Assembly: GCA_905250025.1 (NCBI GenBank)
Contig: CAJNOJ010000006.1
Location: 186,001-250,000, forward strand
DNA from: Adineta ricciae
Taxonomy: Eukaryota > Rotifera > Eurotatoria > Adinetida > Adinetidae
Direction of reading: 5' to 3'
Length of the DNA: 64,000 bases
Shown here: positions 1 to 64,000 of the stretch, one piece after another
Numbering within the stretch: the first letter of the stretch is position 1
Layout: the number at the start of each line of letters is the position of its first letter
Notes under the pieces: model-generated
Seen by the model: the letters and a program-made list of their open reading frames with translations, nothing else
Database searches by the model: none
Told to the model about the DNA's origin: nothing
Translations under genes and position numbers: made by a program

Positions 1-45
1 CGATTCGGGAAACAAAATGAATGTTTGTAAACTTTCTCTATTTAG

Positions 46-327
46 AACTGTGCTGTGGCTGTTGTCGGAAAGGATACACCATTTGCTATCTTAAATGATG
101 TACGCGTTGATACTTATTTGAAAGCCATCGAAGGTGACGAACGTGCTCCTCAAGCACAAGATGACACTTTAGTAAGCAGAATAGCCAATCAACAACTGAA
201 AGAAATACATGTGATCATATCATTTTAGGTTACTGGTGAAGATGACTTACCACCTCCTCCACCTGGTGGCGCTGGTGGAACTGTCGATCCACGGGTAGTT
301 GTTGCAACGGAACGTATGGAATCGTAA
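46..327 (+). CDS. 3' end of an unrecognised gene (partial)
   Basis: Two terminal exons are visible, 46..171 and 229..327, separated by a 57-nt intron (172..228). A TTTAG acceptor at 41-45 shows that more exons lie upstream of the window. The visible product ends with an acidic, proline- and glycine-rich segment (DDLPPPPPGGAGG) and the tail VVVATERMES. I do not recognise the family and see no domain. The gene is followed at 158 bp by VTA1 on the same strand, so it could be the upstream member of a co-transcribed group. Exon phase is consistent across the intron. Confidence 0.6.
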
Positions 328-485
328 ACATAATTGAAAAAGAAAAATCTTAGTTGAAATCGTTATTTGTTAAACATGAACATGATTTTTTAAAAACAAA
401 AGAAAAATTCTTTTTTTGTTCTTCTTCTACTTCAACTTCTCTGCCTCTGTTTTTTAGATCGAAAACAGTCTTGTACAATAGGACT

Positions 486-1542
486 ATGTCGGTATTGGAT
501 ACTTTAGCATCACAAATTCCTCAGGAATTGCGTGTTAAACTCATGCAACACTTCGGCATCGCAAAAGAGTATGAAAAAAATCCAGAAACCATATCAATTA
601 CATACTATTGTTTAATGTACATTGCTAATGAAGCATTTAAACTTCAAAAGGAAAAACAGTTCGTTTCAAACGTTCTCGATTATCTCGAAAGTGTGAGTAT
701 AAAGAAGCGCTGTTCAAGCAAGAAAGTGAGCTCCTTCGTATTTAGACCAAACGAAACAATCCACATGACGAAATCATTAAATCAATGGCCACCGGCCAAG
801 CAACCATCGAAGAGTTAATTACTGTTCTGGTCGGTGAAACCAATGAAGCCGAAGATGAAGAAGTTAGAAGTGCAGAACAGTTACGTTTACTTATGAGAAA
901 ACATTATACTGTTGGTGGCCTAACAGATGTTCTATCTGTTTTTGGACCGGTGAAAGATGATGTAAGTCTGGAAAAGAAAATCGCTGCCCATCGTCATGTT
1001 TTAAATTAATCTTTTCTATCGGTATAGTTTGCAACACTAGGTAAAATCGCTAAATCACGAGCAGTGGCTATTTTTCGTGAATTGAAAAGTGGTGGAGGTG
1101 CTGCAGCCAGTGGTGGCGCTGGTTCATCAGGAATGAAACCACGTAAGAAACCTGTCTGGAGTATGAAAGTCCTTTAGGTAAACTTTAAATTGATTTAGCT
1201 GAACATAATACCAGTGCTGGTGCTCGCGCATCTTCACCTTCGAAACCACCATCAGCAACAGCAGCAGCACCACAACCACAAATGCCGCAAGTACCGTCAT
1301 ACTATGACCAAAGTGGTAGTCATAAAAGTAAATACACGCAGATCTTTTAATGAACGATCTGTGAGACATAAGATGTAAACGAATTGAATGCATTTTATTT
1401 TCTAGGCGTTCCATTCGATACTATCAGTCAAGCACAGAAACTATGCCGTTATGCTAATTCTGCTCTCGAACATGAAGATGTAGCGACTGCAATAAAAAAT
1501 TGTGAAGAAGCTATCCGATTACTTCGTCCCTATAATAATTAA
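486..1542 (+). CDS. VTA1: VTA1/LIP5, ESCRT-III/VPS4 cofactor
   Basis: VTA1 activates the VPS4 ATPase that disassembles ESCRT-III on endosomes. Five exons join in phase: 486..692, 746..961, 1028..1142, 1199..1327, 1406..1542, giving 267 aa (human about 307). The N-terminal helical region shows family signatures: IAKEYEKNPETISITYYC, then LRKHYTVGGLTDVLSVFG. A low-complexity Gly/Ala/Pro linker follows. The C-terminal dimerisation domain contains ISQAQKLCRYANSALEHE and ends LRLL-type in RPYNN. The start ATG is 27 bp after a TTTTTTAG acceptor, which could be cis or SL trans-splicing. Introns are 53-78 nt. Family assignment is by recognised sequence similarity along the whole protein. Confidence 0.9.
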
Positions 1543-1979
1543 GAATATTGATCGACAATTTTGAACTAAAACGATACTATCCATCCTCATTCTGTTTATT
1601 CATTCTCTTCATTGTCACTCTTTCTACATTTTTCTTTTCTCCTCTTTTTCTTTGAAATGATGCTTGTATAGCAAAAGAACAACAGTAACCCTGGAACATC
1701 GAGCTCTTCTGTCGATTATTAAACGGGCAGATTTTATTTTATTCCTGCTAAAGAACAAAACAAAGAATTTTTCTGTGCCTTATTCGATGCAACCATGTTC
1801 TTTATCGGTGAAACATACGAAACACAAAATAAAGCGTTAATTCTCGTAATGACGCATCATGAATGATTCATTCTCGCTCGCCCATCATATTTATATATAT
1901 ATATACATATAAACAAAATATTTTTATTAACAGTTCTGTGTATTTGTAGATCGTCTTTAACGTTAACATTCGAGTAATT
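1543..1979. other. intergenic, VTA1 to FIS1
   Basis: No gene seen. A short open tail at about 1675-1722 (preceded by TATAG and ending in TAA) could be an alternative last exon of VTA1 but has no independent support. A TTTGTAG acceptor lies about 30 bp before the FIS1 start. Confidence 0.5.
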
Positions 1980-2715
1980 ATGGAAGAAACTGAATTGTTA
2001 TTAGATGACGTTCTTTCGCCAGCTGAAATTGAACGCTATCGTGCCGTTTACGAGAAAGCCAAAGAAGCGAATCAAGTAACCGATGAAAACAAATTCTCGT
2101 TCGCTTACTGCCTCGTGCGAAGTAAAGCCAAGCCTGATGTCCGTGCTGGTCTTTCGTTACTTCGAGAATTATATGACGGAACGAAAAGCGACGAGATTAA
2201 ACGTGATTATATCTACTACTTAGCTTTCGGTAAGATCTCTTCGGAAATCGATTCGGCATCAGCTACATTTTACTGTTTAGGCAATGCTCGATTGGGTGAA
2301 TTCGAAGCAGCATTGAAGTTTCTCGATGCAATTCTTCATCTCGAACCCGGTAATCATCAAGCAAAAAAATTGAAAGACGAAGTTACACGACGTATGGATC
2401 GTGACGGATGTATGCCAATAGAATTTGTATAGAATCAAAGAAAGACTAGATGAGTTTTAGATGTTGGCATGGGCATTGCTGCAGGTGCAGGTGCATTACT
2501 TATCGGAGGTAAGAGGACGAGTCGTGCGCTTTGTCGTACTAGAATTTGCATTACTCTAGGAGTAGGAGGATTATTATTTGCTGGAGGTAAGAATGAGATT
2601 GCAAATTCTAAGAACACTTTCGCAATCAGTTGAATCTGTTCGAATGATAGAATAGAAAATAAATGTGTTCTTTTTAGGTCTAACGGCTGCTGCTATAGCT
2701 CTTTTGAAGAAATGA
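1980..2715 (+). CDS. FIS1: FIS1, mitochondrial/peroxisomal fission receptor
   Basis: FIS1 is a tail-anchored outer-membrane TPR-like adaptor in mitochondrial and peroxisomal fission. Five exons join in phase: 1980..2229, 2281..2409, 2461..2508, 2560..2586, 2678..2715, giving 163 aa (human 152). Family signatures are FSFAYCLVRSKAKPDVRAG, RDYIYYLAFGNARLGEFE and LEPGNHQAKKL. The last three small exons encode the tail anchor, a Gly/Ala/Leu-rich membrane segment, followed by the basic end LLKK. Three of the four introns are 51 nt. The anchor is absent from simple open frames because it is split over 27-48 nt exons. Confidence 0.93.
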
Positions 2716-2871
2716 TTTATTATTCTGGGCGATTTAAATGTTGTTTGTCGCGCACAAAAATAATTCCGATTGCTTTATATATAAGTGTATACATATAAAA
2801 TCCTATATTTTATTTAATATCGACGTTTTTTTTCTTTTAATAAAAAACTTTTCTAAATAAAAACAAATACT

Positions 2872-4104
2872 TTAACAAATTTTATATGGTGCTCTCCATT
2901 TCGGGCCAGTTACTTGATGAACACCACGACAATACATATATAGATTCGAATATTCATTCAGTCGTCGATAACTCGCCCATTGACTGAAACCACTCGGAGA
3001 GCGAACAAGTACGTCACATTCGCCTAAGAAGTAAAATTCTGCTATCACTTTCAGAAAACCAGCTTGTAGTGTTTTGTCTGATTCTTTTCCTCGGTCATAG
3101 CGATCGATATGAATGATCGGACCAAATATACTTAATATGCGCTTGCTGTCATAGTGTCGATAGATATCATTGATAACTTTAAGGGAATCGCTCGTGACAA
3201 ATATCGAAGAATTGCGCGAGGTTAAATTGCGATCGATAAATTCGATCATATCGCGTCCTAGGGATTGTCGAAAGGGACGTTTTTCGTCTTCGGGTATGGT
3301 AGGATTTTGACCAAGACGGACATGCATACATATGATTGACTGACTGGAAATTTGCGCAGCTCTTGCAAATAGTCGATCGATTTGATTAATGACGATTGAT
3401 GTTGGCTTGAACAGAAGTTCGAAAATGAACGAAAAGAAAGTGTGCGCATTCGAATGATTAGATTGTAGATTAATCTGGGATCTAACTCGTCGAAAAAATG
3501 GATTTTGTAAAGTTTGTGTAATATAATCATCATTGGTAGTAAGAAATATTTCATCATGCTTTGCCCACAGTTGACGTAAATCAATCGTTGTAAGTTTTGG
3601 ATATAATTCATCAGCATAATCGTCATGTATTAGGTCTAACATTAGAGGAGGCTTTCGTGGATTTCTGTGAGAATTTCGTGTCCAATCGATTAGATTGGGT
3701 AGAAGAAAGTGTGATAAATCACAAGGATATTGCATATCGATAGTAAAACGACGTTCTAATAAAGCGGCGAGAATGTATGTGGAGACAATTCCACGCACAC
3801 GGTCACCCCATCCGCCACAATATTTTGAGCAAAAGTAAGTGAGATTTTGAGTGGCTGTTGATTGAATATGACGTAGTTTAGTAATATTAATATAAGAAAA
3901 TTGTTGACCGAGGTAGATCAGACGTTGATTTAGTCGTGATTTGAATACAGAGGCGTCTTCTTCGTACAAAACTTTGCGTGTACTCGGGCAGATAGTTGGT
4001 TTACTGGAAGTTATACCATTGGTATACAAAAATAAATATGCGAGAGCTGATAATGACATTGATATCAAACATAAAAGAGGTAGCGTAAAATAACGTCGTA
4101 GCAT
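2872..4104 (-). CDS. type II Golgi fucosyltransferase-like glycosyltransferase
   Basis: Single exon, 410 aa. Residues 5-27 form a hydrophobic signal-anchor after MLRR, so a type II Golgi or ER membrane enzyme is expected, with a lumenal catalytic domain. Visible blocks fit the GT-B fucosyltransferase superfamily (FUT8, NodZ and plant GT37 relatives): CGGWGDRVRGIVSTYILA near residue 95, an HVRLGQ motif near 265 that resembles the GDP-fucose-binding HxRxGD region, and VRSPSGFSQWAS near 375. Several N-glycosylation sequons (NIT, NLT, NHS, NSS) occur in the lumenal part. Acceptor and linkage cannot be read from the sequence. The lack of introns among intron-rich neighbours may reflect a family expanded by retroposition, which is inference. 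Confidence 0.65.
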   Translation of the reverse strand: MLRRYFTLPLLCLISMSLSALAYLFLYTNGITSSKPTICPSTRKVLYEEDASVFKSRLNQRLIYLGQQFSYINITKLRHIQSTATQNLTYFCSKYCGGWGDRVRGIVSTYILAALLERRFTIDMQYPCDLSHFLLPNLIDWTRNSHRNPRKPPLMLDLIHDDYADELYPKLTTIDLRQLWAKHDEIFLTTNDDYITQTLQNPFFRRVRSQINLQSNHSNAHTFFSFIFELLFKPTSIVINQIDRLFARAAQISSQSIICMHVRLGQNPTIPEDEKRPFRQSLGRDMIEFIDRNLTSRNSSIFVTSDSLKVINDIYRHYDSKRILSIFGPIIHIDRYDRGKESDKTLQAGFLKVIAEFYFLGECDVLVRSPSGFSQWASYRRLNEYSNLYMYCRGVHQVTGPKWRAPYKIC

Positions 4105-6064
4105 TTCTTCTCGTATAAAAATGAGCTATTTGATACTGATATGTCTGACACACGCTTGTCATCCGTTGTAACTGATCTAGATCAAAGAATAATCGATTAA
4201 CTAACAAGAATTGTCTATATCACTACTTGACCACTTAGTGAGAACAGTTCTAAAAATGAAAATAATTATCAGATCAAGGCCATTGATTTAGTGTTGAAAG
4301 CAGCGTTGTTATTCATCTAATGAAAAACGACTTAAAATTTACAACGACCATGCAGTTTTATATCTACTTAGTTGTTCTTAAGATATGTTGTTCGAGCGCA
4401 CGCATAAGATAACAATTTATAGTCAATAAGTGTCACTCAGAAATCAAATTCATCGGCTAGAACGCTAACATATTAAGCTGAAAAAAGAGTTTTTTAAAGT
4501 TTGACGACACCTACGCGAATATTAGATTTCCTAGACGAATATTCCCTTTCAGATTAGTTCGTAGCATGACTTAGAGTAAAGTGGCATAACTGTAAAGTAT
4601 TTTCGTGATTTTTTTAGTACTACCCTCACAAATAATCTTCAAAGTATGTTTTTTACAGGGATACGTGTCACCGATTATAGCTTACGATCTGCTGAATTGG
4701 TATGTGCCAGAATTTTTCTCTAATATTATTTCACTAATGAGAGCAGTTAATTATAATTATGCTCAGTAGAAAAACAAGGATTTATCCAATTGCCCTCGAT
4801 GAAGTACTTGGTAAACAGGTAAAAAATATACACCTGCGAGTTAAATTCAGATTATTCTTGCAAAGACCGGTAGAGCAACAGCTACTGTACCTAAATCTCA
4901 AATTTCATGAAAAAATACTCAGATTTAAAAAAGCTATACGAAATACAAAAGCAGCGATGGAAAAAACCTATATAATTATTCGACTTTACTCTACGGGATT
5001 CATAGAATAACAGTAAAGAATATTTTTTTCGAAGTCTATAGGTAAACAGCCTTGAGCTGTCGACACTTCCTCATTTGTCAATAGAATCTAAAATAGTCTC
5101 AAATTTGAATGTCGAAGCTGTTACCTACCTTCAAAACATATAATCAAAGTCTGCTCGCGCGTAGAAAGGTCACCTATGCATATCACTAAAACATAAGAAC
5201 ATATTTACCGATCATTGAATGATTGTAAAACATACACAAGTATATCCGATTTCTAGACATAAAGATAGAGGGCAGATCCGAGTGTCGGCAAGATTCTAGA
5301 AAGTGAGCTTCCGTATAATAACTAAGCGTTTCACTTTTCACTGTTAAAAAAGTTTTACATGAATATGGATACGTCTCGCTTGATAATTGGCGCGAAAATA
5401 TACGATAGCTCAATTTCGAACTAAGATATGACTAAGTGTTTACGATCAGCTAACATCCTACGAAGAGGTATGCATCAAAAGGCATATTGCGTAAGAAAGT
5501 ATTTCTTTGACGTATGAAAAGCAAATATTAGCTATATGTATTAATTTCTAAACCAGTTTTAAAATCAACTCAATCTCTCGAATGTATGCGATCTCAATAC
5601 ATCCGTACCGAATTTACACTATTTATTCTGGTAGAGGTAATTAAATTCACGTATGCTTAGGCATTCAAGTAAATTTTACTTTGCATAGATTTTAACATAC
5701 GCAGAACATGTGATACTTTCGTCATCGGATTGACAGCGTTAAAACGTTGACGAATCACGATAAATACGATCGTGATTATCTCTGTTGAAGTGTCTCTAAT
5801 TATTTAGTAATACGTATGAGATTTCGTAACTCAGCCATTCTCTTTACTGGCGATAATAGCGGTGATTTGCTTCATGAGAAATTATTTTCTCGTTTCTCTA
5901 TCCTTGCTCAGCTTTTTTTTAGAACAACAGAGAAAAACAAATTTTTTGCTTCCGTTGCACCATAAACATCATATTAAATAAATTACTCGATTAAATACAA
6001 GTTCAAAAATTCATATAAATACTCGCGCATATCTTTTTCGATGCAGTAGAATCCTTTAGACTGA
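4105..6064. other. intergenic, no gene recognised
   Basis: About 2 kb of AT-rich sequence. Short open frames exist (for example 4759-5010) but none has family similarity, splice context or a plausible neighbour relation. It contains the 5' flanks of the two flanking genes. Confidence 0.5.
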
Positions 6065-6654
6065 TTGTTTTCAGAAAAAAAATCTATTAATTATGTTTTC
6101 ATTGAAGAAATGAATCTAACGAAATACTATACATTATTCATTATCATCACTTGGTGTACAATTTTACATCTCGTCATCAATGTGTGTGTCTATCGAAGAT
6201 TTTCTTCTCTAAAACATCAGTTATCATGCGTGATCGTTGGGTTCAATGTTGATCCTATTACTATCCTTATTGAATCACCACACACCTCACTTGTTTGTAC
6301 TGACATCTTGGTCGGTGCCAAAACAGGAAATAATGAATTTGATCAATTATTACTTGCTACTGTCCTAGATGAACAAAATCAACCGGTGGTCAACGTTTCA
6401 GTCCATTACAGTTATTTGATTATTCATCAGTAACGACTGTTCGTTATACAAATCGTTCTGGTCATGTCAAATTTGATTATTTACCACGAGATTCTTGTGG
6501 ATTTGTCGAAGCAATCTGTCCGATCTCTAAACGTTACACATTCATGGAGATAAACACTCGCCGTGATCGAAGCGTAACTCTCATTTTAAAAGAAAAGGTA
6601 TCAATTGATTATGAGGAATATGATCCGTTCGATCAGGGTTATTATGCCGTATAA
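6065..6654 (+). pseudogene. carboxypeptidase-regulatory-like membrane protein, frameshifted
   Basis: The first frame (6065-6433) encodes a membrane segment near the N-terminus (from about residue 20, LFIIITWCTILHLVINVCV). A beta-sandwich-like region then reads TVLDEQNQPVVNVSVHYSY, typical of carboxypeptidase-regulatory or transthyretin-like folds. It stops at 6431-6433. The matching continuation lies in a different frame from about 6412 to TAA at 6652-6654: SSVTTVRYTNRSGHVKFDYLPRDSCGF, the expected second half of the same fold. No convincing intron joins the frames. The best donor/acceptor pair would make a 26-nt intron, and a 50-nt alternative would remove the most conserved stretch. A recent frameshift or an assembly error is most likely. 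It converges on the glutamate receptor with 71 bp between stops. Confidence 0.55.
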
Positions 6655-6725
6655 TATCGAAGATAGAAAGTGAAATATGTGCTGCGTTATTCTATTTTGA
6701 TCTGTTTTACAAATAAAATGTTCTG

Positions 6726-9700
6726 TCATACATGAGAAGCATGCGCAGGTGTTGATCTGTGAATAAGATTATTTGTATCACTTGTTTGCTGTGTTTCGTC
6801 AGTTTTCGAAAACGTCGTTTTTCTCTCTAAGCGATCGATCGCTGCTGCATGTGATAAACGACGTATACGTTGTTTTTGTAATGGCCAATAATCCACACTA
6901 TTGGCTTTTTCATCAAAATCAATTCCAGTTATGGATATTCTTAAATTTCGTCGCATCACTTCACGAATGTTTTCGTTTAAACGATTGGAATCAAGTTTAG
7001 CTTTGACTAAAAATTCGAGAAAAGCAATAACCATTGCACTGCCAAGACCAATAATCAACACATAGAACATTCCAGCAACGTTTGCTAAGTTTAATGGAGT
7101 GCTTTGTTTGGAATCTTTACTTTTGGAATTTGTACATTCACTTCTTTCATAGTACCATTTCTGTTTCAAACTTGCAAGGAAACCGTTTTCCGTCAATTCT
7201 AAAACAGCTATATTGATTGCTTCACGAAGGTCAGAGCCAAGTGGAGTGCCGATACCATAGCCTTTTGCGTCAATATTTTCTCCAATACGCATTGTATCAC
7301 ATGGTAAACGTTCGTTGACATATTCATTTAGTGTTGATTCGAGAAGTAATGCATATTTACCTTTGGATCGACGAACTTTTTCGATTCCTTCACGATTAGA
7401 TGTCACGAATACATCATTCTCATGTTGTTGCATATAATTCCACATACGTTTGAAAACTGGAATAGTTGATTTATTGAAGAACGACATTGTTGAACCGCCT
7501 TTCAATGTACCATAACGAATTTCTGTTTGTTTCGATAGATCTTCTACAGTTTCAATTGGTGTGACTAGTTTTTCAACAGTCAAGAACGCAGCTAAGTTAG
7601 CCGTGTACGATGAAACAAGAATTAAACTAAAAAACCACCAAGCACTTGTGACTACGCGACCTAAATCATTTGCAATTAAGAAGAGCTGTTTCAAATTAAA
7701 AAATAGCGCAAGTCTACCTGACATTGATCGAGGAAGAAGATCAACACCTTGATGCATAAATGCCGCAAACGAGAAAAATAACGAATTTTGCAATGAAAAT
7801 TTATTTCGTGGACGCGTATCAGTTTCATTTTCAAAATACCATTCATACGACGAAAACCGACTGACAATGAACAAGATGATACTAATCACTAAATAAGAAA
7901 GGATGACGCAAAGCCAAATTTCTGTCGATAGCGGGTCCATAAATGAGAAGACGCCAGGTTTTTGTTTTTCTGGTTTGCGGATCATAATTGATATGCCTAA
8001 TTCAATGAATGGCTTGGAAAAGTCAACCGCTTTTTCACGTGCACCATTAATTGTCAATGATGCAATGGATAGATCAGCTTCACGATTGACTAATGCACCG
8101 ACCATACCATTCCAAACACCTTTTTCAACTTCACTGCCATATTTGGTCTCGATGAGAAATTTATAAGGTAAATGCAGCTTTTCATGACATATAGCATAGG
8201 CTAAATCAACACAGTAACCTTCCACACGAGACGGATCGAGAATAGTACCACGTGGAACGGTTTTTTCAGTTAGTGTATCATTGAAATTTCGTTTCAACAT
8301 TATAAATGGCTCGTCGAATATAGTCACTATTATACGCGTTCGATTGTCATAGATTATTCGTGGACGATACGATGTATTATCGGATATCTAGAGAAGGCAA
8401 GCTGTCAATCATCCAATTCTTTTCGATGTTTGCAACTTACCTGTAGTGTATTTGGTGACTGGAAGACTCCAATGCGACTCGGTAAGTCATTGGCTGTGAC
8501 ACGATAAACATCGAATGTGTAGTTGACTCTTTGGCCGGTTATATTCGAAAGTTGTATATGTCCTGTTAAACCTCGAAATCGGGTTTGGAGTAAATAATTC
8601 AAATAGATATTTCCCGACGACCATGGCTGAATATGCGGACTTCGACAATCAATTCCCGGTGTTAAGTCATTGTAAAACTTTCCTTGCCGATAAACTTTTA
8701 GCTTTTCTCGGATTTTATCGGAAGCCACTAACATTTGATTGACCGTACGCAATAACATTTCCCAAGCATCAGCCAAAATTAGTGAATCAATTGAAAGAAG
8801 ATTCTCCTGTTTCAGTTTTTGAATGTAAGCTTCGCTTGTTCGATTATCGAAATACGATGGTAAAGTGAAGTACGTGACATTAACACCACCGTAGCGAAAA
8901 TAAGTCATATCGAGATATTCAGCATTCAATGAAAATAAGATATAATGATAATCTGATGTTGTCATACCGCGATGCTTGATTTTGTCCATGAACAGGCGAT
9001 AGGTGTCGAACGTCTGAAAATCTAGAACAATATAACGACCGATCGATTTTCGATTGGAATTCATGGATGGTTGATGCGTTATCATTTCGATGTTTTGCAA
9101 TAGATCACAGGAGTCATCTGGATCATCGAGAAATCGACTGAAAATTTTTAAATTCTGCGTTGATGTCAACGTTTGAACGTGCATCAATTGTTTTAAACGA
9201 TGAGCACCATGTGAACCATCGTAGATATAAACAAGTTTTATTATTTGATAACGACGTATTAATGCTACCAATGCCGGAACCATATCCGGCATTAGCGATA
9301 TGGAAAAGTTATTCTTTAGAAAATTATAGTTACTAGTTAGACTAAGGAGTGGTATTTGATATGTCGAGCAAAAATCTGATATCCAGCCAAAGTCATCAAT
9401 GTTTACATAGCCAATTAAAGATATGATTCCATTTGATAGTTGATCGCAGAGCGTTGTCCACGTATCGATGTTTGAATTGTTGAAATCTAATGCATGAAAG
9501 ATTTCTGTGATATTGTACTGAAAACGCCGTTCGAGTTTGTTGAAAGCATATTGCCGAGCTAGAGAATTCATGCGCATATACACTTCACGATCTGATCCAT
9601 AAAACATTGAACCTGTGAGAATCAAAATTAGTACATCATATCAGTTGATTAGAAGGGAAATTCGACTTCTTACCAACCGGTATATTCAAAATTGTTTGTA

Positions 9701-9749
9701 TAGTGTGAATGTGTACAAAAGCAAAACATATTACAAAATAAAAATACAT
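6726..9749 (-). CDS. AMPA/kainate-type ionotropic glutamate receptor
   Basis: Four exons: 9674..9749, 8441..9612, 7718..8387, 6726..7660, for 950 aa. Exon 1 supplies a signal peptide (MYFYFVICFAFVHIHT), exon 2 an amino-terminal (ANF-receptor-like) domain. Ligand-binding halves follow: LTINGAREKAVDFSKPF with the agonist Thr and Arg present (the usual upstream Pro is Ser), and later GST plus LLESTLNEY with the binding Glu. The gate SSYTANLAAFLTVEK is canonical. The pore loop reads SFAAFMHQGVDLLPRS, so the Q/R editing site is His. The protein ends ASHV, a class I PDZ-type ligand (S-x-V). Introns are 61, 53 and 57 nt. The 57-nt intron (7661..7717) has no stop and keeps frame. The gene should encode a synaptic or sensory glutamate-gated channel. 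Confidence 0.93.
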
Positions 9750-10435
9750 AATGGCTGTGTTGAGTACTTTGTTCGTCTTGCTTTGCTCTGGTGTTAACTA
9801 TTCACTGGTTGAGATGTCGCCAAGAACGTGAAACGCGATCATCGCATGTTTTATTCCGCTCGATTAGTGCTCATCGTCTGACTATGGTTCTTTTCTATGC
9901 CGATTTGATGCGATAAGAGAATTCAATACTTATTTTACATTCGTTCTTGTCAACCAATGCATCATCAAGTAACAACATAAGAAGAGAAAATCCAGTTATT
10001 ATTATTAATATATTTCTTTAAGTAGCTGCTTCGCTCAGCACGCAAAATCCTTTTTCTTCGTTCTCTTTCTCCCCTATACAATCCATTATCATTCAAGTAG
10101 AACTCTTATCGAATCGTTGTTACTCTCTCATCTGTCGTCTTCTTCTTTATGTTTAGCCACTCCAATGATTGATCATCAAAGGAACAATATTTTCCTTTGT
10201 GAATGAGAGACAAGAAATCCATACATTATTTCTTGCATGCAAACGAACTATCTCCTCTCTCTCGCTCATGCCTCTTGTCTGTTGACATATTCGGAACAGA
10301 TGTTCAAACGTTCTTAAATCAATGTGACATTAATTTTCGATTCCCCAACGTATAAAAAAAGAGAAAACAATAATCGATTATAACAATAAATATCACGTAA
10401 AATCAAAGTCAAGCGGAGATTAATTAACTTGTTCG
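9750..10435. other. intergenic, 5' flank of the glutamate receptor
   Basis: AT- and pyrimidine-rich sequence with no coding signal. It also contains the 3' flank of ERGIC2 (stop at 10436-10438). No repeat or RNA gene seen. Confidence 0.5.
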
Positions 10436-12558
10436 TTACATCACTGATGACGAATCTGGTGTGATGCCGATAGCAATAGCCGGTGTATTATCATCTACGA
10501 TTGACGTTCGAGTTTTCATATCAGTTAGCAAGGGTGTGTTGGTTTTACATTGCTTGAAGGCTGCATCATAAATGACACTAATCAAACTATGAATCATTCC
10601 TAAAGAAGACATTCGTCTTGAAAACTGATTTGAGCATTCTCGATTCTCCTACCGGATGTTGCATAGACACCACCGAAAATACCAGCAAGTTCCACCAATA
10701 ACATGAAATACGATCGATGAACTTCTTTGACAGCTATTTTCAATGGACTAATTTCATATCGAATGAAAATGCCGGGAATGCCATGACTACCGCTAGCATG
10801 GTCGATCGCTCTAGTCTAAATCCAATCAATCAATATTCAATGTTCGCAGTTGAATTGGTTCATACCTTTTCTGTTACAGCATATTGATATGTTTCGACAT
10901 TGGCATAACTTGTCTGCACAACTGTGGGAACAACTTCCAGGAAGTATTGAAAGATCTGCGAACCTATATATTGTTTATTCATCAAATTTTTATAGCAAAT
11001 AGTTGAATGGTTTTAAATTACTTGTATTGGTAAGCTTTAAGTCACCGTTTAACGGTTGAACGAGACCCGGTGTCGGCAATCCGAATGAAAGGTGATCAAT
11101 TCGATGAGAAAAATTCAATGCTAAAAGAACGAATAGATTTGTTTTGAATTCGTTTATTCGTACAAGCATTCACCAACCCGTATTTTGTGCCCCCATAGGA
11201 CTTATATGTGCATGTGCGCCAAAAAATGAGAATGCTCTACATGATCAGAAGAAAAAACAATAAATATCAATTACCACAAACAACAAACCAGCAATTATTA
11301 ACGAGAAATTTATCAAATAATAGAAAAAAAAACATGCCTTTGATATGAGAGAGATATCGGATATTTAGGGAATGTGCATGTTTGGAATCTCCACGAAAAC
11401 CTCGTTCATCAAATCTATGAATTACAGAACGCGCAGAAATAATGCACTTTTCATTTCAGACAGCACAAGAATTCAGTAGAATAATGACATACTTTCCGAG
11501 AATGATGTGAAAATTGCCAGCAAGTTTGTTTACTTCCAGTGTTCCATGTAGACGACATGCATCATGCGGTCGATCCAATTTCACTTCCCTAAAACGAATG
11601 ATTTTATGTATTTATATGTTTGTCATATGTGTTAATCAACGGAAAAAGTAAAGAAACTCAACTTCGGCAAGTCACTATGGCTGGAGGCTACAGACATTTA
11701 TGACAAAAAACGATTATCCAATCTTCTCACCGAACGATATTGCTTCTTTTAATTGGGGGGCTCCGTAATCAAATTAGCTACTGTTCACTTTCTCGTCTGT
11801 TGAAATTAGAAAAGCAATTATCCATTGTGAGATACAGTTGAGTGTCAATACGATTTTTATGACAGTAGACCAGAACGTACCTTTCAGGTAATTCTTCAAT
11901 CATGTGACCTTGTAACCAGAGGAGATCATGAATAGCGTGATATTGTTCGCGTATCAGTTTATAACCCATCTGTAAATTATCGAAGACGACCTGTTGTTGA
12001 GGCGATAATTCAAACCACGTATCTTCTTCATCTAATTTCCCACTAAAAATCAAATAAGTCATGTAGATTTTACACAGCGAAAGAATAAGACTACCTCTCC
12101 ATTGGATTTGTATTAGTAACATCAAGTACATCGGAGCCAATTACTAGATAAATCGAAAGAATATTTCAATTATCTTCATTTTCATTATAAAAGGTAAGGA
12201 TAGCTCAATTTCACAAAATTTACCTTTACAACTCATTGCAACGGTCATATCGATATTAATTTTTAATTTACTATCATGGTCCCAGTCGACATCATAATCA
12301 TATTTAAGCGTGTGACTTTGGAATGTAGCGATATGTACGACACTCAAACAAATTACCACGATAATTGTAATAATCGAAACTAAGTAGAAAAAAAAGAGTT
12401 GTTGATCGAAACTGATACAATAAACTGCACTTCATCTTACTAGTTCCACCTGTAGTTGTTGGTTGTTTAAAATCGTTTTCTACTTTGACGAACGCATCTA
12501 AATCGCGGACAATGTCGACAGGTGTAATCGGTTTTCGACGTTGCCTAAGTGTGCTCAT
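10436..12558 (-). CDS. ERGIC2: ERGIC2/Erv41, ER-Golgi cargo cycling protein
   Basis: ERGIC2 with ERGIC3 forms a cycling receptor complex in the early secretory pathway. Eleven exons, read downward: 12441..12558, 12224..12379, 12095..12143, 11881..12042, 11731..11745 (tentative 15-nt microexon), 11493..11588, 11178..11236, 11022..11120, 10866..10963, 10653..10815, 10436..10599. All phases agree, giving 392 aa (human 377). Signatures are VRDLDAFVKVENDF, a TM segment (IITIIVVICLSVV), LKINIDMTVAMSCKVIGSDVLD, CRLHGTLEVNKLAGNFH, NFSHRIDHLSFG, QYFLEVVP, AIDHASGSHGIPGIFIRYE and the second TM at LLVELAGIFGGVY. A TTCTTTTTTAG acceptor touches the ATG. The upstream gene stops 25 bp away. Confidence 0.93.
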
Positions 12559-12583
12559 CTAAAAAAGAATAAAATTAACATTA
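12559..12583 (-). promoter_or_regulatory. intercistronic 3' splice acceptor (probable SL trans-splice site)
   Basis: The 25 bases between the WD40 stop and the ERGIC2 ATG end in a pyrimidine-rich tract plus AG immediately before ATG. No polyadenylation signal fits in the gap. With SL RNA genes in the same window, SL addition here is the simplest reading, although it is inferred. Confidence 0.65.
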
Positions 12584-13557
12584 TCATTCAACTATTACTA
12601 TTGCTTTATTCGATTCATTCGATGATACATGTATCAACCGTTGGCTAGAATCATGTGAGATTTTGGACGAAAAAGAGGTTAGCTTCTCTTTTTGATTGTT
12701 TATATCGAAAAATAGAAGAGTTTTCTGAAAACCAGTGACAAATGTTGTTGTATCTTGAACTGGATATGCTTTCAACAGACGACGATGACTGGGAATGTTT
12801 TGTATAAGACAGATTTCATTTGCCGAACGTACGTCCCAGAGAGTAATTCTATCTGACTTTTGTTCACTATTGTGATTGATCGAAACCAAATGATTTCCGT
12901 CGGATGTAAATGTCAATTGTTCGACAGGTAACGACGATTTGAAAATTCGTGCCGGTTGTGCTTGTTCGATGGACCATAGAATGGTTAGACCATCATCGGA
13001 ACCCGATGCTAAGTATTTACCCTTAGGATGAAATGATAAAGTATTGATGTCACTCGAATGATAGATAAACGTTCGCAAAATATCTAATCGTTCCGGTGTC
13101 CAAAGACGAACAGTTTGATCCATTGAACCAGATGCGAAACGATCAGATGTCGAATGTGCAGCTAAACACCAAACAGGTGACAAATGCGATCGATAGATGG
13201 TGATACAACGAGAAGACTGTGAATGCCATAAGCGTATGTCGTTATCGGCTGAACAGGAAAGGGCATAAGTTCCATTGGAATCGTAGTAGCAGATATCCGA
13301 AATAAGTTTTGAATGTCCTAAAAGCAGGATTTTATCAATTGATAATCAATTGAGCATTATGCATACTACAAACCGATCAATTGATTGTATTTACAATTGC
13401 TTTTCCCCGATGATGATGATAGTGACGGTTGTGTATGATAGATTACACCTTGATCAGTTCCGCATACAATCTCTTGTTGATTATTAATGTCTGCGCATGT
13501 TAACCATTCATTTTGGTTCTGATTCGTTAGATGATGAATGGAAATTTCGAGCTGCAT
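12584..13557 (-). CDS. TAF5-like WD40 repeat protein
   Basis: Two exons, 13374..13557 and 12584..13317 (intron 13318..13373), for 305 aa. At least four WD40 blades are visible: GHSKLISDICYY...ADNDIRLWH, SHLSPVWCLAAHS...GSMDQTVRLWT, HSSDINTLSFHPKGKYLASG...LTILW and a weaker blade ending ITLWDVRS. The PVW and NTLSFHP wording resembles the propeller of TAF5/TAF5L, the TFIID/SAGA scaffold. The LisH and TAF5 N-terminal domains are absent, so it may be a propeller-only paralogue or another WD40 protein. The start follows an AAGTTTTTAG acceptor by about 20 bp. It directly precedes ERGIC2 on the same strand. Confidence 0.7.
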
Positions 13558-13708
13558 GGTTACGCAGAAAAATAATCTAAAAACTTGAAAATATTCAGTA
13601 GGAATAGGGTGAAATCATTTTTACTAGTCCAATAGACATAAAAAAAGAGAAATAAACGTTGACAAATATGTCTAATGACTAAAACTAGGAAAATGTTTCT
13701 AATCAGGA

Positions 13709-14353
13709 TCAATTTTCGTCAGCTGCTGCCGATGTTTTAGCCGAGAGTGGATCGACGAAGGTATGCTGTTCAGGCGCTTCTTTCGTATTGGACGATGTAT
13801 TTCCTTGCGTGTAGAAGATTTTCAATGATTGTTCACGATGTTGTTCAACACATTTCATGAATTTTTCAGCAATCGATGAACATGTTAGAACTTGCTTGGG
13901 ATTAGCTAAATAGCATTGTTCAATTTCTGCACGTTCTAATTCGCAGATAGGTGAATAGATATATTTGGAAAACTTCTTTTCGACTTTTTCAATTTCAGCA
14001 GCTAGATTTTCTTTCGTTAAACTCAATTTCTCACGATTATATCGTTCTTGTTCAGCAAGTTTTTCTTTGTATTCTTGTCTTAGACGTTGTAATTCAGCAT
14101 CGTTTACGGATGATGCCAAAGCACGCCATGTTTCGACCGTTCCACTTGCATCAATCGTTGGCAATGGTACGTTTGTGCTCGATGGTTTCAAAGGTGTCGA
14201 TGACGAATCGATACCGGGTGTTCGCGTACTCTTTGCTTGAGGAACATCTTTGCCAACTGATGATTGAAGTTGCTGTAGAGCAGCTTCAGTCATCAAAAGT
14301 TGATTTTCAAATGACACATTACGTGGCGGTTCTTTCGTCCCATTTGCTCCCAT
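13709..14353 (-). CDS. MIC19/CHCHD3-like MICOS subunit
   Basis: Single exon, 214 aa. MIC19-type proteins sit on the inner mitochondrial membrane in the MICOS complex that shapes cristae junctions. The start MGANGTKE carries a Gly-2 N-myristoylation-like context, as in vertebrate CHCHD3, followed by NVSFE like the family's RVTFE. The middle is a charged helical/coiled-coil region (about residues 85-130). The C-terminal CHCH domain has two CX9C motifs: C-ELERAEIEQ-C and C-SSIAEKFMK-C (around residues 138-168), the disulphide-bonded substrate pattern of the MIA40 pathway. The closest alternative is CHCHD6/MIC25. Confidence 0.85.
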   Translation of the reverse strand: MGANGTKEPPRNVSFENQLLMTEAALQQLQSSVGKDVPQAKSTRTPGIDSSSTPLKPSSTNVPLPTIDASGTVETWRALASSVNDAELQRLRQEYKEKLAEQERYNREKLSLTKENLAAEIEKVEKKFSKYIYSPICELERAEIEQCYLANPKQVLTCSSIAEKFMKCVEQHREQSLKIFYTQGNTSSNTKEAPEQHTFVDPLSAKTSAAADEN

Positions 14354-14641
14354 GATTACTTCTGGAAAACGATCTAGAAAACTTTAAATTAACGATCATA
14401 AATTAGAAAATGTCTTCATAAGAACAACGAATAATATTATTTTCTACTTCATAGCAAACCACAGTATTCCAATCATTGTTTATTATACGGTTATTTTTAG
14501 GACAACAGCGACATGAGCAGTGCCATCTATACACACGCATATTTCTAGTGTGGTGCGAATGGTTGAAATCATACATACTGATTTCATTACATTACCGATG
14601 AAAGACATGCAATTAGAAATTTTGATTTTTAGATTGAAATT

Positions 14642-15180
14642 ATGTCACATAGACATCGACGAGATGAGAAATCATCATCGCATTATGACAGAGCTAAACA
14701 CAACACTCGGCAAACATTTAACAAACCATTTAAAGATTTTGATAATCGACGAGGGCAATTCAATATAAATCTTTATCAAAATGATCGACAAGAACGTATC
14801 AGTGCACTTGCTGATGATGAAGATGGGGATTTAATTGCTGAACGACAACCACAATTCAGTGGTTCTGAGAAAACATCAAGAATTATCGAAGCAAACGATC
14901 GACGACATGATGCTGTCATATTCGGCGACAAAACGACAGAAGGTGAGTTATCTACACGAACAAATGAATAAGTTGTTCCATTTTTTTAAACATAGAACAA
15001 CAGAAGAATCAACTATGGGATAGTTTCAAACAATCATCGAAATATTCGACGACATCGTTAGCTGGTCCTCTTCTCCTAGAAGATCTCGAAAGCAAACGAT
15101 TGCGATGGAAAACGAAGATGCGTGAGCTATGGATTCAACGACATGGTGCCAAAACAAACGCAGAGATAGAGACTAGTTAA
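14642..15180 (+). CDS. small charged protein of unknown function
   Basis: Two exons, 14642..14942 and 14996..15180, give 161 aa. The N-terminal half is hydrophilic and rich in Arg, Asp, His and Gln (SHRHRRDEKSSSHYDRAKH). The C-terminal half is more ordered: QLWDSFKQSSKYSTTSLAGP, then ESKRLRWKTKMRELWIQRHG, likely helical. No family recognised and no signal peptide or TM. A GATTTTTAG acceptor lies 9 bp before the ATG. EXOSC1 starts 119 bp downstream on the same strand, an operon-like arrangement. An AATAAA at about 15222 could be its poly(A) signal. Confidence 0.7.
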
Positions 15181-15299
15181 CATAGACTTTGTTATGTCAT
15201 GAATTGTACATGTTTGTTTAATAAAGAAGGATTGTGGTACTTCGAACTCAATTTATCTTTGAAAGAAAAGATAGATTTTTGTTCTTAGTTTTTTTTTAG

Positions 15300-16018
15300 A
15301 TGTCATCATCCGAATATTATTGTGTACCAGGCGATCGTTTATGTCCCTGCGATCGCGCTATTGCTGGCCAAGGAACGTACGAAAAGCAAAACTGTATCTA
15401 TGCGAGTATCGCAGGAACTATTCAACTTACAGCAGTCGATCAATCATCAACCAATCCAGATAAAAAACCGACAATAGCAGTCGTACGTCAAGACCGTTCA
15501 CTTGCCGTACCTTCCGTTGGTTCATTGGCGTATTGTAAAGTAACAAATGTTACATCTCGATTTGTACGTTGCTTAATTTTTGCTATCAATAACCAACCAT
15601 TGAAAACACCGTGTCACGGACGAATAACACGAGAAAATATTGAAAGCTTCAATAAAGATTCAATTGTATGTAGCACTAAGTTTCGACCCGACGATATTGT
15701 ACTTGCACGTAAGTCATTAGCAATCACAACTAAAGAATTTTAAGAGATTCTTTTAGGGATCATATCATTGGGTGATGCAAATGCATATTTATTAAGTACA
15801 GCAGAAGAAAATCTTGGCGTTATCGCAGCTCGTTCAATGGCCGGTAAGTGTATGCTCATTGAAAGGATCGCAATTGAAGAACTTCATTAATTTTAGGTGA
15901 AAAACTTATACCTTTCTCTGATTGTCAAATGACATGTCCTATAACGAATACGCCTGAACCACGTAAAGTAGCAAAAATTCAATCAGAACTGACCGATGAA
16001 GTGTCTAAGCTTGCTTGA
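15300..16018 (+). CDS. EXOSC1: EXOSC1/CSL4, RNA exosome cap subunit
   Basis: CSL4 is one of three S1/KH cap proteins of the RNA exosome. Three exons, 15300..15708, 15757..15843, 15897..16018, give 205 aa (human 195). Signatures: YYCVPGDRLCP at the start, QGTYEKQNCIYASIAGTI, then an S1 domain with SVGSLAYCKVTNVTSRFVRC and STKFRPDDIVLAR, then SLGDANAYLLSTAEENLGVIAARS. The C-terminal zinc-ribbon-like segment has DCQMTCP and ends PRKVAKIQ. A TTTTTTTTTAG acceptor abuts the ATG. Introns are 48 and 53 nt. Confidence 0.93.
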
Positions 16019-16471
16019 AGACAATACTGTTTTTGTTATATGTTGAATGTGATAAAGATTATACTAAACAACGTCTATAGATAGAATCCACAGGTTCTCT
16101 TTAAATGTCACGATGAAGAATTTGGTATTTCAAATCGAAGTGAACAAAAAATCTGTTTATTTTTGCAAAACAAATGAAACGATCTTTCTGTTGATGAAGT
16201 TTATTAGTTGCTTTTTTCTCTCTATTCTTTTCAAAACTTTGTTTGGCTGTGTGTATTTCTAAAAGAAAACGTAAGAGCAAGATAATGAACGAGTACCTCA
16301 TATACACACACGAAAGAGAGAAAGAGAACGTCGAAGAAATCAAGTATAACAACAATAACAAAAGTAATAATAAACAGAAATGAACATATCTTTACTTTTG
16401 AGAAAGTTCCATGATCTTAGAGATAATAGTGAAGAAGGAAAAAAGAGAAGGAGAAAATAAAAAATTTCTTT
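16019..16471. other. convergent intergenic between EXOSC1 and eIF4E
   Basis: Purine-rich and AT-rich 3' flanks of two convergent genes. No coding or RNA feature seen. Confidence 0.5.
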
Positions 16472-17729
16472 TCATAGTTGATAGATAACTTTATTGCCGC
16501 CTGCTGTACTTTTCTTTTTATTCATCATAGTTGCCGTTGTTGTTGTTGTTGTTGTTGTTGTTGTACTTGTTTCTTGATTATGAAGCTAGTTGAACAAGAG
16601 AAGGTGAGTAATTAGCTTTCAGAAAACGAGTTTTGTTTTGTACTTACTTCGAATAAAATATGAATTTGTCGTGGAATATTGATTAATTCACGCATACGTC
16701 GTCTAAAGAAGAAAGCAGAAGCTTAGCGAATAAAGATGGCAAAAGCAACGCTTACCCAATACGAAAGATAAGTTGTTGGTCATGATGAACCGATGTCCAC
16801 AAGGCAATACGATCGCAACTTTTACGTGCAGAGAGAACAACGCCGTTGACATAATTTGTATCTTGTGCATATTGACCACCGATAAGGGCTAACATCTATT
16901 CGTAAATCAGATGGTTGGAAAGTCTTGATAGGAACAAAGAAGGAGTCTTACTGAAGCGAGCCAACAAACATCAAGATTGAGGTAGACCTGTTCTGGTTTG
17001 GAAAAATAAAGAACCCATCGGCCACCGCTCGAATTTCGTGGATCTTCCCAGCATGGTAAGATAGAACTTTTAAATAACATATAGTCACAGCTTGGTGGTA
17101 ATCGTGAAGCAACACGTAAATGATTGAAGAGTCTACATCGAAAAACAGAATCAGATGCTGAATATTCCTAGTGTTGAAGTGAACAGAACGTAGTCGGTTC
17201 AATTTATCAAACTGTTGAAAACCGCGCCAACGAAGGAAGAAAAGAAATGTTGATCTATGCATCTTAATCGCTCGGAACTTACGCCCAAAATTCTTCGACA
17301 TAACCGAATGTTGCTAATTTCATAAGATTTTCTTGCCAATCTTTTCCTTGTTGGTTTTTCAAGTACCAAAACGACCATTGATGTTCCAAGGGATGTATCA
17401 ATTCGATTTGCTTGTTCATCAAAATCAATGGCATGGGTGATTCACTTGACTCCAATGTTGAACCATTCGATGACGCTGATAAATGTGGTCCATCTTTTCG
17501 TTCACCATGAATTAAGAGTTTCTTTTCCAATAAGTTCGTTATGTTTGTCGGTTTAACAGTATTTAATTGAATTTGTTCAGCTAAAACAAATGAGAAAAGT
17601 TCACTTGGAAAAATCATTTACGTTCACCATCTACGTACAATTGTCGCTTATTTGAATAATATTTTCTTTGATATCGTCAAGTAATTCATTAACAATATTT
17701 GATGTTGATTCTGTAATAAGATTTGTCAT
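16472..17729 (-). CDS. eIF4E family cap-binding translation factor
   Basis: Six exons: 17639..17729, 17283..17580, 16952..17132, 16756..16895, 16648..16702, 16472..16585, for 292 aa. The cap-binding fold is clear: HPLEHQWSFWYLKNQQGKDW carries the first stacking Trp, VEEFWALFNHL the eIF4G-contact Trp, and LPCWEDPRNSSGGRW the second stacking Trp with its Glu. RKSCDRIALWT and RRMRELINIPRQI follow. Trp is kept at the cap-stacking positions, which favours class I eIF4E over 4EHP. Unusual parts are a long N-terminal extension and a C-terminal poly-Thr run encoded by tandem ACA codons (about 16532-16560), then a Lys-rich end. In an SL-using animal an eIF4E could serve monomethyl or trimethyl caps; the sequence does not say which. 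Confidence 0.9.
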
Positions 17730-18108
17730 TTTTTTTTAAATATGTTATTTGTTTTTACAAGATATATTTAAATACAAACGTCCGACGTGTGTATGTATGT
17801 GTATAAAAGAAAATTCTCAACTAACCAGAAGGATAACAATACCTCGAATCGAACTGTGATTCATTACTTAATGATACCGCGCATGATAATGATTTTTCAC
17901 AAAAAATAATTTCAATTGGGAAAAGATTTCCAAAAAAAAGAGCAAATTAGGAAAAGATTTCTTTTTTTTTGTTTTATTCCAGACAAAGACGATTGAAAAA
18001 TGCATTAGTGCATTACTGGATTGAATTACCTTGTTTTTATTGGATGATTAACGAATATCCTTTTTGTTTGCATTCAGGGCTGATTAATTGAAAATTTTTC
18101 CTACTGAG
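17730..18108. other. divergent intergenic between eIF4E and the phosphopantetheinyl transferase
   Basis: Shared 5' flank of two divergent genes. It contains a GCATTCAG acceptor about 30 bp before the transferase ATG; no other feature seen. Confidence 0.5.
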
Positions 18109-18951
18109 ATGTTTCGATTCTACGTAAATTGCCACAACTGGACGCCATCTCAGAATGAATGGTTGCAGGCAACACGTTGTATAACTCAAACTGAGTTAGA
18201 ACGTATTCATAAGTTTGTCTTTCAGCGCGATGCGAAATTTGCTCTTGCCGGACAATTATTGATTCGTTATCTTCTGGCTCAAGCTCTACAACGTAAAAGT
18301 TCATCGTTCGAAATTCGACGTACGGAATATGGCCGTCCGTTTATAGATTCTCCGGAGAAATTCGATTTCAATCTATCGCATCACTATCATCTAGTTTGTA
18401 TTGCTGGAACATTTCATGGTTTGATTGGTTGTGACACTATGGAGTATCGCGTGAACACAAAACCGAGAGAATCAATTGAATCATTGACAGATCTACTTCG
18501 AAATGAATTCACGAAAAATGAATATGATTATATTTTGAAGAAATCTTCAGATGTAAATGTTCACTTTCGTCACTTTTATCGTATATGGTGCTTGAAAGAA
18601 AGTTATGTCAAATGGTTAGGATGTGGCATCGGTTTTACATTAGCACGGATGAATTTTTGCATTCAAACTGATGATTTCGACGAGAGTGATGCTCAACAAG
18701 TTCTGTCGGATACAAAATTGGAATTAGATAATGCCCCGCTCAAGGATGACCTTCGATTTGATGAACAAATTATTCCATTAGAAAATAATGAACAACAAAT
18801 TATTGCCGTGTGTTTATCAAATAAGAATAGTTGTCAGCCGTTCATTGAATTGACTATCGCTGATATCTTGCAAGGATGCTCACCATTAGATGAAACGAAG
18901 CAAGCTGACGAAAAGTGGTGGAAAAATTTTCAAACAATGAAAATAAAATGA
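18109..18951 (+). CDS. AASDHPPT: 4'-phosphopantetheinyl transferase (AASDHPPT type)
   Basis: Transfers the phosphopantetheine arm of CoA to carrier proteins such as fatty-acid synthase ACP. Single exon, 280 aa from ATG at 18109. An upstream in-frame TTG at 18088 would lengthen it, but ATG after the acceptor is preferred. Signatures run in order: LLIRYLLAQAL, RTEYGRPF, FNLSHHYHLVCIAG, the metal-binding GCDTMEY, FTKNEYDYIL, and WCLKESYVKWLGCGIGFTL carrying the catalytic WxxKE motif. The tail WWKNFQTM matches the position of the conserved FW in the human C-terminus. All catalytic residues I can identify are present. Confidence 0.9.
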   Translation: MFRFYVNCHNWTPSQNEWLQATRCITQTELERIHKFVFQRDAKFALAGQLLIRYLLAQALQRKSSSFEIRRTEYGRPFIDSPEKFDFNLSHHYHLVCIAGTFHGLIGCDTMEYRVNTKPRESIESLTDLLRNEFTKNEYDYILKKSSDVNVHFRHFYRIWCLKESYVKWLGCGIGFTLARMNFCIQTDDFDESDAQQVLSDTKLELDNAPLKDDLRFDEQIIPLENNEQQIIAVCLSNKNSCQPFIELTIADILQGCSPLDETKQADEKWWKNFQTMKIK

Positions 18952-19451
18952 ACTGCGAAGTCTCTTGTTCTGACTGATCTGAGGAAAGTTATTCGTAGAA
19001 GTTAATTATTGATGTTAACCAAATATTTTATCCTATTTTTCGGTTTGGATGATACTAATATTTACACTATATTCTTAATTTTTCTATTTTATTAATGCTA
19101 CCTAGCAAATCTAGACTAAACCGTTTTTGACCAATATAAGTTTATTGATAATTCCACAGCCGTTTGGTTTGCTTCTAGGAGATTGGCATTCTGTATAGAA
19201 ATCTTTAGTAGATGACTTTTATGAGTAGGTTTCAAGAAATTGTATTATTATGAAAATCGAGAATATTGAAATTAGTAGGAAAAAGAAAGTACTAATGGGA
19301 TATGAAACAAGAAAGATGAATAACATTAAATCACGGGCTTCATGCAGAAAAAGTTAAGCTTATTATGACTCTTCCAAGTAGATTGAACAACGAAATAAGT
19401 GACATCACTTGTATCGTTCGATTGCTAGTATGAAAACTGAGAAAGAGGAGA
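18952..19451. other. convergent intergenic, no gene seen
   Basis: AT-rich 3' flanks of the phosphopantetheinyl transferase and the 7TM receptor. No repeat or RNA feature recognised. Confidence 0.5.
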
Positions 19452-21502
19452 TTAAACTTCATCTGAATGATCTAACATTTGTTGTAGACGATCTTTTTTC
19501 GGTTTGCTCGAGCGGTGCACTTGATGTCGTGTTGTTGACGCGTGATGTTTCGATCTCGAATTATCTCGATGTTGTCGATGATGACGTGCAGTCGAAGATG
19601 CTGCTGTCGCATGTTTTGATTCACGTGAAGAAGAATGAGCAGAACGATATTGTTTCTTGGGTATGGTACGAGACGGTTGCGTCTCAGTTTCTGGTTCAAT
19701 AGTAGTATCTGAGATGATATTTGATAAAGCTGAACGCGTTGTTGAACGGTGTTTAGTGGGATTACTTTGCGATCTTCGGTTAGATGTTGATTCACCACCT
19801 GATTTCGTCCTTTTCGCAAGATGGTCTTGATCTTCTTCTTCTTCTGCTCCTTGACGTGTACGACTGGTCGAATCTCTGATGTCCGCTGATCTTTTGTACT
19901 TTTGGGCCAATAGAACAGGATTGTTGTCGTCACTATCATTATCACTTCTTTGAGTTTTCTCATTTCGTTTTGTTGCCAATGGACTCTTCGTTGTTGGCGC
20001 GGTAATGAATACATCATCACTACTATCATTATCTTCTCCATTAACGCTCAACTCTTCGCTTTCTTCTTCACTTTGATTTTCCTCTCCATGTTCTTCTTCA
20101 CTCTCGTCGCTATCCACTTCTTCAGCGTCATCAGATCTATGTTGAAATCCGTTTGGGGCTTTTCCAGGATTGTGAAATGAATCATAATTCAACGCGGAAA
20201 TCTTTTTACATGTACAATTAAACAGAAGTCGACGAAGTCTATCCCATGAGTCTCTTTCAACAAATAAAAACGCCATACATTGCAAGATAATACTGGACAA
20301 ACGTAATAGAAAGCAAATTTTTAACTGCATTGTGAATGTATCTTTTCTCGTAGTAAAATACTTTAATATACCGTATGACATCGAAACGAAGTAGTACGGA
20401 AATGACAAGAATAGATTGAGCAGGAGGAATATGACGTATAATACTGTTATATGGCGAGTATTCGATGTTACTTTCTTCCGCTTTCCTATACAACATGTTG
20501 GTGTAAAGAATTTGTAAAATATAGAAACAATAATCGATTTGACAATTAATACAATTAGAATAGTAAACGAAATAATGAATATAATCTTAAAAACAGGCGA
20601 TAATCGTCCATCGATGTTACATCGATATGGTTTGATGAATTTTTTACTAATATCACTTAATATCTGTGGACCTATGCCGTCTATTTTCTCGGATATGGAT
20701 TTCGCACTGACCTTTTTTTTTAGATACACTACTATAAAGATAACAATACTAAAAATTGCCCAAATACCACATAAGATTGCTTGAGCCATACACGCATTTG
20801 TAAATATTTTCATCCATGCTGCTGCTTTGTCACAAAGTTTCGTTATTCGTTCAAGTGAAAGAAAAAGTAGAGCAAAGTACACAACGGGTACCGTTACGTA
20901 CATACCTAAAACATATAGAGTATCTTTTTCCACAAGAAGATTAAACGTTCTACATAAATCAACAAACCGTAGTTCGCAAAATCACACATGACACTATTCA
21001 ATTGAAATTGTTGTGCCGTATTAATCATTGAGAGTAAAATATAGATCAAATAGAAAAATTCACATAAAAATATATGAAAAAATACCATCTTGACACCCAT
21101 GGTTCCATTTGATTTGTTCTTTGATGGCATGAACATTGTTATAAACGTTGGAATAATACAAATCATAGCTATAGTCCATAAGCATAATACCGCTGTCTCC
21201 AAGTAAATGTCTTCTGCTGTTTGAGGACTAAATATTGAATCATAAAATCCTTTTGGGTACGTTTCATTTTCTTTCGAGACGAATGTTGTAGGTAAGATCT
21301 GCTTCGTTTTATTCACTAGTTTATCAAAACCTGTTCGATTTTTTGCTACGTCCGCATAATCATGATACTTATCACGAAGATCATGATAACTATTACTGGA
21401 GTTAAGTCGTTCCCGAATGGATGATGTGAAATTGGATTTGAAAGGTTTTTTAATTTTATCTTTAAAAAAACCGCGAAACGACGGTCGAGATTCCGTTGAC
21501 AT
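19452..21502 (-). CDS. divergent 7TM (rhodopsin-like) receptor with long charged tail
   Basis: Two exons, 20968..21502 and 19452..20905, give 662 aa. The 62-nt intron falls at the start of TM3. Seven hydrophobic segments are visible: TAVLCLWTIAMICIIPTFI, MVFFHIFLCEFFYLIYIL, VTVPVVYFALLFLSLERI, ILCGIWAIFSIVIFIVV, FKIIFIISFTILIVLIV, TVLYVIFLLLNLFLSFPYY and LKICFLLRLSSIILQCMAF. SLERI in TM3 stands where class A receptors have E/DRY, and SFPYY carries the TM6 Pro. The TM7 NPxxY is missing. The C-terminal tail of about 280 residues is disordered: an acidic Glu/Asp/Ser run, then Lys/Arg/His/Ser-rich sequence. The start ATG follows a TTTTCTAG acceptor in the 5' leader. Ligand unknown. Confidence 0.7.
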
Positions 21503-23121
21503 GTATAACAGAAGAGATTCTCGTTGTAGAGTGACTTTTGATCTAGAAAATTTCAAAACGAAAGAAAATAATTTGTATATTTTGACTCATGAATATCAAC
21601 AAGGGTAATGCAGCTGAAACTTATTCTCAGATCTTCTATCGAAAGTTGACGATAGAGTACGGCCGAGAGCATCATGACAAAAGAAAATAGAATGCATACA
21701 TGTAAAGGTGAAAGTGAAGTAATAATTGTATTGTTGATTCAATAGAAGTTGTTTTTCTTTCTCTTGGATTCGTTTCAAGATGAAAAAGTCTGGTTTCTTT
21801 CAAGAATATCTATAGATAAAAATGCTTGTAGTCGTTGAAGATAAATACTGTACCACTTGATATTATCGAGTGTTGGGTAATACTTGACTCAGGGTTGATT
21901 TTTCCCTCTCGCCGTCCTTTTTTCAACATCTCTCTTTCCTTTGAATTTTTTGGCATTTTATTTCGTCTCTTTCATTTATAATTCTCATTTTCTTTCTTTT
22001 CTCGCGCAGCTTATATTGCATTTCGTATTACCTTGAAACTTCTTGCACCATACAGAGAAGGCATACGTATAAATATATGTATACACAGGAAAAAAAGAAA
22101 ATAACGCAAATAATCAGGCATAAGAAATGACAGTATGAAGAAGTCTGCAGTTTATATTATGATCCACCTTGTACAGAACAATAATTCAAACGAATATATA
22201 CTACAAATGATTCTTTTTCTGTGTAATTTCAACACTGCATGATTAATAGGAAAAGTACAGAATCATATAACGGAAGAATGACAACCATTCTTCTTATCAA
22301 AATGAATTTCCCTATGATCTGACATTATCCTTTCTTCTTCATCAATGTATCATGTATACATCTTTGTTTCTTTCAAATTCTAAACTATAGTTTTACCAAT
22401 GACTAATTCATCAAACAGTGCACAAAGAAGACGAAATCAAACCCGTCTTCATCTTCAAATATTTCGATTAAATATAGACAGATTAAATTATATACAGTTG
22501 TTCGAATTTATTCTTTAATTTATGCGAAAGCTTTCAAGTAACATCCAGTTGTGTATGTCCTTAACGAAATCACAACATTGAAAAATACTTTTCCTATCGA
22601 TTAACAGAAGTTTTCAAGGTAAACTAAAGGTCTTTCATTGCAATTATCGTCGCCGATCGTACGTAAATGATTCAGAAGTACATTAGCAAATGTATATGAA
22701 TTTTATGACTCCCAGTTCCATAGTTATCATCGCGTACGCTTACTACGAATTTGTTTATACATGGTAAAGAATGTTGTTGCAGACAAAGCTCTAGTTCTCG
22801 GATTATTCATTCGTGGTGCAAGAAAAAGATAATTCCCTATTATTCATACCGATACAGATTATAGCATGATAACGACATCTAGCGCAATAGTTTGGATTGA
22901 CACTCATACATCTCGAAGAAATACGTCATCGATTGGAGACCACCGAACGAGACTTATTAGAAAATTTTCAAGTGAAGGCAATCATTGGAGAAATAGTCAT
23001 TGTTGAGGTTGTACCTTAGACATTTCGTTTGTCGATGGCAGTTTTGTAAATCTGTCAATAGAGTAATTTCGAAAAAAATTCTTGTCAAACTCAAGTTTTC
23101 AGATAAAATTAATTTGACAGC
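21503..23121. other. divergent intergenic, no gene seen
   Basis: About 1.6 kb of AT-rich DNA between the 7TM receptor and CEP41. An AATTTGACAG acceptor ends one base before the CEP41 start. No repeat family recognised. Confidence 0.5.
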
Positions 23122-26100
23122 ATGTCACTGATTCGTACTAATCGTCCTAAACCACCAGTGAATGTAAGAAAAGATCTAAAAGAATATTTTTCTCTCTTGA
23201 AAACAATACTTTCTTCGACAGATTTTGGATAAACGTATTCCACGAAATCCAAGATATGAAAATGTTCAAACCACTATTGATACCGGTTTGTTATGATATG
23301 TTTTCTTCGCCAGATCATGTCATTTATTTATATATCCAGGAGACAGTTTAACCAATGCCTTAAAACGAAGCGAAGAATCGCGTGGATGTAAGTTCATTAT
23401 TACTTGTTATCTTTCATCCGAGAGAAAACTCTACCCTCCTGTCGTCGAATGTCATGTATGACAGCTCTGAGGACAAAGAGTGGAGAATATAGGTAGAAAT
23501 ATTCGAATATCTTTGCAATTGTCATCTATCCATGCATATTTTATTGAAACATTGTGGGCGGTCTGTGGATATAAGTTTATGAAATTCTAACAACTATATG
23601 AAAATATAATCATAATTCCTAATCTTTTCTATTAAAAAGAAACAGCCTTTGCTCATATTGAATGTAAGGTGACTTTCCTTCTATGATATTCTACTTATTG
23701 CTCAGTTACGACAGAGTTTCCTTTTTTCGCGTTGAAAATAAATACTCTATGGTCTCAAATTAATCGTAAAACTGAATTTTACTGTAGACTGTATCTTTTT
23801 TTCATATAGGAAAGTAGGGGGAATATTCCTATTCGTCTATAATCGGCTTTGATCTCATCGCGTCATAGAGACATTTATACTGTGAATATGTCACCCAAAG
23901 TTCTAACTGTTATAAAAATTGATGTTGTTTCCAAAAGCCGTTTTGTATGCGTAAACAAAGTGATCTAAGATCTTCAACGGGTCAACCACATACCACCGAC
24001 GTATTTCGAGACAGCTTTAAGAATGGCTTGATGTCATCTCCACATTCGCAACAAATCTATTAGCAGTACAGAGTACTTCCACATTTTCTTCTATTATTAA
24101 AAAAAGTAACTGATAGAATACAGATTAAGTCTTCCAGCGTAGTTGTATATCGTCAACAGCTATAACCTGATACATCGTCGAGATCAACTGAAACATGCTT
24201 CGAACGCAATTTATTCTACAGAAGAAATATCCACAGGATATTAATAAACTATCATAATCTTTTATGCTCTAGAATATTCTCAGTTAAGTAAGAATACTTC
24301 AATCGTTATGGGTATTGAACCATGTCAGTTCGTAACTATCTGAAATGACTTGCAATATCATACTACTTTCATATCATTTGAAAGAAGCTAATCGATACAA
24401 TAGTTTCGTCATTGAGTCTGTAAAATTTCAAAGAACATTCTTCTCATTCCGTATGACAGGTGAAAAAAACTAATGAAGCGATGAATTAAATGTATAAATA
24501 GTATCTAGAATGTCGTTAGCTTCCCACAGATGCATTATTAATAAACGAGTTCATTTGGAATGTTTGTTGTTTCTCTTATGTGATGTGTGATAAACAGAAG
24601 TAGATACTCCGAAAATAAGAACAGTATATTTTTGCGTAAGTTAATCTTTCGCTCGATTGCTGGAATAAGCATATATGTAAAAAAAAAACCGTCCTGCAAT
24701 AATGTGTGACGCAAATGGATTCACAACGCAACGAAGAACTTTTATGTTCTATCCCTACCAAATCTTTTTAGAAAATTTCTAAATATTAGTCGAGAGAAGT
24801 TTATTACATTGAGATTAAAGACTAAATATCTATGGACGTACGGAATGTAGGTGATATTTTTAGATAAAGAACAGCATTATCTTCTCAATGCATTAACTCA
24901 ATTGCATTCAATGATCTGTTCCGAGAATATTTCTTACTTGATGTACTTTCGCAACAAGAGCACAGGAACATCTAGACAATCTATCCGCGCATTTTACATT
25001 CGGATTATCACATAGAACACCTATTTAAAACCTTGTCTCAAACAAACTTATATACCTAGAAATTAATAATAATAAAGAATTTTAAAAGGTTAAAATCTTG
25101 TCTATACTATTTTCATAACATGTATAAAGGTAACCAGCGGTTACAAGACGAGTTGTAGAGAAGGTGGTTTATTAGAATAATAATTTTTATCATGGAAAAC
25201 TAAATAAAAAGCGCTCATTTTGTTTGTAGATGCCAAACCACAAGCGGGAGAATTGTTTAAACGCATGAAAATCTCAACTCTTATCAAATTGGTTCGTCTA
25301 CAAATACCTGTTGAAAAGAAATCATTTCCATGTTGAAACTTTTTAGATTATTCAAGTTGCTGAAATAAATTCTCTTGAGAACGGTGATTAAAAATTTGAT
25401 TGATTTAGATGCATGAGAAAAAAAGAATAGCAAAGTTTTCATTGTACAAATAGAGTCAAGAAATACAGATCGACCAGAAACACAAGACAGTCAGATGAGC
25501 GCAGAAACGACTCGATCAACATTACAGACGTAAATCTGGCATTGGGTTTTAGATTCGCAATCATTGTCTATTGAAATCTTTTCAGCGTTATTCGTGGTGT
25601 GGGAGAAATGGATATCTATAGAGATTATATGAATCGAAATTCGACGATACCAGTAACACCAAAAACAGCCAATAGCGACAACTTGGAATTGGATTTCGAC
25701 GAACGCCCTTATCTCATTGTTGATCTTCGTGATATTGATGAATTTAATACCAATCATATTGTATCAGGTTCGTTTGTCTTTGTGATCGATCGACAACAGT
25801 GAACTAACAAGGAGTTCTTTTTCTCTCTCTTCATTTAGCTCATCATTATCCTGCCGCTATGCTTTCACGTTGTTCGAATAATGAATCCAAAGAATTACTT
25901 ATCTATGTAAACATTTCTTTTCTCATATATTTAACATGTTCAGTTACAAACAGGAGAATATAACTAAACATCCATATATACATTATGTAACAAAAATGAA
26001 ACAAAAGGAAATAAACAAAGTTAGTTTAACGTCCAGACGATGTGCACTATAGTGGATGATGAGGATGAGCGTTTAGACAATGAGGTTTACCACAAGAACA

Positions 26101-27784
26101 TGCGAGAGGTATAATAATAGTAATCGCTGTATGCGTCGAGTCGACACAGGTATAGTTTATAGTTTTAAAGTTAGTGACAGTACATGCGGTCGTTCGAGAC
26201 AGAAATCGATTTAATTTGAAATCCCATCGAGTACCACTTGAGCAGTGTCCAACGCAAACGGGTATGGTGAAAGTAGGCGATCGTTTACAGATTGGAAGGA
26301 TATAGGTTCGATTTTCAAGTTTACAAGATGGCGTTGCTTGTCCATTAACAAAGAGCAAACTTGCGGTTCGCAGTTGTAAAGGAATGAGTATCGCACAGAG
26401 GATTAAGTAGACAATCGAAGCCATCTAGTATAATAGATATGAGAACAAGAAAAGTTATTTAGTATGCGTTTCTTTCACATATTTATAAATCTTGTTTCAA
26501 TAGTTAGAAGAAGAGATAGAGAGAAAAGAAGAAAAAAAAAGAGAAAGAGAGAACGTGAAAAAGAGAAGAAGACATTGAGTTCATCACGCGACTTAAGTTC
26601 TAATTGCTGCTTGACTTACATATTTTTTGAGAAGTTTTCATATGACCAACTGATTCGTCTAATCAGTAAAAGTTCCTTTTGAAACTTTATTTAAAAGCTA
26701 CTTATTTTGCGTAAGAAATAGTTTCTGACAGTAGTGCAGCGCAGTCAAGTATACTCTTACAATGAAGTTTTTCATTCCGAGTAAGACTAAGCTACAGAAT
26801 AGTTCTCTCTTTTTCTTGTTAACTGACATGTTCTTCATTGCAGAAAAACAAAAAGGGCAAAATTATTGTTCTCTATGATGAGGACGAACAGATCGCACCA
26901 CGCGCTGCAACAATCATGTCCGAACGAGGCTACAACAATATCTTTTTACTCTCTGGTGGTAAGTTTCACTTATCCTTCTTGCAACAAGCACCTCGACAGT
27001 CTTTGAAAGTGTAACAGTTCTTTATGTTGATGTGAATGTATCCGTAGAAATATCTTCATTCTCTGTATAGTGCAACCATGACTTTTAGTTTATGAAAGAT
27101 TTTCACATGGTGCATTTTGTTTTATTGCTTTATTTGTGTATGGGTATATGTAGAGAGTCAAAGGATTATCAGAAAAAATTATGCCCGCGAGCAGCTGAAA
27201 GATAATTTATTAAACTGGAACATTATTTTCTTGTATTATAATGTAAAAGAATGTCATGTCTTCCCGATATTTATTTTAAAGCAATATCTGAATTAGAAAC
27301 ATCTAGGATTCCCCCTTTTTTCATTCACAGTTATATTGAAGTATTTCATTTGGACCTGGCTTTTTTCTTCTAAGGTCTAAAATATGCTGTTCGAAAGTAT
27401 CCATGCGGTCTGATAACAGGCAGATGTCCTTTGTCATGGACATTGTCCGAAACGCAAACAAGGCCAGTCAAAGTTCATAATTGTGTACAGCCATCTGACC
27501 ATACTTCACATCATCATGACGATGCACTGTCAACTCACCGTACAGTTGTTCATTCAACGAAAGCTCTACAAGATGCCATGGTTACATTTGATACTCGAGA
27601 ACAATTCACAAGCCATGACATCGAAGAATTGAACGAACAATATGAAGCGCATTTATTACCGAAAGATAGTGGCACACGATTATCACGAACACAGACTCAT
27701 GCATCGAAACAAAGCTCACGAATCTCGAACGCGTCTGATCGATCAAATTTCAGCCATATCTCGGATAAACCGTGGAAACCCTAA
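23122..27784 (+). CDS. CEP41: CEP41, ciliary/centrosomal rhodanese-domain protein
   Basis: CEP41 is a basal-body protein needed for tubulin glutamylation in cilia. Ten exons: 23122..23163, 23222..23285, 23340..23387, 25230..25291, 25347..25383, 25454..25529, 25586..25767, 25839..25906, 26844..26958, 27375..27784, total 367 aa (human 373). Signatures are [48 protein letters not shown], and the rhodanese domain [20 protein letters not shown]...[20 protein letters not shown]...[11 protein letters not shown] with [10 protein letters not shown]. It ends DKPWKP, like the human end GKPWK. Introns 3 (1,842 nt) and 8 (937 nt) are very long for this genome. Intron 8 hosts an antisense gene. Confidence 0.93.
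23388..25229. other. large CEP41 intron 3
   Basis: 1,842 nt with no recognisable coding, RNA or repeat content. It is long compared with neighbouring introns of about 50 nt. Confidence 0.5.
26047..26424 (-). CDS. secreted cystine-knot hormone-like protein nested in a CEP41 intron
   Basis: Single exon, 125 aa, antisense inside CEP41 intron 8. The N-terminus is a signal peptide ([18 protein letters not shown]). The mature part carries ten cysteines in a CTCK-like order: SC, ICK, CVGHC (the CxGxC half of the knot), TAC, YTC, CSC (the CxC half) and a final C. The ending [10 protein letters not shown] resembles the last strand of glycoprotein hormones and bursicons, and [11 protein letters not shown] resembles the bursicon CTGRCSS block. 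One sequon (NRT) follows the first Cys, another (NYT) precedes the fifth. Bursicon, GPA2/GPB5 or DAN-type ligands are alternatives I cannot separate. An ATACTAG acceptor abuts the ATG. Confidence 0.7.
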   Translation of the reverse strand: MASIVYLILCAILIPLQLRTASLLFVNGQATPSCKLENRTYILPICKRSPTFTIPVCVGHCSSGTRWDFKLNRFLSRTTACTVTNFKTINYTCVDSTHTAITIIIPLACSCGKPHCLNAHPHHPL

Positions 27785-29717
27785 TGACATTGTCTTCTTT
27801 TTCGCTCTTTTACTTTCCGTATTTATCTTTATTTTGTTAATATGATCACGTAGCTACAAAAAAAGTTCTTAAAATGCGTGACGTGAACTAATTAACCTTT
27901 TTCAGTACTCCTTTGTTAAACTTCAATACCGACAATGACAGACGGAAATTACAATAAATATCTTTTTCATTTAATTTGCAAATCCTTTCTAAGAAACCTC
28001 ATAAGTCAGGAGTATTTTTACTCGCAGGATATTCTTTTCTAAAGGATTCGGCTTTCTCTTAACAAAGACATAAATGATAGAGTGTGAGATTCATTATTGT
28101 GTCAAACATATAGCCTAGCCGTAGGATACGCGCTGTAAGAAAGTGATAGGCACCATTACCCCTGCGCATGCATCTGTCACAATATAAAACAAGTCTTATG
28201 AATGTTTTATCAAATCAGAATAGAACATCGCTGATTATAATATTTCGTTTGAATGATGATTTCGATGAGAGAACTACCAACTATATACTATGGAGTTCTT
28301 TTCGATATGTGAAAGAAACTGTATGCCATCGATTTGGCTATTGTTCTGAATAATTGCTACTGTTTCCGTTATGAAAAAAAAAGAAGTTATATTCTAAATT
28401 CGTATTCATGATTTGTCTTTAGATAAAGTGCAAGGAGTTGGTCTATCTAAAGATAGACCTTGTTATGCTCTGTTCCTGCAGAAACACATTTAGTTACTTC
28501 CTTTGGTTATATTACAACTTATGCACGGTTGCTTTTTATCATTAAATCTTTCTATTGTAATTAGTTCGAACATTTTAACCATACTCTATATTAATAATGT
28601 ATACAGTTTACTTAGATAAGAGGGTTACTATATGATACACATCATTTTTACATGATAGACTAACTAGCTTATTTGTAATAAAGCATTGTCGAGCCTTTGG
28701 CGTCTGTGTAATTTGACTATTAAATGACATTTTCATAATATTATTTACACTGTTTGAAGTGATATGGACAATGAACACGATAATACACTTGCGGATTTTT
28801 CCTGAAGACAAATGAATATGATATATGCTGAAATATCATTACCAACAGTTCTCATCTTGAGTTGTTTAGTCATTTTATATAGTTAGTCAAATCATTTTGA
28901 TAGCACTCTAAGTGGACTCTAATTCATCTCAACCTTTTTTATTAGATTTTCTATATGACATTTCTATGACCCCAGAAGAAAGCTGCACTGACTTCGAGAG
29001 CAAGAGCAAGAGTCACAGAGTTAATGGGGTTTTCTCAACCGTAGTTTACTGAATGCCTTTCGCTCAGATGTGTCAAGTTCATGGCTCCCTTCTCAGTCTA
29101 CTCGCATATTACTTCATTTCTATTATAAAAACGTATGAGTATATCTCCCACTTATTCTTCTTTATTTGGTGCCCTTCAGTTTTATTCGAGCATCAATGTT
29201 CATGCATCTATTTAGATTTGGATTAGAATGTGATAATGTAGAAATTCTCCTACGCAAGAGTAAATGACCACAGTACATATTCATTTTTTAAAACGAACAT
29301 GGTATTGTTGCACGACTCAGTATACTAATAAATCATGCCTTTATTTATGATATTAAAATTATAAAGAATGCAGTGAGTAGTGATAAAAGCTCAACTTCTT
29401 ATTTATATCACAAGTTAAAACAGTATATTTTGTACCCTCAAACGTCTTTTCAGTCTCATAGGTTGCACTGATGCATTCTTGTCTTGGTTAGACGATCTGC
29501 TTCTAACTATGCCTTCAAATAAAATTCTATTTCTTTTTATGAGAAAAGTTGTGCATATGAAGCATGAACGAGCATCCTACAATGATGGTCGAACATTCTT
29601 TTCAATTATTGTTTATTAATGTACATCAGACAAAATTACTACAAAAAATGGAAAATATTCACAAAATACAGAAGCAAACACATACTGTGTATCTATATAC
29701 CTGAGAATCTCACTACT
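27785..29717. other. intergenic, no gene seen
   Basis: About 1.9 kb. The only structure noticed is a perfect hairpin at about 28441-28460, GGTCTATCT-AA-AGATAGACC, in a non-coding context. Confidence 0.45.
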
Positions 29718-31553
29718 TCAATGAAATTTCGAGAAGAAGTTCTCATGATCTTTCAATCGAATTGTATAAATGCCATCATCCAATGCCAAGAATATTTCAT
29801 CACTCTCTTTCGCGTGGTGTAAACTATGAACTGTAATAGTATATGATTGAATATACTTCTCGGTTGTTACCAAATGAATGATTTTTGCCGATGCATCATT
29901 GACGAAAAAGATGTGCTTGTGCAAGCATCGTATATACACAGAACAGATCGAGAGAGGATTTTCTGCATAGGATAAATATATAAGTCGTCGGCATTGCATT
30001 GTTAACTGACTGTGACTCGAGCAGAATATGACAGCATATTGACAACTATCTAACTTGACAAGAAAACCAACTGTTGTATCATTAACACAAATGTGTATAA
30101 AGCATTTAACATCGGGAAAAGCTTCGGTTAGATCATAATCAAATAAATTAGACATTGTTTCAAGTTCCAATATTGATAATATCCATCGGGATTTCTCATT
30201 ATAAGAAATATAATATATATAACCATTGAACACCGTGCCAATGCCATGTGTGACAGCATCATTCTGGACACAATTATCAGTCGTGTGGGATAATAAATAG
30301 GAATTGGTTATCAAAAATGAATCAAGTGAATAGATAAGCAATTGATGTCCGGCAAACATATAAAGATGTTTTTCATCGAGCAAACCAATAGATGTAATTG
30401 AATGAACATCCCAATCGAGATCTTGGGAAATTCGATTACGACGTACAATCACATTTAGATGCCACCGAGGTAACCTCTCGGATTGTCTTTTGAATAGGAT
30501 GATGTAATCTTTATTGCAAACCATCATGAGAATAATGTTTCGATCGTGTTTGTAGGAAGCAACTAAAATCAGAAGAAGAAATTCATCGTAATCCACTCAT
30601 CAGAACAGTTACCAAAGCGTGGATTCAACCCATCATTTCTAGTAGGTGCTGCGATTGATTTAGACTGTTGATTCAACGTCGAAGTCGATGATAGTGATCG
30701 AGATGGTATACACGATAGCATGTTTTCTTGCAAATTCATCGAATTGTTCTGTACGGATCGTGGTGTGATTGTCTCACTATCACTTGTCGACAAATTCTTA
30801 CTACTGGGCGATGGTGGCAATCGTGTACTGAGACGCAATGGTCGAGTTGAAACTGTTGTTGCTGGAGATTTGTCGTTGCGATTTCTAAAAGCAAAAACTT
30901 AATCATTATTCATTGATGTTGTTACTCGCATTATACATCAGTTTGGTTCCTGCTGGCATTTGTTGACCGTCAGAATGTCCATCTTCTTGTTTCGATCTTT
31001 TTGCATCCTCTGTTGATTGTTGCGCTGATGGCACCGAACTAAGGACTGATTTGTCGAAGGAAAGATATTGATTGATATCTATATCATTCATGTACAATAC
31101 TGGTATAGTTTGATAAATAGTCGCTCGCTGTTGTAAACATCGCTCGTATTCGTGTAACTTTTCTTTGGCTAGAAAAATAACACAATGTATCTTTATTGTT
31201 TTGCACGTTGGGGAAAAAACAAGATTTTTATCCAAACCTTCTTCGTATTTGCCCGACAGAAACAGCTGGTCGATAAGATCACTTTCTTCATCTAATTTCT
31301 TCTTATTCTTTTTCGACATCTTAAGATTTTCTTCAGTAATTCGATCAAGTTTCTGTTTTAATTCATTCAACTTCTCCTGAAACTTCATTCCAACGGTTTT
31401 TACATATTTTATTGCTGCTTGGTACGTATCATTGATGTCTTTATTACAAAAATCTTCGTCTTCTTGAAGTACACGTTCGATTTCTTCAATTCGACTGGCC
31501 AGATATTGCATTAGATCTTCCGCAACATCCGCTGTTTCAAGTTCACTACTCAT
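29718..31553 (-). CDS. coiled-coil plus beta-propeller-like protein, unknown function
   Basis: Four exons: 31238..31553, 30937..31168, 30613..30884, 29718..30562, for 554 aa with consistent phases. The second donor is GTATAA rather than a nearby GTAACA, because only the former keeps frame. Residues 1-120 are predicted coiled coil (LASRIEEIERVLQEDEDF, KLNELKQKLDRITEENLKM). A Ser/Thr/Pro-rich linker follows (about residues 185-270). The C-terminal 280 residues alternate short beta-like segments (HLYMFAGHQLLIYSLDSF, IFFVNDASAKIIHL), suggesting a propeller. The layout resembles TRIM-NHL proteins without RING or B-box. I do not recognise an orthologue. Confidence 0.65.
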
Positions 31554-32954
31554 CGTGTCGGTAGAAGTAAGTGCTCTACTCCGCTCTGGATTCGGGTTTT
31601 TCCTTTCGTCCAGTATCTACTTGTGCATTTACCAAACCAATCGTGTAAGAACTACCAGTCGACTATCAGGAAAATGACAGAGATGTTTTAATAAAATCAT
31701 ATTATTTTATGTATTTAAAGGAACCATTTATTTATGCGATACGCACGTTCAAGGGTGAAAAATAATAGAGGTCATTAGTTGACGAAAAATATATCGATTG
31801 TCTGATATTGATCTTTCATTCTCTTATGATCTTACTCGCATAAGCCCGTATGGAGAAAAAATAATGAAACAGTTAAAATTCTTGTTCTTATGAATAGTTA
31901 ATGAAGTACAAAGTCGACTTATTTAATCAATTTATTGTTTTATTTTCCTACAGAGAGTAACAGATTGTTTTATTAGTTTTGATAAGAACACTCCATGTTT
32001 TCATATATATATCACCAATATACTCAAATATTGTTGTCCTAGAAAACTGAAAGTCCATAAATGTGTGTATAGTCAGCAAGAAAAGTGAAACACACATGTC
32101 GTGTTGCTAAGCGATAGTTCTCTCATTCTTAACTCAGTATTCCGTTGTTATTGTCGTCGTCTATCTCTTTTCTGTTTTACCGGGCACACGTATACATACT
32201 TTAACGACTAACTCTAAAAGAAAGACTCAATCCATTTCTTTTTTCTTCTCTCTCCTCTTTTTCACTTTTGGCTTCTTCTCCACAACGCACAACTTCCATT
32301 ACTCACTCCTTATTTCTTGATTCTACATCTTCTCCTTTCTTCTTTTTCATATAAACATATATATTTAACTTTACTACCATACAGTCAAACGGACAGTGTA
32401 TAGATCAGCAATTATGACAGACACATTCGCTGTATGTGTGTGAGAACTGAGTGAGTGTTCTGACGTCTTTTCATAGTGTCGAAATAAACTTTCTGCTCAG
32501 GAAAAAAAACAAAGAGAAAAGAAAAAAATAGACGAAAAGAGGAATGATGTCATCGAAAATAAATACTAATTTCATTCAGACTTCAAGCTGAAGTTCTTTA
32601 GGTTTCGTCAGTAAGTGTCATATAGCTTTTTTCCTTTTCTTCATCGCTGTTTTTATATCCGAATATTAGAAACTTCATGGCAACAACGAGCAGAAAAGAG
32701 AGAATCGAGAGCACATGTCAGACGGAAGGAAATCAAATATTGCGCATCTTATACGTCATTTATTGAGAAAAATCCCTGTTTACCGACTCTCTATATGTTT
32801 AAGTAATAAGACTTTTGTCATAAAAGAATACTTAAACAACTAATTTCATCCTGTTCCATCTACCGGTAGCATGTATATGATATTATCGCTATTAGACACT
32901 TTTCCCTGTTTACTATATATTTGAATACTATTGAAAGGTTATTTTTTCAGATCA
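31554..32954. other. divergent intergenic, no gene seen
   Basis: Pyrimidine-rich stretches around 32230-32350 and a TTTTTTCAG acceptor 4 bp before the forkhead ATG. No other feature recognised. Confidence 0.45.
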
Positions 32955-33905
32955 ATGCTAACTCATAATCGCTCAAATACGTTCAAGCAGCAGTTATCGA
33001 CCGATCATGATCTGACCGAATTATCGTGGTTAACACGATCCGATATTTTCAGTCGTTCATCGTCGAGTACGAAACGTCCAACGCCAGTACTAAGTCGAAG
33101 TTTTCCGACTTACGGAACAAATAAGAGTACTGAAATTCCTCGTCATCACCAACATCATTCGTCATCGACAAGTCTCGTTGATTCATCCGATAGTGAACAA
33201 GATAATGATTCATCGTCGTTAAATTCTTCCAGCGAACGTGTAACAGCGAACTTTCCTGATATCGTTTCTCCGCCACATTCCGCTCTATGCTTTTGGATCT
33301 TGTTCGCGATCGAAGAGTCAAGAACACGTTCGTTAACATTAAATGAAATATGTGATTGGATTGAACAGCATATTGAACAGCAACAACCTTCGTCATTGTT
33401 ACATACGAGCACTAGTCCGATATCAGATGAGCAATTAATTCGTAGTACACGTTTGAAAAGTAAAGTACGCTATCATATGACCAAACAAATCTCATTCTTT
33501 GTGAAAATCATCAAAGATCCGGTGAATGGTGTCAAATTACGATATCCACTATGGGCAACCGACCCTTCGAAACGTGCCTTACTACTCGACACTCTATTAA
33601 CAATGAACGTCCGGCAGTTATCTTTGACGACGCAATATACAATGGACATCTATGAACGTTTGTGTTCGGAAAGACGACAGAGTTTATTACGAAATACGAA
33701 CGATGAGAACAGTTGTCCGATTCTATTATTAAATGAAACGAAACGTGATAAAATTATTCATCGATTGGGTTCCTGTGAAGAATCAAATGCAAATAATAAA
33801 CGAAAGAAACAACGCTCCAAGCACGATTCATCCACAATGCCAACTCCCAGTGTTGAAGTTGTCGATGCAGCGATGACATTACTACTTTTACGACAAACGA
33901 AATGA
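32955..33905 (+). CDS. divergent forkhead (FOXN-like) transcription factor
   Basis: Single exon, 316 aa from ATG 32955; an earlier in-frame TTG at 32931 lies before the acceptor. A Ser-rich N-terminal region precedes a winged-helix region at about residues 100-215: PPHSALCFWILFAIEES...LTLNEICDWIEQHI...LKSKVRYHMTKQISFFVKI...PLWATDPSKRALLLDTL. This matches the forkhead order PPYSY-ALLI-MAIE, WKNSVRHNLS and LWxIDPE as in FOXN members. The recognition helix is strongly altered (LKSKVRYHMTKQ in place of WKNSVRHNLSLN) and there is an inserted loop before it. A basic patch near residue 285 (NKRKKQRSK) could be a nuclear signal. Confidence 0.65.
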   Translation: MLTHNRSNTFKQQLSTDHDLTELSWLTRSDIFSRSSSSTKRPTPVLSRSFPTYGTNKSTEIPRHHQHHSSSTSLVDSSDSEQDNDSSSLNSSSERVTANFPDIVSPPHSALCFWILFAIEESRTRSLTLNEICDWIEQHIEQQQPSSLLHTSTSPISDEQLIRSTRLKSKVRYHMTKQISFFVKIIKDPVNGVKLRYPLWATDPSKRALLLDTLLTMNVRQLSLTTQYTMDIYERLCSERRQSLLRNTNDENSCPILLLNETKRDKIIHRLGSCEESNANNKRKKQRSKHDSSTMPTPSVEVVDAAMTLLLLRQTK

Positions 33906-34540
33906 AACCACTTCTACATCTAAGAAGAAACAAAGGTCTTATCGTTGTGTTTTTCTTTGCTCGATGCTCTTTTTGTTAAATAATACATCTAGATAAAGAT
34001 TGAAAACAGACGTGTTCAATTCAGACAACCTATTCTTGTTATAAAGTCATGTTTGTTTTCAAGCAAAGCAATTCTTATGCCAGCTATACGTTCTTTTTTA
34101 TTACCTTACATTCTATGACTCATTTCAAAACAAAGTATTACGCCTTTTTCTTTCTTCCGAAATCAGAACGTGATACATATTTACTGTGAATGAATTCTAT
34201 ATTTACTTTCACATATACGGGAAAGACAAATAAGAAAGAGAACTTCTCGTACTGTGTCTCACTGTTGAAATAACGTCATTTGAATGTCGTAATATACCAT
34301 CGAATAGGATTTATTGCCAGAAACAAAAAACAAACAAATAAATAAATAAATAACGATAATCTGTCGGTTCCATGTCAAAATAGATGAGATGAAAATAAAA
34401 AACAAAAGCCCACACATAATCGATTTAAAAAGTAGAATGAGGTCAGATTTACAATATAGGGAAGGATGTTTGAAAACAACAAGAGAGAGAGATTCACTGC
34501 AATACATGGAATATGAGACTGTGAATGTGAAAGACATTAT
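33906..34540. other. convergent intergenic with AAAT microsatellite
   Basis: 3' flanks of the forkhead gene and TBC1D30. A short AAAT tandem run lies near 34334-34353. No gene seen. Confidence 0.45.
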
Positions 34541-37500
34541 CTAACGATTTGATGGATCGGGCGCATATAAACCAAGTTTATAGCCGTTGACAGCAACGTT
34601 TTCATTGAACGATCGAGAAGGAAATGGATTGAATGATGAATATTTTGGAATTTGAACCGATCGGGAAGTCAACAGACGTTCGATGAGATTTGGTGATTCT
34701 TTTTTCTCTTTCGTTGTTACTTGAGTTTTTTCTAAATCGTAAAGCGTTCGTGCAACAGTTTCTAGATGCACATTTTCTTCGATTGTCATTTGCTGCTGCT
34801 GTGATTGTTGTTCCTGTAGTTGTTCAGTTGGTTCTATGGATGGTAATGGTACCGATGGCTTTTCAAGATTGAGACTAGTTAAAAGCTGATCGATCTCTTC
34901 TCGTAATTCAGCTGCTTCCGCAGCTTCTTCTTCCGTAGAACGTTGAGATACTTTCTGAGGACTTGGTGTGGACGTTGATGGTGTATCTACTTTTGATTGT
35001 CGATCATTCACTGGGGTTGACGATGGTGGTGATGATGTCGAAGAAGATTTTAGTGACACGGTTCTCTTGAATTGGTTTCGTTTAATATCCGTCGGTTTGA
35101 TTAACAGATGATTTACCTAACAGCAAGAGAGGAAAAGTCGAAAAAATGTTAGATGAATTTACTTACCAATGGTCCACCAGCGATCGAACAAACAGTTGCT
35201 GGTGTTTTCGACGAAGAACATTCAAATGACGATATTGTTGTACGACGAAAATTGTCCGCATTGCTCAATGGAGATGACGGATAAATAGACGGTGCGCGTG
35301 CTCGTTGTTTTTGCTCATTTGAAGCTGATAAATGAACAGAATATTATTTTACTACAACATAACAAAGGCAATTTACCTTGAATCATGACTTGCACTTGTT
35401 TATTACGTTCTTTCAATTTTTTATACTGCTGTCGTAGTTGACTGATGTCAAGTGATAATGAATCTTCAATTGTCTTCGTTTTGTGTGTCGTTGGCAAGTT
35501 CGAATAAGCTCCGGGCGTCAAACGTGAAAGTGCTGTTTGGTGATTATTATTATTATGACTTGTGATTGAATCATTCGCATGGTATTCCACTGAACGAAAA
35601 CGAAAGAACAAAGACACATAAATTAGATTGAGAAATTTTCAAAGAAGTCAATGCATACGTCGGTTACTACGTGAAGGAGCAGATAATACTGCAAAGCATG
35701 ACATAAAATTAGCCATATCTTCTTCAGCTGTTGCATTGGTTTCGTCATCGTTAGCTGAATTAACCTTTCCCTTCGATCGTTTATTTTCCTATCGTAAACA
35801 ATACAACATATCCATCAGAATTAGAAATAATAATTTCCCTCTGTTTCATTCAGAACCGGAACTCCTACGGTGACATGTCCATGGGTTAGAAAGTAAGCCT
35901 TATATGACAATAATCTCGAAATAGTACTTTTTACTCAAAAATTCTCCGCTCCATATAAGATAACGACAAGCTTACTTTCGATTTCATGTCGTCACTATTG
36001 GTTCGTCCAACAACTCGTTTCGATTTGCTGTCCTCTGTTGAATTCGACATCGCTGCAGCTGGTGTTGCTAACTGTTGAAATGGTGTGATATTAAACGAAA
36101 ACTTTTGACGTAAGTCCGGAAGAATCGGTGTTGGAAACGCGCCGAAATTGTAAATTTCCTGGAATAGTGATAGAGTCTCCAATTCTTATACCTTTTTCTT
36201 TCATCGCCAGTCTTACTTTTATCAGGGTATCTGCATCAATAATCTTTTCGTTCAACAGTTGTACGGATAGCTGTGCCATCACTGAATAGAACTGATCAGC
36301 TGAAGACACTTTTAAAACCGAACTAGAAAAAACAAACAAACAGAAACGTCTTTTCAAAATCTATTCAACGTTTTTGAATAAGTTTCTCTCTTACGCAGAC
36401 AACCTCGACCAGAGTACAAGACCGGTGCGAAATAAAACTTCATTTCCTTCGATCATCAATGCATCCCACACGCGTAAAGCAGCTCGTCGTGATAAACATG
36501 TTGCAAATAACGTTAGAAACCATTGGATTGTAAAAACATTCAATAGTGGCGGCTCATAAACTGTTCCAGATCCATCATGTGATGCTGACTGAAGCTTTAG
36601 CAAATGCGAATGTAATTTAGTATTGTAAATTCTCAGCCATTCACGAAAGACTGCCATATCGATTGCCAGTGCACGCAAATTATTCTCAAAGAAATTCGGC
36701 AAGATACTGTCGACCAAGTAGATCAGTATCATCAACGCGTATTCTTCATTCATTTGGACAACGTCGAGTATGACACCTGCTAGAATATTTAAACCTTGAC
36801 AGTAACCGATTGATTTATTGTAACGTGCAAAGGCAAGTAAGACACGTTTCAATGTCGCACGATCGTGTTCATTCGATGACCAACTACAACCAGTTCTATG
36901 CAAATCCTAAAGAATTCCACAAGTTATTCGATTTCATGAGCAATTCATGAGAGAATTTACTTTAACGATTTGAATACCGAGTTGATCATCATCGGGATTT
37001 GAGCAATTGTTAAACGCAAAGCGACATGTTTTATCCCAATCAAGGTGAATTTCTTGGATATAATGCATTGCTAACGATATCCAAAGCTACAAGAAAATAT
37101 TTCAGTCATGGCCAGCTTGAAAAAAGTTGTTTACCTTCTGACGAATTGATGCTGGTATTCCGCCTGGCATTCGAATAGCGAGCGATATCGCATCCTTCCA
37201 TTGTTGAAAGCCCTTTTCGCCTGAACATGGCGTTAGCGAGAAGCGCATCGTTGTATCTTCACCTAAACATCAAATAGACACGATTGATAATGGTGATAGC
37301 AGTAATAATGAAATACATCGTTTTCTGTTGTACACTTAGACAATAGTTAGGACAAGAAAAAGAAGTGACAACAACATTATTGATATTTATCTTACTGATC
37401 AATGAGGAAAGTAATGTGCTGCTTGTTGTTTCCAATGTGATGCCGATCGTCATCTTGAAAAAGTAATGAATAAATGGATACAAGTCAACGAATGTTCTAT

Positions 37501-39338
37501 GCCATTAAGCATAAGCAAAGAAATGCAATTTTTGTTTTCTCTTCATCATAAGAACATTCATAGAATATTAAAAAGGAAACAAGGTAAAGAATGTCGGATG
37601 TTAAAGATCGAGGAAAAACTACTTGTGACAACCCCGAACTTGATTTAGCCGTTTTCTGCAAACAATCTCTTTTTTTTGTTTCATTGTCCACACAGAAAAC
37701 ACTGATGAACTCTTTGTAAGTACAATTATCAACCCTTGTCTCTTCTTACAGGCAGTGTTTGCTCATGATTACTAGCAGCTATAGTGATTCTTGTTCGTGC
37801 ATCGTTTCTTCTTCTTCTTCTTTAATAATAAGACGAAGCGACAAAAAACAGCTAAAAAATAGAGCTCTTTGCTTACAATATTTCTGTTCGCCTGTCAAGT
37901 ATATAATACGAACATGTCATTCGAAAAATCGATAGTACTGAGCAATTAATCAAAGCAAAATGATTCTGGCTAGTGAGTATAGTTTTGTTTTCTTCTAAAA
38001 CTTCTTATTTTAGTGAGAACACTTCTTTTTTAATATTCTAATTGATAGTCAAAATGTTATTCGATGATAAATCGTATGTTGTTAGCCTAGTTTTTTTGGG
38101 ATAAACCGACCTGAGTAAAAATTGTACAATATTTATTTTATTACTTTCTATTTTGACAGAGTATGAAGTCTGTTTTATGACGGAAATCAAGGCCAAAGCA
38201 ACAGAAATAATTGTTTTAGAAGATTAGTGAATCACTACTTGCTGTAATTTACTATCAAGTGCGTATTCTCACGAGAGATCTTTGATATGATTAAATGTTG
38301 ATTACTGATGGTACGGTGATGAATTATTTAACGATGGGACAACTAGTTATAGAGGTTAGATTGGGATTATGTACGGTGGAACTTACGTCGTTTTAAAGAT
38401 GAAGCTTGTAAAATCGCAGTAATGATATCACAATTTCGATGTAATTTCGAAAGACTTTTATCACGATGACGAAGATTTTTCACGAGCAATGCATTGGCTT
38501 GACTAATTTGTTGTTGAAGTTGTGAGCATAAATAACGCAAATCTTGTATGTCTAAACAATCAAATCTAAATAGTACTGGTTCGATAGGGTGCATTTTTTG
38601 CATGATATAGACTGTAAAAAGACTAATTGGAAACATCTATAGAGTCGAGTCTCGAGAGAAATCATAGTCTATGAAATTTGCTTTGAAAATAGAGTAATTA
38701 AATTTACTTTTATTCGTTAGATTTGTTTTGGTAAATCCGACATCATCATGATTGAGAATGGAATCATCACTTAATCGGCGTGTATTCAACGATTGATCAG
38801 TAAAATCACCTGTCGTTACCGTATCGCTGTCTTGCGATGATGATAATCCGTAAGTGCTACTATCGCGTTCGTAAATGGCACACAGGAGTGAGTCGATGAT
38901 TGAATCTTGTTTGGAAATTGAAAAATTAAAAGTTCGTTTGATTAAATCAGTTGAGCCAGCTGAACGTAGTAAATTCTTTGGTGACAATGATGACGATGAT
39001 GAATCTGTCGAGATTCCCATTGGTAATGGTGAAGATGATGGCGAAGGTAGATAACGGGTTGATATTGTCGGAGTAGTAAAAGATATCGATAGTGAACTAC
39101 TACTACTGTCAAGAATCGAAAGAGGTGGCGGCGGGGCTGGTGAAAGTAAATCATGAAATGAGTTATTGCGATATATTGATGTATTGTTAATTTGATTTGT
39201 CGGCGATGGGGAGTTGGAGATATGTTTCGATGCTAACGAGAAGTTCTTTCGGCGTGCTCGAAGATTTGCCGGTGATTCAACGAATTCAGTCGGTGCTGCA
39301 TTGTCACTTAAATCGATTTCACTAAATACATCCGACAT
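34541..39338 (-). CDS. TBC1D30: TBC1D30, Rab GTPase-activating protein
   Basis: TBC1D30 is a Rab GAP (reported for Rab8 and ciliary trafficking). Eleven exons join in phase: 38708..39338, 38387..38611, 37135..37262, 36961..37086, 36395..36906, 36217..36322, 35976..36158, 35671..35788, 35377..35589, 35167..35324, 34541..35116, total 991 aa (human about 924). Conserved blocks are SLSKLHRNCDIITAILQAS, GFQQWKDA, LDWDKTCRFAFN, then the TBC domain with the Arg finger IVKDLHR (split over an exon junction) and the Gln finger in GYCQGLN, RALAIDMAVFREWL and NVFTIQWFLTLFATCL. Further conserved parts are SFNITPFQ, LEYHAND, VNHLLI and the extreme C-terminus FNPFPSR...LGLYAPDP. The first exon is Ser-rich and disordered. 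Intron 2 is 1,124 nt, the largest. Confidence 0.93.
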
Positions 39339-40134
39339 AATTCTTTGAAGAAGCTAAAACAAAGAGAGAAAACTCAATCGACTATTTTCTATCCAATCGC
39401 ACAGAAAAAAAAACTACGATTTTCTTCTCAAGGTTAACACTATCAGCGTGATTAGTATACTATTTATTTTAGATATACGTGTGTGTATGTTGTTATTCGT
39501 TTTTTTTTTATTCGACAAGTGTACATAATGGTTTCGCTGATATTAAAACAGCTGTTCCCATATAAACCAATAAGAAAAAGAAAATTTACCAGAGGACGCT
39601 ACTAATATGCAACGAACGAATGACCTAGATCTAATTAATCATTTGTGTCTGCGTTGGACACTGGTTTACTTCGAAAGATGGATTCAAACATTCACACATA
39701 TCCACAACAAGTAACATCTACTGACGATTTTTAAATGTTAATGATCGATGTATGAAATAAGGTGAATGAAGAGAAAGTTTGCTTAAGCTTATAAAAGATC
39801 TCTGATTTCACGATCCAATTCGTCTGACAAATAAATCAAACTGCCATCAATTACATAAAAACATTAGCCAATATTACTTCGTTGATCTCTATAACATAGA
39901 TTAAGAATACGGAAAAACTCTCGATTTTCTCTTCATTAATCACAATTCAACAATCATCTTTCAATATAGAACTTGATCTCATGTCGACGAAAAAGTGGAT
40001 GAATCAACTGTGGAGCAGAACATTTTATAATACGTGATCGTCCAATGAAAATGCCTCGAGATATGCTATGAATATATTCCACAATCCTTTTATCATTAGA
40101 ACTACTTGACGATGTAGAAAAAAAAATTTAGGAG
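39339..40134. other. intergenic 5' of TBC1D30
   Basis: No coding signal. A poly-A stretch at about 40120-40128 (poly-T on the minus strand) lies just downstream of the tRNA and fits a Pol III terminator. Confidence 0.5.
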
Positions 40135-40205
40135 GGCCTGACCGGGGATCGAACCCGGAACCTCGCGCACCCGAAGCGCGAATCATACCACTAGACCATC
40201 AGGCC
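40135..40205 (-). tRNA. tRNA-Pro (CGG anticodon)
   Basis: 71 nt, minus strand. The 7-bp acceptor stem pairs GGCCTGA with TCAGGCC. Box A reads TGGTCTAGTGG and box B GGTTCGATCCC. The anticodon stem (CGCGC/GCGCG) closes a TTCGGGT loop, giving anticodon CGG for Pro. There is no intron and no encoded CCA. A run of T follows on the transcript strand. Confidence 0.95.
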
Positions 40206-40692
40206 GTTCTCTTATTCGTCTTCAGACGTTAGTACACATTGACTGAGGTGTTGCAGGCAGCGCTTATAGCCACTATGAAAAAAATGATAGAATATCTTCT
40301 ACTTGATTCTGATTGTTCTTCTCCTTGATGGATGATGGATGATGCAATGTCGTAAGAGACAACCAATTGTCAGTGTTATTTTTTATTATTATCCTGAGCG
40401 TGCTTTTCTCTGTCGTTGTAATATCATATTCTCTATCAGATACAAATCGTGAAATCAAAACACATATTAGACTTATACATATGTCAAGAAGAACGTCATG
40501 AAATAAATTACAATGTGTATAACACAGGTTGAAATGGTGGGTAGAGAATACGAAGAAATAAACAAAAGAAACTTGAAGGACTAGAAAAACGAAAAGAATG
40601 GAGACGGAGCGTATAGAGTTATGTTAATAGAAGTGGTAAGAGTAGTAGTAGTAGTATTAGCAGCAATGTTGATTCACAACTAAAAGGGAAAT
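40206..40692. other. intergenic, tRNA to SH3 adaptor 3' end
   Basis: AT-rich 3' flank of the SH3 adaptor; a short AGT trinucleotide run near 40640-40655. No gene seen. Confidence 0.45.
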
Positions 40693-43600
40693 TTAAATAA
40701 CCGTCTCTCGGCAACCGTGCATTTCAAGAAACGTATCGATTTTTGTCGTTGTTGTTGGTAACATCAATGCTTTCGGTAAAAATCCCACTTGTCCGTTGTT
40801 TTGTTTGCGAACAAGGAAACACGCTCGTCCAACTTGTTTCAAAACTTGAACACAATCTCCACGTTTAACGGAAAACGATGCACGTGAACTGCGATAATCT
40901 TTTGTTATTGTAAACAGAGTTTGTTGACTGCTGACGATTGCTTTCGTTTGCTCACCGTTCTTATCAACGACTGGTTGAACGAGAGAATCTTTTTCGATTG
41001 CATCTACGTTAAGTTCGCTAAATTGATCGCATAAAATTTCGCTCATTGTGCGTGAAAAATTATTCAACTTCTTCGGTATTGCCGAATCACCGATTGAGCG
41101 CGACAAACTATTCGTATTCTTTTGCGGCACCACTGGAATGGGTATGTCACATGACAAGCGTCGTTGCTTCAACAAATGAGATTTCTTTAAATTCGATAGT
41201 GATGCTGTTGACGATGATAATGATGTTGACGTCGACGACACTGTTAGTGATGAGGGCATTGAAGGTTCATTTGATGGTGAGTGACCTTCACTTGATGCCC
41301 GTTTTGATTTTATGGTCGGTTGTACGGGACGAAATGCGCTGTGTGAGCTGCCGAATTGGTGCTTCTGCTGTTGACGATGATGGTTTAGGATGATACTAGC
41401 AGGGATTTGTCGATGGCTTTTGGGTAGATTATGTATGGCTGGCTTAGTTCGTTGATATAGATCATCTTTATCGCGGCGAACAGTACGTATTAAAGCAAAG
41501 TCAATTGGACGTGAATTGGTAGAATGTGTCGATTTTGTTAATAATTTATCATAATCATCACTACCATTCAAGTAGAATGCACCAAACGAATGACGTTTGT
41601 TTGTATCATTTGTTAACATGTCACTCATAGACTGACCATTGAGGAGAGTATGCCGGTGCACTGCTGAATGGTGCGAACCGATTGTCTGCTGTTGACGACG
41701 AAGTGAATTATGATATGTATTCGTAGTATCTGGAGTTTTGAGAAGAGACGAGCGTCGAACAGTTGCATACTGTGGTGACGAAGTTGTGTTCTAGAAAAAA
41801 TGTCAATGATTTAAAACTGAATTTAAATCAGATCTTAATTATCATAATTAGTTGTTGTTTTTTCTCGGAAGATTGAATTACTTCTTGTGAATACTGTTTA
41901 CATGCACTTATCGCATGACTATTAAACTATGCATAATAGAATACCCGATGGAGGTTTTTTGAATGAGAGAGAAAACGTTAGATGCGATTACTTACACTTT
42001 GTATAAGTCAGTCGGGTTTAGAAGGATGAAAAGATCTTTTGCTCTCGAATGCTTTCCATGCCTCGAGGAGACGCGTGCACTTTCAATACTTTTACTCTCT
42101 TCTTGAATACATGGTCGTACACTGATGATAGAAACCATTTAAACTTTTAGAACACCAACATAATACAATGGAAAAGATTGATATTTCACATGTTCTTTCA
42201 GGCTGAAAAGAATGAACTAAGGAGTTTGTCGATCATTTAGTCTGTTTTTGGTTGCTTTTCTATCAAAGTCATCTATTTTTCACTTCAGCTTTAGAACTGA
42301 AAGCTATTAATCAGATAGGAATTCTACTCATTCATGAATGAAACACCAAAGAAAAAAAACTATTCAGAGTAACGAATTCAAATTGACATCTTTAGTCTTC
42401 CGGAAACGATATGCGAAGCTAAAAACATACTTTTGATGCACTGACTACGGTTGGTAGTTGTTCCGTTTCTGGTGTGATTTGATGTACAAGAAAATAAGGT
42501 GTTGATTCTGAATATCCTGAATCTTGGGTACTTGATGAATCAGTATCTCTCGGTGGTGGTGGTGGTGGTGCTATCGCTGCAATATCAGTATTGTTGGCTA
42601 ACAAGATATCAGTGGGTTGGTGAATCGCAGCAGTCTCCGAACCGTTTGTTGCTATTATTGGCCAATTAACTGAATTCAATGTTAATCGACGATCTTTTGC
42701 TGATAATGGTGGTGGTTGGGACAAGGTACATGTGTTTCGTCTTTCCCGTTCAGCAAAATTGAGGTTGGTTAAACGTTTTTTCGAATGATCTACTGAGTCG
42801 TTTCGATCATAGATAAACGCAGAACTGTGTGATAAATAACGATTCATCGGTTGTTGTTGTTGTTGTTGTTGTTGATATGGTCGAATAATTGACTTATTAT
42901 TCGATGATAATACAGTTAAATCAAGTTCATCATCTTTGTTCGATGAAGAATCCGTTGATGATAATGATAAATGATGATGATGATAATAGCTTTTATCATT
43001 TGTCGGCCGACGGCTTTTATACAGTGAACATATGATTCGTGGAATGTACCCAGTTTGACCAGTCGATTCGATTCGTATGTAAAGCCATGGGCCACGTGCA
43101 AACAGTGCTGTGACAATGGTACCTTTGGTAACAGCAATGTGTGCTTGGGCAAATGGCTCGAAATTTTTTCGTACAAGAACACGTATATTAGCTGGGTTCG
43201 ATTTCGAGTAACCATTTAATAAACTTTCGATCGATCCTTGTCGAACCATTGACGGTACGGGCATTGTTGTTGCAACCGCTGAGTAACATGATGCATAGGA
43301 TGAGGTACGATTCAACACACTTTGAGACATATAACCTGAATCGTAATCCGTTCGAAATTTGCCAATGGAAGGTGATAGTTGTGATTTAGTTGCTGTCGAC
43401 TAAAGAAAGAAATACTACATTGTGTGTAGATTATACTTTATTTTTCTTTCTTTGATTTTTCTTGTATATAAATACGCTGTTTACTCCGGATTACCTTTAG
43501 TCAATAACTAGAAATGATGAAGGCAAAAAGTAAGAAGGTCGCTGTAGACTAGATGAAGCCTTTTTCCTCTTCTCTCTTCTTTTCTTACTATGTTAAAATG

Positions 43601-45786
43601 ACTTTTCTAACTATGCGTAACTATTTTCCTACTAGAGATTCTATATAATATAAGGAGTGAACTATGAATATTAAGAAGAAAAAGAAAAAAGAAAGAAAGA
43701 AAGAGAAGAAACTAAAATCAAGCATGAAATCAACATGATTAGCAAGTATGAAAAAAAAGGAGAGAAGGAAAATCTGAGCTGTGGCTCAAATAATCTTATC
43801 ATGTAGAGTATTTATTACTTCTGGGTTTTTTTCATTATCATCATCATCTCCTTCTTCTTCTTCTTCTTTCTTTTGTATCCTATGTAAATTCTTAATCATG
43901 AATAATTAAGTCTCTGTTGTGCGAGATGAATGAAGACGAGAATAGAGTAAGAAAAGAAAGAAAACGTGTTTAGAGTTTTCATCAAAATCGAAATAAACAC
44001 TTCGATAGCAACGAGAATAGAATATGCTCTTGAGACTGTTAGATTGAGTCATAATGAGCACAAAATAAATAGGAAAAATGATCATCGTAACTATGAGTAT
44101 TATTACTCGTATGATTATTTTTGTCTTAGTTGTGATGAGGATAATCCGATGAGAAATGGACGAACGACATATTATATAAATGCGCTTTTTGTTATCTTCT
44201 TTCAATAGATAATATTGACTGAGAAAGGATCTAAAGTTTCATTCGTATGTCAGCAAGTCGAGTCACTTGTGAAAATTGACATTGTCGAAAACAAATGTCA
44301 ACGAGTAGACAGCTGATTATCTCAGAAGGGAAAAAAATAGGAGAAAGGAAGTTGTTCGTATTGAACGCATACGAATATTTGAACGGATTACCGATTGTTA
44401 AGTGATAAAAATCGAACGAGATGAAAGTTCTTGATTGAATTTAGAATGGTTTTCTTTTCTTTTCCTCGAAAGAATCATCAGTCAATATAATAAATTTGTC
44501 TATACTAATGATGATTATATCATACTTGTTTCCTGTTAAATATTCTTTTGGATGATTACAATTGTATTACATGATAAAGAAAGAAAGAAAAGTCAATTTG
44601 TTCTATGGCCTCTCGTTGAAGAACGACAACGCATGCTCTTAATTCTTGTTATGTGTCTATGGCCTGATGATGGATGAAAGAAGTGTCACTAGACAAGTCG
44701 AAACAAGATGATGATGCAATAGATCTTTTCCTTATCCGCTCTCTCTCTCTCTCTCTCTCGCTTTGCTCCTTGCTATCTTTTAGTTCGTACTTACAGCATC
44801 AGCTCCTTTGCTACTTGAATTTTGTTGATGATGCCGAGGACGCAATGACGTTGGTAAAAGATTAAACAATGAACGGCAATGTTCATCGGTTTTGTTCAAA
44901 GTACTTTTGCCTATTATTTTACGATATGGACGACGATGATGATGCTGTTGTTGTTGATGGGGATGATGGAGTGTTTCCGTTCGTCTTGATGACGTCGTTG
45001 ACAATGGTTTTAGATCAATCACAGAAGCAGATATTGTACTCGGTGTTGTGCCAATTGTAGTTTCATCTTTATAAGCTAAACGACAATGATCAATAGCTAT
45101 TGCTACTATGCACAACAAAATAAATGAAACCTATCGGATTTCCGTTCATGTAGTATTTATTAATATTGAATACAATATTTATTCTCGCGTGATTTCATTT
45201 TTTGACATTGTCAACTATGTATATAACATATAAACATATATGCATGTAGACAGAAAAAAGGCCAAGGCTAGAGAACCTTGTCTTTTAACGAGAACTAATC
45301 AAACAAGTTCACTTTCTTTCTTTCTTGTAATGAACATTTCCTTTAGCTAATATTGACCATGCTTTTTACATAAGATATCCATATCTTCTTTAACATTGAA
45401 AATCAATACTTATACTATATCTCATCGATGATTGTTTCGTCAAAAGCTTTCGAGTAGAGTATAGACCAAAGGGAATTTCTTATCTTCTCATTTCTCTTTG
45501 TCTGCTTTTCTCATTTATCGTATCTATTCTATTGATGATTTGAGGCACTCTATCGACGCTACTCATTAGTATGATTGTCTGTACAAAACACATGTAGTTA
45601 ATATAAGGTGAAATGATACCAGCTGTGTATATGTACATGTTGATAGATCGACACAAAGAAGAGAAGACATTTCTACGTGCGTTATCGTAGAAAACAACTC
45701 TCTACTTGTCTTCGAACGAAAGAACAAAAATAATAAGAAAACTTACCCGTATGCTTACATAAAATCTCTTTGATTTTCTTCCACAT
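40693..45786 (-). CDS. two-SH3-domain adaptor protein
   Basis: Four exons: 45747..45786, 44795..45075, 42431..43399, 40693..41790, total 795 aa. The first exon encodes only 13 residues (MWKKIKEILCKHT) and is joined by a 671-nt intron. SH3 number one lies in exon 3: VLVRKNFEPFAQAHIAVTKG...PWLYIRIESTGQTGYIPRIIC. Number two is near the C-terminus: LFTITKDYRSSRASFSVKRG...ACFLVRKQNNGQVGFLPKALM. The rest is disordered with His- and Gln-rich runs and a poly-Pro segment (APPPPPPRD) that could bind SH3 domains in cis or trans. I see no catalytic domain and no clear vertebrate orthologue. Introns of 1,395 and 640 nt are long for this genome. Confidence 0.75.
43400..44794. other. SH3 adaptor intron 2
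   Basis: 1,395 nt with TTC/CTT-type low complexity near 43850-43875 and a CT run near 44740-44760. No gene recognised. Confidence 0.45.
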
Positions 45787-48700
45787 CGTCGAATGTAGGA
45801 AAAACTGTTTCGATGCTCAATTAATCAATCAAATCAATGTTGCTGTTGTTATTATTGTTTTTGGCATATTCAGAATAGTAGCGATGATAGGGGGGAAAGA
45901 AGACAAATACGAAGATGAAAGCGGTAACAATCTGTAATAAATGAAAATCATAGTTAATCAAGGAAGTGTAACATATGAAGTTATTGACATCGTATTGCAT
46001 CTAGTGTGTTCATGCGACATTACATATACATATATATATATATATAATATATGAATGTAGATGTATGCGTGTGTATGTGTGCGCCTTCTAGACACACACA
46101 CACACACATATGATTAGAGCTAAGCACAAAGGCGAATAAGAATGAGAAGGAGGGAAGAAGAAGAGAAAGAAACGATTTTCATTTTTCAGCGCCGAACAAG
46201 GAAAATGAGTGGTAGAAGTAGAGTCTAAGGAAGCATCAACACACGCAGTCGGGAACAAAGAATAGATGAGAAAACAAACAGAATAAAGCCTAAATCGATG
46301 TAAAGCATAACTGAATTTCCTACGAGATTGCACTGCCAATCGGTTCATAGATATAGCATTCGAGCGCAGCTCGTCACAAAGCTGTTCAATGGTCGGGATA
46401 TAACAAAAAATAAATAAAATCGGTCAGAGAACTGATAAAAGAAAATACTGTCCGCCACTTCATCTATTCCTGTCACACCATGCACTTACATAAACAATCT
46501 CACGTCGCCAACGACAAGATTGTCATAGACTGCAAAGTAACTAGCACAAAAAAAAAGAACGAAAGACTAACAGAGAAAGAAGGCACTTTTTATATGTTAC
46601 GATATTTCTTTCTTTGAAGGTACCCGTCAAATACTCATCATTAGTTTGATGATATGGTGCAATAATGGTGACGACGGCCGTGTTGATATATGTATACATT
46701 TTGTACATGCAATGTGTGAGAAAATGAGTCGCTTACCTCGTCACATGCTCTTAATCAAAACGAAAACAAGGTCGAAAATCTTTTTTTTTAAATTGGAAAC
46801 ATTGTCTGTATATCGTATTTCTTCCTATTTATACATTTATATAAGTGCAACGGTAAGAATGTCGATGGAGTATACATTCTACTGTTGTTAATTCTGTTTC
46901 TTACTGCCTCGTTTCGTCTTTTTTTCATACTTACTTTTCTCTCTGTACAATTGTTTGTTCAGCGATTAGACATTATATCTGAAGGATACTCTGTTTTATA
47001 ATAGCTACTGTCGATGCACTACTTCGTATGTTTATATGGGTGTTAAAATCAAGGAAAGAAGCCTTTGTCTTATTGACAGTTTTCTATCAGAAGAAAACGA
47101 AGCGATATCGATGATGAATGTGTGCGTGAGAAGAGGGAGAAACATCTTTATGCAATTCAGATCTGTTTGTTCGTATGAGGGACACCTGTTTTGCGCGCCT
47201 ATATTCAATTTCCGGTCAATTCTCTTATTCTCTCTTTGTGTATTCATCTAGAAGTAATATATACATGCATACCTTGACGTCGATCTGACATGTGTGAGCA
47301 TTAAGACTAGGGGAGAGAGAGAGCGATGAAGAAAGAGTGAGAGACAGAGACAAAAGAGAAAGAATTTGTTCGCTCAAAGTAATAACCCTACGCATATGAA
47401 TATATAAGCTGAAAAAGTGACCGAAGTGCTCTTCACTTTATCCGAGAATCTAAGGAAGAAGAATAAAGGAACAAAGAGGAAAAGAAAGGAGTAAACCATC
47501 GGTCAGTGAATTGTCGTTCGTTCGCTCGCTCGTTCGCTCGTTCCCTCTTTCTTCTCTCTTCTCACCATGATAATGCGTGCAATATATTATGAAAAGTCTT
47601 TCACGATATTTCATCGTATGTGTTCATTATGACAATCTATGACTTAATGTCGTTCATTTGCGAAATGACAATAATTATCCATACAAACAGATCGTCAAGC
47701 GCGTTCATTGAAGTTCTTTCAAACTTATCATGTTCCTTCATTTTGTTTTGTTCACCTAAGAGGTTAATCTCTAATTGTTTGAAATAAATGTCGTGCTCGA
47801 TCTTTTCTAATGAAGATCTTTACCATGTGTAGAGGTGTTATTTTTCTATATTGTCATTATTATAGGTCAAGTAGTTTGACATTCACATATAAGAAATGAC
47901 CCGATATGTACGTGTGTGTGAATGTAAAATTGATGTCGAAAGTATGTACATATATATATATCCACCAGACAACGTGTTGTTTTCAATATATTATTTCGTT
48001 TATATCGACTATGATGAGTACGACTGACTATATATATATAGATGTATGTTCTTTTGTTTTGTTTTTTTTTTATTCTTTTGACTATATGATAAGCGGTCAA
48101 GTATACTGAGATGACATTGAACTGATAAGTAATTCATTTTTTATCTTTATGTAGTACTAATGAAGGTCATGTGTCTGTGTATACTCGTTTCTTCTAATTT
48201 TAATAGTAATAAAATCGAGATGATTCGATTCATCTGGGGTGTGTTTGTAAAGAAAGATGAACAGCATGTGTCGAGTTAATATTGACGCCAACTGTGCTTA
48301 CATGTCGATATCGGATGAATGAAATGAACAAATATCGATAATCACCGCCTTTTTTTCGGACACACTCACCATGCGGTCGAATTACAGGAACAAAACATAT
48401 GCGTCTACTCTTCAATCATACCGTACACATTTACTTTCAAGTCTATTGAATAACTCTTTTGAAATAGATTGAATAGTTTCTTTTGGCACTAACAAGCTAC
48501 TATGTCATCAACGATTTCAAATCTCAAATATTATTGAATAACATCAAAATATAATTCTAGACTGTTCACATATTGACTCAGAGCAAATAAAATGAGTTTG
48601 CCATTTGTGTATTTGAGTATGTTGAAACCAAACGATAACACTAATAGTAGCAATGGATTCCACCAGGAACTAAATTTCACAGTCTGCTGCATACACACTT

Positions 48701-49092
48701 ATTTTAGATTTATCCTTCTTCAGTCAAATCAAAATGAAATTTCTCTAATGAGGTAACCTACAACAAATGTCAATGACTTGTCATTAAGTCACAATATCAA
48801 TAACAGTCAAAGTCATACGAAAGCAACCAAACGGCAAAGAATCAAATATGAAGCCTGTCAATTGTGCTCTAACACAGCGTTCGTGTACGGCACGATACAT
48901 TAGTAGTGTCCTTTCATTCAGCGACAGAAATATAAACGTTCATTACATGATATATAAACAGAAGACTCTCCAATTAATTTCAATTCCAGACATACGAACA
49001 TAATTGAGGTTTCCTTCAAACAGCAGTCTAATAAATCTTCCGTCATAATACATCGCTTCCTTTAACATTTTTCCTATATTTTGATGAAAAGT
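45787..49092. other. intergenic with microsatellites
   Basis: About 3.3 kb between the SH3 adaptor promoter side and the SL/U2 cluster. It holds simple repeats: TA near 46030-46048, CA near 46092-46107, GA near 47310-47340, CGTT/CGCT near 47516-47543 and TA near 47952-47962. No coding exon recognised. Confidence 0.5.
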
Positions 49093-49197
49093 GTTGCTCT
49101 GGCAGATCAGCGTTGCCACCGATCCGCACGTTTTCGTCATCGCAACATGTATTTGATCAGAGTTGATCATTTACCTCTTGGTAAGTTGTAATAAGCA
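49093..49197 (-). ncRNA. spliced leader (SL) RNA gene, copy 1L, variant II
   Basis: Minus-strand SL RNA. The leader exon is 49175..49197 and is followed on the transcript by GTAAATGATC, a consensus donor. The intron half folds: GATCA-ACTC-TGATC right after the donor, then a hairpin GATCGGTG-GCAA-CGCTGATC, all enclosed by TGTTGC/GCAACA. The length to GCAAC is 105 nt. The leader core GCTTATTACAACTTACC matches the bdelloid SL from memory. Its hairpin differs from the other copies by compensatory changes. Confidence 0.85.
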
Positions 49198-49327
49198 ACT
49201 TGCCTCGTTGATATCGGGTGCGCAACATTACTCTTGTCTTTCCACATAGCGCTTGAAGGAGAGCGAATGAAAGGGCGATGTGTAGAGACTCGAGAAACGT
49301 CGCGCCCTCGCCATCGACGAGGAAAGT
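49198..49327. promoter_or_regulatory. 130-bp bidirectional SL RNA promoter
   Basis: Shared upstream region of head-to-head SL genes 1L and 1R. The arms next to each start are inverted copies (CTCGTTGATATCGGG-like and ATCGACGAGGAAAG). The centre holds the conserved GGAGAGCGAA-type purine block and TGTAGAGACTCGAGAAACGTCG. A snRNA-type PSE is expected here but cannot be assigned by eye. Confidence 0.6.
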
Positions 49328-49432
49328 TGCTTATTACAACTTACCAAGAGGTAAATGATCAACTCTGATCAAATACATGTTGCGATGACGAAATCGTGCG
49401 GGCTGGTAGCAATACTAGCCTGCCAGAGCAAC
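49328..49432 (+). ncRNA. SL RNA gene, copy 1R, variant I
   Basis: Leader exon 49328..49350, donor GT at 49351. It carries the variant I hairpin GGCTGGTA-GCAA-TACTAGCC and terminal pairing TGTTGC/GCAACA. The 3' flank (CTTTCAAATTAATCAG) differs from the CTTTTCATC flank seen after most other copies. It is shared only with copy 4L. Confidence 0.85.
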
Positions 49433-51497
49433 ACTTTCAAATTAATCAGAAAGAAAACAAATACGAAATGTTATGATCATCTTATATTTTGAGGCTGACG
49501 ATGTGACTATGCTGGTCATCAATTATAGGAGCAGACAGCGACTTCTTTTGGCTCATAAAAGAGATCAGCTAAGTGCTTTGCACCTGAGGTTTTCATTAGT
49601 TACTTGTGCAGTCCTGTATCGAATGATACTGATTAATGACTCTTTATTATTCATTTCTCCAGTCAACCAGATCCAACCGACTGGAACAGTAAACGAAAGA
49701 AGGGACTAGTTTCATTCAGCTGTTGGAGTAGCATTGCTTTTCTTGTATAAACTTTGCCATGTTCAGCTTATTCAGGCAATGGATAAAAATCAACAAAAAA
49801 TTGTCGTTGATTTTGTTTAGAATGAGGACTATTTTTGTCGTTTGTGACCCTTATGTTTTTTACTACTATTTATACACAACTCTACTCTTAATGTGTGTGA
49901 TTTCAATGGAAAAGCAATATTTTTGTATTTCTTTTGCACAAATGTCAATCGCTTGTTCATACTAAGATGCAGCAGTCTGTTAATCGTCTTGATCATCTTT
50001 TAGAGAATCGGGTCAATAATAATAGTGTGCTCTGTCAATCTTGTCAGACGTTTGTTTGAGTAGCAACACTGCGTAGAGAGCGAGATAAGCAAATTCTAGA
50101 GATTTCTCTCGTTAGGTACTGGTAGACAGAGAGTTTTAAAAAGACACAAGACCACCTCCAGTTTTCGCTAACTTTTCGAAATCTGAGTTAAATAGTACTT
50201 GCCCACAGTAGACTACAAAAAGTGCACCAGCTGTTGAATTTGTTTGTGTATATCAGGAAGAAAAATCCTATGTTAATGATGACTTCGCCAGTCGAAGTGC
50301 GAAGTGCTCGTTTGAGCATTTGATAGGTCAAATACTCAAGATGTATACCACCAAATGGCTTTGTCTAAATGATAGTCACGTTCAAACTCATCAATGGCCC
50401 TTTCATCGCACCGATGTTGGATCCAAAGACAGATACAAACTACCACTTTTGAATGAGGATTCTCCTTGTACAATGAATAGTTTGCAGATGCCTAAACAAA
50501 ACACACTTATCTACTGTCTATTATGTTGACGAGGAGAACTTTTCGGAAATCACTTCACGCTAACGAATTAAATCTTGATTGTGAGAAAAGCGCGTAATCT
50601 ACAAGCGTTGACTATGTTTACTCACATAGGAAGAAATGAGTATAACTGAACTGATCCATCGGGACTAAGAAAGAGATCGATGAAAGTTGAATTATGATAT
50701 ACAAGCATTTTTATACTTGGCCATTTTCGATTATTTGAATGTGGTTTCAATCACACTTCTTTCCTTTTTCTAGACAACTCTTTATAATTAGATGTAAGGT
50801 ATCTGCTATTGAATCGATGCTAGTCGATGGATCTACTGACAGTATTTGTTTAAATAGTTTTTCCATTCATTTGGCACTGTTTTCATCTCTATAAAGACGC
50901 TCGCAAAGTAACTGACTAATCTGATACAATAGAATTGAATGTCGATATGCATATTCCATGTGAATACACATTCACAGTAAGTACTAAAGTCAACTTCAAA
51001 TCTTTCCAATGATCTTTTCAACGAAGAATAATCAAGTCGACGCATATATAACATTCTACCAATGACACTTTTTAGAACAGGAATAATCGAAGAAATAGAA
51101 AATGCATCAAGAAAAAATTCAGATATAAATAAACCATGAAGATCCTTCGATGTTTTATTACTAAAACATCACCAGCATTTTGAAGGACTACGTATTGAGA
51201 TAAGATCTTGTTCATATATATTTGGAATCAGGCAAAAAGTATTGGAGGAATGATTATTTTCGATACTGATTCAATAATTCCTCACCCTCAAGATAGAATC
51301 TTTTCCATTGATTCAGTAACGTATTTCTTTTATTTAAAGGGAGTGGATGTAGGTTCGATCTTGATGATAAAAACCTATTAGAATGCTCCATAGTTTTCAA
51401 CGGATATCCTCGCTAGTTCGATTATAAATAAATAGTTCTATAGTCATTAGTAAAACGTTAACATTTGAATAATACGATTCCCGTTCCCGAAGGAACG
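49433..51497. other. repeat-derived spacer, no intact gene
   Basis: The first 170 bp (to about 49602) recur in inverted orientation at 57651-57810. The rest contains only short degenerate frames that I cannot assign. Confidence 0.45.
49435..49602 (+). repeat. arm of large inverted duplication (left)
   Basis: Near-identical to the reverse complement of 57651..57810, including the phrases GAGGCTGACGATGTGACTA and GATCAGCTAAGTGCTTTGCA. Together with the adjacent SL pairs this forms an inverted repeat of about 0.5 kb per arm bracketing 49.1-58.2 kb. Confidence 0.8.
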
Positions 51498-51499
51498 GG
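51480..51499 (-). terminator. UUCG-loop hairpin at U2 3' end
   Basis: Perfect inverted repeat CCCGTTCC-TTCG-GGAACGGG on the transcript strand, directly after U2 copy 1. It may be the U2 terminal stem or a 3'-processing structure. The equivalent position of copy 2 lacks it. Confidence 0.5.
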
Positions 51500-51691
51500 A
51501 GTGGACCGAACTCGACGGCACTGCAGTGTCGAGACGATCCGTGGCGCAGGTCCGAGTGAACCCGGGTGATCCTGGCCCATGTCCAAAAATCCGCTTGAAA
51601 GAGCCTGGCCCCGATGGGACCAGCGCCGGCTTTCAAACCGACGAGAACAGATACTACACTTTGATCTTAGCCGAAAAGGCCGAGAAGCGAT
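51500..51691 (-). ncRNA. U2 spliceosomal RNA, copy 1
   Basis: Minus strand, 5' end at 51691. It starts ATCGCTTCTCGGCC, contains the branch-point recognition region GTGTAGTATCTGTTC, the Sm site ATTTTTGG (about 51585) and the stem-loop IV core TGCAGT within CTCGAC...GTCGAG. Compared with vertebrate U2, from memory, there are single extra bases in stem I and before GTGTAG. The stem II/III region is GC-rich and rearranged. The 3' end is estimated, at the UUCG hairpin. U2 pairs with the intron branch point. Confidence 0.88.
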
Positions 51692-52029
51692 AACTAACAT
51701 CACAAATTCGATCATCTTTTCTACCTCATGTCTTCACACATTTGATATTTTTCTATCCTTACGAAACAAAGTTTCATCAGTTCATCGCTGAATGACGTCA
51801 TTTGTGTGACTATAATTTCGGTGAAGAAGTGACGAGAGATGGCAGTTGCTATTTTTCTTATTATATTGGAATTCTTGCCACCAATCAGCTCGTTTTCGTC
51901 ATCCCACCGCAATATGTATTTGATCTAGTAATTTTTATCAGAGTTAATCTAATACCTACTCCAAAGCATATAACAACTAAATATCCTTTATAAGAGAATT
52001 GAAGATTTCAAATGCTACACGAACATTCG
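51692..52029. other. U2 copy 1 upstream region
   Basis: 5' flank of U2 copy 1 on the minus strand. No gene seen; the U2 PSE should lie within the proximal 100 bp but is not identifiable by eye. Confidence 0.4.
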
Positions 52030-52500
52030 GTGTCCGATAATGACCTATTCTGCGCCGACCAGATGCTCCAAATAGTAGATTTCCTCTGGGTTTTCCTCGG
52101 ATGTTAGTGGAATACTGTTTCCGGAATCGTTGTTCTGGGCTGTGATATTTCTATAGTGTTTTTTCAAATATACAATGTCTTCGAGAGTTGAACCAAGTTG
52201 TTTACGGGTCAAGTCTGTAATGACATCTTTTAAATTATGGGCAACACATAAATAAGTGAATTGTTGTTTCTTGGTGGTTACAGAATAGCCATTTTCTTCC
52301 ATTCTCACTTTTCCCTGTGCGACTTCTTGTATTCAGTCCAAAGGTGACCGATTACATCACACATCGAAGATTCTTTTTGGTAGGTTAATTTCATTCTTAA
52401 TATTGAAGAACTGGATGTCACTCAAATGCTTTAATCTTTTAATACGTTTCGGCATTCAAAAGATATTATCTTCAATCAATTTCTAGTAGATCAATTTATT
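52030..52500 (-). mobile_element. non-LTR retrotransposon remnant (C-terminal end), copy C
   Basis: The open stretch 52045-52308 ends KQLGSTLEDIVYLKKHYRN, paralleling HQLGIDYESIVYMKG in the 55.8-56.1 kb element. The following DNA has a CATTTTGGCG/CGTTTCGGCATTC-like block and ATCTTCAATCAA also found in that element. No RT core remains. Confidence 0.5.
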
Positions 52501-52660
52501 CTTTCCTAGGATTGGCCCTGAAGTGCTATCCAACCTTTCCCAAACGTTGTCACGCACATCCTCAAGATTTGTAGCATGGTGATTCGGCAAAAGTATAAAG
52601 AGTAAAACAGGAAGGATGAGGACGGTCGTGTTTTTTTCTTTTTATATTTGGATGAAAAGT

Positions 52661-52765
52661 GTTGCTCTGGCAGGCTAGTATTGCTACCAGCCCGCACGAT
52701 TTCGTCATCGCAACATGTATTTGATCAGAGTTGATCATTTACCTCTTGGTAAGTTGTAATAAGCA
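52661..52765 (-). ncRNA. SL RNA gene, copy 2L, variant I
   Basis: Leader exon 52743..52765 on the minus strand with GT donor next to it. Variant I hairpin. The 3' flank reads CTTTTCATC. Confidence 0.87.
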
Positions 52766-52895
52766 ACTTTCCTCGTCGATAGCGAGGGCACGACATCACT
52801 ATCGTCTTTTCACATAGCGTTTGAGGGAGAGCGAAAGAAAGGGCGATGTGTAGAGACTCGAGAAACGTCGTGATCTCGCCATCGACGAGGAAAGT
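52766..52895. promoter_or_regulatory. 130-bp bidirectional SL RNA promoter
   Basis: Between SL 2L and 2R. Same length and layout as the spacers at 49198-49327 and 57921-58050: inverted arms CTCGTCGATAGCGAGGGCACGAC / GTCGTG...CGACGAG around the central GGAGAGCGAAAGAAAGGGCG block. Confidence 0.6.
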
Positions 52896-53000
52896 TGCTT
52901 ATTACAACTTACCAAGAGGTAAATGATCAACTCTGATCAAATACATGTTGCGATGACGAAAACGTGCGGGCTGGTAGCAATACTAGCCTGCCAGAGCAAC
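52896..53000 (+). ncRNA. SL RNA gene, copy 2R, variant I
   Basis: Leader exon 52896..52918, GT donor at 52919. Variant I hairpin, 3' flank CTTTTCATC. About 140 bp further on lies the 3' end of U2 copy 2 in the opposite orientation. Confidence 0.87.
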
Positions 53001-53137
53001 ACTTTTCATCAAATAAAATAAAGAAGCAATGGAGAGAGAGATAGACATCCGTGGTATGCTGTACACATCACTCATGTGAAAGGAATAGTGGTGAAAAGAG
53101 GATGAAGTTATCATTTTGATATTTTATGAAAGAATGG

Positions 53138-53329
53138 AAGTGGACCCTACTCGACGGCAATGCAGTGTCGAGAAGATCCGTGACTGAGGGCCCGAGTCAA
53201 CTCGGATGATCCTAGTCGGTATCCAAAAATCCGCTTGAAAGAGCCTGATCCGAGTGGGATCAGCGCCGGCTTTCAAACCGACGAGAACAGATACTACACT
53301 TCGATCTTAGCCGTGAGGCGAGAAGCGAT
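53138..53329 (-). ncRNA. U2 spliceosomal RNA, copy 2 (diverged)
   Basis: Minus strand, 5' end at 53329. It has ATCGCTTCTCGCC, GTGTAGTATCTGTTC and the Sm site ATTTTTGG. Many substitutions relative to copy 1 fall in stems and keep pairing (CTGATCC/GGATCAG replaces CTGGTCC/GGGCCAG; CCGAG/CTCGG replaces CCGGG/CTCGG). Stem I is two bases shorter with loop TCAC. Stem-loop IV reads TGCATT instead of TGCAGT, which may weaken U2B'' binding. It is either a variant U2 or a young pseudogene. Confidence 0.78.
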
Positions 53330-53460
53330 AAAGCAAACTGTAGAAATATGAGCTTTAAAAATCGGTCTGTCTTTACTGATGTCGTACACTTTTACTACAT
53401 GAATGAGTCAACATTACTAACAAGTATTTCACAATTATGATGCAAAGCGAAAGAATGATT

Positions 53461-53495
53461 TCAGATCAGCGTTGCTACCGATCTGGACGATTTCC
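53461..53495 (-). pseudogene. SL RNA 3' fragment
   Basis: CAGATCAGCGTTGCTACCGA-like sequence equals the variant II hairpin region of SL copy 1L; leader exon and donor are missing. Confidence 0.65.
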
Positions 53496-53699
53496 TTTTT
53501 TTTCTCCGCGGTACGTTTTATTTATACATTTTCATCCATGGCAAAAGACACTAAAAAACAAGCATGGTAGTTTGATTGACTTAATTTGACCGACGTCAAA
53601 TGGCAACCACTGAACGGCTGTTAAGAAAAGTCAGGTTGCCACGGATAGATCTACTTCGAAGTTGTTGTTGCATTGATGCGTCGCAGTATTTCGGGATTT

Positions 53700-55262
53700 T
53701 CATATGAAATATAGATAATTACCGACCATGAAGACTACGTTCTTTTTAATTGGAGAGGTAGGTGATAGCTGATGGATTTCTTTGAGGCATATTATATCGA
53801 TCGGTGTTCTTTTGATTTCATTTTTGCAAATTGATTTAATTTTGACACCAGGGCAATCAATCCCGCACCTGGATCCGATCGGATCGGAAACATGAATTTT
53901 TCGAGATTTTCTAAGGGCCATCATAGAATATGGCTGGAAAGATTGCTCATAAAATTTGCAATAACCGACGAAACTTCTCCAGTCGGACTCGGTCAGATCC
54001 AGCATCGCTTTTGTTGACCGGGGAAGGCATCTCGCGAAGAGATGTACAATGGCTTCAATTTCGTTGCACAGAAGACATTTTCTAGTAGTGTCGTTATGAC
54101 TAGTACGTGAACGAGCATGAATTCCATAGTTTTCTAGGATCATCCAGAAATCCAGTATACGATGGAGCAAGCTTTCTGTTACCAATTTCAAAAATAGATA
54201 TCTTTTAGATGCGGAACTCTAAGTTCCGCCATGGGGTTTACGAAAGTAAAATCGGTTAATTAACTGCCAGTAAAAGAATTGTTGATTTTGTTGTATTTTG
54301 GGACTTCCATCTGCTTTTAACCACATCCTAGTATTTGCCGCTACTTCATCGAAGAAAGATTCGACCATAAATCTGGAAAATATTCACGCAACTGAACACC
54401 GGGTTCTATTAAGGCGCAGAATTTCCATGGAGCTGGGTTTGACGGGTTGATCCGTTACGAGTGACATCTTATGTGTAAAGCCTCGACCATTGCTTGTACA
54501 TATGGAAAATTGTAACTACCAACGTGTTCGTGACCGGTAATTGTTCCAAGTTTGATTCGTGGAACGACGGTAGACCAGAAGAATTTACCAATCATGTCTT
54601 GCAACTGTTCTATTACCTTCTTTGGTATTACTGATAATAATAACTAATATATCAATTGACTCAGAATAAAAACTTTTAACACTGTAACTCGTTCGTTTAA
54701 GAAAAGGCTGGTTGATTTCCAGAATTCGATTTACTGCTTGATGACGTTTAGTTTCTTTTCTAATTCAGGTTGCGGTAATTTCCCTGTTGTATCGATTGGG
54801 GCGCTCAAGAACGTGCACCAATCCGATATCCATAGTATCTCGATTTTCATACTATTAACTTCAGCACTTGAAGTAACGCTATACAACTCAAATATGTCCA
54901 TGGTTAATTTTTCTTCTCGAAAATTTCGTACAATTGTGTTAACATCATCGGCATAAGCAATAGTTTTAATTCTAACTTGCTCTACATCTTTTCTTTGATC
55001 GTTCTCTGTGAGGAATGTGTTACGGATAGTTTCAAATTGGCCTCCAGGGGGTAATACACCTAAAATTGTGCGATTTGAACGAATGCGATGCAATAGTGGT
55101 TCAAGACAAATGATAAATAGTACTCCAGATAAATTGCAACCTTGTCTAACACATGAATTAAAATCTATCGATGTTGAAATGTAGTCGTTCAATTTTATTC
55201 TAAAAAGATCCATTGAAGTAGAGGAGTGTAATCCAGTTAATGAAGTTCGTAGTGAGGGTGTG
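53700..55262 (-). mobile_element. decayed non-LTR retrotransposon, copy A
   Basis: Minus strand. Reverse-transcriptase motif B-like SCVRQGCNLSGVLFIICLEPLL and motif C AYADDVNTIV are in 54731-55262. Downstream (53700-54191) is a zinc-binding tail with CLLCNEIEAIVHLFARC, as in zf-RVT ends of LINE polymerases, and between them the phrase KFFWSTVVPRIKLG. Frames are interrupted and the 5' half of RT is missing. The upstream edge is joined directly to an SL-repeat segment at about 55265-55280. No endonuclease domain seen. Confidence 0.75.
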
Positions 55263-55369
55263 GGTAACGAGGTTTGGGAAAAGATACATAGCGTTTGAGG
55301 GAGAGCGAAAGAAAGGGCGATGTCTAAGGACACGAGAGATGTCGTGCTCTTTACTACTTGTCGTACAAT

Positions 55370-55474
55370 TGCTTATTACAACTTACCAAGAGGTAAATGA
55401 TCAACTCTGATCAAATACATGTTGCGATGACGAAAACGTGCGGGCTGGTAGCAATACTAGCCTGCCAGAGCAAC
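55370..55474 (+). ncRNA. SL RNA gene, copy 3 (solo), variant I
   Basis: Leader exon 55370..55392 and GT donor at 55393. It is not paired: the upstream arm is cut off by the retrotransposon junction, and the proximal promoter (TTTACTACTTGTCGTACAAT) differs from the ATCGACGAGGAAAG type. The RNA part is intact, but expression is doubtful. Confidence 0.75.
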
Positions 55475-55476
55475 AC

Positions 55477-55626
55477 TTTTCATCAAATACAATAAAAAAA
55501 AGCAACGGAGAGAGAGAGATAGATATCAGTGCTATCCTGTACACGTCACTTATGTGAAAAGAATAGTGGTGAAAAGAGGATGAAGTTATCATTTGATATT
55601 TTATGAAAGAATGAAAGTGGACCCTA
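55477..55626 (+). repeat. segmental duplicate of the SL-U2 spacer
   Basis: Matches 53001-53148 with few changes (GGAGAGAGAG...GATAGA, GTGGTGAAAAGAGGATGAAG) and ends in GTGGACCCTAC, the 3' terminus of U2 copy 2. There it is interrupted by a MITE-like element. Confidence 0.75.
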
Positions 55627-55726
55627 CACTGTAAAAAAAATCGGGTCATACTGAACCTTTCTATTGGTTTTAGACGCTAGCTAAAATCTTTTATGGTTCA
55701 GTATTGCCCGGTTTTTTTTTAGAGAG
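55627..55726. mobile_element. small MITE-like element
   Basis: About 100 bp with imperfect terminal inverted repeats, left CACTGTAAAAAAAATCGGG and right ending CCGGTTTTTTTTTAGAGAG; inner arms are TACTGAACC and GGTTCAGTA. It sits exactly where the duplicated U2 segment breaks off. No coding capacity. Confidence 0.6.
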
Positions 55727-55788
55727 CAGATCAGCGTTGTCACCGATCCGGACGATTTCGTCATCGCAACATATGTTTGATCAGAGTT
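55727..55788 (-). pseudogene. SL RNA 3' fragment
   Basis: Contains the variant II hairpin, the CGATGACGAAATCG stretch and GATCAAAC...CTCTGATC region but stops before the donor and leader exon. Confidence 0.7.
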
Positions 55789-55789
55789 T

Positions 55790-57600
55790 TTTTGGTTAGA
55801 CATCTGTTTATTATGTTTTATAAGGGATTCACATTAGATTACATTAAGATCGAGTTTCCAACGATAGAGATGAAAATTTTGTTAGGAATACTTTGGTCTG
55901 ATACCCGATGCCGTCCAATTGTCAAGTTCCTTGTTGTCCAAACGCTCCAAATATATGCACCGATCGCGAGGACCACCTTTTTTCTTACTTTATTGTTTTT
56001 CGGAAAAGCTAGGATCCCTTTCATATATACGATGCTTTCATAGTCTATTCCAAGTTGATGTTCACTCATGTTTCTTATTCTTTTCGCCATTTTGTTTCGA
56101 CAGTCATCGGAGAAATTGGATGCTATGAAGATATGCTTTGTTGTTTCTTCTTCTTGATTGCATAGGAAACATCTCTTCTTTCCCTCCGTATCGCCTAATC
56201 TCGATCTTGTGTAGTAATTTAAAGAAGAGTATATCCTTTAAATGTGGTAATCTTGTAATGCATTTTGGCGTACGAAAAAGCCCATCTTCAATCAAGGCAT
56301 AATACTGCCATAATGCTGGCTTCTTTCCGGAGACTAGATGACGACCACATTTAATGCGAAGAGAGGCAACCATGGTTTTGATACAGAGTAATGCAAGGCC
56401 ACCATTGTCCTTCTTTCCTACAAGTGTACTGAAAACGATCGTCGGTTTCTTGTTTTTCCAAAAAAATTTATTAATCATCTTTTGGAGTTTTTTAATTGTT
56501 TCCTTTGTTATTTTTCCAAAGATCATTAAGTAAATAATACGGCTTATAGTGAATGTTTTCAGAATCGTACAACGTTAAATGAGTGACAAATCATAATTAC
56601 TCCACATTGCTATCTGTTGTTTAATAGTTGTTAACATCACATTAATATCTTCCCAGGTATATGTCCATAGCCATCCACCGCTACACCTAGGAAAGTATAG
56701 CTATTCTGTTTGACTTTCGCTTCAAAAGCTGGTGAAGGTTGCCCACCGCTGATCCACAGAATTTCTGTTTTTTCCGTGTTCGTTTTGCCACCTGAAGAAG
56801 CATTAAATAATTCTAACATTTTCTTCGTTTCGATTTTCTCATTTTGATCTTTCACAATCGTATTGAGATCATCTGCATACCCTAGAACTTTAACCTTCAC
56901 ATTTTCTTATTTGGTTAATTGGTTCGGGTTAATGATACATTGCACTGTGAAGTATCTTGCACCGGGCGGATCCACCTCGGATATCAGCGCATTTGTTCGA
57001 ATTCGGTGTAACAAAGGTTCTAATGCAATTATAAATAGCGAAGCAAATAGGGCACAGCCTTGTCTTACTCCTGATTTAAAATCTATGGCTCTTGATATAC
57101 ATCCATTTAATCTAATCTCAAAAGTTCCGTTTTTATATAACATAGATATCTATTTAATGAAATTTTCTCCTGGTCCAAATGCACGTAAGGCCGCTTTAAG
57201 ATAATCATGATTCACACGGTCGAATGCTTTCTCTTGATCCCATAGGATAATTCCTATAGGATCTTTTGTGCGTTGTTGATATTCAATGATTGCTCATATT
57301 AGATGAATATTATCATTAATCATTCTTCCTGGAAGACATTAAGTTTGATTTGAATGAATAATTTTTTCCATCACCAATTTTAACATCTTGTAGTCAGTAT
57401 TCATCAGGGATAACGGTCGATAGCTCTTCATCGAACCATCGATTGCACCTTCCTTCTTTATTAATGCTAATAGTGCATCCTCTCCTGGCGCTTTTCGTTC
57501 TGGCATATCACATACAGCATGCTGAAATTCTTGGATTGTAATATCCGCATTTAACTTCTTCTGCTCGTCGTCGTTTAACTGTGGTAGTCCATCGAAGAGA
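55790..57600 (-). mobile_element. decayed non-LTR retrotransposon, copy B
   Basis: Minus strand, read from 57.6 kb down. RT motifs appear in order: SYRPLSLMNTDYKMLKLV, motif A LWDQEKAFDRVNHDY, motif B SGVRQGCALFASLFIIALEP and motif C GYADDLNTIV. They are followed by NKFFWKNKKPTIVF and a terminal region with AYIWSVWTTRNLTIGR. Stops interrupt it (for example after GPGENFIK, and at QLTK). It is a different subfamily from copy A. It is truncated at the 5' end near the inverted-duplication arm. Confidence 0.8.
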
Positions 57601-57650
57601 CGTCTAAGTCAGACTTTTCAGAAATCCTACCCAACGAGTAGTATGCCACT

Positions 57651-57810
57651 AATGAAAACCTCGGGTGCAAAGCACTTAGCTGATCTCTTTTATGAGCCAA
57701 AAGAAGTCGCTGTCTACTCCTATAATTGATGACCAGCCTAGTCACATCGTCAGCCTCAAAATATAAGATAATCATAACTTTTCGTATTTGTTTTCTTTCT
57801 GATTAATTTG
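57651..57810 (-). repeat. arm of large inverted duplication (right)
   Basis: Reverse-complement match of 49435..49602, adjoining SL copy 4L. Confidence 0.8.
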
Positions 57811-57815
57811 AAAGT

Positions 57816-57920
57816 GTTGCTCTGGCAGGCTAGTATTGCTACCAGCCCGCACGATTTCGTCATCGCAACATGTATTTGATCAGAGTTGATCATTTACCTC
57901 TTGGTAAGTTGTAATAAGCA
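57816..57920 (-). ncRNA. SL RNA gene, copy 4L, variant I
   Basis: Leader exon 57898..57920 on the minus strand. Variant I hairpin. The 3' flank CTTTCAAATTAATCAG is the one seen after copy 1R, showing common descent by inversion or gene conversion. Confidence 0.87.
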
Positions 57921-58050
57921 ACTTTCCTCGTCGATAAGGAGGGCACGACATTACTCGTGTCTTTTCACATAGCGTTTGAGGGAGAGCGAAAGAAAGGGCG
58001 ATGTGTAGAGACTCGAGAAACGTCGTGATCTCGCCATCGACGAGGAAAGT
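57921..58050. promoter_or_regulatory. 130-bp bidirectional SL RNA promoter
   Basis: Between SL 4L and 4R; same spacing and central block as the other two pairs. Confidence 0.6.
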
Positions 58051-58155
58051 TGCTTATTACAACTTACCAAGAGGTAAATGATCAACTCTGATCAAATACA
58101 TGTTGCGATGACGAAATCGTGCGGGCTGGTAGCAATACTAGCCTGCCAGAGCAAC
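58051..58155 (+). ncRNA. SL RNA gene, copy 4R, variant I
   Basis: Leader exon 58051..58073 and GT donor at 58074; variant I hairpin; 3' flank CTTTTCATCAAAATGTAAAAAG, shared with copy 5R. Confidence 0.87.
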
Positions 58156-58788
58156 ACTTTTCATCAAAATGTAAAAAGAAAAATGTCGGGGAATTCTCTT
58201 GTAAGACAGTCTGCTCGATATGGTTTCTTGGTGGAAGAGTAGGAAATGAACATGTGGAGAAAGCGTGCGTTTATATGGTGGGTGATTTGACAGAGTATGT
58301 TACAAGGGAAGATGATTCATAGCATATGTCAAGTGAAATATTTGGTGCTTGATATGAAAACAATATATAATAATGTTTGTCGGCAACGTTCATGTTGAAA
58401 TGGTTAATGTGACAACATTGAGAATGACGTCTATATATACGATTAGTTTGGATGAGGAGGGCGGGAGAAAAAGAAAAGAATAACCAATACAAGAAGTGGT
58501 TAGTTCCTCTGTTTGTATTGAGGATTTGGTTTTGTAGAAAAGAGCAATTGACGACATCAATCGGAGTGATTGTCATGGTTGGCGCCTGTTACCATCGGAT
58601 AACAATGCGAAGAAATAGAAAAGAAAATGACAAAGGATTGAAGATAGGAATGAAAACAGAAAAAAACCGACAAGTGCAATCGCTTGCGAATTGTGTTTTA
58701 TTAGCAAGGAAATACGCCTATATTAACAAAAAAGAGTCTATATATAGAGTGTGGTCTATACTTCGGGTGCGCGCATTCCTACTCGAAT
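58156..58788. other. spacer between SL cluster and ERG channel
   Basis: No exon encoding a PAS domain or other recognisable protein. It must contain the ERG promoter or a 5' leader. Confidence 0.45.
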
Positions 58789-61700
58789 ATGACTACGGAA
58801 AGTTCAAAATCTGGAGCACCTACGCTGCCTGAGGAGGCAGATGTCGTCCGACCCGTGTCTAATCACAACCGACGATTATCGTTTCAGTCAACGGTACGTT
58901 CAACATGTCAGCAATAGAACATTTCGTGACTTGTTTGTCAGCAGCAGTCAATTTTCGCTTGCAACTTTTCTTCCGACCAAACGTTTTTTTTCATCTTCTA
59001 TTTAAGACCAATTTTATTTAGGTTTTTCGTACTCAACGATTGATGCGCGTTCTCAAAACAATAAATTCCTCGCCTGAAGTGAGAAAAGATAATCAGATCG
59101 GATCTACGATGATCGAAGGAACTCAACATCAACGACGTGGTGCTAAAACACTGGAAAAGGTATATAATTGTAGATTAGCATCAATCGATCGACTTGAATC
59201 ATATCAATCTGCGAGGCAGAAATAATGAAATGCGATCTTATTCAAACATACTTTTTCTTGTGATATTAATCTTGAATTCTAATAAGTTTGACGAATTCAC
59301 ATAGAGAGAACAGTTCTCCGTTCTTTATTTTTCCACCAACAAAAAAAATTGACATTTCCCGTTTGTACTAAAACTATTCATTTGTCTGTCGATCAACAAG
59401 AAGTTTGTGAGTGCTTTAAGCTGACAAACAAGGTTGTAGTCTTTCCGATTTTTTTGAACAAAAAAAACAGAGGAGAAGAAGGAAAAAGAATAAAAAAGAG
59501 TCAACGAAGAAAAAAATTAAGATCGCGTAACACCAAGTGCGTTAGAAGAAAAAAAAGGCTATTTATTAGATATTTAAATAGAGAAGGAGAAATTGCCGGG
59601 AAGAACAATACCGAGAACAACAGCAACGTCACTACTACAACATAATGATCCAACATGTCAATGAGACGACAATCAATATTTTCTACATTTTCTCCTACTG
59701 AAACTCGATCGCACGTAAGACTATGATCAAAGTAATATCTACTGATATGATTCTTTCGATTGAGCGAGAGAGAGAGAAAATTTACTACATACAATCAATT
59801 ATCTTCTTCAATTTCAGGCACCTTCAGGAGAAAGTAGTGAAACATCAAGTGTTAGTCCTGTCTTAGGTCAATCGAACAATGCTACTGCTGCCGCTGCCAG
59901 TTCGCGCCGACTCGGTCAACGATTCATTATTCTTCACTATTCGCCATTTAAAGCTGTGTAAGTTCAATTAATTTCAATGCATATATATATGGATTGAATA
60001 AGCATGCAATCATTATCTAGATGGGATTGGGTAGTCATTTTGCTTGTCTTATACACTGGTATAATTACGCCGTACACAATTTCATTTCTTTCTGATGAAG
60101 ATCAGAAACGAACTCATTTAAACACATTCGCAGCCACACGACAATTTAATCGAGAGCGAACCAGTATTCATGTTCTAGTTATTATTGATGTTCTTGTTGA
60201 TTTCATGTTCATATTTGATATACTGATCAGTTTTCGGTATGATTGAATCTACTGTTGGATTTTATCTGAGATGCGTTCCTTTGATCTTTTCTAGAACAAC
60301 ATTCGTATTGAAAGAAACCAATGAAGTGATTACGAATCCCATTTTAATCGCGAAACACTTCGTAATCGATTCATGGAGACGATTTGCTGCCGATATACTT
60401 GGAGCGCTACCGTGGGACATTCTATTTTTTGGAAACGGAAGTCATTCGGTGAGTTGTCTCTTGGTTTGCTTTCACTAATGAATATATCACGGTTTTTCGC
60501 TAGACAATGCGTCTTGCAAATTGCTTTAAATTAGCTCGCCTATTACGACTTGTTGCATTCGTCCGAAATTTTCAGAAAACTGAATATCGATCAGCAGTTT
60601 TATTTCTTCTCATGCTTCTCTTTGCCATTGCTGCACACTGGTTAGCTTGTATCTTTCATTTTATTGCCATTCTCGAACGGCCTAATCTGCAAGTCAAATA
60701 TTCATGGTTGGATCATCTTGCCGATAAATATAAAATGCCATATCGTATGTTCATCAAAACTATTTTTAATCTACCAAAAGACGACCAATTTATTCTTTTG
60801 TTTCCAAGTGGCGAATGATACACTGAGCGGTCCAGATACGAAATCGAAATATTTAACTGCACTTTTCTTTGCAATGACTTCTTTAACATCAGTCGGTTTT
60901 GGAAATGTGGCAGCGGTAAATAATGAATAGCTATTATTTCCAGAAGAAAGAAGTTCGTTCTTTCTTTTGTTTCGTTCATAGAATACAAATGGCGAAAAGT
61001 TATTTTCTATACTTTCGATGTTAGCTGGATGTAAGTGATCAATCAATGGAAATGGTAAATCCGATTTGATTTTTTTGTATTCCAGCATTTCTGAGCGCTT
61101 CTATTCTTGGAAGCGTAACAACAATCATTATTAAACTATATCAAGGTGCAGAGGAATTAAAGGAAATGAAACAGAGCATCGATGATTTCATTAAACATCA
61201 TCGCATCAACAAACAACTGGCCAAACAAATGCAAGAATCATTTGATCATGAATGGAAAAATACCAAAGGAATCGATATGAATAGCATTTTGAAAACATTT
61301 CCCGAATGCATACAAGCAGATATATGTCTGCACTTGAATCGAGATCTACTAAACCATTGTCCGGTATTTGATGATGCAAGTGAAGGTAAACTTTACGATG
61401 ATTATTGTTTGAGGAAAACCTCTATGTATGTGCTTTTAGTTACTCTTCGAACATTAGCTATTCTTTTCAAATCTACTCATGTACCACCAGGTGATACACT
61501 TATACATCAAGGGGACGTTCTTTACTATATCTACTTCATACGCGGTGGTCAAATGGAAGTTCTACAAAATAATGAATCACAGGCAATAATCGGTCAAAAT
61601 GATACATTTGGAGAAAATCCATGTAATACAGTAACACCGGGAAAGTCTCGATGCGTTGTTCGTGGTGTGACATATTGTACATTGAATAAAATCCATCGCG

Positions 61701-62752
61701 ATGACCTATTACATGTTTTTCATTTATTCCCTGATTTTGCTAAATCGTTTGCTGAACGTTTCCAAGTTACATTTGATCTTAGACAAGTAGGAGAAAAACG
61801 CATCGAATTTATTCTATGCCATGAACATGATTATTTTTTATCTATAGTGTGAACTAAACGAATCCAAACCATTCTACAAGTTAGATGATGAAATACAAGT
61901 ACTGATTCGGCAGCGGCGTCCGAAATTACAAAGTGAAAAACGATTTAGTATGATGAGCGAGCGTGAAGAAGGTCAATTAGTGCTAAAGAAAAAAACATTT
62001 ATTTGTATTCTATTCTTGTATATTTCTTTAGAAGAAAATAGATTAGCAATTTTGAGATCGTTTCGCGACGTTCGTATAAGTGCTGACGGTAATGTTCGAC
62101 GATCAATGAATACTATCGTTGAGTTATCTCCTGATCAAGCCAATCTATGCGATGACAAGATCAAATTTGATCAACAGCCGCGACGAGTCTCGTTGTCACC
62201 AATAGTGCATGGTAAATCACAATTGTCGAATGAGCTTTAATATTTTGTTTATGTACGTTTAGGAATTTCCAATATGTCGGTGAAAAAGAAAACCACGCCA
62301 TACACACTCTGTCTTCCACAAGAACCAGAAGAAAAGAAGTCACTGCTACCAGCTCAGCCACGTTCTCCAATAGATCAAAACACGTAATGTGTTCCCAAAC
62401 TAAACTTTCAGATTATTTGAAAATCGTCAATTTTAGTCTGAGCATGTCACAAAAATTTGTAACCAACACTATACGCAGTATGGCTGATGTCGATGCCGAA
62501 TTAGCACTTCTTCAGATGTAAGACTAGTGGCGTATTTTCCACCACAAACACTTGATAAACACTTTTTTAAGGCGATTTGATGGCTTGGAACAATTTATCA
62601 ACGACAAAATCAAAGTTTTGTTTGATTTTGCTACAGTCGTTTCACAATCAAATGCGAATCAACTACTCACGAGTTCCATTCAAAGAAGCACGACCATTAC
62701 CAATAAAACTTACACTGTTCTAGATAAACTGGTCTTTTCAACAGAAAAATAA
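58789..62752 (+). CDS. ERG-type (Kv11/KCNH) voltage-gated potassium channel
   Basis: Fifteen exons: 58789..58893, 59022..59159, 59818..59957, 60021..60236, 60295..60448, 60504..60744, 60809..60915, 60982..61030, 61086..61385, 61440..61786, 61848..61971, 62032..62211, 62263..62383, 62437..62517, 62572..62752; 827 aa, all phases agree. Signatures are [20 protein letters not shown] (S1), [15 protein letters not shown] (S2-S3), the S4 [15 protein letters not shown], the filter SLTSVGFGN, the C-linker [21 protein letters not shown] and the [17 protein letters not shown]...NKIHRDDLL. The C-terminal coiled coil [19 protein letters not shown] resembles the ERG tetramerisation helix. The usual N-terminal PAS domain is absent; only about 105 low-complexity residues precede S1. 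One S4 arginine is Ala. Confidence 0.92.
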
Positions 62753-62874
62753 GACAACTCGTGCATGCGAATGTTTCTTAGGCTAGTCACTGATTATGAG
62801 AACTCAAAATCTAATCTTTTTCGAAATAAATCCATTGCGGTACATCGAAGAAACTATCTTTGCCTTTTCTTTAT

Positions 62875-62919
62875 TTGATCAGAATTGATCATTTATATCT
62901 TGGTAAGTTGCAATAAGCA
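62875..62919 (-). pseudogene. SL RNA pseudogene, copy 5L
   Basis: Leader-like exon 62897..62919 with a substitution (TTGCAACTT). The donor GT is changed to AT and the last exon base is altered. The 3' half after GATCAATTCTGATC is missing. The distance to its partner 5R is 301 bp rather than 130, because unrelated AT-rich DNA separates the arms. Confidence 0.75.
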
Positions 62920-63220
62920 ACTTTCCTCATTGATGCCGACTGCACGACATTACTATCGTCTTTTGATAACAAGTCGGCTCCTTTCTCTTCGTCTTCTTTC
63001 ATTGATTAATTGATACATTGATTGATCAATCTGCTTATTGTTAAAATTTGATGCATTTCAATGATATTATCTTTGCTTTACAAAGACGACATTGGATGAT
63101 AGATCTTCGAGGCGTTGACAAAGTTTGCGAAAAGAATCATCGCACTTGAGGGAGAGCGAAAGAAAGGGCGATGTGTAGAGACTCGAGAAACGTCGTGCTC
63201 TCGCCATCGACGAGGAAAGT

Positions 63221-63325
63221 TGCTTATTACAACTTACCAAGAGGTAAATGATCAACTCTGATCAAATACATGTTGCGATGACGAAATCGTGCGGGCTGGT
63301 AGCAATACTAGCCTGCCAGAGCAAC
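63221..63325 (+). ncRNA. SL RNA gene, copy 5R, variant I
   Basis: Leader exon 63221..63243, GT donor at 63244, intact variant I hairpin and the conserved upstream block TGTAGAGACTCGAGAAACGTCGTG...ATCGACGAGGAAAG. It lies 469 bp after the ERG stop. Confidence 0.87.
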
Positions 63326-63632
63326 ACTTTTCATCAAAATGTAAAAAATGTTTAAAAGAGCTAGATCATCACTTTATTCGATCTGAAGATATTCTATCTT
63401 TCGAAGAAGATACGTGATACTTGTCAGTCCGAGACAGTGTTTAGACATACTCTGCATAATTCATTGCATTTTGCTAGGAAATTCTTTTTTCTCCTCAATC
63501 AAATGTAAAATCAACAGTCAGTTTGTCATGAGTCAGCGTACGTGATATCACATGCTATACACATACATAAGTTTGCGATAAAATGAATGAGATTCTATTC
63601 TCGAATACATTGTTGCGAACAGAATTGAAACA
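63326..63632. other. intergenic
   Basis: No feature beyond the SL 3' flank and the 5' flank of the next gene. Confidence 0.4.
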
Positions 63633-64000
63633 ATGGTATCATCTCAACTGCTCATATCATTTATTCTACTCTCCTGCTGGAATTTGTTTGATTTCAGTCA
63701 AGGATACAATCAGTGTAGTATTCGAGAAAGTAAATCACACTTTATTCGTCTTGTGATTCAAATTCGATTTCTATTTTCTCAACTAAGAGTTATGTTCAAG
63801 TACAAAAGCAAGATTGTTGGTGTTGACTTGGTGTTGCGAAGGTAGAGAGAGAGAGAGAGTTCGTAGCTTCTTCCATCGCTAATTGTCTTCTTTACAGAAA
63901 ACGAAAAATGTGCCAATACATATTCGAAGTGTATTCTTCCATCAAACGATCATTCAACAGCTAGAAGTTTTTCGATCACGATTCTTATCGTTTCTATCTG
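63633..64000 (+). CDS. small secreted/GPI-like protein (partial)
   Basis: Exon 1 is 63633..63729, starting with a signal peptide (MVSSQLLISFILLSCWNLF) and ending QGYNQCSIRE. A 168-nt intron with a GA run leads to exon 2 from 63898: NEKCANTYSKCILPSND, then a hydrophobic stretch (FSITILIVSI) at the window edge that could be a GPI signal or TM. Four or more cysteines suggest an extracellular disulphide protein. Family not recognised and the end is outside the window. Confidence 0.55.

Follow-up and report, generated by a model that had tools for sequence, protein, structure and literature searches.

Spliced leader RNA genes and their neighbours in the window

The window, a 64,000-nt stretch of Adineta ricciae DNA (best protein match 92%, to A. 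ricciae), contains eight intact spliced leader (SL) RNA genes, arranged as three divergent pairs with exactly 130 bp between starts, one half-dead pair and one orphan. The leader core GCTTATTACAACTTACC was matched nine times at up to two mismatches (eight exact, one with a single mismatch), whereas 100 shuffles averaged 0.02 matches and never gave more than one, and a profile of the gene recovered eight full-length arms. The left arm of pair 1 (49093–49197, minus strand) combines an exact leader and a GT donor with a full-length profile match of 108.7 bits. It faces the right arm (49328–49432, plus strand) across a spacer (49198–49327) holding outward promoter elements at 49236–49245 for the minus-strand gene and at 49280–49289 for the plus-strand gene. 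Pair 2 (52661–52765, minus; 52896–53000, plus) and pair 3 (57816–57920, minus; 58051–58155, plus) have the same layout, with two outward promoter elements in each 130-bp spacer (52766–52895 and 57921–58050); the right arm of pair 1 and all four of these arms are intact by leader core and full-length profile match. In each of the three (49093–49432, 52661–53000 and 57816–58155), the T-to-T distance between the two TGCTTATT starts is exactly 130 bp. Core search, profile and start distances thus bear out the gene count and the three 130-bp pairs given in a preliminary description of this DNA. Its half-dead fourth pair is also real, since the minus-strand arm at 62873–62919 (profile positions 1–47) has an altered leader and has lost its donor and most of its intron, and faces an intact arm at 63221–63325 (plus strand; leader core and full-length profile), with 301 bp between the starts.

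The orphan (55370–55474, plus strand) is likewise intact by leader core and full-length profile match, and its partner side holds SL debris together with reverse-transcriptase debris. A 33-bp SL fragment from helix IV (53462–53494, minus strand; local score 46, shuffled maximum 25) is perhaps the lost partner. Between this fragment and the orphan's spacer lies a reverse-transcriptase relic on the minus strand, at 53700–55260 with approximate outer limits (Pfam RVT_1, E 2.2e-7 for 54731–55372). Another SL relic (55726–55786, minus strand; profile positions 36–96, local score 101, shuffled maximum 27) lies beside a second reverse-transcriptase relic. Two U2 snRNA genes, both on the minus strand, were also identified with Rfam RF00004. 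The first (51496–51691, 141.6 bits) carries a GTGTGAAGAC element at −48 and adjoins an SL relic (51874–51929, minus strand; profile positions 36–86, local score 58, shuffled maximum 24), and the second (53135–53329, 122.6 bits) is a variant whose 5′ region is altered and whose element match, at −49, is weak.

Genome-wide pairing and identity of the SL RNA genes

When the 130-Mb genome was searched by pattern, it yielded 41 exact 16-nt leader cores, with 33 same-contig neighbour relations, 17 of them closer than 600 bp. All 17 close neighbours are divergent, none being convergent or tandem, so that 34 of the 41 exact leaders lie in close divergent pairs. Their spacing is exactly 130 bp in 12 cases, 2 bp less in one and 1 bp more in another; the remaining three are spaced about 220–315 bp more widely. 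The preferred 130-bp divergent spacing, first described at this one locus, thus holds across the genome. Intact orphans also occur elsewhere (for example C8:335828, besides 55370), so pairing is not required for keeping a gene.

A profile search returned 68 SL-like stretches, of which 18 were decayed or truncated and were excluded to give a 50-row alignment. For the analyses of pairs we used the 16 well-preserved ones, leaving out diverged, wide-spaced and half-dead pairs (C2, C64, C94 twice, C112 twice, C43:402k, C43:420k, C79 twice, C146, C99:114k and C6:248.9k). Matches to the intron motif at C1, C4, C7, C62, C69, C83, C264, C278 and C389 looked chance-like on inspection and were rejected. 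Those at C16 and C8:581k resemble SL relics. Neither genome_contigs nor viral_contigs contained an exact copy of a 24-base leader pattern.

The leader GCTTATTACAACTTACCAAGAG is exact in 40 of the 50 full arms and equals the published rotifer leader minus its first G, the published form having one extra G at the 5′ end. Directly 3′ of the leader, the GGTA that contains the GT donor is invariant across the 50 rows. Twelve of 29 helix base pairs changed on both sides, compared with 7.2 in shuffles, and the covariation score was 0.233, compared with 0.133 in shuffles and at most 0.071 in slid controls. Together with the divergent orientation of all close neighbours, the leader, donor and covariation give good support to the earlier reading of the arms as oriented, divergently paired SL RNA genes. 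The strict canonical Sm pattern was found in one of 50 SL arms and in none of 15 U1, U4 and U5 genes; with a looser pattern the counts were 2/50 and 12/15, respectively. By eye, the 3′ tails of the SL genes are A-rich and snRNA-like.

A promoter word in common with U2 genes

Genes for snRNAs transcribed by RNA polymerase II carry a proximal sequence element and a 3′ box. The SL RNA genes resemble them in having a word at a fixed upstream distance and, by eye, in their tails: a GTGTANAGAC-like element starts 46–48 bp upstream in 49 of 50 SL genes. The same word is present at −48/−49 in 13 of 15 U2 genes, a comparison among paralogous U2 and SL copies that are not independent. In contrast, it was found in only one of 15 U1, U4 and U5 genes, with a match no better than shuffles; by eye, these genes of A. 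ricciae have a different conserved block. The word was scored by a matrix with a floating register, because in one gene group it lies at −47 and not at −48.

The two gene types are also physically linked. For 13 of the 15 U2 genes, an SL start or relic is no more than 325 bp away, and the nearest SL start stands at a nearly constant distance from U2 (287–292 bp in five units); constant spacing is therefore not peculiar to the SL spacer. This linkage and the common word are additions to the preliminary description.

All 16 well-preserved pairs have two outward promoter elements within one short spacer, the back-to-back words being 34–36 bp apart, and, by eye, a tract rich in purines close to the middle of the spacer. 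The putative shared bidirectional promoter suggested earlier is supported by this architecture, with a separate U2-type element for each gene and a central tract.

Block copying, alternative explanations and wider meaning

In all 16 pairs the two promoter sides, assigned by eye, differ from each other and are common to all loci, which indicates that pairs were copied as blocks. Of 32 promoter halves, 31 group with their own side at other copies, compared with 12.2 of 32 for the RNA parts. Promoters are not homogenised between sides, whereas RNA parts are homogenised by locus: their divergence is 6.0% between the two arms of a pair, 5.3% among pairs of the same locus and 17% from locus to locus. 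Gene conversion had been proposed to act within each palindrome; as the main force this is not supported, because copies from different pairs of a locus resemble each other just as closely as the two arms of a pair do, and the data instead favour conversion at the locus level (5.3–6.0% within, 17% between loci).

We consider it likely that these are bdelloid SL RNA genes whose usual unit is the head-to-head pair, with a U2-type promoter word, block copying and locus-level exchange. The sequences show block copying of the pair, often together with a U2 gene, and exchange between copies that keeps the RNA parts of a locus alike. The scarcity of the Sm pattern in the SL arms, the intact orphans and the similarly constant U2-to-SL distance weigh against this reading. 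RNA polymerase II and a factor reading the GTGTANAGAC word would start transcription on both strands, and the purine-rich tract may serve both genes. The predicted RNAs of about 104 nt would end at snRNA-type 3′ signals, and the leader GCTTATTACAACTTACCAAGAG would be trans-spliced onto mRNAs, by analogy with what is published for other bdelloids.

Alternatively, the layout could be a functionless founder accident, a single inverted duplication spread by block duplication with each gene on its own promoter. As expected from such an accident, the two promoter sides are of matching kinds in 16 of 16 pairs, which implies descent from one ancestral pair; net gaps within a spacer group are negligible, U2-to-SL distances are likewise stable, and intact orphans occur. 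However, 14 of 16 pairs keep 130 bp despite an identity of just 58% between the two spacer groups and an average of 3.5 gap columns; the diverged pairs at C2, C43, C64, C94 and C112 also retain about 125–134 bp. We regard a founder accident as quite possible, if somewhat short of probable. It is improbable that transcription is confined to one arm per pair while gene conversion preserves the likeness of the other, a mere passenger: this would fit the homogenised RNA parts and a purine-rich tract that lies, by eye, to one side of the spacer centre, but both sides have the word at the right distance in 16 of 16 pairs even though promoter sides are not homogenised. Least of all do we favour a palindromic mobile element with a captured SL RNA gene in each arm, a resemblance noted at the outset and suggested by inverted arms of about 120 bp at many places and by the nearby reverse-transcriptase relics, since the arms look like functional RNA genes that show covariation and have their promoter word in common with U2, and flanking direct repeats showed no excess of target-site duplications (mean best length 4.1 in 15 of the 16 pairs, one being cut by a contig end, vs 4.4 in mixed flanks), a test that an old, eroded duplication would escape.

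Pouchkina-Stantcheva and Tunnacliffe reportedly described the bdelloid rotifer SL RNA in 2005. The genes of A. ricciae share with the published RNA the bdelloid host, a length of about 100 nt and the same leader after the first G, which is the extra 5′ G of the published form (PMC1925144, PMC3795323); in the portions consulted, these accounts make no mention of gene layout, promoter or U2 linkage. As far as the consulted portions of the sources go, SL RNA genes form same-strand tandem arrays in flatworms (PMC12582326) and in nematodes, where they are often near 5S genes (PMC3795323, PMC7346339). Those arrays are similar in being multicopy clusters with concerted evolution, but they differ in orientation from the close neighbours in A. 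ricciae (17/17 divergent, 0/17 same-strand), and here the neighbour is U2. No description of paired or U2-linked SL genes appeared among the literature matches listed or in the portions consulted, which took in little of the subscription literature.

More tentatively, bdelloid SL RNA and U2 could form one regulon with its own promoter element, different from the one used by U1, U4 and U5, in which a bidirectional two-gene SL cassette is copied with U2, tying leader supply to U2 supply; SL RNA genes may even owe their origin to the capture of a U2 promoter. Bdelloids are known for the absence of ordinary sex. They are described, in the portion of the source consulted, as apparently obligately asexual (PMC1925144). 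The pairs offer a natural experiment in concerted evolution, in which the promoter sides stay distinct and the enclosed RNA parts do not. Head-to-head SL pairs beside U2 with a common control element hint at how the supply of this RNA is switched on and kept uniform, and their U2-type promoter makes two long-standing questions testable, namely how SL RNA originated and how SL supply is adjusted to the spliceosome.

Leader sequence and paired layout of the SL RNA genes

The genome was searched as 130.46 Mb in 1033 contigs (denoted C2, C6 and so on; the window is C6:186001-250000). A 410-aa protein encoded in the window shares 92% identity with a protein of Adineta ricciae, with matches in A. 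vaga (62% over 77% of its length) and A. steineri (59%), which places the source in or close to Adineta. The rotifer leader listed in Table 1 of PMC3795323 corresponds to GCTTATTACAACTTACCAAGAG, followed here by GT, except for an additional first G, probably a reverse-transcribed cap. PMC1925144 describes a 23-nt exon spliced from ~100-nt RNAs onto more than half of the transcripts of two bdelloid species, and states that a monogonont yielded no such leader. Among 50 aligned full-length spliced-leader (SL) RNA genes, here called arms, the leader was exact in 40 and carried a 2-nt insertion in four. Such an insertion is common to four SL genes at one locus (L019, C99:113187-116326), where TTATACC replaces TTACC, so that a variant leader may exist. 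Rfam, at gathering thresholds, named no SL arm in the window.

The preliminary description had placed three pairs at 49093-49432, 52661-53000 and 57816-58155, with leader starts exactly 130 bp apart, and had asked whether this divergent spacing is preferred in the whole genome. The coordinates and spacing proved correct on re-checking the window sequence, and the preference extends genome-wide. The exact 16-nt leader core occurs in 41 copies, giving 33 same-contig neighbour relations; all 17 of those closer than 600 bp are divergent, with a spacing of exactly 130 bp in 12, 2 bp less in one, 1 bp more in another and much wider values in three. In these three wide pairs (C79, twice, and C146), a decayed third arm lies between two good arms. 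The spacer is also 130 bp in two pairs with altered leaders (C8:256981 and C99:113772), and close to that in diverged pairs on C2 (125 bp), C64 (127 bp), C43:402k and C112:290.7k (132 bp each) and C94 (twice; 131-134 bp, depending on where the altered leader begins). Exceptions are the pairs at C112:289k and C43:420k (47 bp, both with a badly decayed minus arm), the pair at C99:114k (346 bp) and the half-dead pair of the window (62873-62919 and 63221-63325; 301 bp). A literature search, whose reach did not include the key 2005 bdelloid SL paper, yielded no account of SL genes arranged in pairs.

The two head-to-head pairs on C94 (L070, 54900-56000; L071, 78800-79900) keep the SL intron motif and fold, and their strongly altered leaders lack ACTTACC. 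They may represent a further class of SL-like RNA, or else ancient pseudogenes retaining the paired layout.

Beyond the leader the SL RNA forms helices, with 93.8% of alignment cells paired across 40 distinct rows and helix II the weakest (80.5%). Both sides changed in 12 of the 29 base pairs versus 7.2 in shuffles that ignore relatedness, and the covariation score was 0.233 versus 0.133 after shuffling, again without keeping relatedness, and at most 0.071 with partners slid. Folded singly, five arms had z-scores of -5.6 to -1.7. A strict Sm pattern was present in 14/15 U2 genes, 1/50 SL arms and 0/15 U1/U4/U5 genes, and a looser one in 12/15 U1/U4/U5 genes and 2/50 SL arms.

Promoter word and linkage to U2 genes

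In 49 of the 50 SL arms, a word near GTGTANAGAC begins 46-48 bp upstream of the T of TGCTTATT; the sole arm without it (C6:251415) is interrupted by a U2 fragment. A matrix built from these words was used to scan the 120-bp regions preceding other snRNA genes. Its best match fell at -48/-49 in 13 of 15 U2 genes (shuffle P <=0.017 in nine, 0.046-0.066 in four), and at -48 in only one of 15 U1/U4/U5 genes, a U1 whose match was no better than shuffles (P 0.38). By eye, the U1, U4 and U5 genes (L046-L060) carry a different conserved upstream block and, closer to the start, a TATA-like stretch. The dissimilarity of this block to the U2/SL element suggests, at the sequence level, two promoter classes within one genome. 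Two of the U1 genes, differing in sequence, stand head to head ~280 bp apart (L048 and L050, C18:108805-109408).

An SL start or relic lies within 325 bp of 13 of the 15 U2 genes, and the other two are on C155 and C186, contigs without any SL match; neither these counts nor those of the promoter word are independent events, because the copies are paralogues. Seven of the 13 linked genes show one order, U2, same-direction SL arm, divergent SL arm (five on C8, one each on C43 and C112), and homology among such units was seen. Genome-wide coordinates placed no U1, U4 or U5 match near any SL gene. A variant U2 with an altered 5' region (ATCGCTTCTCGCCTCACGG...) occurs at window 53135-53329 and at four other loci (L039, L041, L044 and L045); its promoter word is weak or below the strong score at four of the five places.

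Lost partners in the window

The orphan SL gene at 55370 (+) retains an intact spacer centre as far as the expected beginning of the partner's promoter word, where a reverse-transcriptase relic begins (Pfam RVT_1, E 2.2e-7); on the far side of the relic is a 33-bp SL fragment (score 46, shuffled maximum 25). Another relic, with 25.7 bits to RVT_1, under Pfam's cut-off of 29.6, adjoins the SL fragment 55726-55786. These insertions may have broken the SL pairs. Across 53462-57650, an SL fragment adjoins one end of each of the two relics, and such elements may insert preferentially at SL genes. Between the third and fourth pairs, a many-exon gene encodes a cyclic-nucleotide-binding domain (PF00027, 61166-61852).

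Spacer structure and evolution of the pairs

Sixteen well-preserved pairs were compared, with promoter sides assigned by eye. Their spacers form two groups, on average 58% identical to each other with 3.5 gap columns, and nevertheless 14/16 are 130 bp long. All 16 show clear mirrored promoter words, whereas six diverged spacers aligned alongside them have one word of the two weakened; by eye, the 16 also have a purine-rich tract (GAGAGCGAAAGAAA-like) near their centre. A two-way promoter would be expected to have this appearance, but shared ancestry with little change in length is a reasonable rival explanation, because the U2-to-SL distance also hardly varies (five units, 287-292 bp).

The two promoter halves of a spacer are of different kinds, one of each in 16/16 pairs. 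For 31 of the 32 halves the nearest relative was a same-side half, and for none was it the pair partner; halves differed by 38% within a pair versus 19% from same-side halves at further loci in their spacer group (32% across all groups). RNA parts differed by 17% between loci, regardless of the side compared, and of their 32 nearest neighbours 12.2 lay on the same side, 21.9 came from the same locus and 6.7 were the arm's own partner. The preliminary description had proposed that conversion within palindromes could keep copies identical; we found no sign of any extra conversion within pairs, whose RNA parts differ by 6.0%, versus 5.3% between pairs of one locus. One promoter half on C77 reads by eye as a mixture of two spacer groups, and this pair's spacer is one of the two departing from 130 bp. 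Since promoter halves track side and RNA parts track locus, the pair was duplicated as a block, with transcribed parts exchanged among the copies of a locus; each of two helix II types occurs with each of two helix IV types, in agreement with such exchange.
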